A stretch of 64,000 nt of DNA from Gammaproteobacteria bacterium (GTDB lineage Bacteria; Pseudomonadota; Gammaproteobacteria; Steroidobacterales; Steroidobacteraceae): the NCBI GenBank assembly GCA_016874235.1, contig VGUJ01000001.1, positions 1-64,000 of the forward strand. The letters are read 5' to 3'. The notes beneath the pieces were generated by a model, which saw only the letters and a list, made by a program, of their open reading frames with translations, did not search any database and was not told the DNA's origin. Below are positions 1 through 64,000 of the stretch, piece by piece; position 1 is the first letter of the stretch; each line of letters begins with the position of its first letter. The position numbers were made by a program, and so were the translations under genes.

Positions 1-205
1 CGATCGGCCCGTGGGTCGGCGAAGCATCGATGGCGTCTTGCAGGATCTGAACCTTGCCGACGGTTCGGACGCGCTTCAGCTCTCCCGATCCATTGAGCAC
101 GGCGACGCCGGCAGAGTCGTAGCCTCGGTACTCGAGTCGTCGCAGACCCTCAACCAAGACGGGAACGATGTCACGTTGAGCAATGGCGCCAACGATTCCG
201 CACAT
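1..205 (-). CDS. glmS: Glucosamine-fructose-6-phosphate aminotransferase, N-terminal part (cut by window edge)
   Basis: GlmS makes glucosamine-6-phosphate from fructose-6-phosphate and glutamine, the first step towards UDP-GlcNAc. Only the first 68 codons are in the window. The protein starts MCGIVGA, so Cys2 is the N-terminal nucleophile of the class II glutaminase domain, and the [10 protein letters not shown] motif follows at about residues 23-32. The start at 205 is preceded by a GGGAGG ribosome site. It lies 95 bases downstream of glmU on the same strand; glmU-glmS next to the atp operon is a common gammaproteobacterial order. Confidence 0.95.
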
Positions 206-300
206 GGATTGAAAAACCTCCCTGATGACCGCTCGATGCCGCGATCCCGAGTATTTTGCACCTTTTAAGGGGTGGGAACACGGCCCTTCAGGGCCTCGTA

Positions 301-1668
301 TCAGCGCTTCTTTTGCGGGCGCTTCCAACCTTCGAGCGTGACCTGCTTGGCACGCGCCACGGTCAGCTTACCCGCCGGAACGGTCTTGGTGACGGTCGAC
401 CCTGCGCCGACCGTCGCGCCCTCACCCACCGTGATGGGGGCGACGAGAACCGAGTTGGAACCGGTATGCGCATCGGCGCCGATCACCGTGTGATGTTTAT
501 TGACTCCATCGTAGTTAGCGATGATGGTGCCCGCACCGATATTGACGCGAGCGCCCACCGAGGCATCGCCGACATAGGCGAGGTGGTTGGCTTTCGCGCC
601 TGAGTCCATCGAAGAATTCTTCACTTCGACGAAGTTGCCGATGTGTACGTCATTCGAGAGTTTCGCCCCCGGGCGCAGGCGTGCGAAAGGTCCGATGATC
701 GAGCCTGCCCCCACACTGGCTTCTTCGATGACGCAATTCGGATTGATGCGGACATCTGCTGCGATGTCGCAGTCGCGCAGAACGCAGTTGGGGCCAACAT
801 GTACTCGATCGCCGAGGGTCACCTTGCCCTCGAACACCGCATTGACATCGATGAACACGTCTCGACCCGTGACGAGCGTGCCGCGTACATCGATACGCGC
901 TGGGTCAACGAGCGTCACGCCCGCGAGCATGAGATCGCGAGCGCGGGTTTTTCGGTTCTCTGCCTCGAGCTCGGCGAGTTGCAGCTTATCGTTCACGCCC
1001 AGAACCTCCGCGACACTTGGCGCAACCAGTGGAGTCACCTTGACACCGTCGGCTACCGCCATGGCGATGATGTCAGTGAGATAGTACTCCCCTTGGGCGT
1101 TAGCATTGCGCAATCGCCCCAACCAAGTCCGCAAGTATTTGACCGGGATGGCCATGACCCCCGTGTTCCCTTCGCGGATATTTCTTTGTTCGACCGTCGC
1201 GTCTTTTTGCTCGACGATGCCGAGTACCCGCCCCGATGGATCACGAAGCACTCGTCCATAGCCCGTCGGATCCTCGAGCATCACCGTGAGCAAACCCATC
1301 GATTCGGGACTTGCGAGCGACAGCAACGTCTTGAGCGTTTCACTGCGCACCAAGGGAACGTCGCCGTAGAGCACGAGCGCGATCTCGTCGTCTCGCAACG
1401 ACGGTAAAGCCTGCTGAACGGCGTGCCCCGTGCCGAGCTGTTCAGCCTGCAGGACCCAGGAGGTCACCGGAGCATCGGCGAGCGCCTCGCGAACCCGATC
1501 ACCCCCGTGGCCGTAGACCACGTGAAGAGATGAGGGATCGAGCGTGGCCGCCGTATCGATGACGTGTTTGAGGAGCGGCTTGCCCGCCAAGGACTGCAGC
1601 ACCTTGGGCAAATCGGATTTCATCCGCTTACCCTGACCCGCCGCGAGAATGACGATCGCGATGTTCAT
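301..1668 (-). CDS. glmU: Bifunctional UDP-GlcNAc pyrophosphorylase / glucosamine-1-phosphate acetyltransferase
   Basis: GlmU acetylates glucosamine-1-phosphate and then uridylylates it to UDP-GlcNAc, the precursor of peptidoglycan and lipopolysaccharide. The 455 residues match the family length. The N-terminal nucleotidyltransferase shows [15 protein letters not shown] at about residues 8-22. The C-terminal half, from about residue 250, is a left-handed beta-helix with hexapeptide repeats, and the acetyl-CoA and active-site region includes [10 protein letters not shown]. It follows atpC by 35 bases and precedes glmS, so amino-sugar synthesis is probably partly co-transcribed with the ATP synthase genes. 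Confidence 0.97.
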
Positions 1669-1703
1669 AGCGTGCCCGCCTGTCGCGACGGCACCGTCGC
1701 GTC

Positions 1704-2132
1704 TCAGCCTTTGATCTTGCGCAGCTTCTGGATCATCTTGAGCTGCGCAGCCGCGCGCGCAAGCTCGGCGAGCGCCTCTGCCTGCTCGATCTTGTCGATG
1801 TTGCCCTTGAGGGCTTCCTCAGCGCGTTGCTTGGCTTCAACCGCAGCCGCTTCGTCCATATCTTTCGCGCGTACCGCGGTATCGGCGAGTACCGTTACTT
1901 TCTTGGGCTGGATTTCGAGCGTACCACCGCCGACAAAGAAAAACTGCTCTTGGCCGTCGGGCAGCTGTACCCGCACCTCACCCGACTTGATCATGGTGAG
2001 CAGGGGCGCGTGGCGTGGCGCGATGCCGATTTCGCCTTGCGCCGCTGGGACGAACACCATCTTCGCCGGGCCAGAGAAAATCTCGCCCTCGGCGCTGACG
2101 ATGTCGCAATGGATGGTGCTGTCTGCGGCCAT
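1704..2132 (-). CDS. atpC: F1Fo ATP synthase epsilon subunit
   Basis: Epsilon is the rotor subunit linking the gamma shaft to the c-ring and it can inhibit ATP hydrolysis. The 142 residues include the N-terminal beta-sandwich, with SAEGEIFSG at about 9-17 and GEIGIAPRHAPLLT at about 31-44, and a C-terminal helical hairpin rich in Ala and Glu. A GGAAGG ribosome site precedes the start at 2132. It is the last gene of the operon and starts 12 bases after the atpD stop. Confidence 0.96.
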   Translation of the reverse strand: MAADSTIHCDIVSAEGEIFSGPAKMVFVPAAQGEIGIAPRHAPLLTMIKSGEVRVQLPDGQEQFFFVGGGTLEIQPKKVTVLADTAVRAKDMDEAAAVEAKQRAEEALKGNIDKIEQAEALAELARAAAQLKMIQKLRKIKG

Positions 2133-2144
2133 GAATGCCTTCCG

Positions 2145-3605
<1,461 letters not shown>

Positions 3606-4475
3606 TTAAACCGCTGCTGCGCCGCCGACGATTTCCGCCAATTCCTTGGTGATCGCCGCCTGACGCGCCTTGTTGTAAACCAATTGCAGGTCGCCGATGA
3701 GCTTGCCCGCATTATCCGAAGCCGCTTTCATCGCGACCATTCGTGCGGCCATTTCGCAGGCCACGCTTTCTACCGCTGAGCGGTAGACCTGAGACTCGAT
3801 GTAGCGCATGAGCACACCGTCGATGATCTCGGCGGCATTCGGCTCGTAGATGTAGTCCCAGTGCTCCTGAAGGTCGCCAGCATCCGACGTTTCGACCGGC
3901 AGCAACTGCGTCACGACCGGTTTCTGGGTCATCGTGTTGACGAACTGCGCGTTCACGATGAAAAGACGATCGATGGTGCCCTCGCGATACGCGTCGAGCA
4001 TGACCTTGACTGAGCCGAGCAAATCTTTGACGTGCGGACGATCACCGAGACCGCCAATGCTGGCGAGGATCGGCAACCCTAAGCGGCGGAAGAACGCCAC
4101 GCCCTTGTTTCCGAGCAGGCAAAGATTGACCTTGGCGCCCTTGCCCTGCCACTCGCGCATGAGCATGAGCGTGCTCTTGAAGACGTTCGTATTGAGCGCA
4201 CCGCACAGACCGCGGTCACTTGACACGACGATGATGCCTATCGATTTAGGCTCACGCTCGACCAGGAACGGGTGGCGGTAGTCGGGGTTCGCCTTGTTGA
4301 GATGCCCGATGACGATACGGATCTTCTCGGCATAAGGACGCGACAAGCGCATGCGATCTTGAGCGCGGCGCATCTTGCTCGCCGCGACCATCTCCATAGC
4401 CTTGGTGATCTTCTGAGTGCTCTTCACACTCGCGATCTTGGTGCGTATTTCCTTTGTGCCGGGCATATCCGTCAA
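3606..4475 (-). CDS. atpG: F1Fo ATP synthase gamma subunit
   Basis: Gamma is the central rotating shaft of F1. The 289 residues start with the conserved [20 protein letters not shown] helix and end with the matching C-terminal helix ([20 protein letters not shown]), which together form the coiled coil. The [11 protein letters not shown] motif in the Rossmann-like domain is present. It begins 6 bases after the atpA stop, as expected for a coupled operon. Confidence 0.97.
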
Positions 4476-4481
4476 AGATCC

Positions 4482-6020
4482 TTAGTAAGTACCAGTCGCC
4501 GCGAAGTCGTCACAGATCTTCTTGAGCGTCTCTTCGTGCTTCTTGAGTACCGGCTCGGCATTGATCGCATCGAGCGAAGCCTTGTGGCTCGCCTTTGCAA
4601 ACGACTGCAACGCCGCTTCGAAGTCGACGACCTTCTTGCGATCGACCTTGTCCATGTAGCCGTTGTTGACGGCGTAGATCGACAGGGCCATCTCAGCCAC
4701 CGACATCGGCGCGTACTGCTTCTGCTTCATCACTTCCGTCACGCGCACACCGCGCTCGAGCTGCTTACGAGTTGCCTCGTCGAGATCGGAGGCAAACTGC
4801 GAGAAGGCTGCGAGCTCACGGTACTGGGCAAGCGCGAGACGGATACCGCCGCCGAGCTTTTTGATGATGTCGGTCTGTGCGGCGCCACCGACGCGAGAGA
4901 CCGAGATACCGGCGTTCATCGCAGGACGGATGCCCGCGTTGAAGAGATCGGTCTCGAGGAAGATCTGACCGTCGGTAATGGAGATGACGTTAGTCGGTAC
5001 GAACGCCGTCACGTCACCCGCCTGGGTTTCGATGATCGGCAGGCCCGTGAGTGAGCCGGTCTTCCCCTTGACCGCACCCTTCGTAACCATCTCGACATAC
5101 TCCTCGTTCACGCGAGCGCTGCGCTCGAGCAAGCGGGAGTGGAGATAGAACACGTCACCGGGGAATGCTTCGCGACCCGGTGGGCGACGCAGCAGCAATG
5201 AAATCTGGCGATAGGCCACGGCCTGCTTCGACAAATCGTCGTAGATGATGAGCGCGTCTTGGCCGTTGTCCATGAAGTACTCGCCCATCGTCACGCCGGC
5301 GTATGCAGAGAGGTACTGCATGGCAGCGGGCGTCGAGGCCGAGGCGGCGACGACGATGGTGTGGTCCATCGCGCCGTTCTCTTCGAGCTTGCGGACGACG
5401 TTAGCGATCGACGATTGCTTCTGACCGATCGCAACGTAGATACACTTAATGCCGGATGACTTCTGGTTGATGATGGTGTCGACGGCCATGGCAGTCTTAC
5501 CGGTCTGGCGATCGCCGATGATGAGCTCGCGCTGACCGCGACCGACCGGCACCATCGCGTCGACGGCCTTGTAACCGGTCTGCACCGGCTGGCTCACCGA
5601 CTTACGGTAGATGACACCTGGCGCCACGCGCTCGATCGGCGCGGTGCGCGAGGTCTTGAGCGGTCCCTTGCCATCGATCGGGTTACCAAGCGCATCGACT
5701 ACGCGGCCGAGCAGTTCCGGACCCACCGGCACTTCGAGGATGCGGCCCGTCGTCTTGACGGTGTCGCCTTCCTTCAAAGATTTGTAGTCGCCGAGCACGA
5801 CCGAGCCCACCGAGTCTTGCTCGAGGTTGAGCGCAAGCCCGAAGAGGTTGCCCGGAAACTCAATCATTTCACCGTAGCGCACGTCGGCGAGGCCATGGAT
5901 GCGGCAAATGCCGTCCGTGACCGACACGATCGTGCCGACGTTGCGGGCCTCAGCGGCCGATTGGAAGCGATCGATACGCTGCTTGATGAGATCAGAAATC
6001 TCGGATGCCTTGATGGACAT
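4482..6020 (-). CDS. atpA: F1Fo ATP synthase alpha subunit
   Basis: Alpha forms the non-catalytic nucleotide-binding part of the F1 hexamer. The 512 residues match the family length. Walker A GDRQTGKT is at 169-176, and the conserved N-terminus ([10 protein letters not shown]) and the [14 protein letters not shown] segment are present. It lies between atpH (36 bases upstream) and atpG (6 bases downstream). Confidence 0.98.
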
Positions 6021-6056
6021 GTCTGGTCCTCTAAAAAACCTGGTGCGGACGACGCA

Positions 6057-6596
6057 TTAGGCGCCGGCCATCGTGTTACCGAGTCGCTCGACACGCCCGC
6101 GTAGCGAGCCATCGACGACGAAATCCCCCGCGCGAACCACGGCGCCACCGATCAGCGACGGATCAACCGTCGGAGAAAGACGAACCGTACGACGCAAGCG
6201 GCGGGTGAGTGCCTGCGTCAACTTTTCAGACTGCTCGGCCGTGAGCGGAAGGGCCGAAGTCACGGTGACATCCACCGTGTTCTCGACTTCCGCACGCAAC
6301 GCGGCGTACTGGACAGCGATCTGCGGCAGCATCGCGAGACGACCGTTGTCGGCGAGCAGACGCAGATAGTTGAGCGCCTTCTCGTTGCCCGAAGCACCGA
6401 CAAGCTCAGCGACAAAAGTCACGAGCTCCGCACGCTGCACATGCGGGTTGCCGACGAGTGCGCTCACGCGAGCGTCGTCGAGGACCGCGCTCGCGCGCTC
6501 CAGCATCTCGCCCCACGCGGCGAGCTGCCCTGCGGCATGCGCATGCTCGAACGCCGCTCGGGCGTAGGGCCGGGCGATGGTGGCCTCGTCAGCCAC
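6057..6596 (-). CDS. atpH: F1Fo ATP synthase delta subunit
   Basis: Delta clamps the peripheral stalk to the top of F1. I chose the GTG at 6596, giving 179 residues beginning VADEATIARPYARAAFEHA, which aligns with the usual delta N-terminus. The open frame continues upstream but that stretch is antisense-like and overlaps atpF. With this start the gene overlaps the atpF stop by 8 bases, consistent with translational coupling. Confidence 0.93.
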   Translation of the reverse strand: MADEATIARPYARAAFEHAHAAGQLAAWGEMLERASAVLDDARVSALVGNPHVQRAELVTFVAELVGASGNEKALNYLRLLADNGRLAMLPQIAVQYAALRAEVENTVDVTVTSALPLTAEQSEKLTQALTRRLRRTVRLSPTVDPSLIGGAVVRAGDFVVDGSLRGRVERLGNTMAGA

Positions 6597-7068
6597 GTGC
6601 AATCTCGTCCGCGAGCTTGTCGAGCAACTGAGCGTGCGTCTTCGCGTCGACTTCGCGCTCAAGCAGTCGAGACGCACCGACTACGACCATCGATCCAAAC
6701 TCCTTACGGAGCTGGTCGCGGGCACGGTTGGTTTCCGTGGCGGCTTCGTCTCGCGCTGCAGCGACGATACGGGCGCCCTCGCCCTGTGCCGCTTGCTTGG
6801 CAGCTTCGATCGCTTCGTTCGAACGACGCGCAGCTTGGTCCTCGATCTGCCGAGCGCGCTCGCGCGCCTCGCGAATGATCGCATCCGCGCGGCTGGTGGC
6901 GTCGGCAAGGTCTTTCTGACCCTTGTCGGCGGCTGCAAGGCCGTCGGCAATCTTGCGGTTACGAGCGTTCAGTTCCTCAGCCAGCGCGGGCGTGACGAAC
7001 TTCCCGATGAACCACAAGAGGATCAGGAAGACGATGATCTGGCCGATAAAAGTGGCATTGATCGTCAT
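6589..7068 (-). CDS. atpF: F1Fo ATP synthase b subunit
   Basis: Subunit b is the membrane-anchored peripheral stalk. The 159 residues consist of one N-terminal transmembrane helix (about residues 5-25, with TFIGQIIVFLILLWFIGKFV) and a long charged, Ala-rich helix for dimerisation, ending in the delta-binding tail. It follows atpE by 39 bases and overlaps atpH. Confidence 0.96.
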   Translation of the reverse strand: MTINATFIGQIIVFLILLWFIGKFVTPALAEELNARNRKIADGLAAADKGQKDLADATSRADAIIREARERARQIEDQAARRSNEAIEAAKQAAQGEGARIVAAARDEAATETNRARDQLRKEFGSMVVVGASRLLEREVDAKTHAQLLDKLADEIARG

Positions 7069-7107
7069 GGCCTGTGTCTCCCTCGCGGGAGCCCTCCGGG
7101 GTTCGTA

Positions 7108-7392
<285 letters not shown>

Positions 7393-7432
7393 TCAATCAA
7401 ACGCGTGGATAACGAACTAAAAACTTTGAAGG

Positions 7433-8287
<855 letters not shown>

Positions 8288-8307
8288 TCATACCCAGCGA
8301 CGCGAGA

Positions 8308-8712
8308 TCATTCCCGCGCTTTGGAGCGCGGCGGCAATTTCGGTGCAGCGAGCGCCGGAACCACCCAGAACACCATCAACGTCGCGACATATCCCGCGAA
8401 CACCGCGGGCCACACCACGTCTTTGCGCTGCGCGACCGCGAGAAACATTCCCACGGTCAGCAGCACCTTCACGAACTGGCCCGCTAGAAGCCGACCGAAC
8501 GCGAAGCCGGCGGATCGCGCAGGGCGCAGCACCGCCACCGTCATGTACAGGTTCGCGATCAGCCCGATCAACCCGCCGGTCACGATCGACACGCCGGTAG
8601 TCGAGCCAGCCCACAACGCGACGAGCGCGCCGAGGACGGTTGTCACAGCGGCCTGCCAGAGGAGAATCCGCACGGCGAGACTGCGCGTTTGCGGATCGCT
8701 CGAAACGGTCAT
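8308..8712 (-). CDS. atpI: ATP synthase assembly protein I
   Basis: AtpI is a small membrane protein that helps c-ring assembly. I place the start at the ATG at 8712 (134 residues, MTVSSDPQ), preceded by AGGAC 9 bases upstream; the frame also has a TTG two codons further up. Four hydrophobic segments are visible (about 14-34, 38-58, 72-92 and 98-120). It is the first gene of the atp operon. Its leader contains a terminator-like hairpin and its promoter overlaps the end of parB. Confidence 0.88.
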   Translation of the reverse strand: MTVSSDPQTRSLAVRILLWQAAVTTVLGALVALWAGSTTGVSIVTGGLIGLIANLYMTVAVLRPARSAGFAFGRLLAGQFVKVLLTVGMFLAVAQRKDVVWPAVFAGYVATLMVFWVVPALAAPKLPPRSKARE

Positions 8713-8735
8713 GGGCAAGCGGTCCTGTGGGCAAC

Positions 8736-8778
8736 AAAAAAGCCACTTGTCGCGATCTGTACTAACGGCAAGTGGCTT
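8736..8778 (-). terminator. Intrinsic-terminator-like hairpin in the atpI leader
   Basis: Read on the minus strand, the 10-base arm AAGCCACTTG (8778-8769) pairs with CAAGTGGCTT (8749-8740) around a 19-base loop, and a run of six T residues ends at 8736. The T tract is only about 23 bases before the atpI start and lies downstream of the predicted atp promoter. It may end parB transcription, or act as an attenuator of the atp operon. The loop is long for a simple terminator, so its efficiency is uncertain. Confidence 0.7.
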
Positions 8779-8833
8779 CGCTGATTTTTGAGCGCTCCCC
8801 GAATAAATCGGCGACCGCTGCGAAGGCGCGCGG

Positions 8834-8862
8834 ATTATAGGGTCGCGACCCTAGGTCATCAA
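8834..8862 (-). promoter_or_regulatory. Predicted sigma-70 promoter of the atp operon
   Basis: On the minus strand there is TTGATG (8862-8857), a 17-base spacer and a perfect TATAAT (8839-8834). The -35 hexamer overlaps the parB stop codon. Transcription would start near 8827, giving a leader of roughly 115 bases before atpI. The spacer is almost filled by a 16-base palindrome. No other good promoter is seen between parB and atpI. Confidence 0.65.
8838..8853. repeat. 16-bp perfect palindrome in the atp promoter spacer
   Basis: TAGGGTCGCGACCCTA reads the same on both strands. It occupies the spacer of the predicted atp promoter and touches its -10 hexamer. This is a typical place for a repressor site. 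It could instead be a short hairpin behind parB. I do not recognise it as the site of a known regulator. Confidence 0.75.
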
Positions 8863-9794
8863 TGGATGTGAGACAGGATTCCGTCGAGCTCGTCGAGCGA
8901 GTGGTATGCGATCACGAGCCGACCCTTGCCGCCTTTGCCGATCGATTCGATTTTGACGTCGGCGCCTAAGGTTTCGGAGAGCCTATTTTCGAGCTCGCGA
9001 ACGTTGGCATCCGTCGCTGCGCTGGGGGCTCCGGACCCAAAATCGCGATCCATTCCGTCATCTTTTTTAGGCGGATTGTTCAGCCGGCGAACCAATGCTT
9101 CGGTTTCACGAACTGATAGGCCCTTTTTCGAAACCAATTGACCCACTTCAACTTGCTGACGCTTTTGCGTCAAACCGAGCAAGGCACGGGCGTGGCCCAT
9201 CTCGATCTGGCGACGATCGACCAGTTCGGCGACCTCGGCAGGCAACTCGAGCAGACGCAGCAGGTTGCTGACCGCGGCACGAGACCGACCCACGGCGTCG
9301 GCCGCCTGCTGATGGGTCACCTCGAACTCGCGGATCAGACGATCGAGGGCTCGGGCCTCTTCGAGCGGATTGAGGTTCTCGCGTTGGATATTTTCGATCA
9401 GCGCCATGGCGATGGCGCTCTCGTCCGGTACCCGACGGATGACCGCCGGGATCGTCTCGAGGCCGGCCATCTGGGCGGCTCGCCAGCGACGCTCGCCGGC
9501 GATGATTTCGTAACGCGTGGGCCCCGCCCCCGGCGCGGCCCCCGGCATCTCGATCGGCCGCACGACGATGGGCTGAACCACGCCCTGGGCGCGAATGGAA
9601 CTTGCGAGATCCTCGAGCGCTTCCTCGCGCATGTCGACGCGAGGTTGGTAACGACCCCGTTGCAGCTGATCGAGCGGCAGCTTCGCAAGCTCATCGCCCG
9701 GCAGGGCGGGCGCGCCGGTCGAGGCCCGGCTGGCGCTCATCTGTCCGAGCAGCGCATCGAGACCACGGCCGAGAACGGGCTTTTTCTGGTTCAT
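8859..9794 (-). CDS. parB: Chromosome-partitioning protein ParB (parS-binding CTPase)
   Basis: ParB loads at parS, uses CTP to slide and spread along DNA, and recruits ParA and condensin to segregate the origin. The 311 residues show GVVQP at 71-75, the CTP-binding motif GERRWRA at 100-106, the conserved ENIQRENLNPLEEA at 134-147, a helix-turn-helix region at about 150-200 and a C-terminal dimerisation domain. Its start overlaps the preceding membrane-protein gene by 4 bases (ATGA). Two matching parS sites are in recF. Confidence 0.96.
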   Translation of the reverse strand: MNQKKPVLGRGLDALLGQMSASRASTGAPALPGDELAKLPLDQLQRGRYQPRVDMREEALEDLASSIRAQGVVQPIVVRPIEMPGAAPGAGPTRYEIIAGERRWRAAQMAGLETIPAVIRRVPDESAIAMALIENIQRENLNPLEEARALDRLIREFEVTHQQAADAVGRSRAAVSNLLRLLELPAEVAELVDRRQIEMGHARALLGLTQKRQQVEVGQLVSKKGLSVRETEALVRRLNNPPKKDDGMDRDFGSGAPSAATDANVRELENRLSETLGADVKIESIGKGGKGRLVIAYHSLDELDGILSHIH

Positions 9795-10579
9795 ACGCGG
9801 GATGATAGCGGAGTCGCCGACGTCATCGCCGTCACCTCTCGGGGCTGGTTTTCACCGATACCGAGAAAGATCTCCCGGAAAGCGACATAGCCGAGCGCGC
9901 CAAAGAAGCAGTACAGCACGGGGACGATCGGCGGTAACAACAAGGCAAAGGCCGCCGGTAACACCATGAAGAGCAGGGCCACTCCGAGCATGGGGCCGAT
10001 ATTGCGGATCTGCCCCGCCGCACCGAGCCGCCAGGCCTCGCGGAACGACAGCCCGAGCAGGGTGATGCCAAGAAACTGGAAAAACGACGTCAGCCCGGGA
10101 ATATTAAGGCCGAAGTAACACAGCCCGAGAGCAAAGGCCGAGTACACAAAGATTTGTCGCAGGGCGGCGAATCCGTCGGCAGAGAGTACATCGACCGAAT
10201 TCCGCTCGGTGTACAGGATGTTCCACCACGCGACACCGGGCTTGGCGAGCAGCAGCACCCACACGAGTCCGCCGGCGATCGCGACGATGCCTGCGAACAT
10301 GAGGAGCACCCGAAGCTTGCCCCGCAACATCTCGAGAGCCTCCCCGAGAGAGATGCGGCCGCTGCGATCGACGTGGGATGCAATCAGCATGCAGGAAAGC
10401 AGCGCGACGAGCGCCAGGATGCCGCTCACGAGCGGAAATCGATGCCCGACGAACATCCAGAGACACATAAGCAAAGAAAGAACAGACCAGAAGCCGAGTC
10501 CGCGGCGCAGCAGATCGATGGCTTGCCGTGACCAGCGCAGCACCGCGCCGGGCGCTGCACTGCGCGGCTCGATCAGCAT
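9791..10579 (-). CDS. Unrecognised polytopic membrane protein between parA and parB
   Basis: I do not recognise a function. The 262 residues have about six hydrophobic segments (roughly 29-45, 49-67, 90-111, 143-160, 163-180 and 194-230), a basic N-terminus and a short polar C-terminus. The overall look recalls the BPSS1780-type membrane proteins, but this is weak. It starts 3 bases after the parA stop and its stop overlaps the parB start as ATGA, so it must be co-translated with the partition genes. This suggests, but does not prove, a membrane role linked to chromosome segregation. Confidence 0.85.
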   Translation of the reverse strand: MLIEPRSAAPGAVLRWSRQAIDLLRRGLGFWSVLSLLMCLWMFVGHRFPLVSGILALVALLSCMLIASHVDRSGRISLGEALEMLRGKLRVLLMFAGIVAIAGGLVWVLLLAKPGVAWWNILYTERNSVDVLSADGFAALRQIFVYSAFALGLCYFGLNIPGLTSFFQFLGITLLGLSFREAWRLGAAGQIRNIGPMLGVALLFMVLPAAFALLLPPIVPVLYCFFGALGYVAFREIFLGIGENQPREVTAMTSATPLSSRV

Positions 10580-10582
10580 CGT

Positions 10583-11398
10583 TCAGCCAGCAGGGCGCGC
10601 GGCGCCCATCGCAGCAGAAGCTGTCATGGGCACCTCGCCGCGTCCGATCATTTCGCCGGCGAGAGCGAGGTAAGCGAGTGCGCCGCGCGAATCTTTGTCG
10701 TGCAGCAACGCGGGCTTGCCGAAAGACGGTGCCTCGGCGAGCCGAACATTGCGTGGCACGATGGTGCTGAACACCTTGTCACCGAAGTGCTCGATCAATT
10801 GCGCACTGACCTCATTTGCGAGGTTGTTTCGCGGATCGAACATCGTGCGCAGTACGCCTTCCACCTGAAGGCTGGGATTCACGGCTTCTTTGATCTGCTC
10901 GATGGTGGACAGCAGCGCCGTCAGCCCCTCGAGTGCGTAGTACTCGCACTGCATCGGTACAAGCACGCCATCGGCGGCGACGAGCGCATTGACGGTCAGC
11001 ATGTTCAGTGAAGGCGGACAGTCGATGAGGATGACATCGAAGTCATCGCGTACGGGCTTCAGCGCATTTCGTAATCGGATCTCGCGACCGACGGACATCG
11101 ACAGCAGCTGTACTTCGGCAGCGGTCAAATCTTGGTTGGCTGGTAAGAGCGACATCACCGGGGACTCGAGTGCGACGAGTGCATCGCGTGTCGAGCAGTC
11201 GCCGGTCAATACATCGCCGATGCCGCGGGTGATCGAAGTTTTTTCGACACCGCAACCCATCGTCGCATTACCTTGAGGATCAAGATCGACGAGCAGCACT
11301 CGACGGCGCGTGACGGCGAGCGACGCGGCGAGGTTGACTGCGGTGGTGGTCTTGCCGACGCCGCCTTTCTGGTTGGCGACGGCGATGATGCGGGCCAT
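10583..11398 (-). CDS. parA: Chromosome-partitioning ATPase ParA
   Basis: ParA is a dimerising ATPase that binds nucleoid DNA and moves ParB-parS complexes. The 271 residues carry the deviant Walker A KGGVGKTT at 11-18, the DLDPQGN signature at about 38-44 and DCPPSLNMLT in the Walker B region. It starts 24 bases after the rsmG stop and is directly followed by the membrane-protein gene and parB. Confidence 0.96.
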   Translation of the reverse strand: MARIIAVANQKGGVGKTTTAVNLAASLAVTRRRVLLVDLDPQGNATMGCGVEKTSITRGIGDVLTGDCSTRDALVALESPVMSLLPANQDLTAAEVQLLSMSVGREIRLRNALKPVRDDFDVILIDCPPSLNMLTVNALVAADGVLVPMQCEYYALEGLTALLSTIEQIKEAVNPSLQVEGVLRTMFDPRNNLANEVSAQLIEHFGDKVFSTIVPRNVRLAEAPSFGKPALLHDKDSRGALAYLALAGEMIGRGEVPMTASAAMGAARPAG

Positions 11399-11422
11399 GG
11401 CTAGAGTCTAGCGCAAGCGTCG

Positions 11423-12088
11423 TCAGGCCATCCGGCGCAGCGCGATGACATGTCGCGACTCAGCGAGCCCCGGAATCGATAGATCGCGATCGGTCTCAAT
11501 GCGCCACCCGGCGGGCAGGCCCTCACGTTCTGCACTTTGACGCCGACCCTTCATCGCCAATACGAGGGTTTTCGGTCCGCATAGACCCGCCACCTTCTCG
11601 AGTAACTCCGGTAAGGGTGCAAAGGCACGCGTGACCACCGTGTCGTAAACCGTCGAGGGCGTATGGGCCTCGGCGCGGGCGTGCACGGCTTGTACGTGGC
11701 CGAGATTGAGTGTCCGCGCCACATGCGCCACAAAGCGCACTTTCTTTCCGTTGGAGTCGAGCAGTGTGAACTGTCGATTTGGGTCAACGATGGCGAGCGG
11801 CAACCCCGGAAACCCGGCGCCCGTCCCCACATCGATGACTCGCAATCCCTCGAGCAGGGGCCATACGGCAAGACTATCGAGCAAATGCCGGACGACCATG
11901 TCGCGCCGCTCACCGATGGCGGTGAGGTTGTAGGTTTTGTTCCAACGCGACAACTCATCGAGCAACATCAGCAACTGACGCGCCGCGGGCTCATCGAGTG
12001 TGACCCCCATCGACGCCGCATCTTTGATGAGCGCCGCGCGCTCCGCATCGAAGTTTGATGGGCGCGAAGGAGAGCTGACCGACATCAC
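11423..12088 (-). CDS. rsmG: 16S rRNA (guanine527-N7)-methyltransferase
   Basis: RsmG methylates G527 of 16S rRNA using S-adenosylmethionine. The 221 residues show NKTYNLTAI at 50-58 and the SAM-binding DVGTGAGFPG at 86-95. The gene is upstream of parA on the same strand, the usual gidB-parA-parB arrangement. The usual upstream partner mnmG is about 45 kb away in this window. Confidence 0.96.
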   Translation of the reverse strand: MMSVSSPSRPSNFDAERAALIKDAASMGVTLDEPAARQLLMLLDELSRWNKTYNLTAIGERRDMVVRHLLDSLAVWPLLEGLRVIDVGTGAGFPGLPLAIVDPNRQFTLLDSNGKKVRFVAHVARTLNLGHVQAVHARAEAHTPSTVYDTVVTRAFAPLPELLEKVAGLCGPKTLVLAMKGRRQSAEREGLPAGWRIETDRDLSIPGLAESRHVIALRRMA

Positions 12089-12100
12089 TTCGCCGCTCGG

Positions 12101-13096
12101 TCAACCGCCGATCTTGACGATCGTTCGGCCGGTTACCGTACCTTTCATATAGGCATCGAATGCACCCGGAAGGTCGTCGAACGCGATGGTACGAGTGGCG
12201 ATCCGATCGAGATGACGAGGTTTCAAATCGGTTGCGATGCGATTCCAGACGACGAGCCGCGTATCGCGTAACGTCGCCGAAGAATTGATGCCGAGAAGAT
12301 TGACGCCGCGAATGATGAACGGAATCACCATCGTATGAAGTTCAGCGCTTCCCGCGAGACCGATGCTCGCGATATTGCCCCAGTTGTCGACGGTCCGTGT
12401 CAGCCACGTCAGCATCTCGCCGCCCACGTTGTCGATCGCACCGCCGAAACGCGCCGTCTCGATGGGTCGCTTGCCGTAATCGATCTCTTTGCGAAGCAAT
12501 ACTTTGGAGGCCCCCAAGGACTTTAGGTAGTCAACGGACTTGGGCTTGCTACTCACTGCAATGACTTCGTATCCACGAGCCGAGAGCATGTCGATCGCGA
12601 TACTGCCGACACCGCCCGTGGCGCCCGTCACGACAATCGGGCCTTTTGCCGGGGTCTGGCCGTTGTGTTCCATCCGATGAATGGCGAGCGCCGCCGTGAA
12701 GCCCGCCGTACCGAGCGACATGGCCTTGAAGGCCCCATAACCCGGTGGCATGGGAATCACCCATTCGCCGTTGAGTCGAGCGTACTCGGCATAACCTCCA
12801 TCGTGAGTCTCAGAGAGACCACAGCCTGTGACGAGCACATGATCTCCACTCTTATATCGCGCGTCGCTCGACGACTCGACGACACCCGCCAAATCGATGC
12901 CACCCACCAGTGGATACTTTCTGAGGATTTTTCCAGCGCCCGTCGCCGCCAGCGCGTCTTTGTAGTTGATGTCGGAGTAAAGAACGCGCACCACGACATC
13001 GCCCGGCCCCAGCTCGTCGATCGTCAGTTGATCGAATCTAGCAACGATTTTCTGATCGATTTCGTGGATGCGAAATGCTTTGAAGGTTTTTTCCAT
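12101..13096 (-). CDS. AcuI/YhdH-type acrylyl-CoA reductase (NADPH), MDR family
   Basis: Members of this quinone-oxidoreductase-like family reduce acryloyl-CoA to propionyl-CoA with NADPH. I chose the ATG at 13096 (331 residues, MEKTFKAFRI), which matches the family N-terminus; the longer open frame adds a non-conserved extension. The nucleotide-binding motif VTGATGGVGS is at 156-165. No zinc ligands of classical alcohol dehydrogenases are obvious. It sits 12 bases before rsmG and 16 bases after the MBL hydrolase gene. Substrate assignment rests on family resemblance only. Confidence 0.85.
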   Translation of the reverse strand: MEKTFKAFRIHEIDQKIVARFDQLTIDELGPGDVVVRVLYSDINYKDALAATGAGKILRKYPLVGGIDLAGVVESSSDARYKSGDHVLVTGCGLSETHDGGYAEYARLNGEWVIPMPPGYGAFKAMSLGTAGFTAALAIHRMEHNGQTPAKGPIVVTGATGGVGSIAIDMLSARGYEVIAVSSKPKSVDYLKSLGASKVLLRKEIDYGKRPIETARFGGAIDNVGGEMLTWLTRTVDNWGNIASIGLAGSAELHTMVIPFIIRGVNLLGINSSATLRDTRLVVWNRIATDLKPRHLDRIATRTIAFDDLPGAFDAYMKGTVTGRTIVKIGG

Positions 13097-13112
13097 GAGA
13101 GTGCTTCTATGC

Positions 13113-14063
13113 TTACGCGCGATTTCGGCGTGCGAGCCAAGCCAGCAAGCCGTCGGTATTGAGATCGAGATCTCCACCCAACCAAAGTTCTATCGTGCCG
13201 TCGTTTGCAGCGCTACCAAATTGGTGCAGCTCACGAACGAATATTTCTTTGAGTGCATTGCGAATGGCAGGACGAGCGCTCTCCGCCGACTCACCCTCAT
13301 GCGACAACGCCGTCGCGACATGCGCTTCGATCATGCGGATGAGATCTGCGCCGACCCGCTCGAGATCATCGATGCGGGCATAGTGGGTGAGAAATGCAGC
13401 CTTGGGGCGGCGCGCAAGGATGCGTTGGATCGAGTCGATGAGCTGCGACGGATCGAATTGGGACGGACTGGTCGTCGGAACCCCGAAGGCCCGTCCTTCG
13501 ACGTCGAACACCCGATAAGAGAGGCCCAAGGTATCTCCCGTGAATACCGACTGGCTACCATGATCAAAGAAAGTCTGATGATGGAGCGCATGGCCAGGCG
13601 TGTGGAGAATTTCGAACTCTCGTCCGCCGAGTGCGATACGTTGACCTTCTGAGGTGGATACCACCCGCGACGGGTCGATCGGTAGGAGCTCGCCGTACAG
13701 GCGATCGTAAAGCTCTCGCCCATAAACAGCGATCGAGGCTTCGATGAGCTTTCTCGGGTCGACCATGTGGAGCGCGCCGCGCGGGTGCACGATGGCCTTG
13801 GCATTCGGTAAAGCCCGCATCAACTGCCCCGCGCCTCCTGCATGATCGAGGTGAACGTGCGTCAGCAGCAGCCAGTCGACGTCCTCGCGCTTCACACCGA
13901 GCTCATCGAGCGCGGCGAGCATGGCGGGAACCGAGCGGGCCGTCCCGCAATCGACAAAGGCAGCCCGACCCGCGTCGACGACAACATGAACGGCATCGAA
14001 GAGAGGCATCAAATATTCGGCATCGATGGCATGGATGCCGTGGTCGTAACGGTGGGTGATCAT
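13113..14063 (-). CDS. Metallo-beta-lactamase-fold hydrolase
   Basis: A 316-residue binuclear-metal hydrolase of unknown substrate. The metal ligands are visible: THVHLDHAGG with His69, His71, Asp73 and His74, then HTPGH with His158, GDT with Asp177, and LTHYAR further on. The rest of the chain is helical. It heads the run that continues through the AcuI-like reductase, rsmG and parAB. Glyoxalase-like, lactonase or thioester hydrolase roles are all possible; the neighbouring acyl-CoA-type reductase slightly favours a thioester substrate, as inference only. Confidence 0.85.
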   Translation of the reverse strand: MITHRYDHGIHAIDAEYLMPLFDAVHVVVDAGRAAFVDCGTARSVPAMLAALDELGVKREDVDWLLLTHVHLDHAGGAGQLMRALPNAKAIVHPRGALHMVDPRKLIEASIAVYGRELYDRLYGELLPIDPSRVVSTSEGQRIALGGREFEILHTPGHALHHQTFFDHGSQSVFTGDTLGLSYRVFDVEGRAFGVPTTSPSQFDPSQLIDSIQRILARRPKAAFLTHYARIDDLERVGADLIRMIEAHVATALSHEGESAESARPAIRNALKEIFVRELHQFGSAANDGTIELWLGGDLDLNTDGLLAWLARRNRA

Positions 14064-14120
14064 CGCCCGCCCTCCGCGGCGGCATTGGAGTCGTGATAAA
14101 GCTCGGGCAACATATCAGAC

Positions 14121-16109
14121 ATGACAAAACCTTACACCGAACGCCGCTCCGTCCCCCTCACCCTCCTTTCAGCCGCTCTCGTGCTTTTCGCCGGTGCGGC
14201 CCACGCGCAGTCTCCCGCTCGTGAAACCCGTGGCAATCTCGTACTCGAGGGCATTCCGCCGCACTCGACTCGCGCGCTCGAAACCTTGGACGGTTGGCTT
14301 GCTGGACGCGGCGCGAGTTTCCAAGACTTCATGCCGGACGGCAGCATCCTCATCACCACGCGATTTGGCGATGCGGACCAGGTTCATCATGTTGCTCGGC
14401 CCGGCGCCGCGCGCACTCAGCTGACCTTCGATATCGACCCCGCAGGAGGCGCGAGCGCGAACTCTGCGTCGGAGTCTCGGGTATTCCTGTTCGCGCGTGA
14501 TCGCGGCGGAAATGAGAATGCCCAGCTCTACTTGCAGAATCTTGATACCCGTCAGACGACGCGGTTGACTGACGGTCGCTCGCGACACGGCGGCGCGCTG
14601 TGGTCACACGATGGACGGCGCGTCGTGTTTCAAAGCAATGCACGCAATGGTGTTAACCAAGACGTCTACATCGCGGAGATTGACGGCAGCGGAGGCCCGC
14701 GCCTCGTCGTCGCCTCGCAGGGCCAAACCTGGACACCGCTCGATTGGTCGACGGACGGTCAAAGATTATTGCTACTCGATTATTCTTCGGTCACCGACGC
14801 ATCGCTCTACGTCGCAGAGATCGCCACGGGCGGATTCACGCGCGTGCCGCTCTCGGGTGACCCAGCAAAACCTTCACCTCAAAGCGGTATCGGTAGCGCA
14901 CGCTTTTCCGCTGACGGTCAGGGTGTATGGTTCACGGCAGATCTTGGTGGGGAGTTCCGCCAAATTCGTTACGTCGATCTCGCAAACGGCAGCCTGCGAA
15001 CGCTCACGTCAGAGCTCTCATGGGACGTCGATGACTTCGAGGTCAGTGCAGAGGGGCGATGGCTCGCCTACGTCGCCAACATCGATGGATTCAGCGAGTT
15101 GTTCATCGCCGATCTCGGCGCGGGCGTGACAGTTCGGTCGACAGGCTTACCGGCTGGAATCATTTCAAACTTACGCTTCGATCGTCAGGGCAAAACACTC
15201 GGGATGAGTATCGAATCCTCGCAGTCCCCACGGGACGCGTGGACCTATGACGTCGAGAAAGCCGCAGCCACTCGCTGGACGCGCAGCGAAATGGGGCTCA
15301 TCGATCCGACTCAGCTCGTCGCAGCCGAGGTGTTTCGATATCCGACCTGGGATCGTATCGGCCGTACGCCGCGGCAAATTCCGGCGTTGATCCACAAACC
15401 GGCGAAATCAGGTCGGCATCCCGTAGTGATCGACATTCATGGCGGCCCCGAAGGACAGTCACGCCCGGGTTATAGCCCGTTCGCGCAGTACCTCGTCAAT
15501 GAATTGGGCTATGCGGTCATCCAACCGAACGTTCGCGGGTCGACCGGTTACGGTCGCCGCTTCACGATGCTCGACAACGGGAGACTTCGTGAAGATTCGG
15601 TCAGAGACATTGGTGCGCTACTCGTGTGGATCGCGGCGCAACCGGATCTCGATGCTGATCGAGTCGTCGTGATGGGGGGTTCTTACGGCGGATACATGGT
15701 TCTGGCGTCGCTCATCGCGTACGGCGACCGACTCAAGGGAGGCATCAACGTCGTCGGCATCAGCAACTTCGTCACCTTCCTCACCAACACTTCGGGCTAT
15801 CGCCGTGATCTGCGTCGGGTGGAGTACGGTGATGAGCGTGATCCGTCGATGCGTGCGTTCCTGCGTCGTATTTCTCCGCTCGAAAAAGCCTCGATGATTC
15901 GACGTCCGCTACTCGTGGTGCAGGGACTCAACGATCCGCGGGTCCCGGCGTCCGAGAGCGAGCAGCTCGTGGCAAAGATTCGCGAACAGGGTGGCGAGGT
16001 GTGGTACCTCGCGGCAAAGGACGAAGGTCACGGTTTCCGAAAGAAAACCAATCGCGACTTCTACCTCAAGACCGCCGTCACCTTCTTGGAGCGACTCGCC
16101 GCTCCGTGA
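14121..16109 (+). CDS. Secreted S9-family prolyl oligopeptidase-like peptidase
   Basis: A serine peptidase likely acting on short peptides in the periplasm. The 662 residues begin with a signal peptide (cleavage expected after AHA at about residue 30), followed by a WD40-like beta-propeller and an alpha/beta hydrolase domain. The catalytic triad is Ser521 (GGSYGG), Asp605 (LNDPRVP) and His637 (EGHGF). It is divergent from the MBL gene with 57 bases between. Peptide transporters lie a few kb downstream, consistent with peptide scavenging. Confidence 0.93.
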   Translation: MTKPYTERRSVPLTLLSAALVLFAGAAHAQSPARETRGNLVLEGIPPHSTRALETLDGWLAGRGASFQDFMPDGSILITTRFGDADQVHHVARPGAARTQLTFDIDPAGGASANSASESRVFLFARDRGGNENAQLYLQNLDTRQTTRLTDGRSRHGGALWSHDGRRVVFQSNARNGVNQDVYIAEIDGSGGPRLVVASQGQTWTPLDWSTDGQRLLLLDYSSVTDASLYVAEIATGGFTRVPLSGDPAKPSPQSGIGSARFSADGQGVWFTADLGGEFRQIRYVDLANGSLRTLTSELSWDVDDFEVSAEGRWLAYVANIDGFSELFIADLGAGVTVRSTGLPAGIISNLRFDRQGKTLGMSIESSQSPRDAWTYDVEKAAATRWTRSEMGLIDPTQLVAAEVFRYPTWDRIGRTPRQIPALIHKPAKSGRHPVVIDIHGGPEGQSRPGYSPFAQYLVNELGYAVIQPNVRGSTGYGRRFTMLDNGRLREDSVRDIGALLVWIAAQPDLDADRVVVMGGSYGGYMVLASLIAYGDRLKGGINVVGISNFVTFLTNTSGYRRDLRRVEYGDERDPSMRAFLRRISPLEKASMIRRPLLVVQGLNDPRVPASESEQLVAKIREQGGEVWYLAAKDEGHGFRKKTNRDFYLKTAVTFLERLAAP

Positions 16110-16122
16110 AGACGGGCAATAC

Positions 16123-16770
16123 TCAGCGCTTCGCGGGTGCGGGGCGCTTGGAGGTATCGAGACCCGGGCGCTGCGCCGCGTAGTACGCCGCCAAGGCTCG
16201 AATGTCGGCAGCAGAGAGCGCACCGGCAAATCCCCCCATGATGGCGTTCTTGCGTCCGCCCCGCTTGTAATCGGTCAGCGCTCGCTCGAGGTAGTCAGCG
16301 TGCTGACCGGCGAGCGTCGGGTATTGCGGCGTGATGCCGATGCCATCGACTCCGTGACAAGCCACACAGGTCTGGGCCACGTCCGGCGCTTGACCGACCG
16401 GCTTCGACCCGGCCGCAGGCGTCACCGGAGGGCCGGCGAGGAAGGCAGCCATGTCGGCGAGATCCTGATCTTTCCAGCCCGAAGCGTTGGCATGCATCGT
16501 GGCGTGGCTACGCTCACCGCTTTGATAGGCCTGCAGTGCCAGAACCAGATATTCGGGATGTTGGCCGCGCAGTTTGGGGACGCGGTAATTGGGGCTGGGA
16601 TTTCGGTAGTTGGGAATACCGTGACAGCCAAGGCAGGTGTACGCGAGCTTCGCGCCCCGCTCGGCGTTGCCAGCCGATTGTGCATGGGCAGAAGGAATAG
16701 ACCACGCCACGATCCAGAAAAGCGCCACGAGGAACTTCGACACCGTAACCCCCGAAACCCGTCGATTCAT
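16123..16770 (-). CDS. Dihaem cytochrome c4-type protein
   Basis: A periplasmic electron carrier, probably feeding a terminal oxidase. The 215 residues have a signal peptide ending near AHA at residue 30 and two class I haem sites, CLGCH at 46-50 and CVACH at 135-139. Possible Met axial ligands are in ATMHANA and NAIMGGFA. The two-domain layout is that of cytochrome c4. It is convergent with the S9 peptidase gene, 13 bases between stops. Confidence 0.92.
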
Positions 16771-16829
16771 GCGAAAAACAGCCCGCGATGTTAAGGTTTC
16801 GGCGCCCGAATTGCCACCACGTGGGTCGC

Positions 16830-17279
16830 ATGATCGCTCTCATCCAACGCGTCACCGAGGCCAGCGTCACCGTCAACGGCGAGCGTCTCGGCGAAATCGG
16901 GCCGGGATTACTGGCTTTGGTCGGCGTCCGGCCGAACGACAACGAGGAGACCGCCCAGCGGATGCTCGAGCGCCTACTCGCGTACCGCGTATTCGGAGAC
17001 GAGCAGGGAAGAATGAATCGTTCTCTCACCGACACGGGCGGCGGTCTCCTCCTCGTGCCGCAGTTCACGCTAGCCGCCGATACCCGCCAAGGCAATCGAC
17101 CCGGCTTCAGTACCGCAGCGCCCCCCGAGAAGGCAGAACGACTCTTCGACCATTTGTGTGCACTCGCACGCCGAGCCCATCCGACGGTCGCGACCGGTCA
17201 ATTTGGCGCCGATATGAAAGTGGCCCTGATCAATGACGGTCCAGTGACGTTCTGGCTGCAAACCCCGGAAACCGTCTAA
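16830..17279 (+). CDS. dtd: D-aminoacyl-tRNA deacylase
   Basis: Dtd removes D-amino acids and glycine wrongly attached to tRNA. I chose the ATG at 16830 (149 residues, [13 protein letters not shown]), which fits the family; the open frame extends 14 codons further up without similarity. The paired motifs VPQFTLAAD and NDGPVTFW are present. It lies 51 bases before tatA. Confidence 0.95.
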
Positions 17280-17330
17280 CATCCAGTTTGTCCACATCAC
17301 TAGCCAAGCTCGCAGGCTGCAGAGGTCGTT

Positions 17331-17576
17331 ATGGGAATCGGAATGCGCGAATTGATCATCATCCTGCTGGTGGTCCTGCTGGTGTTCGGCGCCAAGAAAC
17401 TGCGCACGATCGGCTCCGATCTCGGTGCGGCGATCAAGGGCTTCAAGAAAGGCATGAACGAGGGCGACGCTGAAGAAAGCCTCAAGCAAATCAAGCAGGA
17501 GGCGACGGATGCGGATTTCCCCGAGTCGGCCAAGACGCCCTCCGCCGACACGAAACCCTCCGACCGTAACGGCTGA
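17331..17576 (+). CDS. tatA: Twin-arginine translocase subunit TatA
   Basis: TatA polymerises to form the channel for folded proteins. The 81 residues show a short N-terminal transmembrane helix (about 6-21), the hinge FGAKKLR, an amphipathic helix ([15 protein letters not shown]) and an acidic disordered tail. It is the first gene of a tatABC set. Confidence 0.96.
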
Positions 17577-17607
17577 GGGAGCCCGCCGGTCGCGGGCCTG
17601 ACGAATC

Positions 17608-17919
17608 ATGTTCGAAGTCGGCTTCAGCGAATTGCTGTTGATCATGGGTCTCGCACTGCTCGTGCTCGGACCTGAAAAACTCCCCAAGGTGGTCAGCCAG
17701 ATCGGGCGATGGATGGGTCGCGCCCGCGCCATGGCACGGCAGTTCCGCGAACAGCTCGAGGACGAGACTGCGGAAATCAACCGGCAGCGCAGTACGCCGC
17801 CACCGACACCGGCCGCGCCAACCTCGCCCGACGCTACCGCGCCGGCCTCATCCGAACTCTCGATCGCGCCGTCTGCGGATCCGAATAACGCCTTGTCATC
17901 GAATGACCCAAGAACCTGA
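17608..17919 (+). CDS. tatB: Twin-arginine translocase subunit TatB
   Basis: TatB forms the substrate receptor with TatC. The 103 residues begin MFEVGFSELLL with Glu8 in the membrane helix and the LGPEKLPKV hinge, then an amphipathic helix and a Pro/Thr/Ala-rich tail. Its 3' end overlaps tatC by 17 bases. Confidence 0.96.
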   Translation: MFEVGFSELLLIMGLALLVLGPEKLPKVVSQIGRWMGRARAMARQFREQLEDETAEINRQRSTPPPTPAAPTSPDATAPASSELSIAPSADPNNALSSNDPRT

Positions 17920-18646
17920 GCAGCTTGCCGAAGGAACGCTGATCTCGCACTTGCTTGAGTTGCGCGATCGATTACTGCGCGCTTTTCTGGCGGTGATCGT
18001 GGTGTTTATCCCTATCGCATTCTTTGCGAACGAGGTCTTTACTTTTGTTGCCCAGCCGCTGATCGATCAGTTGCCCAAAGGTGCCTCACTCATCGCCACA
18101 AGTGTGATCTCGCCTTTCATGACGCCGTTCAAGCTGGCGTTTTTCGTTGCGCTTTTTTTGGCGATGCCCTTCGTGCTGTATCAGGTGTGGGCCTTCGTTG
18201 CGCCCGGCCTGTATCGGCACGAAAAGAAGTTCGCACTGCCGCTGCTCGTCTCATCGATCATCCTGTTTTATGCCGGCATTGCGTTTGCTTACTTCGCCGT
18301 GTTCCCGGTGATGTTTCAGTTTTTTGCGAATACGACGCCGGCAGGGGTGACGATGATGACCGACATCGCGAGTTACATGGACTTCGTGTTGACGATGTTC
18401 CTGTGCTTCGGACTCGCTTTTGAGGTACCCGTCGTCGTGGTGTTACTCGTGCTCACGGGTCTCGTCAAAGTAGAGAAGCTCGCCGAGATCCGCGGATATG
18501 TGCTCATCGGAATTTTTGTCGTCGCGGCGCTGCTCACGCCACCCGATGCGATTTCTCAGACCATCATGGCGGTCCCCATGTACCTTTTGTATGAAGGGGG
18601 CCTCGCGATGGCGCGACTCATGAACCGGATGCGGACGCCCGCATGA
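17903..18646 (+). CDS. tatC: Twin-arginine translocase subunit TatC
   Basis: TatC recognises twin-arginine signal peptides. The 247 residues contain the conserved HLLELRDRLLR near the N-terminus, FEVPVVVVLL in the fourth helix region, and six membrane helices. The start inside tatB indicates coupled translation. At least one candidate substrate, the amidase at 41849, is in this window. Confidence 0.97.
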   Translation: MTQEPEQLAEGTLISHLLELRDRLLRAFLAVIVVFIPIAFFANEVFTFVAQPLIDQLPKGASLIATSVISPFMTPFKLAFFVALFLAMPFVLYQVWAFVAPGLYRHEKKFALPLLVSSIILFYAGIAFAYFAVFPVMFQFFANTTPAGVTMMTDIASYMDFVLTMFLCFGLAFEVPVVVVLLVLTGLVKVEKLAEIRGYVLIGIFVVAALLTPPDAISQTIMAVPMYLLYEGGLAMARLMNRMRTPA

Positions 18647-18678
18647 CGATCAATATCAAAGATTAGAGGGGGGAAGAC

Positions 18679-20147
<1,469 letters not shown>

Positions 20148-20151
<4 letters not shown>

Positions 20152-22094
20152 CGCCCACGTCGGCTCTACCGCCGCAGCTGACGCTGCGTGCGGTCGTCCT
20201 CGCGATCGTCCTCGCGATGATCCTCGCAGCGGCGAACACCTATCTCGGTTTGTTCGCGGGGATGACCATCGCGTCGGCGATTCCCGCAGCGGTGGTGTCG
20301 ATGGCCGTGCTTCGCCTCTTCGGAGGCGGCGGCATCCTCGAGAACAACATCGTGCAGACCGGCGCGTCAGCCGGTTCGTCGATTGCATCCGGCGTGATCT
20401 TCACGATCCCGGCACTCGTCATTCTCGGGTACTGGCAAGACTTCCAGTACTCCTGGGTGCTCGCCATCGCGGGTCTCGGCGGCATACTCGGTGTGCTGTT
20501 CTCAGTACCGCTGCGTCGTGCATTGATCGTCGAGCAGAAGCTCGCGTTTCCAGAGGGCCAAGCTGCGGCCGAAGTGCTCAAGGCGGGTGAAAACCCCTCG
20601 CAGGGCATCCGCATTTTGGGTGTTGCCGCGCTCGGTGGTGCCTTCGCGAAACTCGCAGCGGGTAGCGGACTCAAGCTCATTCCGGATACCGCAGCGAGTG
20701 CCGGGTTCTTTGGAAAGTATCTCGGCTTCGTCGGTATGAATCTTTCGCCGGCCCTACTCGCCGTGGGTTACATCGTCGGGCTCAATGTCGGCATCGTCGC
20801 GCTCGCCGGCGCGATGATTTCTTGGAACATCGCGATCCCCTATTACGTTGCCAACGTTCTGCCAAGCAATGTCGAGCTCGCTCAAGCGGCTGCAGGCTTA
20901 CCGGCAGAGGATCTCGCCGGACTCATCTGGTCGAAACAAATTCGTTACCTCGGCGTAGGGGCCATGCTCGTTGGCGGTGTGTGGGCGCTGATCTCGTTGC
21001 GGCATTCGCTCGTATCCGGTGTACGCAGTGGTCTTGCCGCAGCGCGTGCGAGTGCTGCGGGTCAGGTGATTGAACATACCGAACAAGACTTACCGATGAA
21101 GTCGGTGCTGATCGGCATTCTGCTTTTCACGCTGCCGCTGTGGGCGCTCTACGAAACCATCGTTGGCTCGCTCGGCGTCAGCCTACCGATGACCCTCATC
21201 ATGATCGTCACCGGATTCTTGTTTTGCTCCGTCTCCGCTTACATGGCCGGTCTCGTCGGCTCGTCGAACAACCCCGTCTCAGGCATCACCATCGCGACGA
21301 TTCTGTTCTCGGCCGTGGTGCTGCTCATGCTCATGGGGCGCGACAGCGAAATCGGTCCCGTCGCCGCCATCATGATCGGTGCCGTCGTCTGCTGCGCAGC
21401 CTGCATCGCGGGCGACAATCTGCAAGACCTGAAATGCGGTTACATCGTCGGCGCGACGCCGTGGCGTCAGCAGGTCATGCTTGGCATCGGCGCAGTAAGC
21501 AGCGCCCTCGTGATGGCGCCAGTGCTCAATCTTCTTGCTCAGGCCTACGGCATCGGCGTGCCGACCGCAGAACATCCGAATCCGCTCCTTGCTCCTCAAG
21601 CCACGCTGATGGCGTCGGTATCCAAAGGTCTCTTCGGTGGTCAGTTGCCGTGGGGGATGATCGCCATCGGTGCACTGATCGGCGTTGGCATCATCGTCGT
21701 CGATGAAATCCTGAAGGCTCGCGGGTCTACGTTTCGTACGCCGGTACTCGCCGTCGCCGTCGGGATTTATCTTCCGATCGAGCTGATGACGCCGATCTTC
21801 CTCGGCGGTTTGATCGGCTTCATTGCCGAGCGCAGCCTGCGCAAAGCCGGATGTGCCGAAGCCGATCTCGAGCGCCGCGGTCGCAAAGGCTTGCTGTTCG
21901 CCGCCGGCATGATTACGGGTGAAGCGCTGATGGGTATCGTCATCGCAGTGCCGATCGTGACCTCCGGTAGTGCCGACGTCCTCGCGCTTCCCGCATCTAT
22001 GCACTTCGGCGAATGGCTAGGCCTCATCGTGCTCGCCCTCTTGGGCTGGATGATGTATAGAACGGCTCTCAAATCGGATACCCCCACGGCGTGA
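20148..22094 (+). CDS. OPT-family oligopeptide/metal-complex transporter
   Basis: A large membrane carrier of the OPT family, which moves oligopeptides or metal-peptide complexes. I chose GTG at 20148, which overlaps the POT stop as GTGA; a TTG six codons upstream is also in frame. This gives 648 residues with about 14-16 hydrophobic helices. Motifs include NTYLGLFAGMTIASAIPAAV near residues 24-43, and SSNNPVSG in the middle. Coupling to the POT gene suggests joint peptide uptake. Confidence 0.92.
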
Positions 22095-23062
22095 CCGACG
22101 ATCTCGCGGCCTCGCGAAAGACGAAAGTTCTCGTCTCGTTCGCGATCGTCTACCTCGTTTGGGGCTCGACGTACGTCGTCACGAAAATCGGGGTCGATCG
22201 ATTGCCGCCGTTCTCGTTCGCAGCCGTGCGTTTTCTCATCGGCGGCGCCCTGCTGTGGTTCGTCGCGAGACTGCTTGCGCGCAGCCGTAGTCTGCCGCGC
22301 CGGCCAGTCATCCCAAAACAGGAATGGCGCGGCCTGTTGATCGTCGGTTTTTTCGCGGTATTCGTCTCGAACGGAGCGGCCGTCTGGGGTTTGCAGTACA
22401 TCCCTTCCAATCTCGCTGCCTTACTGAACGTCACCTCGTCGTTCTGGATCCCGATTCTCGGCATGTTCGGCGCGAGGGCCCAGCCCATCAGCGGGCGCGT
22501 CGCCATCGGACTCATCACAGGATTCGCAGGAACCGTATTAGTCGCGTGGCCGGGCGGTGAAACAGCCGCGGCGGCACTGGCGTGGCCGACGCTCATCGTG
22601 CTCGTAGGTTGCTTCGGTTGGTCACTCGGCACGTTCTACATTCGTAACTCGGGCACTTCGCTCGATCTCATGACTTTTACTGCGCTGCAGATGCTCTGTG
22701 GAGGCGCGATGCTGATCGTCCCTGCATTGATCGCAGGTGAGCTGACGCAGTGGAGCTGGGATATCGGCGGTCTTGCGGCGCTCGCCTACATGACGATCGT
22801 GAGTTCGTGCATCGCATACACGGCTTACGCGTGGCTGTCGGTCAACGTCACCCCCGCGCAGTTATCGACGTATGCGTTCGTGAACCCAGCGATCGCCCTG
22901 TTGCTCGGATGGTGGATTCTGGAAGAGGGTCTCGGGCCGCTACAGATTGCAGGCACCATCGTCATTCTCGGCGGGACCGTGCTCATCAACTGGCCTCGAC
23001 GTTCGGCCTCTGCCGAGTCGCGCGTCAGCAGCGCGGAACCAGAGGCTCCGCCCGGAGCTTGA
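22091..23062 (+). CDS. EamA-family (DMT superfamily) exporter
   Basis: A 323-residue drug/metabolite transporter with ten hydrophobic helices in two EamA repeats; LVWGSTYVVTKIG marks the first repeat and SCIAYTAYAW the second. The start is GTG at 22091, overlapping the OPT stop as GTGA. Such carriers often export amino acids or metabolites, so it may relieve amino-acid excess from peptide uptake; this is inference. Its 3' end overlaps the convergent gene by 38 bases. Confidence 0.92.
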   Translation: MTDDLAASRKTKVLVSFAIVYLVWGSTYVVTKIGVDRLPPFSFAAVRFLIGGALLWFVARLLARSRSLPRRPVIPKQEWRGLLIVGFFAVFVSNGAAVWGLQYIPSNLAALLNVTSSFWIPILGMFGARAQPISGRVAIGLITGFAGTVLVAWPGGETAAAALAWPTLIVLVGCFGWSLGTFYIRNSGTSLDLMTFTALQMLCGGAMLIVPALIAGELTQWSWDIGGLAALAYMTIVSSCIAYTAYAWLSVNVTPAQLSTYAFVNPAIALLLGWWILEEGLGPLQIAGTIVILGGTVLINWPRRSASAESRVSSAEPEAPPGA

Positions 23063-23819
23063 CGAAATCACTCTCGACGCCGCTGCGACGCTCGCGTATA
23101 GGAAACTCGATGATGGCCACAAGATTTTGTCCATCTGAGCCACGTATGTTGGTCAGCCCCTCGTAACGTTTGAGTGAGCGATCACTCTTTCGATACGACA
23201 CCTCGATGTAGGGCAAAAACCAACCAAACACACCGGAGAGATTCAGACGAATCACGCTGGCCGTCGCCCCCTCGATCTGCGTCTCACGATTTTTTTTGAC
23301 CTTGAAGGTGAGGTAGTCCAGCCGACTCGGGATAAGAAACGGGAATCTCACCGTTTTACCCGCTTCAAGCTCTGCCCAGTACTTGCGAACGAACTCATCG
23401 AAACCCGCATCCGATACCAAGGCCACGTCAGTCGATACCTTCGCCTCGCGTCGCGGCGCTTTCGAATTCTCTTGCTGGAAGACTCGAGGTCCCTGCGCGG
23501 TGCGACGCAGCCCCTCCGTATATCCGCTCCGCGCGTCAGTAAAAGTAAACTCCGGTGTCTCCCGCGTTGCGCCGTAAGTGAGCTCCTTTCGAGCGAATGC
23601 CGGCCCCTCGGCCGAGCAGCGATACATCACGATCCGGGCCTCGCCCACCTCTCCGGCGCGACGCACGTGATGAGATTCGACGTAGAGCACGCGGCCGTCG
23701 TCCCGTGAGCGTGCATAGCCCGTGAACTGTTGATCGGTCGCCATTGCAGGCAACGCCACGATTGCGGCCAGAGCCACGGATGGGATGAGTAAGAACGATC
23801 GGTGCATAGAGAGATTCAT
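23025..23819 (-). CDS. Predicted exported protein of unknown function
   Basis: I do not recognise this family with certainty. Starting at the ATG at 23819, which overlaps the preceding stop as ATGA, it has 264 residues with a signal peptide (SFLLIPSVALAAIVALPAMA). The mature part is beta-rich and contains KVKKNRETQIEGATASVIRL and YIEVSYRKSDRSLKRYEGL, which looks like an outer-envelope or lipid-binding beta structure. It is translationally coupled to the four-helix membrane protein gene upstream. A start at 23806 is an alternative. Confidence 0.8.
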   Translation of the reverse strand: MNLSMHRSFLLIPSVALAAIVALPAMATDQQFTGYARSRDDGRVLYVESHHVRRAGEVGEARIVMYRCSAEGPAFARKELTYGATRETPEFTFTDARSGYTEGLRRTAQGPRVFQQENSKAPRREAKVSTDVALVSDAGFDEFVRKYWAELEAGKTVRFPFLIPSRLDYLTFKVKKNRETQIEGATASVIRLNLSGVFGWFLPYIEVSYRKSDRSLKRYEGLTNIRGSDGQNLVAIIEFPIRERRSGVESDFVKLRAEPLVPRC

Positions 23820-24184
23820 CGGCGCCCCAGAAGATCGAGTCCGCGTGAGCCGATGAACCAGGAGCCGAGCCACCCGGTCAGGCTGACGAGCAAAGCACCC
23901 CACAGCGCATCCCAGAAACCCGAGATGTCAAACCCGGGAACGATGGCGGCGACAAGCAAAATCATGCTCGCGTTGATGACCAGCAGAAAAAGCCCCAGCG
24001 TCACGACGCTGATCGGAAGCGTCAACACGATGAGAATGGGTCTGACCACGGCATTGACGAGACCGAGTACCACGGCAGCGATCAGTAAGTTAGCGGGCTC
24101 ATCGATGGTAAACCCGTCGATCCAAAGCGTGGCTAACCACAACCCAAATGCGGCGATCACCGCTCGAAGCAAAAACCCGGCCAT
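23816..24184 (-). CDS. Four-helix membrane protein, 'phage holin family 4' type
   Basis: A 122-residue protein with four hydrophobic helices and the NAVVRPILIVLTLPI motif of the YvlD/Phage_holin_4_2 family. Despite the name these are chromosomal proteins of unknown role, and nothing else here looks phage-derived. A strong GGAGAAG ribosome site precedes the ATG at 24184. It is divergent from the MAPEG gene. Confidence 0.88.
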   Translation of the reverse strand: MAGFLLRAVIAAFGLWLATLWIDGFTIDEPANLLIAAVVLGLVNAVVRPILIVLTLPISVVTLGLFLLVINASMILLVAAIVPGFDISGFWDALWGALLVSLTGWLGSWFIGSRGLDLLGRR

Positions 24185-24253
24185 GTGATCTTCTCCTTAT
24201 GCAGCATTCTGCCATCGCGCTATGCTTGACCATCGTTCATCAAGGGGGTTCCC

Positions 24254-24646
24254 ATGTCTACCGACTACGTACCGGTCTTTCTGGTCATGCTGATCGCGCT
24301 CGTCGAGTACTTCGGTTTTGCCGCGGCCGTCGGGAGAGCTCGACATCGCTTCGGCGTCAAAGCCCCCGCCACGAGCGGCAACCCGGACTTCGAGCGTTAC
24401 TACAGAGTCCAGATGAATACCCTCGAGGTCCTCATCATTTTCATCCCAGCCTTGTGGTCGTTCGCGATCTTGGTCGATCCGATGTGGGCGACTGGCCTCG
24501 GCGCGCTCTTCATCGTCGGTCGATTGGTGTTTTTCATGGGTTACGTCAAAGCGGCAGACAAGCGTAGTCTTGGTTTTGCCTTGTCTTCAGTTCCGATGCT
24601 CGCGCTCCTGATCGGCGGTATCGTCGGAGCAATTCGAGCGCTCTGA
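24254..24646 (+). CDS. MAPEG-family membrane protein
   Basis: A 130-residue, four-helix membrane protein of the MAPEG family (glutathione-dependent enzymes and relatives). The hallmark ERYYRVQMNTLEVLIIFIP is at about 48-66, and GRLVFFMGY follows. Bacterial members are mostly uncharacterised. An AAGGGGG ribosome site supports the start. It is convergent with the DedA gene, 9 bases apart. Confidence 0.9.
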   Translation: MSTDYVPVFLVMLIALVEYFGFAAAVGRARHRFGVKAPATSGNPDFERYYRVQMNTLEVLIIFIPALWSFAILVDPMWATGLGALFIVGRLVFFMGYVKAADKRSLGFALSSVPMLALLIGGIVGAIRAL

Positions 24647-24655
24647 GTTCGCCGC

Positions 24656-25300
24656 TCAACTCCGCCGACGTCGTAACGTAACGATCGCCACGGGGATCAA
24701 AGATCCGAAGATGATCGTCAGCGTCACGAGCCCGAAGTTGTCGCGCACGATCGGAATGTTGCCAAACAAGTAACCGCCGCCTAAGAAGATCGTCACCCAA
24801 GATAGCGCGCCGAGCACGTTGTACATCTGAAAACGTGAGTACTGCATACGCGCGATTCCCGCGACGAACGGCGCGAACGTGCGTAGCAGTGGTAGGAAGC
24901 GCGAAATCACGACGGTCTTGCCGCCGTGCTTGACGAAGTACGCTTCGGTCTGCCGAAGGTACTCGATCTTGAGCAGCCGATAACGACCACTGAACGCGGG
25001 CGGACCGATCGCTTTTCCGATGGCGTAGTTGCAGCTGTTACCGAGGATGGCCGCAACGATCAGCAATGCCGCAACCGTCGGAGCATGCAACGTACCGCTC
25101 GTGTCGATGGCTGCGAGCGTGCCCACAGCGAAGAGCAGCGAGTCGCCGGGCAGCCACGGCGTCACGACGAGCCCGGTTTCCGCAAAGACGATGACGAACA
25201 AAATGGCATAGAGCCACAGTCCGTATTGCCGCAGGAGCTCGACCAGGTGCGTGTCGAGGTTGAGAATGAAGTCGATGAAAAACTGCAGTAATTCGATCAT
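24656..25300 (-). CDS. DedA-family membrane protein
   Basis: DedA (SNARE-associated) proteins are implicated in undecaprenyl-phosphate or phospholipid flipping. The 214 residues contain the family marks FAETGLVVTPWLPGDSLLF at about 40-58 and FLPLLRTFAPFVAGIARM in the second half, with several membrane helices and a basic tail. The start overlaps the S41 peptidase stop as ATGA, so it is co-translated with the cell-wall-related genes. Confidence 0.93.
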   Translation of the reverse strand: MIELLQFFIDFILNLDTHLVELLRQYGLWLYAILFVIVFAETGLVVTPWLPGDSLLFAVGTLAAIDTSGTLHAPTVAALLIVAAILGNSCNYAIGKAIGPPAFSGRYRLLKIEYLRQTEAYFVKHGGKTVVISRFLPLLRTFAPFVAGIARMQYSRFQMYNVLGALSWVTIFLGGGYLFGNIPIVRDNFGLVTLTIIFGSLIPVAIVTLRRRRS

Positions 25301-26580
25301 GAGGTTCGGGGAGGCTTAGCCTCGGCTGTGCGGGTACCCCGCGGAGCACGGCGTTGAAGTTCTCGAAGCGCCGCGCGAACCTCATCGTCGATGACCGGAT
25401 CGGTGGGCGCAGAGTCGGGACCCGACAGAGTAATGTCGGGGTCTATCCCACGGTCATTGATGTACACACCGGAGGGTGTGGCGTATCGCGAGGTCGTGAG
25501 CTTGATCGCGTGGCCATTGCTGAGCGGAATAACGCTCTGCACCGATCCTTTACCGTAGGTTCTTCGCCCGACAAGTAAAGCCCGACCATTATCTTTGAGC
25601 GCGCCCGCGACGATTTCCGCAGCAGAAGCCGATGCGCCATTGGTCAGTACGGCGATGTCTAGGCCTGTCATGAGCTGCCCCGGTTCGGCATCCATGCGAA
25701 AACGAGCGTCAGCTGCGCGGCCTCGAGCCATGACGATATTCCCCTGATCCAGCATCGCGTCGGCGACTGCCACTGCGCTCTCGAGAACGCCTCCCGGATT
25801 ATTTCGAAGATCGATGACGATCCCTTTCAGTTCAGGCTGTTCACCGCGGAGTCGTTGGATGGCTGCGGCGAAATCAGTCGGCGTCGTATCACTGAAAGAT
25901 GCGATGCGCAGATAGCCGTAACGCGTATCGAGGCGTGAGCTCGAGACGCTGTGTACTTCGACACGAGCCCTCTCCAGCACGACATCCACGAGCTCGTCGC
26001 GAGCAGCCCTACGCACAGTCAATCGAACCAGAGATCCTGCGGGCCCGCGCATCTGCTCGATCGCTTCGGCGACATTGATGCCGACCGGTTCGCCATCGAT
26101 ACGAAGAATGAGATCTCCTGTGCGGATCCCCGCCCGAGCGGCGGGCGAGTCTTCGAGAGGTCTCTGAACTTTGATGAAGCCATTTTCAGCCGCGACTTCG
26201 ATACCGATGCCCGGATAGTGGCCTGCGGCGCCTCGCCGTATCTCTTCGAACTCGCGAGGATCGAGATAAGCGGAGTGTGCATCGAGCCCCGAGAGCATGC
26301 CGCGGACGGCGCTGTCGACCAACTTGTCGTCGGGAACCTCATCGACGTATTCGCGTCGCACCTGAGCAAGCACTTCGGCCAGTCGACGCGCATCGTCCGC
26401 GGAGAGCTGCTTCGACAACATTGACGCAGCGCCATTCGTTGCGGTCGCGGGCGGCGCTGTGATCGGGCTCGACGATGCAGGGGTTGCCTCATCCGCGAAG
26501 AACACCCAGCGCGCCAAAGCGACGCCGGTCAAAAGACCGGCGACGACGCCTGATAGAAGCAGCACGCGGGGGGAATTCAT
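25297..26580 (-). CDS. Periplasmic S41 C-terminal processing peptidase (CtpA type)
   Basis: Carboxyl-terminal proteases of this type trim or degrade envelope proteins, including cell-wall hydrolases. With the ATG at 26580 it has 427 residues: a signal anchor (about 5-25), a PDZ domain around 95-175, and the S41 domain with the nucleophile Ser in NGASASAAEIV and the Lys in TYGKGSVQ. It lies 26 bases downstream of the EnvC gene, a conserved pairing. Confidence 0.93.
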   Translation of the reverse strand: MNSPRVLLLSGVVAGLLTGVALARWVFFADEATPASSSPITAPPATATNGAASMLSKQLSADDARRLAEVLAQVRREYVDEVPDDKLVDSAVRGMLSGLDAHSAYLDPREFEEIRRGAAGHYPGIGIEVAAENGFIKVQRPLEDSPAARAGIRTGDLILRIDGEPVGINVAEAIEQMRGPAGSLVRLTVRRAARDELVDVVLERARVEVHSVSSSRLDTRYGYLRIASFSDTTPTDFAAAIQRLRGEQPELKGIVIDLRNNPGGVLESAVAVADAMLDQGNIVMARGRAADARFRMDAEPGQLMTGLDIAVLTNGASASAAEIVAGALKDNGRALLVGRRTYGKGSVQSVIPLSNGHAIKLTTSRYATPSGVYINDRGIDPDITLSGPDSAPTDPVIDDEVRAALRELQRRAPRGTRTAEAKPPRTS

Positions 26581-26606
26581 TCGTGGGGATTTTACAGACT
26601 TGCCAG

Positions 26607-27755
26607 TCAGGGCTGCCGGTCTTTGAACCATGGCGCTGGGTCGAGCGGCCGTGCACCCTGACGAATCTCAAAATAAAGCCCGGGTTGAGCGCGCCCACCC
26701 GAGTCGCCGACCCCGGCAACGGTATCGCCCGCGGTAACCTGGTCACCCACTGCGCGGAACAGCTGCTCGTTGTGTCCGTACAGACTCAGGAAGCCGCCGC
26801 CATGATCGATGATCATGAGCAATCCGAGGCCCGCGAGCCAATCGGCATAGACTACGCGACCGCGGTAGATCGCCTTCACAAGCGTCCCGCGAGGCGCAGC
26901 GATCACGACGCCATCCCATTTCACCGTACCGGCTCGCGCCTGGCCAAACCGAGCTTCGAGGCGCCCCGTCGTCGGCCAGGTCAACCTGCCGCGCATGCCC
27001 GCGAATGGGCTGCGGCTATCCGAGGGAAACTGCGGCGCGACGCGGCGTAAGTCTCGAAGCAGCTTCTCGAGAGCGGCCTGCTCTCTCTGTAGTCGCTGCA
27101 AGCTCGCGTTCCGCGCGCGCGCTTCGGCCGTCAGGCTCGCCAGCACCTGCCCACGTTCGGCACGGGCCTTATCAAGCCGTGACACTTCGTCTTTCTGTTC
27201 CTGCTCAAGACGCAGAATACGCTCTCGCTCCGTTTCCAGGCTGGCATCGAGTGCCGCGATCTCGCGCAAGTTCTCCTCGATCGCGGCCAGTTGACCCGCC
27301 CTGGCCCGCCCAAAATACCCGTAGTACGAAAACATACGCTCCGCTCGGCTCGGATCCTCCTGATTGAGGAACATCTTCATCGGTTCGTCACGCCCGATGA
27401 GATATGCCGCACGAACCTGAGCGGCCAGTTCAGCGCGTTCTCGGGCGAGCTCTTGTTCACGCTGTCGTCTTTGCTCTGCGAGGTCGGCGCGGCGCTGTTC
27501 TCGGGTCCGTCGCTCTCCGCGCAGCCGGTCAAGTTCGCCTCGCGCACGGTTCGCAGCGGTCTCTGCGGTTCGCAGTGCCCGGGTGAGGCGATCCCGCTCT
27601 GCGGCGTCCTTGGCGACCTGCCCCCTGATCCGCTCGATTTCGGTACGAAGTTGTCGCAGCTCCGCCTCAGCGCGGGCCGCATCCTGGCCCACAGCCGATG
27701 ACAGCAGTGCTGCCGAGACCAAAAGAGGAATCCAACGAGTTATCCGTCCGCGCAT
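26607..27755 (-). CDS. EnvC-like murein hydrolase activator
   Basis: EnvC activates amidases that split septal peptidoglycan. From the ATG at 27755 it has 382 residues: signal peptide (ending near SSAVG), a long Arg/Glu-rich coiled coil (about 25-230), and a C-terminal LytM domain. The metal ligands of active M23 enzymes (HxxxD and HxH) are missing; the second site reads GLYFEIR, so it should be an activator, not a hydrolase. The open frame extends upstream into the divergent gene and that part is a shadow. Confidence 0.9.
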   Translation of the reverse strand: MRGRITRWIPLLVSAALLSSAVGQDAARAEAELRQLRTEIERIRGQVAKDAAERDRLTRALRTAETAANRARGELDRLRGERRTREQRRADLAEQRRQREQELARERAELAAQVRAAYLIGRDEPMKMFLNQEDPSRAERMFSYYGYFGRARAGQLAAIEENLREIAALDASLETERERILRLEQEQKDEVSRLDKARAERGQVLASLTAEARARNASLQRLQREQAALEKLLRDLRRVAPQFPSDSRSPFAGMRGRLTWPTTGRLEARFGQARAGTVKWDGVVIAAPRGTLVKAIYRGRVVYADWLAGLGLLMIIDHGGGFLSLYGHNEQLFRAVGDQVTAGDTVAGVGDSGGRAQPGLYFEIRQGARPLDPAPWFKDRQP

Positions 27756-27765
27756 CGGACCAAAT

Positions 27766-27773
27766 TGTATAAT
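27766..27773. promoter_or_regulatory. Shared palindromic -10 region between envC-like and rhodanese genes
   Basis: Plus strand TATAAT is at 27768-27773; on the minus strand TATACA is at 27771-27766. The plus-strand start would fall at about 27780, one base before the rhodanese ATG at 27781, and the minus-strand start a few bases before the ATG at 27755. No Shine-Dalgarno is seen for the rhodanese gene. No good -35 is visible on either side, so this rests on the -10 alone. Confidence 0.45.
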
Positions 27774-27780
27774 CCCAGCG

Positions 27781-28215
27781 ATGGAAAAGTTGCCTGAATA
27801 CGTCGCTAACCACCCTTGGCTCGTCTCGCTGGCGGTCATCGCCGCGGTGCTCGTGATCGTGTTCGAAATCCGTGCTCGTCGTGACGCCTTCGCGGGTATC
27901 TCGCCGCAGGACCTCATCCGCCTGCAAAACCAAGGAGCCCTGATCATCGACCTTCGCAATCCCGAGGCCTTCGGTGCCGGGCATATCGGTGGGGCTCGCC
28001 GTATGGACTCCGCCGAGATGCTGACGGCAGGAGACTCGCTCAAGAAGTTCAAGGAGAAGAATATCGTCGTCTACTGCGAATCAGGCTCCACGGGCGCAGC
28101 GGCGGCTCGAGTGCTCCTCCGTCAGGGCTTCAAACAAGTGTTTAACCTCAAGGGTGGCGTCACGGGCTGGCGCGGTGAAAATCTTCCACTGACGACCGGC
28201 ACAGGAAAGGCCTGA
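27781..28215 (+). CDS. Membrane-anchored rhodanese-like protein (YibN type)
   Basis: A sulfurtransferase-fold protein: an N-terminal membrane helix (about 13-30), then one rhodanese domain with the active-site Cys99 in VVYCESGST. The 144 residues match YibN, whose neighbours in enterics are also grxC, secB and gpsA. The ATG at 27781 is the only start that keeps the membrane anchor. There is no ribosome site in front, and a TATAAT ends 7 bases upstream. Confidence 0.92.
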   Translation: MEKLPEYVANHPWLVSLAVIAAVLVIVFEIRARRDAFAGISPQDLIRLQNQGALIIDLRNPEAFGAGHIGGARRMDSAEMLTAGDSLKKFKEKNIVVYCESGSTGAAAARVLLRQGFKQVFNLKGGVTGWRGENLPLTTGTGKA

Positions 28216-28219
28216 TCCG

Positions 28220-28477
28220 ATGTCCGCAAAAGTTTTGATGTATGCCACCGCATGGTGTCCCTACTGCGCTCGAGCACGGGAATTGCTCGAGCGGAAAAAG
28301 GCGAACCTCGAAATCATCGATGTCGATCGCGATCCCGCGTTCCGACAACAGATGATGACGCGTAGCGGTCGGCATACCGTCCCGCAAATCTTCATCGGTG
28401 AAATGCATGTGGGTGGGTGCGACGACCTGCACGCGCTAGAGGCCAAAGGCGGACTCGATCCGCTACTTGCTGGCTAA
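28220..28477 (+). CDS. grxC: Glutaredoxin 3
   Basis: A small thiol-disulfide oxidoreductase working with glutathione. The 85 residues have the redox motif CPYC at 13-16, the cis-proline stretch TVPQIFI and the glutathione-binding GGCDDL. It begins 4 bases after the rhodanese stop. Confidence 0.96.
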   Translation: MSAKVLMYATAWCPYCARARELLERKKANLEIIDVDRDPAFRQQMMTRSGRHTVPQIFIGEMHVGGCDDLHALEAKGGLDPLLAG

Positions 28478-28525
28478 TCTCTACCCTTTTCTCTTTCAAA
28501 GACATCATCACAGAGGCTTCACGAT

Positions 28526-29038
28526 ATGGCTGATCCAGATCCGCGCGCCGACGGCGCCACTCCTCCAGGGGCCGACGCGAACGCTCCTGAATTTTCGCTG
28601 CAGTCGGTTTATCTGAAGGACTGCTCTTTCGAGGCGCCGAAAGGTCCGCGTATCGAGGGTCCCTGGAATCCGCAGATCGGTCTCGATCTCAATACGGCCT
28701 CTGAGGCCGTCTCTCCAGAACTGCGCGAGGTCGTGCTGACCGTCAGCATCACGGCCAAGCTCGGTGAGGCAACCGCCTTCCTCGTAGAGGTCAAGCAAGC
28801 CGGTCTTTTCGGAGTCCGTAATCTGGACGAAGAAGAACACCGCCGCGCGATCGCAGCGATCGCACCCTCCGTCTTGTTTCCTTATGCACGGGCAACCATC
28901 GCTAATCTGGTTTCACAGGGTGGCTTCCCGCAGCTTCTGTTGCCTCCGGTGAATTTTGATGCCCTCTATGCGCGATCGGTCGCGGAGGCCGCTGCCAAGC
29001 AGCAGGCGCAAATTCCACCCTCGAACCTTAATAGCTGA
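28526..29038 (+). CDS. secB: Protein-export chaperone SecB
   Basis: SecB keeps precursor proteins unfolded and delivers them to SecA. The 170 residues contain the family motifs FSLQSVYLKDCSFEAPKGP near the N-terminus and the C-terminal PPVNFDALYARS. Position between grxC and gpsA is the classic gammaproteobacterial order. Confidence 0.97.
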   Translation: MADPDPRADGATPPGADANAPEFSLQSVYLKDCSFEAPKGPRIEGPWNPQIGLDLNTASEAVSPELREVVLTVSITAKLGEATAFLVEVKQAGLFGVRNLDEEEHRRAIAAIAPSVLFPYARATIANLVSQGGFPQLLLPPVNFDALYARSVAEAAAKQQAQIPPSNLNS

Positions 29039-29043
29039 CGACC

Positions 29044-30057
29044 ATGAGCGACGCGGCCGCACCGTTGGCCGTACTCGGCGCCGGATCTTGGGGGACGGCG
29101 CTCGCCATCCAATTCGCTCGGGCGGGACATCCGACTCGACTCTGGAGTCGTGACCCCGCTCAACAGGTCGCGATGGCGAAGTCCCGTCGCAATTCACGTT
29201 ATCTACCCGACGCCCCATTTCCCGAAAACTTGTCGGTCGTACGCAGCTTCGATGAGGCGCTGGATGGTGTCAGCGAAATCCTGATCGCCGTACCCAGTCA
29301 CGCGTTACGCAGCCTGCTCAAAGAAATCGCTCCTCTTCTGACTACGGATGCTCGACTTGCCTGGGCTACGAAGGGTTTCGAGCTCGAGACGGGGCTGCTG
29401 CCGCATCAGGTGGCCCGCGCGGTACTCGGAACTACGCGTTCGTTCGCCGTGCTGTCTGGACCCACTTTCGCCCGAGAAGTCGGCGTAGGGCTTCCCACGG
29501 CGATGACCATCGCCTCCGCCGATGCGGAGTTTGCGAATGCGCTCGCTCGTAGCCTATCTGCTTCCAATTTTCGCGCGTATACCTCGACCGACATCATCGG
29601 TGTCGAGGTGGGCGGTGCTACCAAAAATGTTCTGGCGGTGGGCGCAGGTCTTGCTGACGGTCTTGGCTTCGGTGCCAACACGCGTGTTGCCCTGATTACG
29701 CGCGGGCTCGTTGAGATGACTCGGCTTGGCGTGGCGCTGGGCGCACAGCGCGAGACGTTCATGGGTCTCGCCGGACTCGGCGATCTCGTCCTCACCTGCA
29801 CCGACGATCAATCGCGTAACCGGCGTTTCGGACTGTTACTTGCAGCAGGCAAGAGCGTCGATGAGGCTCTCAGAGAAATCGGGCAGGTTGTCGAGGGCTA
29901 CCTGGCGGCGCGCGCCTTACATCAGGTGGCGGCCCGAGAAAAAGTGGAGATGCCCATTTGTGAGGGCATCTACAGTCTGCTTTACGAGGGTCTGCCGGCG
30001 CGCGAAGTCGTCAAAGCTTTGATGGCTCGACCTATCAAGGCTGAGTTCAGCGAGTAG
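29044..30057 (+). CDS. gpsA: NAD(P)-dependent glycerol-3-phosphate dehydrogenase
   Basis: GpsA makes sn-glycerol-3-phosphate for phospholipids. The 337 residues have the nucleotide-binding LGAGSWGTALA at about 10-20, the KNVLAVGAGLADGLGFGAN active-site region with its lysine, and GLGDLVLTCT. It starts 5 bases after secB and its 3' end overlaps the convergent trmL by 11 bases. Confidence 0.97.
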   Translation: MSDAAAPLAVLGAGSWGTALAIQFARAGHPTRLWSRDPAQQVAMAKSRRNSRYLPDAPFPENLSVVRSFDEALDGVSEILIAVPSHALRSLLKEIAPLLTTDARLAWATKGFELETGLLPHQVARAVLGTTRSFAVLSGPTFAREVGVGLPTAMTIASADAEFANALARSLSASNFRAYTSTDIIGVEVGGATKNVLAVGAGLADGLGFGANTRVALITRGLVEMTRLGVALGAQRETFMGLAGLGDLVLTCTDDQSRNRRFGLLLAAGKSVDEALREIGQVVEGYLAARALHQVAAREKVEMPICEGIYSLLYEGLPAREVVKALMARPIKAEFSE

Positions 30058-30526
30058 GGCTAAAGCCGTTCTGTCGCCACGCCTCGTAGGTCACGAGACT
30101 GACTGCGTTCGAGAGATTGAGGCTGCGATTTCCTTCGCGCATCGGGATGCTGACGACAGCAGCTTCGCCTGACTCTCGGCGCAACAGATCGATGATCTCC
30201 TGCGGAAGACCTCGGCGCTCTGATCCGAAGAGCATCACATCGCCCGGCTGCCAGAGGACTTCGTCATAACGACGAACCCCACCCGTCTCGATGGCGATCC
30301 AGCGCGCCGTCGGTCCAAGCGCCTGTCGACAGGCGCCAAAGTCGGCGTGAACGTGCACGGCCGTCATCCAACGGTAATCGAGTCCCGCGCGGCGTACGGA
30401 GCGTCGATCGAGATCGAAGCCCAGAGGTTTGACGAGGTGCAGCTCAGCGCCGGTGTTGGCGCATAGGCGAATCACGTTTCCGGTATTGGGCGGGATCTCC
30501 GGTTCGAACAAGACGATGCGGAACAT
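30047..30526 (-). CDS. trmL: tRNA (cytidine/uridine-34-2'-O)-methyltransferase
   Basis: TrmL methylates the wobble ribose of two leucine tRNAs. The SPOUT fold is recognisable: IVLFEPEIPPNTGNVIRLC at the N-terminus, LFGSERRGLPQE in the middle and IPMREGNRSLNLSNAVSLV in the trefoil knot. I chose the ATG at 30526 (159 residues, MFRIVLFEPEI); the ATG at 30535 is also possible. Proximity to gpsA and secB is conserved in gammaproteobacteria. Confidence 0.93.
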   Translation of the reverse strand: MFRIVLFEPEIPPNTGNVIRLCANTGAELHLVKPLGFDLDRRSVRRAGLDYRWMTAVHVHADFGACRQALGPTARWIAIETGGVRRYDEVLWQPGDVMLFGSERRGLPQEIIDLLRRESGEAAVVSIPMREGNRSLNLSNAVSLVTYEAWRQNGFSPTR

Positions 30527-30554
30527 GCTCCGCATGGTAGCAATGCCCGTGCCG

Positions 30555-30562
30555 TCTATAAT
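30555..30562. promoter_or_regulatory. -10 element(s) between trmL and the dihydroorotate dehydrogenase gene
   Basis: Plus strand TATAAT is at 30557-30562 and ends 6 bases before the ATG at 30569, so the predicted transcription start coincides with the start codon. The minus strand reads TATAGA at 30560-30555 in the right direction for trmL. No convincing -35 is seen. The preceding GGGG could be a weak ribosome site only if transcription starts further upstream. Confidence 0.4.
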
Positions 30563-30568
30563 CGGGGT

Positions 30569-31513
30569 ATGTCCCACGCCGTCCCCGAATCACTCCGCTA
30601 TCGCTTCCTCGAGATTGACTTCGCCTCACCCATCGTACTGCTGTCAGGGTGTGTGGGTTTCGGTGAGGAGTACACCCGGGTCGAAGGATTCTCGAACGCC
30701 GACTGCGGTGCTGTGGTGCTCAAGGGGACGACTCTAGAGCCGAGACTCGGCAATCCACCCCATCGAGTCTATGAAACGCCGATGGGTATGCTGAATGCGA
30801 TCGGTCTGCAGAACCCCGGCACCGACCATGTTGTCCACCATATCTTGCCGGCGCTGGACTTCAGTGAGACCCGGTTCATCGCCAACGTCTCAGGATCCAC
30901 CATCGAAGAGTACGCCGAGGTGACACGGCGCTTCGAGGACTCGCCCATCGATGCCATCGAGATCAATATCTCGTGTCCCAACGTCAAAGAAGGGGGCGTT
31001 GCGTTCGGCAACTACCCGGAGATGTCCGCCAGAGTCGTTGCTGCCTGTCGCGCCGTCACAAAGAAACCCATCATCACCAAGCTGTCTCCGAATCAGACGG
31101 ACATCAAAGAAAATGCCCGACTCTGCATCGAGGCCGGTAGTGATGGGCTCTCGGTCATCAATACCATCATGGGGATGGCTATCGATGCAAAAACGCGTCG
31201 CCCGGTCATCGGTAACGTGCAAGGCGGGCTATCTGGCCCAGCGATCAAGCCGATTGCTTTGCTCAAGGTTCATCAGGTGTATGACGTCGCGCGTCGCCAT
31301 AACGTGCCGATCATCGGACAAGGCGGCATCACCACTGCGACCGATGCGATCGAGTTCATCATCGCCGGCGCCAGCGCGGTCGGGATTGGCACGTCGCTGT
31401 TTTACGATCCGATGACCTGCAAGAAGATCAATGCGGGCATCGCACAGTATCTTGTCGACCACGGCATGAAAAACGTCACCGACCTCGTCGGTTCGTTGCG
31501 GCTTACTGCCTGA
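30569..31513 (+). CDS. Class 1 dihydroorotate dehydrogenase (class 1B-like catalytic subunit)
   Basis: Oxidises dihydroorotate to orotate in pyrimidine synthesis. The 314 residues form an FMN TIM barrel with SGCVGFGEEY, NISCPNVKEGG (Cys136 as catalytic base), KLSPNQTDI, and the FMN phosphate site IIGQGGITTATDAIEF. A cysteine base marks class 1, while many gammaproteobacteria use the membrane-bound class 2 enzyme with serine. Class 1B usually pairs with PyrK, which is not present nearby. A dihydropyrimidine dehydrogenase-like role is less likely. The 3' end overlaps the MscS gene by 11 bases. Confidence 0.87.
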   Translation: MSHAVPESLRYRFLEIDFASPIVLLSGCVGFGEEYTRVEGFSNADCGAVVLKGTTLEPRLGNPPHRVYETPMGMLNAIGLQNPGTDHVVHHILPALDFSETRFIANVSGSTIEEYAEVTRRFEDSPIDAIEINISCPNVKEGGVAFGNYPEMSARVVAACRAVTKKPIITKLSPNQTDIKENARLCIEAGSDGLSVINTIMGMAIDAKTRRPVIGNVQGGLSGPAIKPIALLKVHQVYDVARRHNVPIIGQGGITTATDAIEFIIAGASAVGIGTSLFYDPMTCKKINAGIAQYLVDHGMKNVTDLVGSLRLTA

Positions 31514-32567
31514 CGATCACGCTGCGCGTCGGATAGGCGAAGACGATACCCTCGGCAACGAATGCCGCGTGGATCGCGCGATTGACCGCATCGTTTATCG
31601 TGATGAAGCGGAGCCGGGCTTGATCCCAATCCGGTACGAAATACACCACCTCGAAGTTCAGCGACGATTCGCCAAATCCGCGCATCGCGCAGTATTCGAA
31701 CCGCGTTCCCTGAACGGACTCCACTGCGCGTCGAACGACCTCTGACACCATCGACAGCTTTTCGGGCGACGTCTCATAGGCGATTCCGAGCTGGAAGAGC
31801 GCTCGACGCTCGGGCATGCGCCCCAGGTTGCGTAACCGATTTCTGAGCAAATCAGCATTCGCGATGATGATTTGTTCTCCGGTAACACTACGCAGTCGTG
31901 TACTTCTGACGCCGATGAATTCAACGACGCCTTCGATGTCATCGAGTCGAAGTAGATCGCCCACTCGGAACGGCTTATCAAGGGTGATGGAGAGTGAGGC
32001 AAGGAGATCGCCGAGGACAGTTTGAACGGCGAGCGCGATGGCGATACCGCCGATACCAAGACCCGCAACCAGCGCGGTGATGTTGACGCCGAGATTATCG
32101 AGCGCCAGTAATGCGGCGAGAGCGAAAATCGCCGCACGCGCCACGAAGAGTAAGACACTCATCGAGCCCGACTGTTTCAGCTCGCCCGCGGCGATCATTC
32201 GATCTTGTCGTTGTTTCAACGCGAACTCGACGGCAGCGATGCCCCAAAGGGCCGCCTGAATCCAGAACGTCAGGACAATGAGCGCTGTCGAGACGTCTTC
32301 GACGCGTTCGGGTAAGTCGAGAAATCGCTCGGCGACATAAAACGCCACCACCACCAGAAAAAGTCGGCGGGTGCGGGTGATGAGTAGCAGAACGAGCGTG
32401 ATCCAACTTGGTGCCTCACGCCCCACGAGCTTCCGAGATCTCGCGACAACAAAGAGTCGAATAGCAGGCAGAACAAAGAAACACACGAGAAAAGCGACCG
32501 CGGCGAGCAGCCAGTCGCTAAGAGGATTTCCGAAGTACGCGAGGTCGAGTACGCCCATCGCCGCCAT
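31503..32567 (-). CDS. MscS-family mechanosensitive ion channel
   Basis: A small-conductance-type channel that opens on membrane tension. The 354 residues have four to five helices in the first half, the pore-lining helix with the AGLGIGGIAIALAVQTVLGD signature at about 165-184, and a soluble beta domain with LLRLDDIEGVVEFIGVRSTR. It starts 11 bases after the ntrC stop and may be transcribed with it. Confidence 0.92.
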   Translation of the reverse strand: MAAMGVLDLAYFGNPLSDWLLAAVAFLVCFFVLPAIRLFVVARSRKLVGREAPSWITLVLLLITRTRRLFLVVVAFYVAERFLDLPERVEDVSTALIVLTFWIQAALWGIAAVEFALKQRQDRMIAAGELKQSGSMSVLLFVARAAIFALAALLALDNLGVNITALVAGLGIGGIAIALAVQTVLGDLLASLSITLDKPFRVGDLLRLDDIEGVVEFIGVRSTRLRSVTGEQIIIANADLLRNRLRNLGRMPERRALFQLGIAYETSPEKLSMVSEVVRRAVESVQGTRFEYCAMRGFGESSLNFEVVYFVPDWDQARLRFITINDAVNRAIHAAFVAEGIVFAYPTRSVIVRQ

Positions 32568-32578
32568 TATGGCTCAAC

Positions 32579-34012
32579 TCAAGCTGCGGCTTCGTCTCCG
32601 GTCTCGAGGTCACCCTCTTCCATACCGAGTTCTTTAAGCTTACGAGTCAGCGTGTTACGACCCCAACCCAAAAGCCTGGCAGCTTCTTGTCGATGTCCGC
32701 CCGTATGGCCGAGGGCGACGCGAATGAGGGTCCGTTCAAACTCAGGAAGGGCCGTATCGAGAAGCGGCGGAGCCTCCGAGCGCAATGATTCCATCTCTGC
32801 CCAACGAGAGAGCGCGGCTGCCCAACCGTCGCCGCCGACCCGCGACAGACTCGCCCCCGCAATCTCGGTCGGCAAGTCTTCGAGATGGATGTCGGTTCCC
32901 GGCGCAAGAACGGTCAATCGACGACACAAGTTGACGAGTTCGCGGACATTACCCGGCCATCCATACGCCTCGAGCGCCGACTTGGCCTCTGGCGACAATG
33001 ATTTCGCCTCGACTCCGAGCTCTGTCGCCGCGATACGAAGGTAGTGATCGAGAAGATCGCCTACGTCTTCTCGGCGAGCACGTAGCGGCGGCAACTCCAT
33101 CCGGATGACATTGAGCCGGTGAAAAAGATCTTCTCGAAACAACCCACGAGCCACTCGATCTTCCAAATTTTGATGGGTCGCTGCGATCACTCGAACATCG
33201 ACTCTAATGGGCGTCTGTCCACCGACTCGGTAGTACTCGCCTTCTGCCAGAACGCGCAACAAGCGCGTTTGCAACGGCGTAGGCATGTCGCCGATTTCAT
33301 CGAGAAACAACGTGCCGCCGTCCGCTTGTTCGAAGCGGCCGCGTCGCAGGGTATCGGCCCCGGTGAATGCGCCCTTCTCATGACCAAACAGCTCGGATTC
33401 GAGCAGCTCAGAGGGGATCGCCGACGTATTGAGGGCGATAAATGGCTTGGACGCCCGGGGGCTATGCTCATGCAGAGCTCGCGCGACTAATTCTTTGCCA
33501 GTGCCCGACTCGCCTGTGATCAGTACGGTGACAGCGGAGCGCGACAGTCGGCCGATCGCTCGAAACACTTGCTGCATCGCAGGGGCTTTGCCCAACAACT
33601 CGGGCATCCGGCCATCAGCCTCGACTCCAGAGGCGCTGCGTTGCGTACTTTGAGCAGCCCGCCGGACCAAATCGATGACTTGGTCGATGTCGAAGGGTTT
33701 CGGGAGGTACTCGAATGCACCGCTCTCGTAGGCCGAGACGGCATTATCGAGATCGGCGTGCGCCGTCATGACGATGATTGGAAGTTGTGGGCGGTTGCCG
33801 TGAATCTTGCGAACGAGTTCGAGGCCCGACAGTCCAGGCATCCTGATGTCGGTCAGCAGCACATCGGGCGACTCGGTGCGCAAGGCTTCGAGCGCAGGCT
33901 CAGCTGCCCCGAACGCACGGGTCAATATTCCCCCGCCTTTCAGCGCGCGCTCGAGCACCCAGCGAATCGAAGCGTCATCATCGACGAGCCAAACACGCAA
34001 CGGTCGCGTCAT
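32579..34012 (-). CDS. ntrC: Nitrogen regulation response regulator NtrC
   Basis: NtrC (GlnG) is a sigma-54 activator turned on by NtrB phosphorylation under nitrogen limitation. The 477 residues comprise a receiver domain with Asp55 (LLTDIRMPG), an AAA+ domain with Walker A GESGTGKE at about 168-175 and the sigma-54 contact loop GAFTGA at about 217-222, and a C-terminal Fis-type helix-turn-helix ([17 protein letters not shown]). Its start overlaps the ntrB stop as ATGA. Confidence 0.96.
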
Positions 34013-35133
34013 GCTCCACTCCCTGCTGCCGGCGAATCACCCGAGACGAGCGGTAAGGTGATGGAGAACACGGTACGGCCGGGCTCGCTCTGGAATTCGA
34101 TGATGCCGCCGTTCCGATTGACGAGCTCTTGAGCAACGGCGAGGCCGAGACCGGTGCCATTCGGTCGTGCCGTCACGAGCGGGTAAAACAATGTCCCACG
34201 AATTTCTTCGGGCACACCCGGACCGTTGTCGATGATGTCGATACGCACAGCGAGACGATGACGCACGATGCCGATGTGCGTCTGTGTCAAAGCTCGCGTT
34301 CTCAAAATGATATGGCCCGATTCACCTACCGCCTGCATGGCATTTCGCGATAGGTTGAGCAGCGCCTGCACAAGCTGGTTACGATCAAAACGGCCTTCAG
34401 GTACGCTGGGGTCGTAGTCCCGCTCGACGATCACGCCGGTAGGCGCCTCCGCGACCAGCAGTCGATGGACGTGCTCGCAGATTTCGTGGATGTTGAGCAC
34501 CGCTTTTTGCGGGGGTCGAGCCGGACTCAACATGGTATCGACCAACGATGTCAGCCGATCGGCTTCGTTGATGATCACCGAGGTGTATTCGCGCAGCTCC
34601 GGCGCCGGAAGCTGGCGAGCCAGTAACTGCGCGGCACCTCGCACACCCCCGAGCGGATTTTTGATTTCGTGGGCGAGTTGGCGGGTCATCATTCGACTGC
34701 TTTCGAGACGAGCTCGCAGCGCGTTATCACGATTCAGGCGATTTCGAGGCTCTGCATCGGCGAGCTCGAGCACCACCCTTCTCGCGCCGGACGGGCTATC
34801 GATCGGAGTAGCCGTCATATCCACCACCCTGAAATCTTTGGGTGTCCCCGCCAGTCTCAAGGTGAGGTCGCACTCGGTAACGACCTCTCCGGTATCCCGC
34901 GCGCGTAACAGCGCGAGCTGCAAATTGCCGCTGTCGGCAAACAGATCACAAAAAGCTCGTCCGCGCGCTTGATTGAGCCCGAGAGCCATCAAGCCCTGAG
35001 CCGCCACATTCGCATGCAGTACGACCAATGCGGGATCAAGGAGCACGACGCCCGTGGATAGGGCGTCAAGCAAATCCGCAGGGTCGTGATGCGCAGCAAA
35101 ACTCTCGAAGAGTCGCTCAACCGCCATGGTCAT
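34009..35133 (-). CDS. ntrB: Nitrogen regulation sensor histidine kinase NtrB
   Basis: NtrB (GlnL) phosphorylates or dephosphorylates NtrC under PII control. The 374 residues include a PAS domain (about 20-125), the H-box with His155 (RQLAHEIKNPLGG), and the ATPase domain with DNGPGVPEE and GTGLGLAVAQEL. It is soluble, without membrane helices. It follows glnA by 40 bases. Confidence 0.95.
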   Translation of the reverse strand: MTMAVERLFESFAAHHDPADLLDALSTGVVLLDPALVVLHANVAAQGLMALGLNQARGRAFCDLFADSGNLQLALLRARDTGEVVTECDLTLRLAGTPKDFRVVDMTATPIDSPSGARRVVLELADAEPRNRLNRDNALRARLESSRMMTRQLAHEIKNPLGGVRGAAQLLARQLPAPELREYTSVIINEADRLTSLVDTMLSPARPPQKAVLNIHEICEHVHRLLVAEAPTGVIVERDYDPSVPEGRFDRNQLVQALLNLSRNAMQAVGESGHIILRTRALTQTHIGIVRHRLAVRIDIIDNGPGVPEEIRGTLFYPLVTARPNGTGLGLAVAQELVNRNGGIIEFQSEPGRTVFSITLPLVSGDSPAAGSGA

Positions 35134-35173
35134 TGCCGCGCATCACGCCGCCTAGTTGTCGGATGCTGTGGGA

Positions 35174-36586
35174 TCAGCAGCTGTAGTACAGGTCGAGCTC
35201 GACCGGGTGAGTGCTCATTCGATAACGCGTGACTTCCTGCATCTTGAGATTGATGTAGGCGTCAATCACGTCATTGGTGAACACACCCCCTCGGGTGAGG
35301 AACTCGCGATCTTTGTCGAGGCTTTCGAGTGCCATGTCGAGCGAGTGACACACCGTCGGAATGTGCTTCGCCTCCTCGGGCTCGAGATCGTACAGATCTT
35401 TGTCGGCCGGATCGCCCGGATGGATCTTGTTCTGGATGCCATCGAGGCCCGCCATCATCATCGCAGCGAACGCGAAGTATGGATTAGCCGAAGAATCTGG
35501 GAAACGCACTTCGATTCGACGTGCTTTCGGATTCGAGACAAACGGAATGCGAATCGACGCCGAGCGGTTGCGCGCGGAGTACGCAAGCATCACGGGCGCT
35601 TCGAATCCCGGAACGAGACGCTTATAGCTGTTCGTACCAGCGTTCGTGAATGCGTTGAGCGCCTTGGCGTGCTTGATGATGCCGCCGATGTAGTACAGCG
35701 CGATGTCGGAGAGACCACCGTACTTGTCTCCGGCGAACAGCGCCTTGCCATCTTTCTGCAGGGACTGATGGACGTGCATGCCCGAACCATTATCACCAAC
35801 GAGCGGCTTCGGCATGAACGTCGCCGTCTTGCCGTATGCGTGTGCGACGTTATGGACGGCGTACTTCAAGATCTGAACTTCGTCGGCCTTTTTCACGAGA
35901 CCGCCAGCGCCGATACCGATTTCGCACTGGCCGCCGGTCGCGACTTCGTGGTGGTGCACTTCGACGACGAGTCCGAGCTCTTCGCAGGCGCCGCACATCG
36001 CGTTGCGGATATCTTGATAGGCATCGACGGGCGGAACCGGGAAGTAGCCGCCCTTCACGCCGGGGCGGTGGCCCTTGTTGCCGCCCTCAAACTGGGTGTT
36101 GCTGTTCCAAGCACCCTGAACGGAGTCGATGTCGTACGAACAGCCGTGCATCTCGTTCTTCCAACGCGCGCTGTCGAAGATGAAGAATTCGTTCTCCGGA
36201 CCAAACATCGCGCCATCGGCGATGCCCGTGCTCTTGAGATAGGCCTCGGCGCGCTTGCCGATGGAACGCGGATCGCGCTCGTAGCCCTGCATCGTTGCGG
36301 GCTCGATGACGTCACACCGGATGTTCACCGTCGCTTCTTCGAAGAAGGGGTCGAGAATCGCGGTCGCGGCCTCGGGCATGAGGATCATGTCGGACTCGTT
36401 GATGCCCTTCCAACCGGCGATCGAAGAGCCGTCGAACATCTTGCCGTCGCGGAACAGGCCTTCGTCGACGAGCTTGGCGGGGATCGTGACGTGTTGCTCC
36501 TTGCCTCGCGTGTCGGTGAAGCGGAGATCTGCCCACTTCACTTCTCGGTCCTTGATCATCTTGATGACGTCACTCGCGCTGCTCAT
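35174..36586 (-). CDS. glnA: Glutamine synthetase type I
   Basis: GlnA makes glutamine from glutamate and ammonia. From the ATG at 36586 it has 470 residues, matching the family; the open frame extends 13 codons further up without similarity. Motifs include [10 protein letters not shown], the [10 protein letters not shown] region and [11 protein letters not shown]. Tyr399 in [14 protein letters not shown] is the adenylylation site. It heads a glnA-ntrB-ntrC operon with an upstream sigma-54 promoter and NtrC site. Confidence 0.97.
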
Positions 36587-36620
36587 GTTCGCTCCATAGG
36601 GTTGAGACGCCCAAGTATGA

Positions 36621-36637
36621 TGCATTTAGCGTGCCGA
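36621..36637 (-). promoter_or_regulatory. Sigma-54 promoter of glnA
   Basis: Minus strand TCGGCACGCTAAATGCA matches the TGGCAC-N5-TTGCA consensus with the invariant GG and GC ten bases apart. The transcription start would be near 36611, about 24 bases before the glnA ATG at 36586. Confidence 0.85.
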
Positions 36638-36667
36638 GGCCCTGTATTTTCGAAGAATCAAGAATTT

Positions 36668-36690
36668 AAGACCCATTTAGACGGGGTCTT
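36668..36690. repeat. Inverted repeat between MFS gene and glnA
   Basis: AAGACCC (36668-36674) and GGGTCTT (36684-36690) form a 7-base stem with a 9-base loop. On the minus strand it follows the MFS stop and is succeeded by an A/T-rich stretch but no clean T run, so it may be a weak terminator lying between the NtrC site and the glnA promoter. Confidence 0.45.
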
Positions 36691-36700
36691 CTAGAAGAAA

Positions 36701-36717
36701 TGCACCACGATGGTGCA
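36701..36717. promoter_or_regulatory. NtrC-binding enhancer site upstream of glnA
   Basis: TGCACCACGATGGTGCA is a perfect dyad matching the NtrC consensus TGCACCA-N3-TGGTGCA. Its centre is about 98 bases upstream of the predicted glnA start, an ordinary enhancer distance. A second half-site, GTGGTGCG at 36728-36735, lies just beyond it and could help cooperative binding. Confidence 0.88.
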
Positions 36718-36735
36718 ATTTAGGCCCGTGGTGCG

Positions 36736-38055
36736 TTATCCGGGGGCGCCGACTCGAACCCGAGTGTTGATCCAGGTGTAGACCGCCAGGGCGCACAACA
36801 GCCCGCTGGTACAGCCCATCACGACATAAGGGGCAGAGGGGCGCCACGCATCGAACAGGGTGCCCCCGACGATCGCCGCCAGAAAAATCCCGATCGACCC
36901 GCATAGGGTGAATACGCCGATCACGGCGCCGCGCCCCCTCTCGGGCGCGACCTGCCCGATAAGTGCTTGCGAGGCCAAGATTCCGCTCATCTCACCGACG
37001 CCGAGAAACACGGCGGCCACATACATCGCTGGCTGAAACGGATTGTCCTGCAAGCCGAACCACACGTAACTCCCGCAAGCGAGGGCTGACGCGACCGCCA
37101 TAAAGAGCACGCGGTCGACGCGATCGATGAATGTGATGACCGTGATGGCCCAGAGCGTCGCTGTAATCTGGATGACGACAAAAATCCCGCTGCTCGCGGA
37201 CAGCGCTTCGGCGGGCGTCATGCCTTGCTGCTTTCCTGCCTGCACCATCCACAAGAAAAAGAATGCGCTGATGATGGACAGTGAGGCGCGCGATACCGCA
37301 GCAGAGGCGTACGCCAAGCGGACGCGTAGGTCGCGTGCTGCGGCGATGCCGATACGCAGCGTCGCCAAGACCGGTTCTTGCTCGGTGATTTGTCCGGGGG
37401 ATTGACGGGCGAGGCCGCGCAGCACCAGCACGAAGGGAATGACGCAGATCGCCGAGACGGTCCAGTACGCGGCACGCCCCGCTTCGATCGCATCCATCCC
37501 CTGACCGAGATAGAACTTAGGCAGTTGGGCCGCGAGACCGACTAGCGTGGCGACGCCCAGACCATTCAAGAAAAAGCAGATTCCGACGAGTTTTCCGCGG
37601 GAAGTTTCGCGCGGGTAATCCGCGATCACGGCGGCGAGCATGGCGGAAATCAGACAGGACCCGCAGGCCGTGATGAAGACCATCGCGTAGAGGGTCCAAT
37701 TGAACTGCGCCAGCGGGAAGAGCAGATACCCCACACCGAGAATGGCAAACCCCATGCCGTAGATCACGCGCCGACCCAGACGATCCGATGCAGCGCCGAT
37801 CACGCCCGACAGCAGCAGAGCAGGGATCTCGCTGATGACATCCATGACGCCGCTGACGCGGCCCTGAATATCGTCGGGAATGCCAAGCATCGAGTTGAAG
37901 AGATAGGGTCGGAGATTCCCTACGAGCGTGAGTAATCCGATGGAGAAAAACGCGACGCCCAGAAGCGCGTAGAAGTTTGAACGCTGGACCCCAGGGGCGA
38001 GTTCCCAGATCCCGACCTTCACTGCGCCGTCGTCGCGAGCGCGTTCCGTCGACAT
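36736..38055 (-). CDS. Major facilitator superfamily transporter
   Basis: A 12-helix MFS carrier of unknown substrate. From the ATG at 38055, preceded by GGCAGGGG, it has 439 residues. The MFS motif ASDRLGRRVIYGMGF lies after the second helix. The C-terminal half contains GEMSGILASQALIGQVAPERGRG. It is divergent from glyQ and its stop is close to the glnA enhancer. Confidence 0.88.
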   Translation of the reverse strand: MSTERARDDGAVKVGIWELAPGVQRSNFYALLGVAFFSIGLLTLVGNLRPYLFNSMLGIPDDIQGRVSGVMDVISEIPALLLSGVIGAASDRLGRRVIYGMGFAILGVGYLLFPLAQFNWTLYAMVFITACGSCLISAMLAAVIADYPRETSRGKLVGICFFLNGLGVATLVGLAAQLPKFYLGQGMDAIEAGRAAYWTVSAICVIPFVLVLRGLARQSPGQITEQEPVLATLRIGIAAARDLRVRLAYASAAVSRASLSIISAFFFLWMVQAGKQQGMTPAEALSASSGIFVVIQITATLWAITVITFIDRVDRVLFMAVASALACGSYVWFGLQDNPFQPAMYVAAVFLGVGEMSGILASQALIGQVAPERGRGAVIGVFTLCGSIGIFLAAIVGGTLFDAWRPSAPYVVMGCTSGLLCALAVYTWINTRVRVGAPG

Positions 38056-38114
38056 ACCCCTGCCCCCTCGTTGTTGTCGGTCGATGCTAGAGGATCGAGC
38101 GGGGTAGCGCACCC

Positions 38115-38122
38115 GTTATACT
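38115..38122. promoter_or_regulatory. Overlapping divergent -10 hexamers between the MFS gene and glyQ
   Basis: Plus strand TATACT is at 38117-38122 in the direction of glyQ; minus strand TATAAC is at 38120-38115 in the direction of the MFS gene. The two hexamers share four bases. No clear -35 elements are seen. Confidence 0.4.
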
Positions 38123-38167
38123 AACTACCCTTTGATCGACTGCGGCGATGGCCGCTCGCCAGGAGCC

Positions 38168-39058
38168 ATGGCTCGCACGTTTCAGGAACTGGTTTTCGCG
38201 CTTCAGAAGTACTGGTCGGACCAGGGCTGCGTCATCTTGCAGCCGTACGACATGGAAATGGGCGCAGGAACCTTCCACACTGCAACGTTTCTGCGATCGA
38301 TCGGCCCTGAACCGTGGAGTGCGGCGTATGTGCAGCCTTCACGTCGCCCGACGGACGGACGATATGGCGACAACCCCTTTCGTCTGCAGCGGTACTACCA
38401 GTTCCAGGTCGTCATGAAGCCCTCGCCGCTCGATATTCTCGATCGTTACGTCGGCTCACTGAAGATGCTCGGCTTCGACCCGTTGACTCACGACATCCGT
38501 TTTGTCGAGGACAACTGGGAATCGCCGACCCTCGGCGCCTGGGGGCTCGGCTGGGAAGTGTGGCTCAATGGCATGGAGGTCACGCAGTTCACCTACTTCC
38601 AGCAAGTGGGCGGCCTCGACTGCCGACCCGTCACTGGCGAAATTACCTATGGCCTCGAGCGCCTCGCGATGTATCTGCAGGGCGTCGATAGCGTCTACGA
38701 CATCGTCTGGACCGACGGCCCGATGGGTCGCGTCACCTATCGAGACGTGTATCACCAGAACGAAGTCGAGCAATCCAACTACAACTTCGAACATGCCGAT
38801 ACGACCGTACTCTTTCGTCACTTCGACGAGTACGAAGCCGCGTGTGTTCGCTTGCTCGAGGCCAAACTCGCTTTGCCGGCCTACGAGCAGGTGCTCAAAG
38901 CCTCTCACACATTCAATCTGCTCGATGCGCGTCGAGCGATCTCCGTGACTGAGCGCCAAAGATTTATCCTTCGTGTGCGTACACTCGCTCGCGGCGTCGC
39001 TCAGGCTTATTACGATAGCCGCGAAGCACTGGGATTTCCGATGGTGCGTTCTGCATGA
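38168..39058 (+). CDS. glyQ: Glycyl-tRNA synthetase alpha subunit
   Basis: Catalytic subunit of the tetrameric bacterial glycyl-tRNA synthetase. I chose the ATG at 38168 (296 residues, MARTFQELV), preceded by AGGAG; a longer frame starting at 38132 is not conserved. Motifs include [33 protein letters not shown] and [12 protein letters not shown]. Its end overlaps glyS as ATGA. Confidence 0.97.
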
Positions 39059-41124
39059 GCGCTCGTGATTTTCTTTTTGAGCTCGGCACCGAAGAGCTTC
39101 CGCCTCGTGCGCTGCCGGAACTCGAGCGTGCCCTGACGGACGGCATCCGCATAGGTCTCGCGAATGCGGGCGTGGTTCATGGCGATGTGGTCTCGTATGC
39201 AGCACCACGGCGTCTTGCGGTCCTCGTTCAGGCTCTCGCCGAAACGCAGGCTGAGCAGCAAATCAAGCGGCGCGGCCCGCCCATCTCCGCGGCGTTTGAT
39301 CAATCTGGCGTCGCAACACGCGCTGCAACGGCCTTCGCCGAGAGCTGTGGGGTGACTCTCGAGCGTCTCGGGCGCGTCACCGAAGGCAAAGGTGAGTTCC
39401 TTTTCTTTGAAGGCAGCAAGCCCGGTGCAGCGACGGCAGCGCTTTTGCCCGGGATCGTTCAAGCCAGCCTCGATGCTATGCCGATCCCAAAGCGTATGCG
39501 CTGGGGAACCAGCGACGCGGAGTTCGTGCGGCCAGTTCATTGGGTCGTGATGCGGTTTGGTCACGAGACCCTGCCCGTGCGTATCCTCGACACCCAAGCC
39601 GGTGCGACGACGCGGGGCCATCGCTTCCATGCGCCGCAAGAGCTCGCCATCGCCTCACCCGCAGACTATGCCGATACCCTCCGGTCCAAAGGTTTTGTAC
39701 TGGCGAGTTTCGCTGAGCGCCGCGAACGCATTCGAGAACAGGTTCTTGCTCGCGCAAAGGTTCTCGGTGGAAACGCCGTGCTCGACGAGGCGCTACTCGA
39801 TGAAGTGACGGCACTCGTAGAGTGGCCCGTGGCGATCGAAGGACAATTTGACGAGCGCTTCCTCGCTTTGCCTCGGGAAGTGCTCATCTCGACGCTACAG
39901 GAACATCAGCGCTACTTCGCTGTCGAAAATGCGCGGGGCGAATTGACGAACCAGTTCATCACGGTGAGTAACATCGAGAGCCGCGATCCGGCTCGCGTGC
40001 GAGCGGGCAACGAGCGCGTGGTTCGACCGCGACTTTCTGATGCAGCGTTTTTCCACGAACAAGATCGTCGCCATCCTCTGCACGCGTGGCGCCAAGGTCT
40101 CGATAGCGTGACCTTCCAAGCTAAGTTGGGTTCGATCGGCGATAAAGTCCGGCGGGTTGTCGCGCTGGCTCGGGAGATCTCGCCGTTGGTGGGCGCCGAG
40201 ACCACGCTCGCTGCGCGTGCGGCCGAATTATCGAAGTGTGATTTGCTCTCCGCGATGGTCGGCGAGTTTCCGGAACTGCAGGGCGTGATGGGTGCGTATT
40301 ACGCGGCGGCGGACGGAGAAGATCCTCGTGTCGCGGCGGCAGTCAGAGCGCATTACCTGCCGCGCGGTGCGGGCGATGCGTTGCCTGCCGATCCCGTCAG
40401 CATCGTCGTTGCGCTGGCAGACAAGCTCGACACGCTCGCAGGAATCTTCGGCATCGGGCAGAAACCGAGCGGCACGAAAGATCCTTTCGCGTTGCGTCGA
40501 GCCGCGATCGGCGTATGTCGTATCGTTCTTGAGCGCAAGCTCGACCTCGACCTTGCTGAGCTCATTGGCAAGGCGGTTCTGGCGCAGCCAGTCAAAACTA
40601 AGGACACGGCGGGAGACGTGCTGGCCTATCTGCAAGAACGTCTGCGGTCGTATTACCTTGAGGCAGGATATCCCGCGGAGTCTTTTGAAGCGGTGCTCGC
40701 CACCGGGACGACGCGCGTCCTCGATTTCGATCAGCGCATGCAGGCACTCGCCAAGTTCCGGGAGCGACCCGAGGCAGATAGCCTCGCTGCAGCCAACAAG
40801 CGTATTGCCAACATCTTGCGGAAGTTGGATGCGGGCGAAGTGCCCTCAAAAATCGATGTCTCGATGCTCCGTGCCGATGCGGAGAAGGCCTTGCACAGCG
40901 CCCTTGAGGCCGTCTCCTCAGCCGTCACGGCCAAGATTCGCGCGCATCGCTACGACGAGGCGCTCGCAACGCTCGCTGGCTTGCGTCCATCCATCGATGC
41001 GTTTTTCAATGACGTCATGGTGAACGACCCCGATCCAGCGCTGCGCGCCAACCGACTCGCCTTGGTGGCGCGTGTTCGAAATCTGTTCGCCGGCGTCGCC
41101 GACTTCTCGAGGCTGCCCGGCTGA
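39055..41124 (+). CDS. glyS: Glycyl-tRNA synthetase beta subunit
   Basis: Beta subunit, required for tRNA binding. The 689 residues match the family. It begins with [18 protein letters not shown], has an HD-like region ([21 protein letters not shown]) in the middle and ends in a DALR-type anticodon-binding domain ([21 protein letters not shown]). Confidence 0.97.
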
Positions 41125-41132
41125 GGCGCTCC

Positions 41133-41852
41133 GTGCAGACGCTGGGCTCCATCGTCTTCACGACCTTCCTGTTTCTTTGGACGATCGGCTACGCCGCGTT
41201 CTTCGTTCTCATCGGCGGATTCATGTCTCACCGCCGTCGTTTCGCACTGATCGAGTGGTACGCAGAGCGGATCTTCGATGTGCTTCGTATCACGTGCAAA
41301 TTGGACTATCGTGTCGAGGGACTCGAGAACATCCCTGCCGAACCGCATGTGGCCTACTGGAAACACTCCTCAGCGTGGGAGACCTTCGGTCAGTTTCTAG
41401 TCGGACCGCCCAAAGTCATCGTGCTCAAACACGAACTCATGTATATCCCCTTCGTTGGTTTCGGACTTTGGCTCTTGCGATCCATCGACGTCAGGCGCGG
41501 GGCAGGCGCATCGGCGGTCAATCAAGTGGTAAGTCAGGGACGCAGCCGTCTTGCCGAGGGGCTCTCCATTCTGATTTTCCCGGAAGGGACGCGCGTCGCA
41601 GCAGGAGAGACCCGTCGATACGGCGTAAGCGGAGCACTGCTTGCGAGTCGTACGGGGTGCAAAGTCGTGCCGGTGGCACACGACGCGGGTTTTTACTGGC
41701 CGCGCCGAGGGCTCATGAAAAAACCAGGTACCGTGCGTGTCATCGTCGGCCCCCCCATCAACGCTGGCGGTCGCGAGCCGCGCGAGATCAATGACGAAGC
41801 TCAAGCGTGGATCGAGGCGACGATTACACGCATTCGTACGGAGAGATCATGA
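41133..41852 (+). CDS. PlsC-type 1-acyl-glycerol-3-phosphate acyltransferase
   Basis: Likely makes phosphatidic acid at the inner membrane. The 239 residues start at GTG 41133 with an N-terminal hydrophobic helix. Block I reads KHSSAWETF, that is His78-x4-Glu83 in place of the usual His-x4-Asp, a variant found in other proteobacterial homologues. Block III FPEGTR is at 149-154. It begins 8 bases after glyS and overlaps the amidase start. Confidence 0.9.
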   Translation: MQTLGSIVFTTFLFLWTIGYAAFFVLIGGFMSHRRRFALIEWYAERIFDVLRITCKLDYRVEGLENIPAEPHVAYWKHSSAWETFGQFLVGPPKVIVLKHELMYIPFVGFGLWLLRSIDVRRGAGASAVNQVVSQGRSRLAEGLSILIFPEGTRVAAGETRRYGVSGALLASRTGCKVVPVAHDAGFYWPRRGLMKKPGTVRVIVGPPINAGGREPREINDEAQAWIEATITRIRTERS

Positions 41853-43414
41853 TGAAGCGTCGACAGTTCCTCATTTCGGCTACGGCGGGCTCAGTCATGA
41901 CGAGCCTGGCATCAACGCTTTCTTTGGCACGTGCCGACGATCATGCCGGAGCGAGCCACTTCGACCCAACCGAAGCGGGTATCGCCCAGCTTCAACGCCA
42001 CTTGAGCGCTGGATTGACCTCTGCTGCGCTGGTGACCGCGTACTTACGTCGCATTACGGCGTTGGATCAACAGGGCCCAACGTATCGATCGATCATCGCG
42101 ATCAATCCGGACGCACTCGAGATTGCTCGTCGCCTCGACAAAGAGCGTCGAGATAACCGGGTACGTGGCCCTCTGCACGGTATTCCGCTTCTGATCAAAG
42201 ACAACATCGAAACGTCGGATCGGATGCCGACGACTGCGGGATCACTGGCGCTGGCCAACGCCTTCCACACCGAAGATGCGCCTTTGGTCGCGCGGCTTCG
42301 GGCGGCCGGCGCCATCATTCTTGGAAAAACGAATCTCAGTGAGTGGGCTAACTTTCGCTCCACTTTTTCCAGCAGTGGGTGGAGTGCCGTCGGCGGGCAG
42401 ACAGGCAATGCCTATGATCCGAAGCGCAACCCCTCGGGCTCGAGCTCCGGTTCAGCCACGGCCGCCGCGCTGTCGTTCGCTGCAGCCTCGATCGGAACCG
42501 AGACCGACGGATCTATTTTGTCCCCGGCTTCGGTCAGCGGGCTGGTGGGATTTAAGCCCTCCCTTGGCGTCGTCAGCGGGCGGGGGGTGGTCCCGTTGTC
42601 GCCCCGTCAGGACGTGGCGGGTCCGATGTCGCGATCCGTCGAGGATGCGCGCCTACTCGCTGACGTCATGGTCGAATCCCCGCGCCGGATGCCTACAGGT
42701 GGCGCGACGCAGTCCGGTGGGTGGCGTGTCGGTATCGTCCCCGCTGCGAGCTCCATGCGCGCCGAGGTCGTGGCGCTCTATGGGCAGGCCGTCGACATTT
42801 GGCGACGGTGTGCCGCATCCGTGATCGATGCGCCGCTCCCGAGCGGTTTGCGACAAGCCGGGCAAGCCGAGTACACCGCGCTGCTCTTCGAGTTCAAGGA
42901 TTCGATCAATACCTATCTTCGTACACTCCCAGCAGGCCTAACCGAAACACGTTCGCTGAAAAATTTGATCGAATTCAATCGTCGTCTCAAAGATCGCGAG
43001 ATGCCTTTTTTCGGTCAGGAAATTTTTGAGCTCGCCGAAGCGAAGGGGCCTCTCAGCGATCCCGAGTATCTCGAGTGTCTGCGCCAATTGCGGCAGCTCG
43101 TCGAGGTTGAAGGTCTCGAAAAGGTGTTCAGCGATTTAAGCGTCGATGTCATCGTCGCGCCGGGTTCAGGTCCCAGTGGTCTCATCGATCACGTACTCGG
43201 TGACCGAGACGATCTTGGCGGTTCAGTCTTAGGCTCTTCGGCCGCAGTGGCGGGCTATCCGAGCGTGACGCTGCCCATCGGACTCGTTCGCGGCATGCCC
43301 GTCGGTATGACCGTCATCGCAAGGCGTTTCGATGACAGTCGTCTGCTCGAGGCTGCAGCCCTGTTTGAACGAACCGGGCAGCTTCGAATCCCGCCGACTG
43401 CTCAGCGGGTCTGA
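41849..43414 (+). CDS. Tat-exported amidase-signature family amidase
   Basis: An amidase of unknown substrate, predicted to be exported folded. From the ATG at 41849 (521 residues; the next ATG is also possible) the N-terminus has a twin-arginine signal, KRRQFLISA, cleaved after about residue 29 (ARA). The Ser-cisSer-Lys triad is Lys117 (LIKDN), Ser200 (GSSSGSA) and Ser222 (GTETDGSI). The start overlaps the acyltransferase stop as ATGA, and the end overlaps the convergent phosphoribosyltransferase by 13 bases. Confidence 0.92.
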   Translation: MMKRRQFLISATAGSVMTSLASTLSLARADDHAGASHFDPTEAGIAQLQRHLSAGLTSAALVTAYLRRITALDQQGPTYRSIIAINPDALEIARRLDKERRDNRVRGPLHGIPLLIKDNIETSDRMPTTAGSLALANAFHTEDAPLVARLRAAGAIILGKTNLSEWANFRSTFSSSGWSAVGGQTGNAYDPKRNPSGSSSGSATAAALSFAAASIGTETDGSILSPASVSGLVGFKPSLGVVSGRGVVPLSPRQDVAGPMSRSVEDARLLADVMVESPRRMPTGGATQSGGWRVGIVPAASSMRAEVVALYGQAVDIWRRCAASVIDAPLPSGLRQAGQAEYTALLFEFKDSINTYLRTLPAGLTETRSLKNLIEFNRRLKDREMPFFGQEIFELAEAKGPLSDPEYLECLRQLRQLVEVEGLEKVFSDLSVDVIVAPGSGPSGLIDHVLGDRDDLGGSVLGSSAAVAGYPSVTLPIGLVRGMPVGMTVIARRFDDSRLLEAAALFERTGQLRIPPTAQRV

Positions 43415-43980
43415 TTCCCGACATCATTCGGGCGCTCGCGTCTCGCACTCGGCGGTTTGTGCGCAGCGATTTCCTCATCCGTCAGCCCCACGAGCTCATG
43501 CGGGAAGACCAGCCACTGATCGGTGGCATGCACGTACCAATCGGGCTTGAGTGCACTTCGATTGCGTGCAGGCTTGAAATAGACCGTCGCGATCTTGATC
43601 TCTTTCGGATGGTTCATCGGGCAGCGTCGTCGTAACTCGGCGAGCACTGCGTCGATACTCCTCCCTGAGTCGAATACGTCGTCGACGAGCAGCACTCGAT
43701 CTTCGCTCGTGACTGTCGACGCGAGATAGTCCATCGCGTGTACGCGTACCGATTTATCCGGTTGGTCGATGCCGGTATAGCTCGAGGTTCGTACCGTGAT
43801 GTGGTCCGTTCGCAAGCCACGATGCTCCAGCCACTCCTGCACGGCGATGCCGATGGGTGCGCCACCACGCCAGAGCGCCACGAGGAAGGAGGGACGATAG
43901 CCGCTCGCCAACACCTTGGCTGCCAACTCGAAGGAATCAGCCAACAAGGAGTCCGCTGAAATGAACAGTTTGTCCGTCAT
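43402..43980 (-). CDS. Hypoxanthine/purine phosphoribosyltransferase-family protein
   Basis: A type I phosphoribosyltransferase for purine salvage. The 192 residues show LWRGGAPIG near residues 37-45 and the PRPP-binding VLLVDDVFDSGRS at 96-108. The purine specificity (hypoxanthine, guanine or xanthine) cannot be decided. It is divergent from the Host_attach-type gene with only 33 bases between starts. Confidence 0.9.
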   Translation of the reverse strand: MTDKLFISADSLLADSFELAAKVLASGYRPSFLVALWRGGAPIGIAVQEWLEHRGLRTDHITVRTSSYTGIDQPDKSVRVHAMDYLASTVTSEDRVLLVDDVFDSGRSIDAVLAELRRRCPMNHPKEIKIATVYFKPARNRSALKPDWYVHATDQWLVFPHELVGLTDEEIAAHKPPSARRERPNDVGNQTR

Positions 43981-44013
43981 AGGTCAGAACCCCTCGATTC
44001 GGAGATCGTCGCA

Positions 44014-44487
44014 GTGAGTGGCTATACCATTTTCGTCGCCGATACGCGGCATGCCACCGTATTCGAACTGAGCCAACCTGGCGCGCCCCCGCGTGCGCTC
44101 GAAACCCTGCAGAATCCGTTCACGGCTCGACATGATCGCGATCTGGGGGCTGATGCGCCTGGAAGCGTCGTGATGCGAGCCGCCCGCGGCGGAGGTGGCG
44201 CAGGCTCGCGACGGACGAGCTTGCAAGCTCGACGTAGTCACAAGCAACACGCCGTCGAACAGTTCGCGCGCCAACTTGCCGAACGCATCGCTATTGCCGC
44301 TCGAGACGGCAATAGCCGCGGACTCGTACTCGTCGCCGCACCACGGTTTCTCGCTGAAGTTCGCAGCCATCTGCCGAAATCTGCCCAACAGCACATCGTG
44401 CGAGAAGTCCCTCGCGATTTAGCAGGTTTACCTTCTTTGGCTTTGCAGCAACGGCTCGCCGAGGCGTTACAGCCCATGCATGGCTGA
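44014..44487 (+). CDS. Host_attach-family (baeRF-like) protein
   Basis: A 157-residue protein starting at GTG 44014. It resembles the family annotated as 'protein required for attachment to host cells', with YTIFVADTRHATVFEL near the N-terminus and LVLVAAPRFLAEVRSHLP in the second half. The family name comes from a plant-associated bacterium; a link to release-factor-like or RNA-related folds has been proposed. A basic Gly/Arg-rich stretch lies around residues 50-75. It is convergent with argG, two bases apart. Confidence 0.82.
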   Translation: MSGYTIFVADTRHATVFELSQPGAPPRALETLQNPFTARHDRDLGADAPGSVVMRAARGGGGAGSRRTSLQARRSHKQHAVEQFARQLAERIAIAARDGNSRGLVLVAAPRFLAEVRSHLPKSAQQHIVREVPRDLAGLPSLALQQRLAEALQPMHG

Positions 44488-44489
44488 CG

Positions 44490-48290
<3,801 letters not shown>

Positions 48291-49364
48291 TCATACCCGA
48301 AATACCCTGCCCTGTTCCACGTGAAACACGGTTTCTGGTTGGCCAAAAAGAGGGCTGTCTCGATCCAGCGCGGTGACGATCAACTGGGTCTCCAGTGCCT
48401 CAACCCGCGCGATGAACCGCGCCAATCGATCACGATCGAGCTCGGCCGACGGGTCGTCTAAAAGCACCGTTGGGCTGAGTCCATGTTCGCGCTTTAAGAA
48501 TTCAAGCTGACAGAGATTCAGGGCCACTGCGGCGAGCTTCTGCTGTCCTCTCGACAACACCTCCCGCGCCACTCGACCACTCATCCTCAGAGTGAGATCG
48601 GCCCGATGGGGCCCGACCGTGGTGGATCGGCGATCTCGGTCCCGGCCGGCCGACGCAGCCAGCAGATCAGCTAGGGAGTGGTCTCGGTCCCATCCAGGTT
48701 GAAAATCGAGCGTGATCTCTAAACCGGTCAGCTCAGCGGCGACCTCGGACCAGTAGGGCGCCAATGCCATCGCCACCCGCTCCCGCGCTCCTGTCAGCAC
48801 TTCGCCCTCTCGGGCGAGCTCTGGGTCCCAAGCCGTGAACTCGGCGCGGCCCGAACGAAGTGCGGCGTTTCGTTGCTGTAGTGCTTTTTGGTATCGCGCC
48901 CAGCTTGAGGCGAACCCTTGTTCCACGTGGAACACGGCCCAGTCCAGCCACCGGCGGCGGCGAGCCGACCCCTCCTCGATGAGTTTATGGGCGTCCGGAT
49001 CCATGGCTTGCACGGGGAACGCCAGGGCGAGCTCCGCAAAACTGCGTAAGTCAGCGCCGTCCAAGCGCCCTATCGTCCCGGTTTTACCTTCAGCCGAACG
49101 TTGGATTTCAATACCCAGTCGCCGGGTGACCGGTTCGGCGCTCACCTGGCCCATAATCCGAGCTAAGGGCTTTCCGTGTTGGATGAGGCGTTCGTTAAGG
49201 CGGGTTCGGAACGATCGACCGCGGCCGAGCAGAAACACCGCCTCCAGGACCGTGGTCTTTCCTGCACCGTTTGCGCCGAAGACCAAATTGGTTCCAGGCC
49301 CGAACGCCAACTCGGCTTTGTCGATGCAGCGGAGGTTCTCGAGCGTGAGCTCCGCTAGAGGCAT
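48291..49364 (-). CDS. recF: DNA replication and repair protein RecF
   Basis: RecF helps load RecA at single-strand gaps. The 357 residues have Walker A GANGAGKTT at 30-38, the ABC-type signature SRGQQKLAAVAL, and Walker B VLLDDPSAELD. The peptide VFHVEQ occurs twice, at 144-149 and 346-351; both copies are encoded by parS sites. The start is 8 bases after dnaN. Confidence 0.96.
   Translation of the reverse strand: MPLAELTLENLRCIDKAELAFGPGTNLVFGANGAGKTTVLEAVFLLGRGRSFRTRLNERLIQHGKPLARIMGQVSAEPVTRRLGIEIQRSAEGKTGTIGRLDGADLRSFAELALAFPVQAMDPDAHKLIEEGSARRRRWLDWAVFHVEQGFASSWARYQKALQQRNAALRSGRAEFTAWDPELAREGEVLTGARERVAMALAPYWSEVAAELTGLEITLDFQPGWDRDHSLADLLAASAGRDRDRRSTTVGPHRADLTLRMSGRVAREVLSRGQQKLAAVALNLCQLEFLKREHGLSPTVLLDDPSAELDRDRLARFIARVEALETQLIVTALDRDSPLFGQPETVFHVEQGRVFRV
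48313..48328. promoter_or_regulatory. parS centromere site 1
   Basis: TGTTCCACGTGAAACA matches the conserved 16-bp parS consensus, with one half of each common variant. It lies within the last codons of recF (residues 346-351). Confidence 0.93.
48919..48934. promoter_or_regulatory. parS centromere site 2
   Basis: TGTTCCACGTGGAACA is a perfect 16-bp palindrome and a consensus parS site. It lies inside recF (residues 144-149), 606 bases from site 1, and about 1.7 kb from the dnaA-dnaN intergenic region. Confidence 0.95.
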
Positions 49365-49372
49365 TCCCTGTC

Positions 49373-50470
49373 TCAGAGCCGCATCGGCATCACCACATAC
49401 TTCGTCCCATCGGGCGACGCAGCGGTGATCAAGCAGCTGCTATTGGAGTCGGTCAGCGCGATATTGACGCGATCGGTATCGATGGCGGACAAGGCATCGA
49501 GCAGATACGTGACATTGAAGCCGATTTCGATTTCTTCCCCGGCGTAACTGACCTCGATCTGATCCTCAGCCTCTTCTTGCTCGGGGTTGTGGGCCTGAAG
49601 GGTCAGTAGGTTCGGCTTAACATTCAGTCGAATGCCGCGGTATTTTTCGTTCGACAAAATTGCCGTTCTAGAGAGACTTTGCTTCAAAAATCCACGATCT
49701 GCGTCGATTATACGGTGAGCATTCGCGGGAATGACCCGGTTGTATTCCGGGAAACGACCGTCAATAAGCTTTGAAGTGAAGCGAACGTCGCCGATCTCGC
49801 AGCGAACGTGGTTGGTCCCGATCTCTAGAGCAACTTCCCCTTCCGTCCCGAGCATCCGCTGGAGCTCCATCACACCTTTGCGGGGCAAAATCACCTGCTG
49901 CTTGCCGGTCACTCGTTCTTTGAGCGCGGCTTCGCAGAGGGCGAGACGGTGCCCGTCTGTTGCGACGGCACGAACCTTTCCGCCTTCTGACTCGAGCAGC
50001 ATCCCGTTGAGGTAGTAACGAACATCCTGCTGGGCCATCGAAAAATGAACCTTGTCGATGAGCTTTCGGAATTCCGCCTGCGGAAGTTTGAGTACTTGTT
50101 GCGCGCTGATGTCCTCAACGACCGGGAATTCGGCGGCCGCGAGCGTGGACAGCGTGAATCGGCTGCGTCCCGCACGAATGACGAGCCGATCGCTTTCGAC
50201 TGCGAGGGTCACGTTGGCGCCTTCGGCCAGCGATCTCAAAATATCGAGAAATTTTCGGCCAGGCACGGTGATGTCGCCAGCTGACTGCACCTTGAGTGCC
50301 ACGGAACTGACGAGTTCCACCTCGAGGTCAGTCCCTGTGACGCTGAGTCGGTTGTTCCGAGCGCTGAGCAGCACGTTGGATAACACGGGCATCGTCTGAC
50401 GACGCTCCACGACACCGATCACATGTTGAACCGGAGCGAGGATCTCTTCGCGAGTGGCTGTGAGTTTCAT
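49373..50470 (-). CDS. dnaN: DNA polymerase III beta subunit (sliding clamp)
   Basis: The ring-shaped clamp that tethers polymerase to DNA. The 365 residues form three similar domains; LPVLSNVLLSARNNRLSVTG-like first-domain strands and the C-terminal YVVMPMRL are typical. The start at 50470 is preceded by a very AT-rich leader with no strong ribosome site. Confidence 0.97.
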   Translation of the reverse strand: MKLTATREEILAPVQHVIGVVERRQTMPVLSNVLLSARNNRLSVTGTDLEVELVSSVALKVQSAGDITVPGRKFLDILRSLAEGANVTLAVESDRLVIRAGRSRFTLSTLAAAEFPVVEDISAQQVLKLPQAEFRKLIDKVHFSMAQQDVRYYLNGMLLESEGGKVRAVATDGHRLALCEAALKERVTGKQQVILPRKGVMELQRMLGTEGEVALEIGTNHVRCEIGDVRFTSKLIDGRFPEYNRVIPANAHRIIDADRGFLKQSLSRTAILSNEKYRGIRLNVKPNLLTLQAHNPEQEEAEDQIEVSYAGEEIEIGFNVTYLLDALSAIDTDRVNIALTDSNSSCLITAASPDGTKYVVMPMRL

Positions 50471-50666
50471 AAATTCTTTATTTAGATTTAAGAAAGACTG
50501 TAGAGGTTATTGGCGCGGTGGATATGTGAAAAACCCTGGAATTCCCGGTGTTTTCAGTATCTTGTGTCATTGATCGCGGTGCACCGATAGTAGAAAAAAA
50601 CGTCCGTTTCCTGTGGGCCGATTGTGAATGATTTTCACACACGAAAACATCCACAGGATACCAACA
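50471..50666. other. Candidate oriC: AT-rich dnaA-dnaN intergenic region with degenerate DnaA boxes
   Basis: This is the longest gene-free stretch in the window (196 bases). It holds an AT-rich block beside dnaN (about 50471-50500) and several sequences close to the DnaA box TTATNCACA: minus ATATCCACC (50525-50517), minus TTTTTCACA (50533-50525), minus TCATTCACA (50631-50623) and plus ACATCCACA (50647-50655). Gene strand bias also switches near here. No box is a perfect match, and the dnaA-rpmH gap is the alternative location. Confidence 0.55.
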
Positions 50667-52013
50667 TCAATTCGTCAGAGTTCTCAACAGATTTGAATAA
50701 TCCTCAGCGATTCGCTGCTCCTCGTCTCGGAGCGACTTGATACGTCGACATGCGTGCAACACCGTCGTATGGTCTCGCCCGCCGAACGCGTCTCCGATCT
50801 CCGGGAGGCTGTGACTCGTCAACTCCTTCGCGAGCGCCATCGCAATCTGACGAGGGCGTGCGACCGAACGGCTCCGACGTTCCGAGAGCAAGTCTGCGAC
50901 CCGAACCTTGAAATAATCCGCCACGGTTTTTTGGATGTTTTCGATCGTGATCAGCCTGGCTTGCAGGGTCAACAGGTCTCTCAGCGCATCTTTCGTAAAA
51001 TCCAAGGTGATCGGCTGCCCAGTAAATCTGGAATTAGCGATCACCCGGCGCAACGCCCCCTCAAGCTCGCGGACATTCGAGCGAATTCTCTTCGCGATAA
51101 ACAGCGCGACGTCCTGACTGAGCGTGACGCCCGCAGCTTCCCCTTTGCTGATGAGAATGGCGGCGCAAGTTTCGAGCTCGGGCGGTTCGATCGCCACCGT
51201 AAGCCCCCAACCGAAACGAGACTTTAGGCGCTCCTCTAGACCTTCTACTTCTTTGGGATAGCGATCACAGGTGAGAATGACCTGCTGCTGACCTTCGAGC
51301 AGCGCGTTGAAGGTATGGAAAAACTCTTCTTGCGAGCGCTCCTTACCAGCGAAAAACTGAATGTCGTCAATCAGCAGCGCATCGAGCGAGCGATAGGCCG
51401 CTTTGAAATCATTCATCTGGTTGTGTTGCAGCGCTTTGACCATGTCGCTCACGAAGCGCTCTGAATGCACGTACGCAACGCGCGCATGAGGATTTTTGGC
51501 GATGATGGCGTGCCCAACCGCGTGCATCAGGTGAGTCTTACCTAATCCCACGCCGCCATAAATAAAGAGCGGGTTGTACGCTTTACCGGGATTTTCAGCC
51601 ACTTGCTGCGCAGCCGCCTTGGCGAGCTGATTGCTTTTTCCGACGACGAACGTGTCGAACGTCGAGTCAGGGTTAAGGCGCCCTCCTACAATTTCAACGT
51701 TCGGTCGGTGCGTGATCCGGCTTCGTTCGCGAACTACCGGGCCTTCGATGGGGGTACTCGCGGGTTCCGGTTTTTCTCCAACCTCGATCGATACCTCGAA
51801 AGGGTCTTCACCCGTCTGCCCACGAACGAGATCGACGATCCGAGTCATCAAATGGGCGTTGACCCAGTCGACGACAAACCGGTTGGGCGCGAGTAGCCGA
51901 AGAGAGCCCCCGTTTTCGATGGCCTGCAGGGGCCGCACCCAAGTGTTGAACTGGGTATCGGGCAGCTCGGAGGCGAGCGCTTCCGAGCAACGGTTCCAAA
52001 TCGACGCGTCCAC
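50667..52013 (-). CDS. dnaA: Chromosomal replication initiator DnaA
   Basis: DnaA binds and melts the origin. The 448 residues start at GTG 52013 ([13 protein letters not shown]). Domain I carries [11 protein letters not shown]; domain III has Walker [14 protein letters not shown] and [13 protein letters not shown]; domain IV has the DnaA-box-binding motif [22 protein letters not shown] lies 11 bases before the GTG, and an in-frame ATT two codons upstream is closer to it. Confidence 0.97.
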
Positions 52014-52071
52014 GCGAATGCCGGCCTCCCGATAAAGCGCAGGGGATGGGTTTCACCAAGGGGATGGAGAG

Positions 52072-52100
52072 AATATACCGGGCGGCGGACCTGTGGATAT
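52072..52100 (-). promoter_or_regulatory. Predicted dnaA promoter overlapped by a DnaA box
   Basis: On the minus strand TATATT (52077-52072) is a good -10, and the expected -35 position falls in ATATCCACA (52100-52092), a DnaA box with one mismatch. This arrangement would let DnaA repress its own gene. The -35 hexamer itself is poor. Confidence 0.55.
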
Positions 52101-52109
52101 CTTTTTGGC

Positions 52110-52138
52110 TTGACACCATCCGACCCCCTGCTTACCCT
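52110..52138 (+). promoter_or_regulatory. Predicted rpmH promoter
   Basis: A perfect TTGACA (52110-52115) and, after a 17-base spacer, TACCCT (52133-52138). The start of transcription would be about 20 bases before the rpmH ATG. The DnaA box at 52092-52100 lies just upstream, between this and the divergent dnaA promoter. Confidence 0.65.
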
Positions 52139-52165
52139 CTGCGGCCTTTTTCCGGTGACGACACC

Positions 52166-52300
52166 ATGAAACGCACCTATCAGCCCAGCAAAGTCCGACG
52201 AGCCCGCACCCATGGGTTCCGGGCGCGCATGGCCACGGCCAATGGGCGCAAAGTTCTCGCCCGCCGTCGTGCCAAAGGCCGTAAGAAGCTGATCCCCTGA
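52166..52300 (+). CDS. rpmH: Ribosomal protein bL34
   Basis: A 44-residue, very basic protein of the large ribosomal subunit, starting [20 protein letters not shown]. The open frame extends upstream of the ATG at 52166 through the promoter and that part is not coding. It begins the rpmH-rnpA-yidD-yidC-mnmE series. Confidence 0.98.
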
Positions 52301-52689
52301 TTCGGGACGCTGACACCCGGCCTCTTCGGTCGGGCTTCCCGCCTTCGCGCCGGGTATTGCGCAAGTCCGATTTCGAAATCGCTTACCGGGACGGCCGTCG
52401 TCTTGGGAACGCCTGTTTTTCACTCATCGTTTGCCCGGGTAGCGGCCGCGGCCCACGCCTCGGTTTGTCGATCGGAGCCCGAGTGATCGGAAATGCCGTC
52501 GCTCGTAACAAACTTCGTCGCATAATTCGCGAATCGTTCCGGCACGCCCAGCACCGCTTGCCCGCCGTCGACCTCATCGTCGGCGCGCGCGCAGCGGCCC
52601 GCGAGGCGCCGGCCACCCGAATTCGCGAGAGCCTCGAAGCGCTCTGGCAAAAGGTAGCAACGACATGCGCGCCATCTTCCGGGCCCTGA
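52300..52689 (+). CDS. rnpA: Ribonuclease P protein component
   Basis: RnpA is the protein cofactor of RNase P. The core ([25 protein letters not shown]) is clear. The first standard start in frame is TTG at 52357 (110 residues), but the conserved N-terminal stretch [15 protein letters not shown] begins before it. The frame is open back to the rpmH stop, where the only candidates are ATT at 52300, overlapping the stop codon, or CTG at 52297. I give the ATT start (129 residues) as the best fit; it is not certain. The end overlaps yidD by 25 bases. Confidence 0.85.
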
Positions 52690-52889
52690 TCCGGGCCTAT
52701 CAATTACTCATCAGCCCGTGGCGCGGGCCGACCTGCCGTTATCATCCGTCGTGCTCGCATTACGCGATGGAAGCGCTCGAACAGCACGGCACACTTCGCG
52801 GATCATGGCTCGCCGTTCGTCGCATCGCGCGCTGTCATCCATTTCGCGAGGGCGGTTTCGATCCCGTACCACCCCGCGCTGCAGACTGA
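52665..52889 (+). CDS. yidD: Membrane protein insertion efficiency factor YidD
   Basis: A 74-residue protein with an amphipathic N-terminus ([15 protein letters not shown]) and the conserved [15 protein letters not shown] and GGFDPVP motifs. It starts within the rnpA 3' end and precedes yidC, the invariable order in bacteria. Confidence 0.95.
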
Positions 52890-52928
52890 TCCCCTTTTTA
52901 TTTCTTTGAAATTTCGACAAGGCTAATC

Positions 52929-54701
52929 GTGACTTCGACTAATGCACGCATGTTTTTGTGGCTCGGCCTGGTCCTCGTGCTGTGGATCAATTTCGAGACG
53001 TGGCAACGAGACTACGCCCTGCCGTCGACCAGCTCGACGCCGACGGCTCCGAGCTCAACCGCCACGAGCGGTCTGGGCTCAAGCGTGCCGAAGGCCGTTC
53101 CACCCACCTCGCCTCCGGCCAGCACACCCATCGCCACCCCCTCCGCGCTGTCTGGCGCGATTCCCACACCGGCGCCTAACGCAGCAACCTCGCAGATAGC
53201 TCCTGCCGCAGAGGGTGTCGCATCGACGGCCGCCGCGCCGGCTGCCGCCGCGGCACCGCCGCAAGAAATTCGAATCAAGACGGACGTTCTCGATCTCGAT
53301 ATCAGCTTGCGTGGCGGCGATCTCGTACGAGCGGACTTGCTGAAGTATCCGCAAGTGAAGGGACAAGATGCGCGAGTCCAGTTACTGAACGACGGACAGG
53401 CCGGGTTCTACGTCATTCAAACCGGCCTCACCGATGCAGACGGCGCGGCGCATCCGACACACTTGGCGACGTTTGAGACAGCGCAATCGAACTACACGCT
53501 TGGCGACGCGCAGGATGAGATCCGCGTGCCGCTGTCTTGGCGCAATGAAATAGCCGGCGTCACCGTGACGAAGACCTATATTCTTCGCCGCGGCTCATAT
53601 CGCATTGACCTCGAGTACAACATCGATAACCGCGGTATAGAGCCGTGGCGTGCCGCGTCATATGCCCAGATTCTTCGCGACGACCCGCCGGTCGAGCGCT
53701 CGATGTTCAGTGTCGAAAGCTACGCGTTCCAGGGACCGGCTTATTACAACGGCACCAAATATTTCAAGATCGATCGAACCAGCATCCCTGAGAGTGAGCT
53801 GCCGCGCGAAGTCACCACCGGCTGGATCGCCGGGATGCAACACCACTTTGTGACGGCGGTCGTGCCGACGGAAGGCCGCAGCTATGCGTATGCCCTGCGG
53901 ACCGAAGGCAACCAATATTTGTTATCGACCACCGGACCGTCGGTCACGGTGGCACCTCAGAGCGGCGCAACGCTCAAAGAAACCTTGTTCATGGGGCCCA
54001 AACTTCAGTCACAACTCAAAACGACAGGCCCTCGACTCGATCTCGTAGCCGATTACGGCGTTCTGACGCTGCTGGCAGAGCCGCTCTTCTGGTTGCTCGA
54101 GCAGGCGCACAACATCGTTGGCAACTGGGGTTGGGCGATCATCATCGTTACTTTCTTGTTGAAGCTCGTGTTCTATCCGCTCTCTGAGTCGTCGGGCCGC
54201 TCGATGGCGAAAATGCGCCTTTTGACGCCGCGCATGAAAAATCTCCAGGAAACTTACAAGGACGATCGCGAAAAGTTGGGCCGCGCGATGATGGATCTCT
54301 ACAAGCGCGAGAAGATCAACCCGGCGGCAGGGTGTCTACCTATCCTCGTTCAAATGCCGGTGTTCTTCGCGTTCTATTGGGTGCTGCTCGAGAGCGTCGA
54401 GATGCGCCAAGCGCCGTTCATGTTCTGGATACAAGACCTCTCTTCGCGAGACCCGTTCTTCGTGCTGCCAGTCATCATGGCGGGCGCGATGTACGTGCAA
54501 TACAAACTCAATCCGACACCTCCCGATCCGATTCAAGCGAAGGTGTTCATGATCCTGCCCTTCGTGATGAGTATCACCTTCGCGTTTTTCCCGGCGGGAC
54601 TCGTGCTGTACTGGGTCACCAATACGCTTTTGACCATCGCGCAGCAATGGAACATCAACCGCCGCATCGAAGCGGAGGCGAAGAAAACGAGGTCGGGTTG
54701 A
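52929..54701 (+). CDS. yidC: Membrane protein insertase YidC
   Basis: YidC inserts and folds inner-membrane proteins, alone or with SecYEG. The 590 residues start at GTG 52929 with a first membrane helix (about 8-22), then a Ser/Thr/Pro/Ala-rich linker (about 30-115), a periplasmic beta domain, and five C-terminal helices with [18 protein letters not shown] and the [18 protein letters not shown] motif. The c subunit of the ATP synthase encoded at 7.1 kb is a known YidC client in E. coli. Confidence 0.97.
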
Positions 54702-56068
54702 GGTCGGAATTCTCGACCGACACGATCGTCGCTGTCGCCACCGCACCGGGTCGCGGCGGCGTCGGAATCGTCCGTATCTCAGGGCCCGCTACGCGCCGTA
54801 TCGGCGAATGCCTACTATCGACAGCGCTCCCTGAACCGCGCGTTGCGACACGGTCTCGATTTCACGATGGCGCCCGAGCCGTACTCGACGAAGGCCTCGC
54901 CCTTTTCTTTGTTGCGCCACATAGCTACACCGGAGAGGACGTTCTAGAGTTACAGGGACACGGTGGACCTGTGGTGCTCGAAGCGCTTGTCGAGCGCGCG
55001 GTCTCGCTTGGAGCGCGCCGCGCAAGGCCTGGCGAATTCACGCAGCGTGCATTTCTCAACGACAAGCTGGATTTAGTCCAAGCCGAAGCCGTCGCCGATC
55101 TCATCGATGCGGGTTCTCTGGCGGCAGCGCGGGCCGCGGTGCGATCTCTTCAGGGTGAATTTTCGGCGCAGGTTCACGAGCTCGTCGACGCGGTCATCGA
55201 GCTGCGTGTCTGGGTCGAGGCAGCCATCGACTTCCCCGAAGAGGAAATCGATTTTTTGGCCGATCGCGCGCTCACGAGTCGCCTGTCCGCCCTGCGTGTC
55301 CGCTTTGCGTCGGTACGACACGCGGCCCAGCAGGGTCGAGTGTTACGCGATGGTATGACCGTCGTCATCGCGGGCCGCCCGAATGCCGGTAAGTCGAGCT
55401 TGCTGAACGCCCTTGCGGGCTACGAGGCCGCGATCGTCACACCGATCGCCGGAACCACTCGAGACGTACTGCGAGAGCTGATCTCGATCGACGGTATGCC
55501 GCTTCATATCGTAGACACCGCAGGGCTGCGAGACGCGGGAGATCTCGTCGAAGCAGAAGGCATCCGCCGCGCGCGACTTGCGATGCAACAGGCCGATCGT
55601 GTTCTGTTCGTGGTGGATGCCACGACCGATCGGCGTGCGGAGTCACTTGCCGAAGAAAAAGTGCGGTTGCCGACGGGCGTTCCGATCACCCTACTCTTCA
55701 ACAAAATCGATGCCGCAGCAGGAGGCGTCGACACTCACCGCACAGAATCTGGCGCCGATGCCATGCTCATGATCTCGGCGAAAACTGGCGCGGGATTGGC
55801 TGAGCTCCGTGAGCACTTGAAAATCTGCATGGGCTACGATGCCGGTCAGGTTGGAACCGTGAGTGCGCGAGCGCGTCATGTCGAGGCGCTCCAGCGCGCC
55901 GAACGCCACACTGAAGAAGCTGTCCGACAACTCAAAGAATCGAGAGCTGGCGAGCTGGTGGCTGAAGAGTTGCGCGCGGCGCAGACGGCGCTCACAGACA
56001 TAACGGGTGAGTTTCATGCCGATGATCTGCTTGGCCGAATCTTCGGCAGCTTCTGCATCGGAAAATAA
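54698..56068 (+). CDS. mnmE: tRNA uridine-34 modification GTPase MnmE
   Basis: MnmE works with MnmG to add carboxymethylaminomethyl groups to wobble uridines. I chose TTG at 54698, overlapping the yidC stop as TTGA, which gives 456 residues starting [15 protein letters not shown]; the long upstream frame lies inside yidC. The G1 motif GRPNAGKS is at 226-233, AGTTRD follows, and the protein ends in the required CIGK with Cys453. Unusually its partner mnmG is on the other strand 1.7 kb away. Confidence 0.95.
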
Positions 56069-56088
56069 CGAACCCAGCTCTTGAAGGG

Positions 56089-56715
56089 TCAGCGTTTCGC
56101 TGCGATGAACGCGAACCCTGCACCGATGAACAATGCCGAGATGGCCGATACGTTGACGAACACCTGCGCGTAGCCAAGGTTTCGAACGTCGATGAAGAAA
56201 TAGGGATATACGTCGCCGATCTCGCCCCGCATCAAGATGTAGACGAGATAAGCGGCTGGATAGGCAAATACCCGCCATACGTCGCCCCACACCAGCGAAC
56301 CCCGTGGTACCACGCGCCACCAAAAGATGGCGAAGACGACTGGAACAATATAGTGATGGATCACGTTCGTGATCGCAGCGACGCCGGTGGGTTGGTACTG
56401 CGCGCGCAACAGCACGTGGAAGATGAGCCCAACCATCACGATCGAGACTGCGGCTGCCGTGACGACCCAAGGCTCGCGCCAGGCGGCCCAACGAGACCCG
56501 GGCTCTCGCGGAGCGCTGAACGCGGTCGCGACGATCGTGCAAAAAAGATTCGTGAGGATCGTGTAGTAGCCGGTGTACATGAAGACACCAAAAGCCGCGC
56601 TATGCCCCAGCTTCATTTGGTGCTGCACACTGATTACGAGCTGAGCCGCCAGCGCAGCCCAGCCGAACATCGCGAGCAGTCGTGCTGTGAGCTGATTCAC
56701 CAGTAATGCTGCCAT
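56089..56715 (-). CDS. Pr6Pr-type six-helix membrane protein
   Basis: A 208-residue membrane protein resembling the Pr6Pr family of unknown function, with six hydrophobic helices and conserved segments FGVFMYTGYYTILTNLFCT and IVPVVFAIFWW. The ATG at 56715 overlaps the end of the nitrilase gene by 19 bases; a GTG at 56700 would give a GTGA overlap and is equally plausible. It is convergent with mnmE. Confidence 0.82.
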   Translation of the reverse strand: MAALLVNQLTARLLAMFGWAALAAQLVISVQHQMKLGHSAAFGVFMYTGYYTILTNLFCTIVATAFSAPREPGSRWAAWREPWVVTAAAVSIVMVGLIFHVLLRAQYQPTGVAAITNVIHHYIVPVVFAIFWWRVVPRGSLVWGDVWRVFAYPAAYLVYILMRGEIGDVYPYFFIDVRNLGYAQVFVNVSAISALFIGAGFAFIAAKR

Positions 56716-57758
56716 TTGGCGCGCTTCACGAAATGCTGAAAGGCATCGCGTTTGTCTTTGGGCTGGTAATCGAGATAACCATTAGGCGCGTAGCGCTCGA
56801 CATACTGGTCGAGCACCGGTCGGTAGAGATGCAGATGCAAATCGGGAATCCGGTGTTTGGATCGAAACTCTGCGATGGGAATTCGCGCTGATTCGCGAGT
56901 CTCGAAGGGCCCTGCTTTCGCGAGCACCACACCGCGTGGCCCGAATATCGAAGATCGTCCTGGCCCGCCGTAATTGGCGTCTTCAAAGAAACCCGGATTC
57001 CGCCCCTGAGTGGCGACGGAATTGTTGGCGATCATGGTGTAGACGCTGTTGTGGTACGACGTGAGGCGCATGTCATCCCATTCGAAGCCACCGGTCGCCA
57101 CGCGGCAGATGATCTCGGCACCTTTGAAGGCCAGGCAGCGGAAGAGTTCGGGCTCGAACTGCACGGCCGACATGGCGATGTTGCCGATATCGGTGCGCTC
57201 CACGGGGATCACCGCATCGATGCCGTACATTTCGACGAACCGGTCGTACACGTCGTAGATCACCGAGGTGTATTGCTCGGCAAACGGAAACATTCCGCGC
57301 ACGTTGCGTTGCTTCCAGTGCGAGACCACGCTGCCGTCGGGTTTGCACATCACCATCAGATGAAGAATGTGGCCCGGCCAATTCACCGTGTCTTTGGCGT
57401 AGGTGCCGAAGACGATGTAGCAGTTGTACTGCTTGGCCTTCTTGGCGACCTCCTCGACCTCCGGGCCCGGCACTTCGATCGAGAGCGCGTAATGCTGATC
57501 GCGCGTCCAGTTGCTGAAGCCCGTGATCGGAAATTCGTGGAAGAGCAGCAGATCGCAGCGGCCACCGAACCCTTGCGCGATATCGATCGACTCCAGAAAG
57601 TAATCGAGGTTGCGTCGAAGATCGGGTCCCGGATTGGCGCCATCGACCCCGTTCACCCGGGTCTGCACGACGGCGGCCGTGATGGCCTCTTGTCGCAGGT
57701 CGACGACGGGGTAGGTGCCATCGGCACGAACCATCTCGGGAGGCGTGCGGTCGGTCAT
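56697..57758 (-). CDS. Nitrilase-superfamily carbon-nitrogen hydrolase
   Basis: A 353-residue amidohydrolase of unknown substrate. The Glu-Lys-Cys triad is visible: Glu75 (LLFHEFPITG), Lys149 (SHWKQRNVRG) and Cys218 (EIICRVATGG). An AGGAGA ribosome site supports the ATG at 57758. It follows mnmG by 20 bases and overlaps the membrane-protein gene after it. It does not match the formamidase or aliphatic amidase patterns I know closely enough to name it. Confidence 0.88.
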   Translation of the reverse strand: MTDRTPPEMVRADGTYPVVDLRQEAITAAVVQTRVNGVDGANPGPDLRRNLDYFLESIDIAQGFGGRCDLLLFHEFPITGFSNWTRDQHYALSIEVPGPEVEEVAKKAKQYNCYIVFGTYAKDTVNWPGHILHLMVMCKPDGSVVSHWKQRNVRGMFPFAEQYTSVIYDVYDRFVEMYGIDAVIPVERTDIGNIAMSAVQFEPELFRCLAFKGAEIICRVATGGFEWDDMRLTSYHNSVYTMIANNSVATQGRNPGFFEDANYGGPGRSSIFGPRGVVLAKAGPFETRESARIPIAEFRSKHRIPDLHLHLYRPVLDQYVERYAPNGYLDYQPKDKRDAFQHFVKRAKWQHYW

Positions 57759-57778
57759 GGTCGGTCTCCTTGGGGCGC

Positions 57779-59656
57779 TCAGGCGGTTCGGCGTTTCAGA
57801 TGCACGAGCAGGACGGACACCGCAGCGGGGGTCACGCCCGGCAAGCGCGAGGCCTGACCGAGGGTATCCGGTCGCGCCGCCGCCAGCCGCTGCCGCACTT
57901 CGTTCGACAGCCCAGCGACCGAGCTGTAGTCGAGGTCCCCGGGTAGGGGGGTCTCCTCGCTTTTGCGCTGTCGCTCGATTTCATCTTGCTGCCGTTCGAT
58001 GTACCCGGAGTACTTGGCGCGGACCTCGACTTGGAGACGGACCGCCTCGGGGAGCCGGTCGTCGAGGGCGGCGAGGGCGAGCATCGGGTCGGCGGAAGAG
58101 AAGGCTGCGCCGATGTCTTCCCCCGCCGCGGTGGCGAGGGCGGGGAGCCCGGCGTAGTCCACCTCGGGTCGGCGGAGCAGATCGAAGGCCAAGACCCCCT
58201 TGAGGCGGGTGGTCGACAGCCGTCGAACTTCGGTCTCGGTAGCCTCCCGCTTTCGACAGAAGAACGTCCAGCGCTCGTCATCGACGAGCCCCATCGAGCG
58301 ACCGATTTCGGTCAGTCGGAGGTCCGCGTTGTCCTCCCGAAGGAGCAACCGATGCTCGGCCCGACTCGTGAACATCCGGTAGGGTTCGGGGGCTCCGCGG
58401 GTGATGAGATCGTCCACCAAGACACCGAGGTAGGCCTCCGCTCGGGAGGGGGTCCAAGGGGCCTCGTCACGAACCTGGCGCGCGGCGTTGATGCCCGCGA
58501 CCAGACCCTGAGCACCGGCCTCTTCGTAGCCCGTCGTGCCGTTGATCTGACCCGCGAAGAAGAGCCCGCCAATGACCTTGGTCTCGAGCCAACCATGGAG
58601 GTCGCGGGGGTCGAAAAAATCGTACTCGATGGCGTAGCCGGGGCGGGTGATGTGGGCCCGTTCAAAGCCCCGAATCGAGCGCACGAATTCGACCTGAACA
58701 TCGTACGGAAGACTCGTCGAAATTCCGTTCGGATAGACCTCGTGAGTCGACAGTCCTTCGGGCTCGACGAACACCTGGTGAGAGCTCTTGTCGGCGAAGC
58801 GATGGACCTTGTCTTCGACCGACGGACAGTAGCGCGGACCGACGCCTTCGATCTTTCCAGTGAACATCGGCGAGCGATCGCAGCCCGATCGGATCAACGC
58901 GTGGGTACGCTCATTTGTCGCCGTAATGAAACAAGGGATCTGCTCTGGATGCTCATTGATGCGTCCAAGGAATGAAAACACGGGCCGCGGGTCATCGGAG
59001 TACTGGGGCGCCATGACACTGTAGTCGAGGCTTCGACCATCGATTCGGGGCGGCGTGCCCGTCTTCAGACGACCGACTCGGAGGGGCAATTCGCGCAGTC
59101 GGGCAGCGAGCGCATTCGATGGCGGATCACCCGCGCGACCCCCCGAGTACTGATCGAGACCGACGTGGATTCGGCCCCCTAAAAAGGTGCCGACCGTGAG
59201 CACGACGGCGGGCGCTCCGAAGCGAATTCCGGTGACCGTGACGACGCCCCGAACGCGCCCGTTTTCGATCACGAGATCGGCCGCCTCTTGTTGGAAGATC
59301 GAGAGGTTCGGTTGGTTCTCGAGGAGGGCCCGAATCGCCTTCCGGTAGAGCAGCCGATCGGCCTGCGCACGGGTCGCTCGGACCGCCGGACCTTTGCTCG
59401 CGTTGAGGGTCCGAAACTGGATGCCGGCTCGGTCGACGGCGCGCGCCATCGCACCTCCCATGGCATCGATTTCGCGAACGAGGTGACCCTTGCCGATACC
59501 CCCGAAGGCGGGGTTGCAACTCATCTGTCCGAGGGTCTCGATGCTCTGGGTCAGCAGCAGGGTCCGTCGACCCATTCGCGCAGAGGCGAGCGCAGCCTCG
59601 GTGCCGGCATGACCGCCCCCGATGACGATGACTTCGAATGTGTCCGCGTAACCCAT
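57779..59656 (-). CDS. mnmG: tRNA uridine-34 5-carboxymethylaminomethyl synthesis enzyme MnmG
   Basis: FAD-dependent partner of MnmE. From the ATG at 59656 it has 625 residues. The FAD motif [11 protein letters not shown] starts at residue 12, [12 protein letters not shown] and the C-terminal [18 protein letters not shown] are typical. No ribosome site precedes the ATG; a TAGAAT lies at 59672-59667. The gene runs against the predicted direction of replication. Confidence 0.97.
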
Positions 59657-59749
59657 GGTCGGCGAGATTCTATGTGAATCGATCAGATAACGCCGGCTTC
59701 GAGACCGCCCCCGATGAGGGGTGCGCGCGCTCGGCGTAGGATCGAGGCC

Positions 59750-61492
59750 ATGAGACCCCAACCCTCAAAAGTCGTTCAAGGGATCGTGGCCATCTTGGTC
59801 GGGATCCTCTCCCTCAACGCTCCGGCGGCCACGTTCGAGGTTCAGCTCCCGGCCAATCTTCGGGAGGGTCCCCAGGACGGGCGCCTACTCCTCATCCTGG
59901 TTCCAGCCGACCAGTCACCCGACCGAGAGCCTCGGTTTTTGGTCAATTGGGACAGCGGAGCGATCCCGTTTTTTGGTCTCGATGTCGAGGGCTGGAAGCC
60001 GGGAACCAGCCGGAGCGTCGATGACGGCGCCTTCGGGTTTCCGATACGCGCGCTCTCAAGCCTGCCCCCGGGCGATTACCGGGTACAGGCCGTACTCAAT
60101 CGCTACGACACCTTCCGGCTCGCAGACGGGCGAGTGCTCAAGTTGCCGCCTGATCGGGGAGAAGGGCAGCAGTGGCGCGAAAAGCCCGGCAACCTGTACT
60201 CGAGACCGACCCTGCTGCGCTGGCGTGGCCCGCTGACCGCCTCACCGCTCCCAAGGCTGGTGCTGACCGAGAAGATTCCACCGGTCGAGCCTTTCCGCGA
60301 GACGGCTTGGGTCAAATCCGTGCGCGTGCGCAGCGAGCGACTGTCCAAGTTTTGGGGCCGCGACGTGCATCTCGGTGCCTTCGTCACCTTGCCGCTCGGT
60401 TTCAACGATCGGCCCGATGCACGCTATCCGCTCGCGATCAATCATGGGCATTTCTCTTCGGCGCCCTCCAACTGGCGCGAAACACCGCCCGATCCGACTC
60501 TCGAGCCCGACTACAGTTCGCGCTTCAAGCTCGAGGGCTACAACCGCATCCAGCAGCAATACGCTTGGGATTTTTTCCAGGCGTGGACGGGCCCGGGTTT
60601 TCCTCGAGTGTTGCTCGTCGAAATCCAGCACCCCACGCCGTTCTACGACGACTCCTACGGCGTCAATTCCGCGAATAACGGTCCCTATGGCGATGCCATC
60701 CAGTACGAGCTCATTCCTGAAATCGAGCGACGCTTTCGAGGCATCGGGCAGGGTTGGGCGCGGTTCGTGTTCGGTGGAAGCACTGGCGGCTGGATCGCGA
60801 TGGCCACGCAGATGTTTTATCCCGACGAGTACAACGGCGCGTGGATCGCGTGCCCGGACCCGATCGATTTTCGGCACTACATGACCGTCAACATTTACGA
60901 AGACAAAAACGCTTACGTCATGCCGAACCGCTTCAAGCGTACACCGCGCCCTGCGCATCGAAACTGGCTGGGTCATATCGACACGACGATCGAAGAAAAC
61001 AATCTTTGGGAGCTTGCGCTGGGTACTCAAGGCCGCAGCGGTGATCAGTGGGACGCGTGGGAGTCGGTGTTTTCGCCCGTCGGCCCCGACGGCTACCCGC
61101 GCCGCATCTTTGATCGCCTCACAGGCGAGATCGATCCCGTAACCGCTGCACATTGGCGCGAAAACTACGACCTTGGACACATCCTGCGCCGCGACTGGGA
61201 GAAGCTCGGACCGAAGCTGCGCGGCAAGTTGCGCCTCTACGTCGGCGACATGGATAACTATTACTTGAACAACGCGGTCTACGCGGTCGAAGAATTTCTA
61301 CGAACCGCGCAGCCCGCCGCGGATGCCGTCATCGACTACGGCGATCGAGCCGAGCACTGCTGGAATGGCGACCACACTCGCGCGAATGCCTATTCACGCT
61401 TGCGCTATCCGCAGATGGTGTTGCCTTGGGCCACCGAGAGAATGCTCAAATCCGCGCCACCGGGTGCCGATGTGCGCAGTTGGCGCTACTGA
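59750..61492 (+). CDS. Secreted alpha/beta-hydrolase (esterase-like) protein
   Basis: A 580-residue exported protein of uncertain function. From the ATG at 59750 the signal peptide ends near LNAPAA (about residue 28). An N-terminal beta-rich domain (about 30-190) precedes an esterase-type domain with the nucleophile elbow GGSTGG (Ser344). An acidic residue in YVGDMDNY and the C-terminal His in EHCWNGDH could complete a triad. It resembles putative-esterase proteins of the PF00756 type. It stands alone between mnmG (divergent) and trkH (convergent). Confidence 0.82.
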
Positions 61493-61500
61493 CGAGAGCG

Positions 61501-62949
61501 TTACTTACGCCAGAACGCTGCCGAGAACAGTACGAGTACGCTCAAGATCTCGAGTCGCCCCAAAATCATCCCGACCGTGCAAATCCAGGTCTGGAAATCG
61601 GTGAGACCCTGAAAATTTCCCATCGGCCCGACTGAGCCGAGACCCGGACCGAGGTTGTTGACGCTCGCTACGATCGCCGAGAACGCCGGAATGAAATCCA
61701 TCCCCGACAGCAGCATCAAAAAAGTGAGGACGGCAATCGTCTGGAAGTAAAGAAAGATGAACGCCAGCACGGAGGCGGCGATGCGCTCTGGAATGACTTG
61801 ATCCCCGACTCGAATGGGAATGACCGCAGAGGGGTGAACAATCTGCTTCATTTCGCGCCGCGCCTGCTGTAAGAGCATCAGCGAGCGGAACATCTTGATG
61901 CCGCCCCCAGTGGAGCCGGTACTGCAGACGATGCACGACAGGAACAGCATCCACACGGGCGCGAACAGCGGCCAACTGTCGTAAGCCTCGCCTGCAAAGC
62001 CGCTCGTCGTGGCGACGGATACCACCGCAAACGCCGCGTGCCTCAGCGACTCGAGCACGCTCTCGTACTCTCCGTGAACCTTGAGCACGACCGCGACTGC
62101 AATGACACTTGCACCAATAATCGATAACACCGCCCTGACCTCAGGGTCTTTCCGGTAGGGCATCAGCGAGCGTGTACGAATAGCCGTGAAATGACGCGCG
62201 AAATTGAGTGCGGCAGTGATCATCAATACGATCATCACGAACTCGATGACCGCGGAATCGAAATGACCGACGCTGGCGTCGTAAGTCGAGAAGCCACCGA
62301 GCGCCATTGCTGAGAACGCATGACAGATGGCGTCGAACCAATTCATTCCCGCAAGTCGAAGCGCGACGATGCCGATCAACGTCATACCGGCGTAGGTAAT
62401 CCAGAGTGCTTTGGCCGTCTCAGTGATGCGCGGCGTGAGCTTCTCGTCTTTGATTGGCCCAGGTGTCTCTGCACGATACAGCGCCATACCACCGACACCG
62501 AGCAGTGGCAGCACGGCCACGGCGAGCACGATGATGCCGATGCCGCCGAACCAATGCAGCGCGTGCCGCCAAAAATTGATGGAGGGAGGGAGGTTGTCGA
62601 GACCGGTGAGCACTGTGCCACCTGATGTCGTGAGCCCCGAAACAGCCTCGAAATACGCGCCCGTGAAACTAAGATGAGGCAGCGCGATCAAAAAGGGAAT
62701 CGACGCTGAGGCGGACATCAGGACCCAAGCGAGCGTCACTAGTAAAAACCCGTCGCGGGCTTTCAATTCCCTCTTATGACGCCTCGTGAGTGCCGCGATC
62801 AGGAGCCCGAGAACGACATTGATGCCGGCGGCTATGGCGAAATCGAGAAACATGCCATCTTGCATGATGATCGAGCAGACCATCGGCATAATGAACGTCG
62901 TGGCGAAGAACGCCATCATCAGGCCGAGAACATGAGCGACGGCCAGCAT
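61501..62949 (-). CDS. trkH: Trk potassium uptake channel subunit TrkH
   Basis: Membrane subunit of the low-affinity K+ uptake system. The 482 residues have the four-fold pore repeats: VSGLTTSGGTVLTG, FSAMALGGFSTYD, VSVATTSGFAG (with the STGSTGGGIKMFR segment following) and SVNNLGPGLGSVG, which line the selectivity filter. It starts 15 bases after the trkA stop. Confidence 0.96.
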   Translation of the reverse strand: MLAVAHVLGLMMAFFATTFIMPMVCSIIMQDGMFLDFAIAAGINVVLGLLIAALTRRHKRELKARDGFLLVTLAWVLMSASASIPFLIALPHLSFTGAYFEAVSGLTTSGGTVLTGLDNLPPSINFWRHALHWFGGIGIIVLAVAVLPLLGVGGMALYRAETPGPIKDEKLTPRITETAKALWITYAGMTLIGIVALRLAGMNWFDAICHAFSAMALGGFSTYDASVGHFDSAVIEFVMIVLMITAALNFARHFTAIRTRSLMPYRKDPEVRAVLSIIGASVIAVAVVLKVHGEYESVLESLRHAAFAVVSVATTSGFAGEAYDSWPLFAPVWMLFLSCIVCSTGSTGGGIKMFRSLMLLQQARREMKQIVHPSAVIPIRVGDQVIPERIAASVLAFIFLYFQTIAVLTFLMLLSGMDFIPAFSAIVASVNNLGPGLGSVGPMGNFQGLTDFQTWICTVGMILGRLEILSVLVLFSAAFWRK

Positions 62950-62964
62950 GGACGAGCGCTTCGC

Positions 62965-64000
62965 TCAGCGCCTGCCGGCGGTTTCGCCGAGGAACAGACG
63001 CTCGACCTGATCGACGTGGCGGCGATCCGTGATGAATAGCACGACGTGATCGTCGGCCTGCACGACCGAGTCATGGTGCGCCATGATGACGTCGTCACCG
63101 CGGACGATGCAGCCGATCTTCGCGCCCTCGGGTAACGCGATGTCTTCCACGCGTTGGCCGACGACCCGCGAACTACGATGGTCGCCGTGGATGATGGTCT
63201 CAAGCGCTTCAGCAGCGCCACGTCGCAGAGAGTGCACTTGCACGACGTCGCCACGGCGGACGTGCGTCAACAGCGAGCCGATGGTGATGGTCTGGGGAGA
63301 GATCGCGACGTCGATACTGCCGCTTTGCATCAGCTCGGCATATGACGGCTTGTTGATGAGCGCCATCACCTTGGCCGCGCCAAGACGTTTGGCGAGCATC
63401 GCCGAGAGAATGTTCGCTTCCTCTGAGTTGGTGAGTGCCACGAAGACATCGCAGCTGTCGATGTTTTCTTCGACGAGCAGCTCTTCGTCCGCGGCATTAC
63501 CTTCGAGCACGATGGCGCTATCGAGCCGCTCTGCGATGCGACGCGCTTGTTTCGGATCGCGCTCGATGAGCTTCACTTGATTATTTTCTTCGAGACGCTT
63601 GGCGAGTGCGAAACCAATATGTCCGCCGCCAGCGATGACCACTCGGCGCACAGGTTTTTCTTCTTTTCGCATCTCGGCCATGAATTGACGGATGTCGTTT
63701 TTGGCAGCGAGGAAAAACACTTCGTCGCCATCTTCGATGACGGTGTCTCCCTCAGGCTGCACGCTTCGACCATTTCGATAGATCGCGACCACTCTCGCTT
63801 CGGTATTCGGAATGTGATCTTTGAGACTGCGCAAGGCCTGACCGACCAGCAGACCCCCCTTGCGCGCCGAGAGCCCCACGAGGCGAACTTTGCCGTCGGC
63901 GAAATCGAGTACTTGCAGCGCACCGGGGTAACGAATGAGCCGTTCGATGTAATCGGTGACGAGCTGTTCGGGGCTGATCCATACGTCGACCGACAAGGCC
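62965..64000 (-). CDS. trkA: Trk potassium uptake regulator TrkA, C-terminal part (cut by window edge)
   Basis: Cytoplasmic NAD-binding regulator of TrkH. About 345 C-terminal residues are in the window: the end of the first RCK half (VDVWISPEQLVTDYIERLI), a second Rossmann motif GGGHIGFALAKRLEE and two TrkA_C domains. The frame stays open to the edge, and comparison with full TrkA (about 458 residues) shows that the N-terminus lies outside. The TTG near 63996 is internal, not the start. Confidence 0.95.
   Translation of the reverse strand, partial: ALSVDVWISPEQLVTDYIERLIRYPGALQVLDFADGKVRLVGLSARKGGLLVGQALRSLKDHIPNTEARVVAIYRNGRSVQPEGDTVIEDGDEVFFLAAKNDIRQFMAEMRKEEKPVRRVVIAGGGHIGFALAKRLEENNQVKLIERDPKQARRIAERLDSAIVLEGNAADEELLVEENIDSCDVFVALTNSEEANILSAMLAKRLGAAKVMALINKPSYAELMQSGSIDVAISPQTITIGSLLTHVRRGDVVQVHSLRRGAAEALETIIHGDHRSSRVVGQRVEDIALPEGAKIGCIVRGDDVIMAHHDSVVQADDHVVLFITDRRHVDQVERLFLGETAGRR

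Follow-up and report, generated by a model that had tools for sequence, protein, structure and literature searches.

Two exact parS matches were identified within the recF gene of the window (the whole stretch of 64,000 nucleotides analyzed here), and they very probably represent the chromosome centromere, kept in recF by purifying selection on the DNA, which imposes codons and residues on the encoded protein. This arrangement is not a quirk of the window genome. The relevant features are as follows.

48919..48934, internal to recF: parS site A, perfect palindrome TGTTCCACGTGGAACA (exact match; codon table)
48313..48328, C-terminal end of recF: parS site B, TGTTCCACGTGAAACA on the plus strand (exact match; codon table)
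48291..49364, minus strand: recF, 357 aa, host of both sites (ORF; TIGR00611 330 bits, cut-off 172)
45843..48263, minus strand: gyrB, downstream of recF (ORF translation, recognized from sequence)
49373..50470, minus strand: dnaN, upstream of recF (ORF translation, recognized from sequence)
50667..52013, minus strand: dnaA, marking the likely origin side (ORF translation, recognized from sequence)
8859..9794, minus strand: parB, with the HTH ...AVGRSRAAVSN... and a GERRWRA stretch (ORF; TIGR00180 200.5 bits, cut-off 58.45)
10583..11398, minus strand: parA-like ATPase gene, KGGVGKTT (ORF; best NCBIfam model NF041546 112 bits, below its cut-off of 180)

In a scan of the window, TGTTYCACGTGRAACA was matched exactly at 48313-48328 and at 48919-48934. 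The codons covering site A (48918-48935, minus strand; GTG TTC CAC GTG GAA CAA) and site B (48312-48329, minus strand; GTG TTT CAC GTG GAA CAG) share one reading frame at a spacing of 606 bases, and both encode VFHVEQ, as RecF residues 144-149 and 346-351, respectively; this bears out the initial annotation, which had placed both consensus parS sites of the window in recF in the same phase. A third match, with three mismatches (45093-45108, in an ORF adjoining gyrB), is about what shuffling produces: shuffled versions of the window gave on average 0.51 matches at up to three mismatches, and none of 100 shuffles reached the three matches observed. The scan of the remaining genome proposed by the annotation was also made, and no other parS-like site with up to two mismatches was found in the whole assembly (1,805,733 bases, 27 contigs).

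RecF was identified by the equivalog model TIGR00611, which scored above its cut-off, and by the gene order dnaN-recF-gyrB, the neighbors being recognized from sequence. The parB and parA-like genes, with one ORF (9791-10579) between them, occupy 8.9-11.4 kb, and dnaA-dnaN-recF-gyrB occupy 52.0-45.8 kb, all on the minus strand; the sites are about 37-39 kb from parAB, in agreement with the earlier estimate of about 40 kb, and the nearer of them is 1.7 kb from dnaA. GC skew is flat and gives no origin position, and a DnaA-box scan found a single DnaA-box-like 9-mer nearby (50525) and no cluster. The usual gidA-gidB-parAB cluster looks split in the window: the rsmG-parA-parB stretch (8859-12088), with the extra ORF 9791-10579 inside it, lies beside an atp operon and about 46 kb from mnmG (57779-59761), and dnaA-gyrB lie in between (genes recognized from sequence). 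The GERRWRA stretch of the window ParB is presumably its CTP motif. A Noc/NBS reading was considered and rejected, the curated Noc model TIGR04285 giving the window ParB 212.7 bits against a cut-off of 315. Sites A and B were assigned to the parS centromeres of the ParB family by the 16-bp palindrome (two exact matches), by selection on the DNA itself (the codon lock in 209 RecF genes described below) and by the presence of ParB and ParA in the same genome, the best NCBIfam model of the ParA-like ORF scoring below its cut-off.

The distribution of the sites was analyzed in a main sample of 209 gammaproteobacterial RecF loci, comprising the window, 49 loci from an order sample of 59 genomes, 145 loci from a class sample of 184 genomes and 14 loci of additional class members in a phylum sample of 100 genomes. 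Excluded were fragments, repeated entries for a single genome and 47 named near relatives, which resemble one another too closely; genomes in which RecF was not found, or not among the matches listed, are likewise outside this set. An exact site was present at one or both places in 135 of the 209 loci and at both in 64, and 185 loci had at least one site within one mismatch. In the order sample, 34 of the 59 genomes contained any exact parS, and 45 of the 46 exact sites overlapped the recF match, three of them being additional sites in genus g14, while the 46th (G058) was located 25 nt after the recF stop codon. The class sample gave a similar picture, with 146 of 167 exact parS at A or B (145 genomes), and among 105 class genomes having exact parS every one was at A or B in 88. 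Thirty-six further class genomes contained 20 exact parS, counted over whole genomes and not by position. Over the class, A and B occupy fixed alignment columns, 600-693 nt apart. Because of this spread over the class, we infer that parS has resided in recF since early gammaproteobacterial history.

The closest named relatives of the window are Steroidobacteraceae and other gammaproteobacterial MAGs, with RecF identity of up to 90%. Two loci titled as Klebsiella pneumoniae MAGs (L039, CAMAQZ010000056.1; L045, CAMCBU010000013.1) look mislabelled, since their RecFs are 68-69% identical to this Steroidobacteraceae-type RecF and carry parS or a one-mismatch site.

Selection on the DNA is visible in the codons. 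The peptide FHV[EK] occurs at site A in 177 and at site B in 167 of the 209 loci, and all three of its parS codons (CAC GTG RAA) were used in 173 of 177 and 157 of 167 cases, respectively, versus 13.8 and 13.2 (sd 3.5) expected when computed from the codon usage of each gene and pooled pseudocounts, although the sequences are related, so that the counts are not independent, and the expected values ignore kinship. Each of the remaining 14 of the 344 occurrences misses one codon, and among the 209 genes FHV[EK] was found at no place with three or more parS mismatches. Where the first residue is Val, its codon is always GTG (105 of 105 at A, 42 of 42 at B), and where it is Leu, the codon is CTG or TTG (44 of 44 and 30 of 30). 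In a scan of recF with five-codon windows (338 windows) for excess codon identity, the ten top windows were all at A or B (ratios 1.66-2.0, median 1.02). The per-codon excess was 2.6-3.1 at the first Val, 1.8 at His, 3.0-3.3 at the second Val and 1.9 at Glu; there was none at Phe and Gln (0.96-1.06), whose third bases parS leaves free, and none at the scored flanking codons (0.94-1.08). The lock is limited to the bases fixed by parS, leaving the Phe and last codons free. These counts favor the alternative raised initially in which selection for the DNA site overrides the protein sequence. The DNA site appears to be under selection and to dictate most of the peptide, on residues that RecF partly had already.

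Common one-mismatch forms have Pro as the last residue or Arg, Thr or Ala as the first, and they are probably still in use, because the locked core is kept. The expectation that the peptide occurs only where parS is present nearly holds within the class (330 of 344 occurrences with the full parS codons); against it, one RecF outside the class (L286) has FHVE at site B in other codons. The nearest approach to a RecF keeping the peptide at both places without parS, which the annotation had named as a refutation, is seen in three loci (L187, L106 and L241) with FHVE twice and two mismatches at each site, those of L241 lying solely at the outermost bases.

The contribution of RecF itself was assessed from sequences with degraded sites and from an outgroup of 29 RecFs from 75 non-class genomes of the phylum sample (nine best matches and 20 picked to spread over families). 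Within one mismatch of parS, Phe and His are invariant at both places and Val is present in 165 of 166 (A) and 159 of 162 (B) sequences. With three or more mismatches, Phe is kept at A in 24 of 25 sequences and His in 11, while Val and Glu dissolve; at B, Phe remains in 20 of 36, and position 4 is Leu, Val, Ile or Phe in 31 of 36. Overall, Phe is at position 2 in 208 of 209 (A) and 192 of 208 (B) gammaproteobacterial RecFs. In the outgroup, with no parS within one mismatch at any of the 29 loci, site A reads VFSSHR, VLAIDP and similar, Val occupies position 4 of site B in 23 of the 29, and the sole FHVE is TFHVES of L286 at B (codons CAT GTT GAA), where protein reasons can suffice for the peptide. 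Because the Phe and hydrophobic positions are kept without parS, and because of the outgroup Val, parS would seem to have fitted pre-existing RecF residues and imposed the rest; landing of a complete site and growth from a near match are both compatible with the data. The known structures of RecF relatives (PDB 5z67, 5z68, 5z69, 5zwu, 8a8j and 2o5v) align outside the C-terminal site.

These observations also give such support as exists for the reverse order of events, in which FHVE is a functional motif that RecF requires at each position, with the parS match as its by-product. Conservation of Phe at A, Val at position 4 of B in the outgroup and TFHVES in L286 would all fit it, as would Escherichia coli K-12, which keeps CFHNEP (A) and MFTVEK (B) and belongs to a family described as lacking par genes (PMC3909081). 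However, a protein motif would leave the codons free, whereas those for His, Val and Glu are exactly those of parS in nearly every case; the bases that parS leaves free are free indeed, and without parS the His, Val and Glu residues vary. We therefore regard a protein-first origin as very improbable. The DNA site probably preceded the peptide.

That the same peptide is encoded twice is less odd than it looks and is not strange in itself. Since parS is a palindrome, it has only three translations, whichever its orientation, C[FS]T[W/stop]N, [LMV]FHV[EK][QH] and xV[SP]R[EG]T, and two sites share a phase by chance in one case of three. Among 285 RecF loci, 426 sites had no more than one mismatch and lay within a stop-to-stop frame; 420 of them were in the FHV phase, five in the third and one in the first, these being mostly the same two inherited sites rather than independent occurrences. 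In genus g14, three genomes (G036, G009 and G057) contain an additional exact parS in recF in another phase, read as DVSRET (offsets in the RecF frames: L007 326, L011 299, L006 227), and a fourth (G023; locus L005) has a site in the DVSRET phase with one mismatch. The second alternative of the initial annotation, reuse of a tolerable phase, holds as well, as the FHV phase fits RecF (Phe as the second residue and, at site B, Val as the fourth).

Next to the selective pattern, genomes with lost or moved partition elements were considered. At a detection threshold of E at most 1e-20, ParB was not found in eight of the 184 class genomes, three of which had a RecF locus (G211, G170 and G171). In G211, site A has three mismatches and site B two, and its ParB-bearing congener G082 has one mismatch at A, at the outermost base, and none at B; another congener without ParB (G391) reads LFHAEP at A and has one core change at B, CAT for CAC. 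G271, also without ParB, reads CFHNES (A) and MFRVEQ (B). Within 10 kb around recF of E. coli K-12 (L330), the stretch most similar to parS has three mismatches and is at the C-terminal place (locus position 4168); it is perhaps a parS relic. In G170, both A and B are absent, and the genome has a one-mismatch parS in another recF phase and an exact parS elsewhere, while G171 (300 contigs) has lost A and kept B exact; either these two genomes are at odds with a rule of decay after ParB loss, or ParB was missed owing to the assemblies (90% and 95% complete, respectively). The congeners G298 and G329 have exact parS away from recF, with VFHSES and VFHTES at A and MFHVEH, with CAT, at B. Five of the 36 RecFs without site B (L013, L105, L183, L186 and L163) are followed by a parS 0-57 nt past the recF stop codon, four exact and one with a mismatch; there, the centromere may have moved beyond the coding frame. 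Thirteen of 40 class genomes without exact parS also have no recF site within one mismatch; five of these 13 have two-mismatch sites at both places. As ParB was matched in 12 of the 13, in two cases weakly (about 1e-23), the recF sites are not indispensable. Decay of the sites where parB is missing or parS lies elsewhere appears to be partly borne out by these genomes, in few cases and with one against.

The same data bear on the possibility that some other function of the DNA or RNA, such as binding of a different protein or a translation signal, preserves the bases. Some ParB-positive genomes lack a recF site, G171 keeps one with no ParB detected, and ParB binding to A and B is predicted here from sequence, all of which would be compatible with it. 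Against it, what is conserved follows the parS consensus down to the Y/R choice that it leaves free, five genomes have parS just past the stop codon instead, and of the ParB-less congeners, G211 has decayed sites at both places and G391 a decayed A and a single core change in B. Such a function seems slightly less probable still than a protein motif. Duplication or gene conversion within recF, suggested by the peptide and the 15 of 16 bases that both sites have in common, is hardly credible, given fixed alignment columns 600-693 nt apart over the class and flanks that differ outside the 16 bp (DWA..GFA versus PET..GRV, a visual comparison confined to the window). As explanations, chance, duplication and a protein-first motif are ruled out or almost so.

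The preferred reading of A and B as centromere sites raises the question of how the two change together. For this analysis, 256 gammaproteobacterial loci including the named relatives were used, 195 of which had parS arms at both places (at most one arm mismatch). The center was CACGTG at both sites in 185 loci, changed at one site in three and at both in seven, while independent change (rates of 8 and 9 of 195) predicts 0.4 double changes. Four of the seven were identical pairs (CACATG, CACGTA, CATGTG and CATATG), and the other three comprised the same center in opposite orientation, a half-shared pair and the ParB-less G211; laxer arms gave more one-sided changes (for example, G066 and G016). 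Both sites have left the consensus together in six ParB-bearing genomes, four by an identical change. In G141 (CATATG twice) and G079 (CACATG twice), the change replaces Val with Met at both RecF places, and no canonical parS was found in either genome. Sites centered on CAYATG were found in 14 of 370 class genomes, as a pair in G141 and G079 only; paired drift of this type is rare.

In an alignment of 90 ParB sequences (the window ParB and 89 others), we compared G-[RK]-S-R, a stretch that in Caulobacter supplies contacts to parS (PMC7383237). It differs in four of the six double-changed genomes (G141, G079, G218 and G086, not G205 and G061) and in nine of 69 genomes with canonical sites (a 70th lacks the region). 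The same changes occur in canonical-site genomes (SRSR in G177, GKPR in G155 and GRAR in G120), the ParBs of double-changed genomes are more distant overall, and a stronger contrast in an earlier, smaller set (0 of 9 canonical genomes changed) did not persist in the larger one. Coevolution of ParB as a firm result was rejected on these grounds; a link between the contact residues and paired drift is suggestive only. It is conceivable, with somewhat less than an even chance, that recF has been the gammaproteobacterial centromere since early on and that the paired sites coevolve with ParB, their centers drifting together, so that a repair enzyme acquires identical substitutions at two places on account of a DNA-binding protein unrelated to it (Val to Met in G141 and G079).

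In chromosomal parABS systems, ParB loads at parS, closes with CTP and slides along the DNA, and ParA drives origin separation. By analogy, dimers of the window ParB (8859-9794) would load at the two recF sites and, after closing with CTP, spread by sliding across dnaA-dnaN-recF-gyrB; ParA would move the ParB complex so that newly copied origins separate. Binding of ParB and segregation through A and B in the host organism are expected on the same grounds. The location of the sites within recF would go back to early gammaproteobacterial history; purifying selection on 16 bp of DNA would lock the codons and impose H-V-[E/K] and the following residue at two unrelated places of RecF, whose own demands would be Phe at the second residue and, at site B, a hydrophobic fourth residue.

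The interest lies in the wider pattern, in which over much of the class a centromere has dictated which codons and residues a repair protein carries at two places. As an example of a protein constrained by a DNA element it is a clean one, with the same 16 bp in the same phase at two places of one enzyme, a pattern that can be read in about 200 genomes. It is also a warning against reading protein function into the conserved FHVE stretches of gammaproteobacterial RecF, and RecF genes can serve as a readout of where centromeres lie and of their loss and drift. Coevolution of ParB with parS becomes testable, as does the unexplained preference of inserted parS for recF and gyrB in Caulobacter.

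A comparative parS survey from 2007, which is outside the set of papers considered here, may already list recF sites in other genera. In the available text of the papers considered (PMC5521831, PMC3909081, PMC4368675, PMC5815017, PMC7383237 and PMC7022226), parS in recF is stated for Pseudomonas aeruginosa only, and no description of a class-wide codon lock or RecF imprint was found. The window is an ordinary, well-preserved case of this arrangement known from Pseudomonas. As in the window, P. aeruginosa has two parS in recF (parS1 and parS2, of high affinity and by the origin) and parAB elsewhere in the origin region (PMC5521831, PMC3909081); unlike the window genome, where there are two sites, both in recF, it has ten putative parS, four of them near oriC (PMC4368675), and its parAB are about 7 kb away on the other side of oriC (PMC3909081), compared with 37-39 kb here. 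Any one of the four origin-proximal parS is reported to suffice for segregation in P. aeruginosa, mutation of all four gives a parS-null phenotype, and the intragenic sites were mutated with the amino acids unchanged (PMC4368675). In Caulobacter crescentus, transposon-inserted parS clusters are described as enriched at recF, gyrB and CCNA0160, by a mechanism given as unknown (PMC5815017); this organism is an alphaproteobacterium with its native parS cluster elsewhere, and the 29 non-gammaproteobacterial RecF loci analyzed here are without parS. The window system resembles chromosomal ParABS in general in its ParB above the TIGR00180 cut-off, the ParA-like ATPase nearby and the 16-bp palindromic parS near dnaA, and differs from it in that every parS-like site of the genome is within one repair gene and dictates part of its protein.
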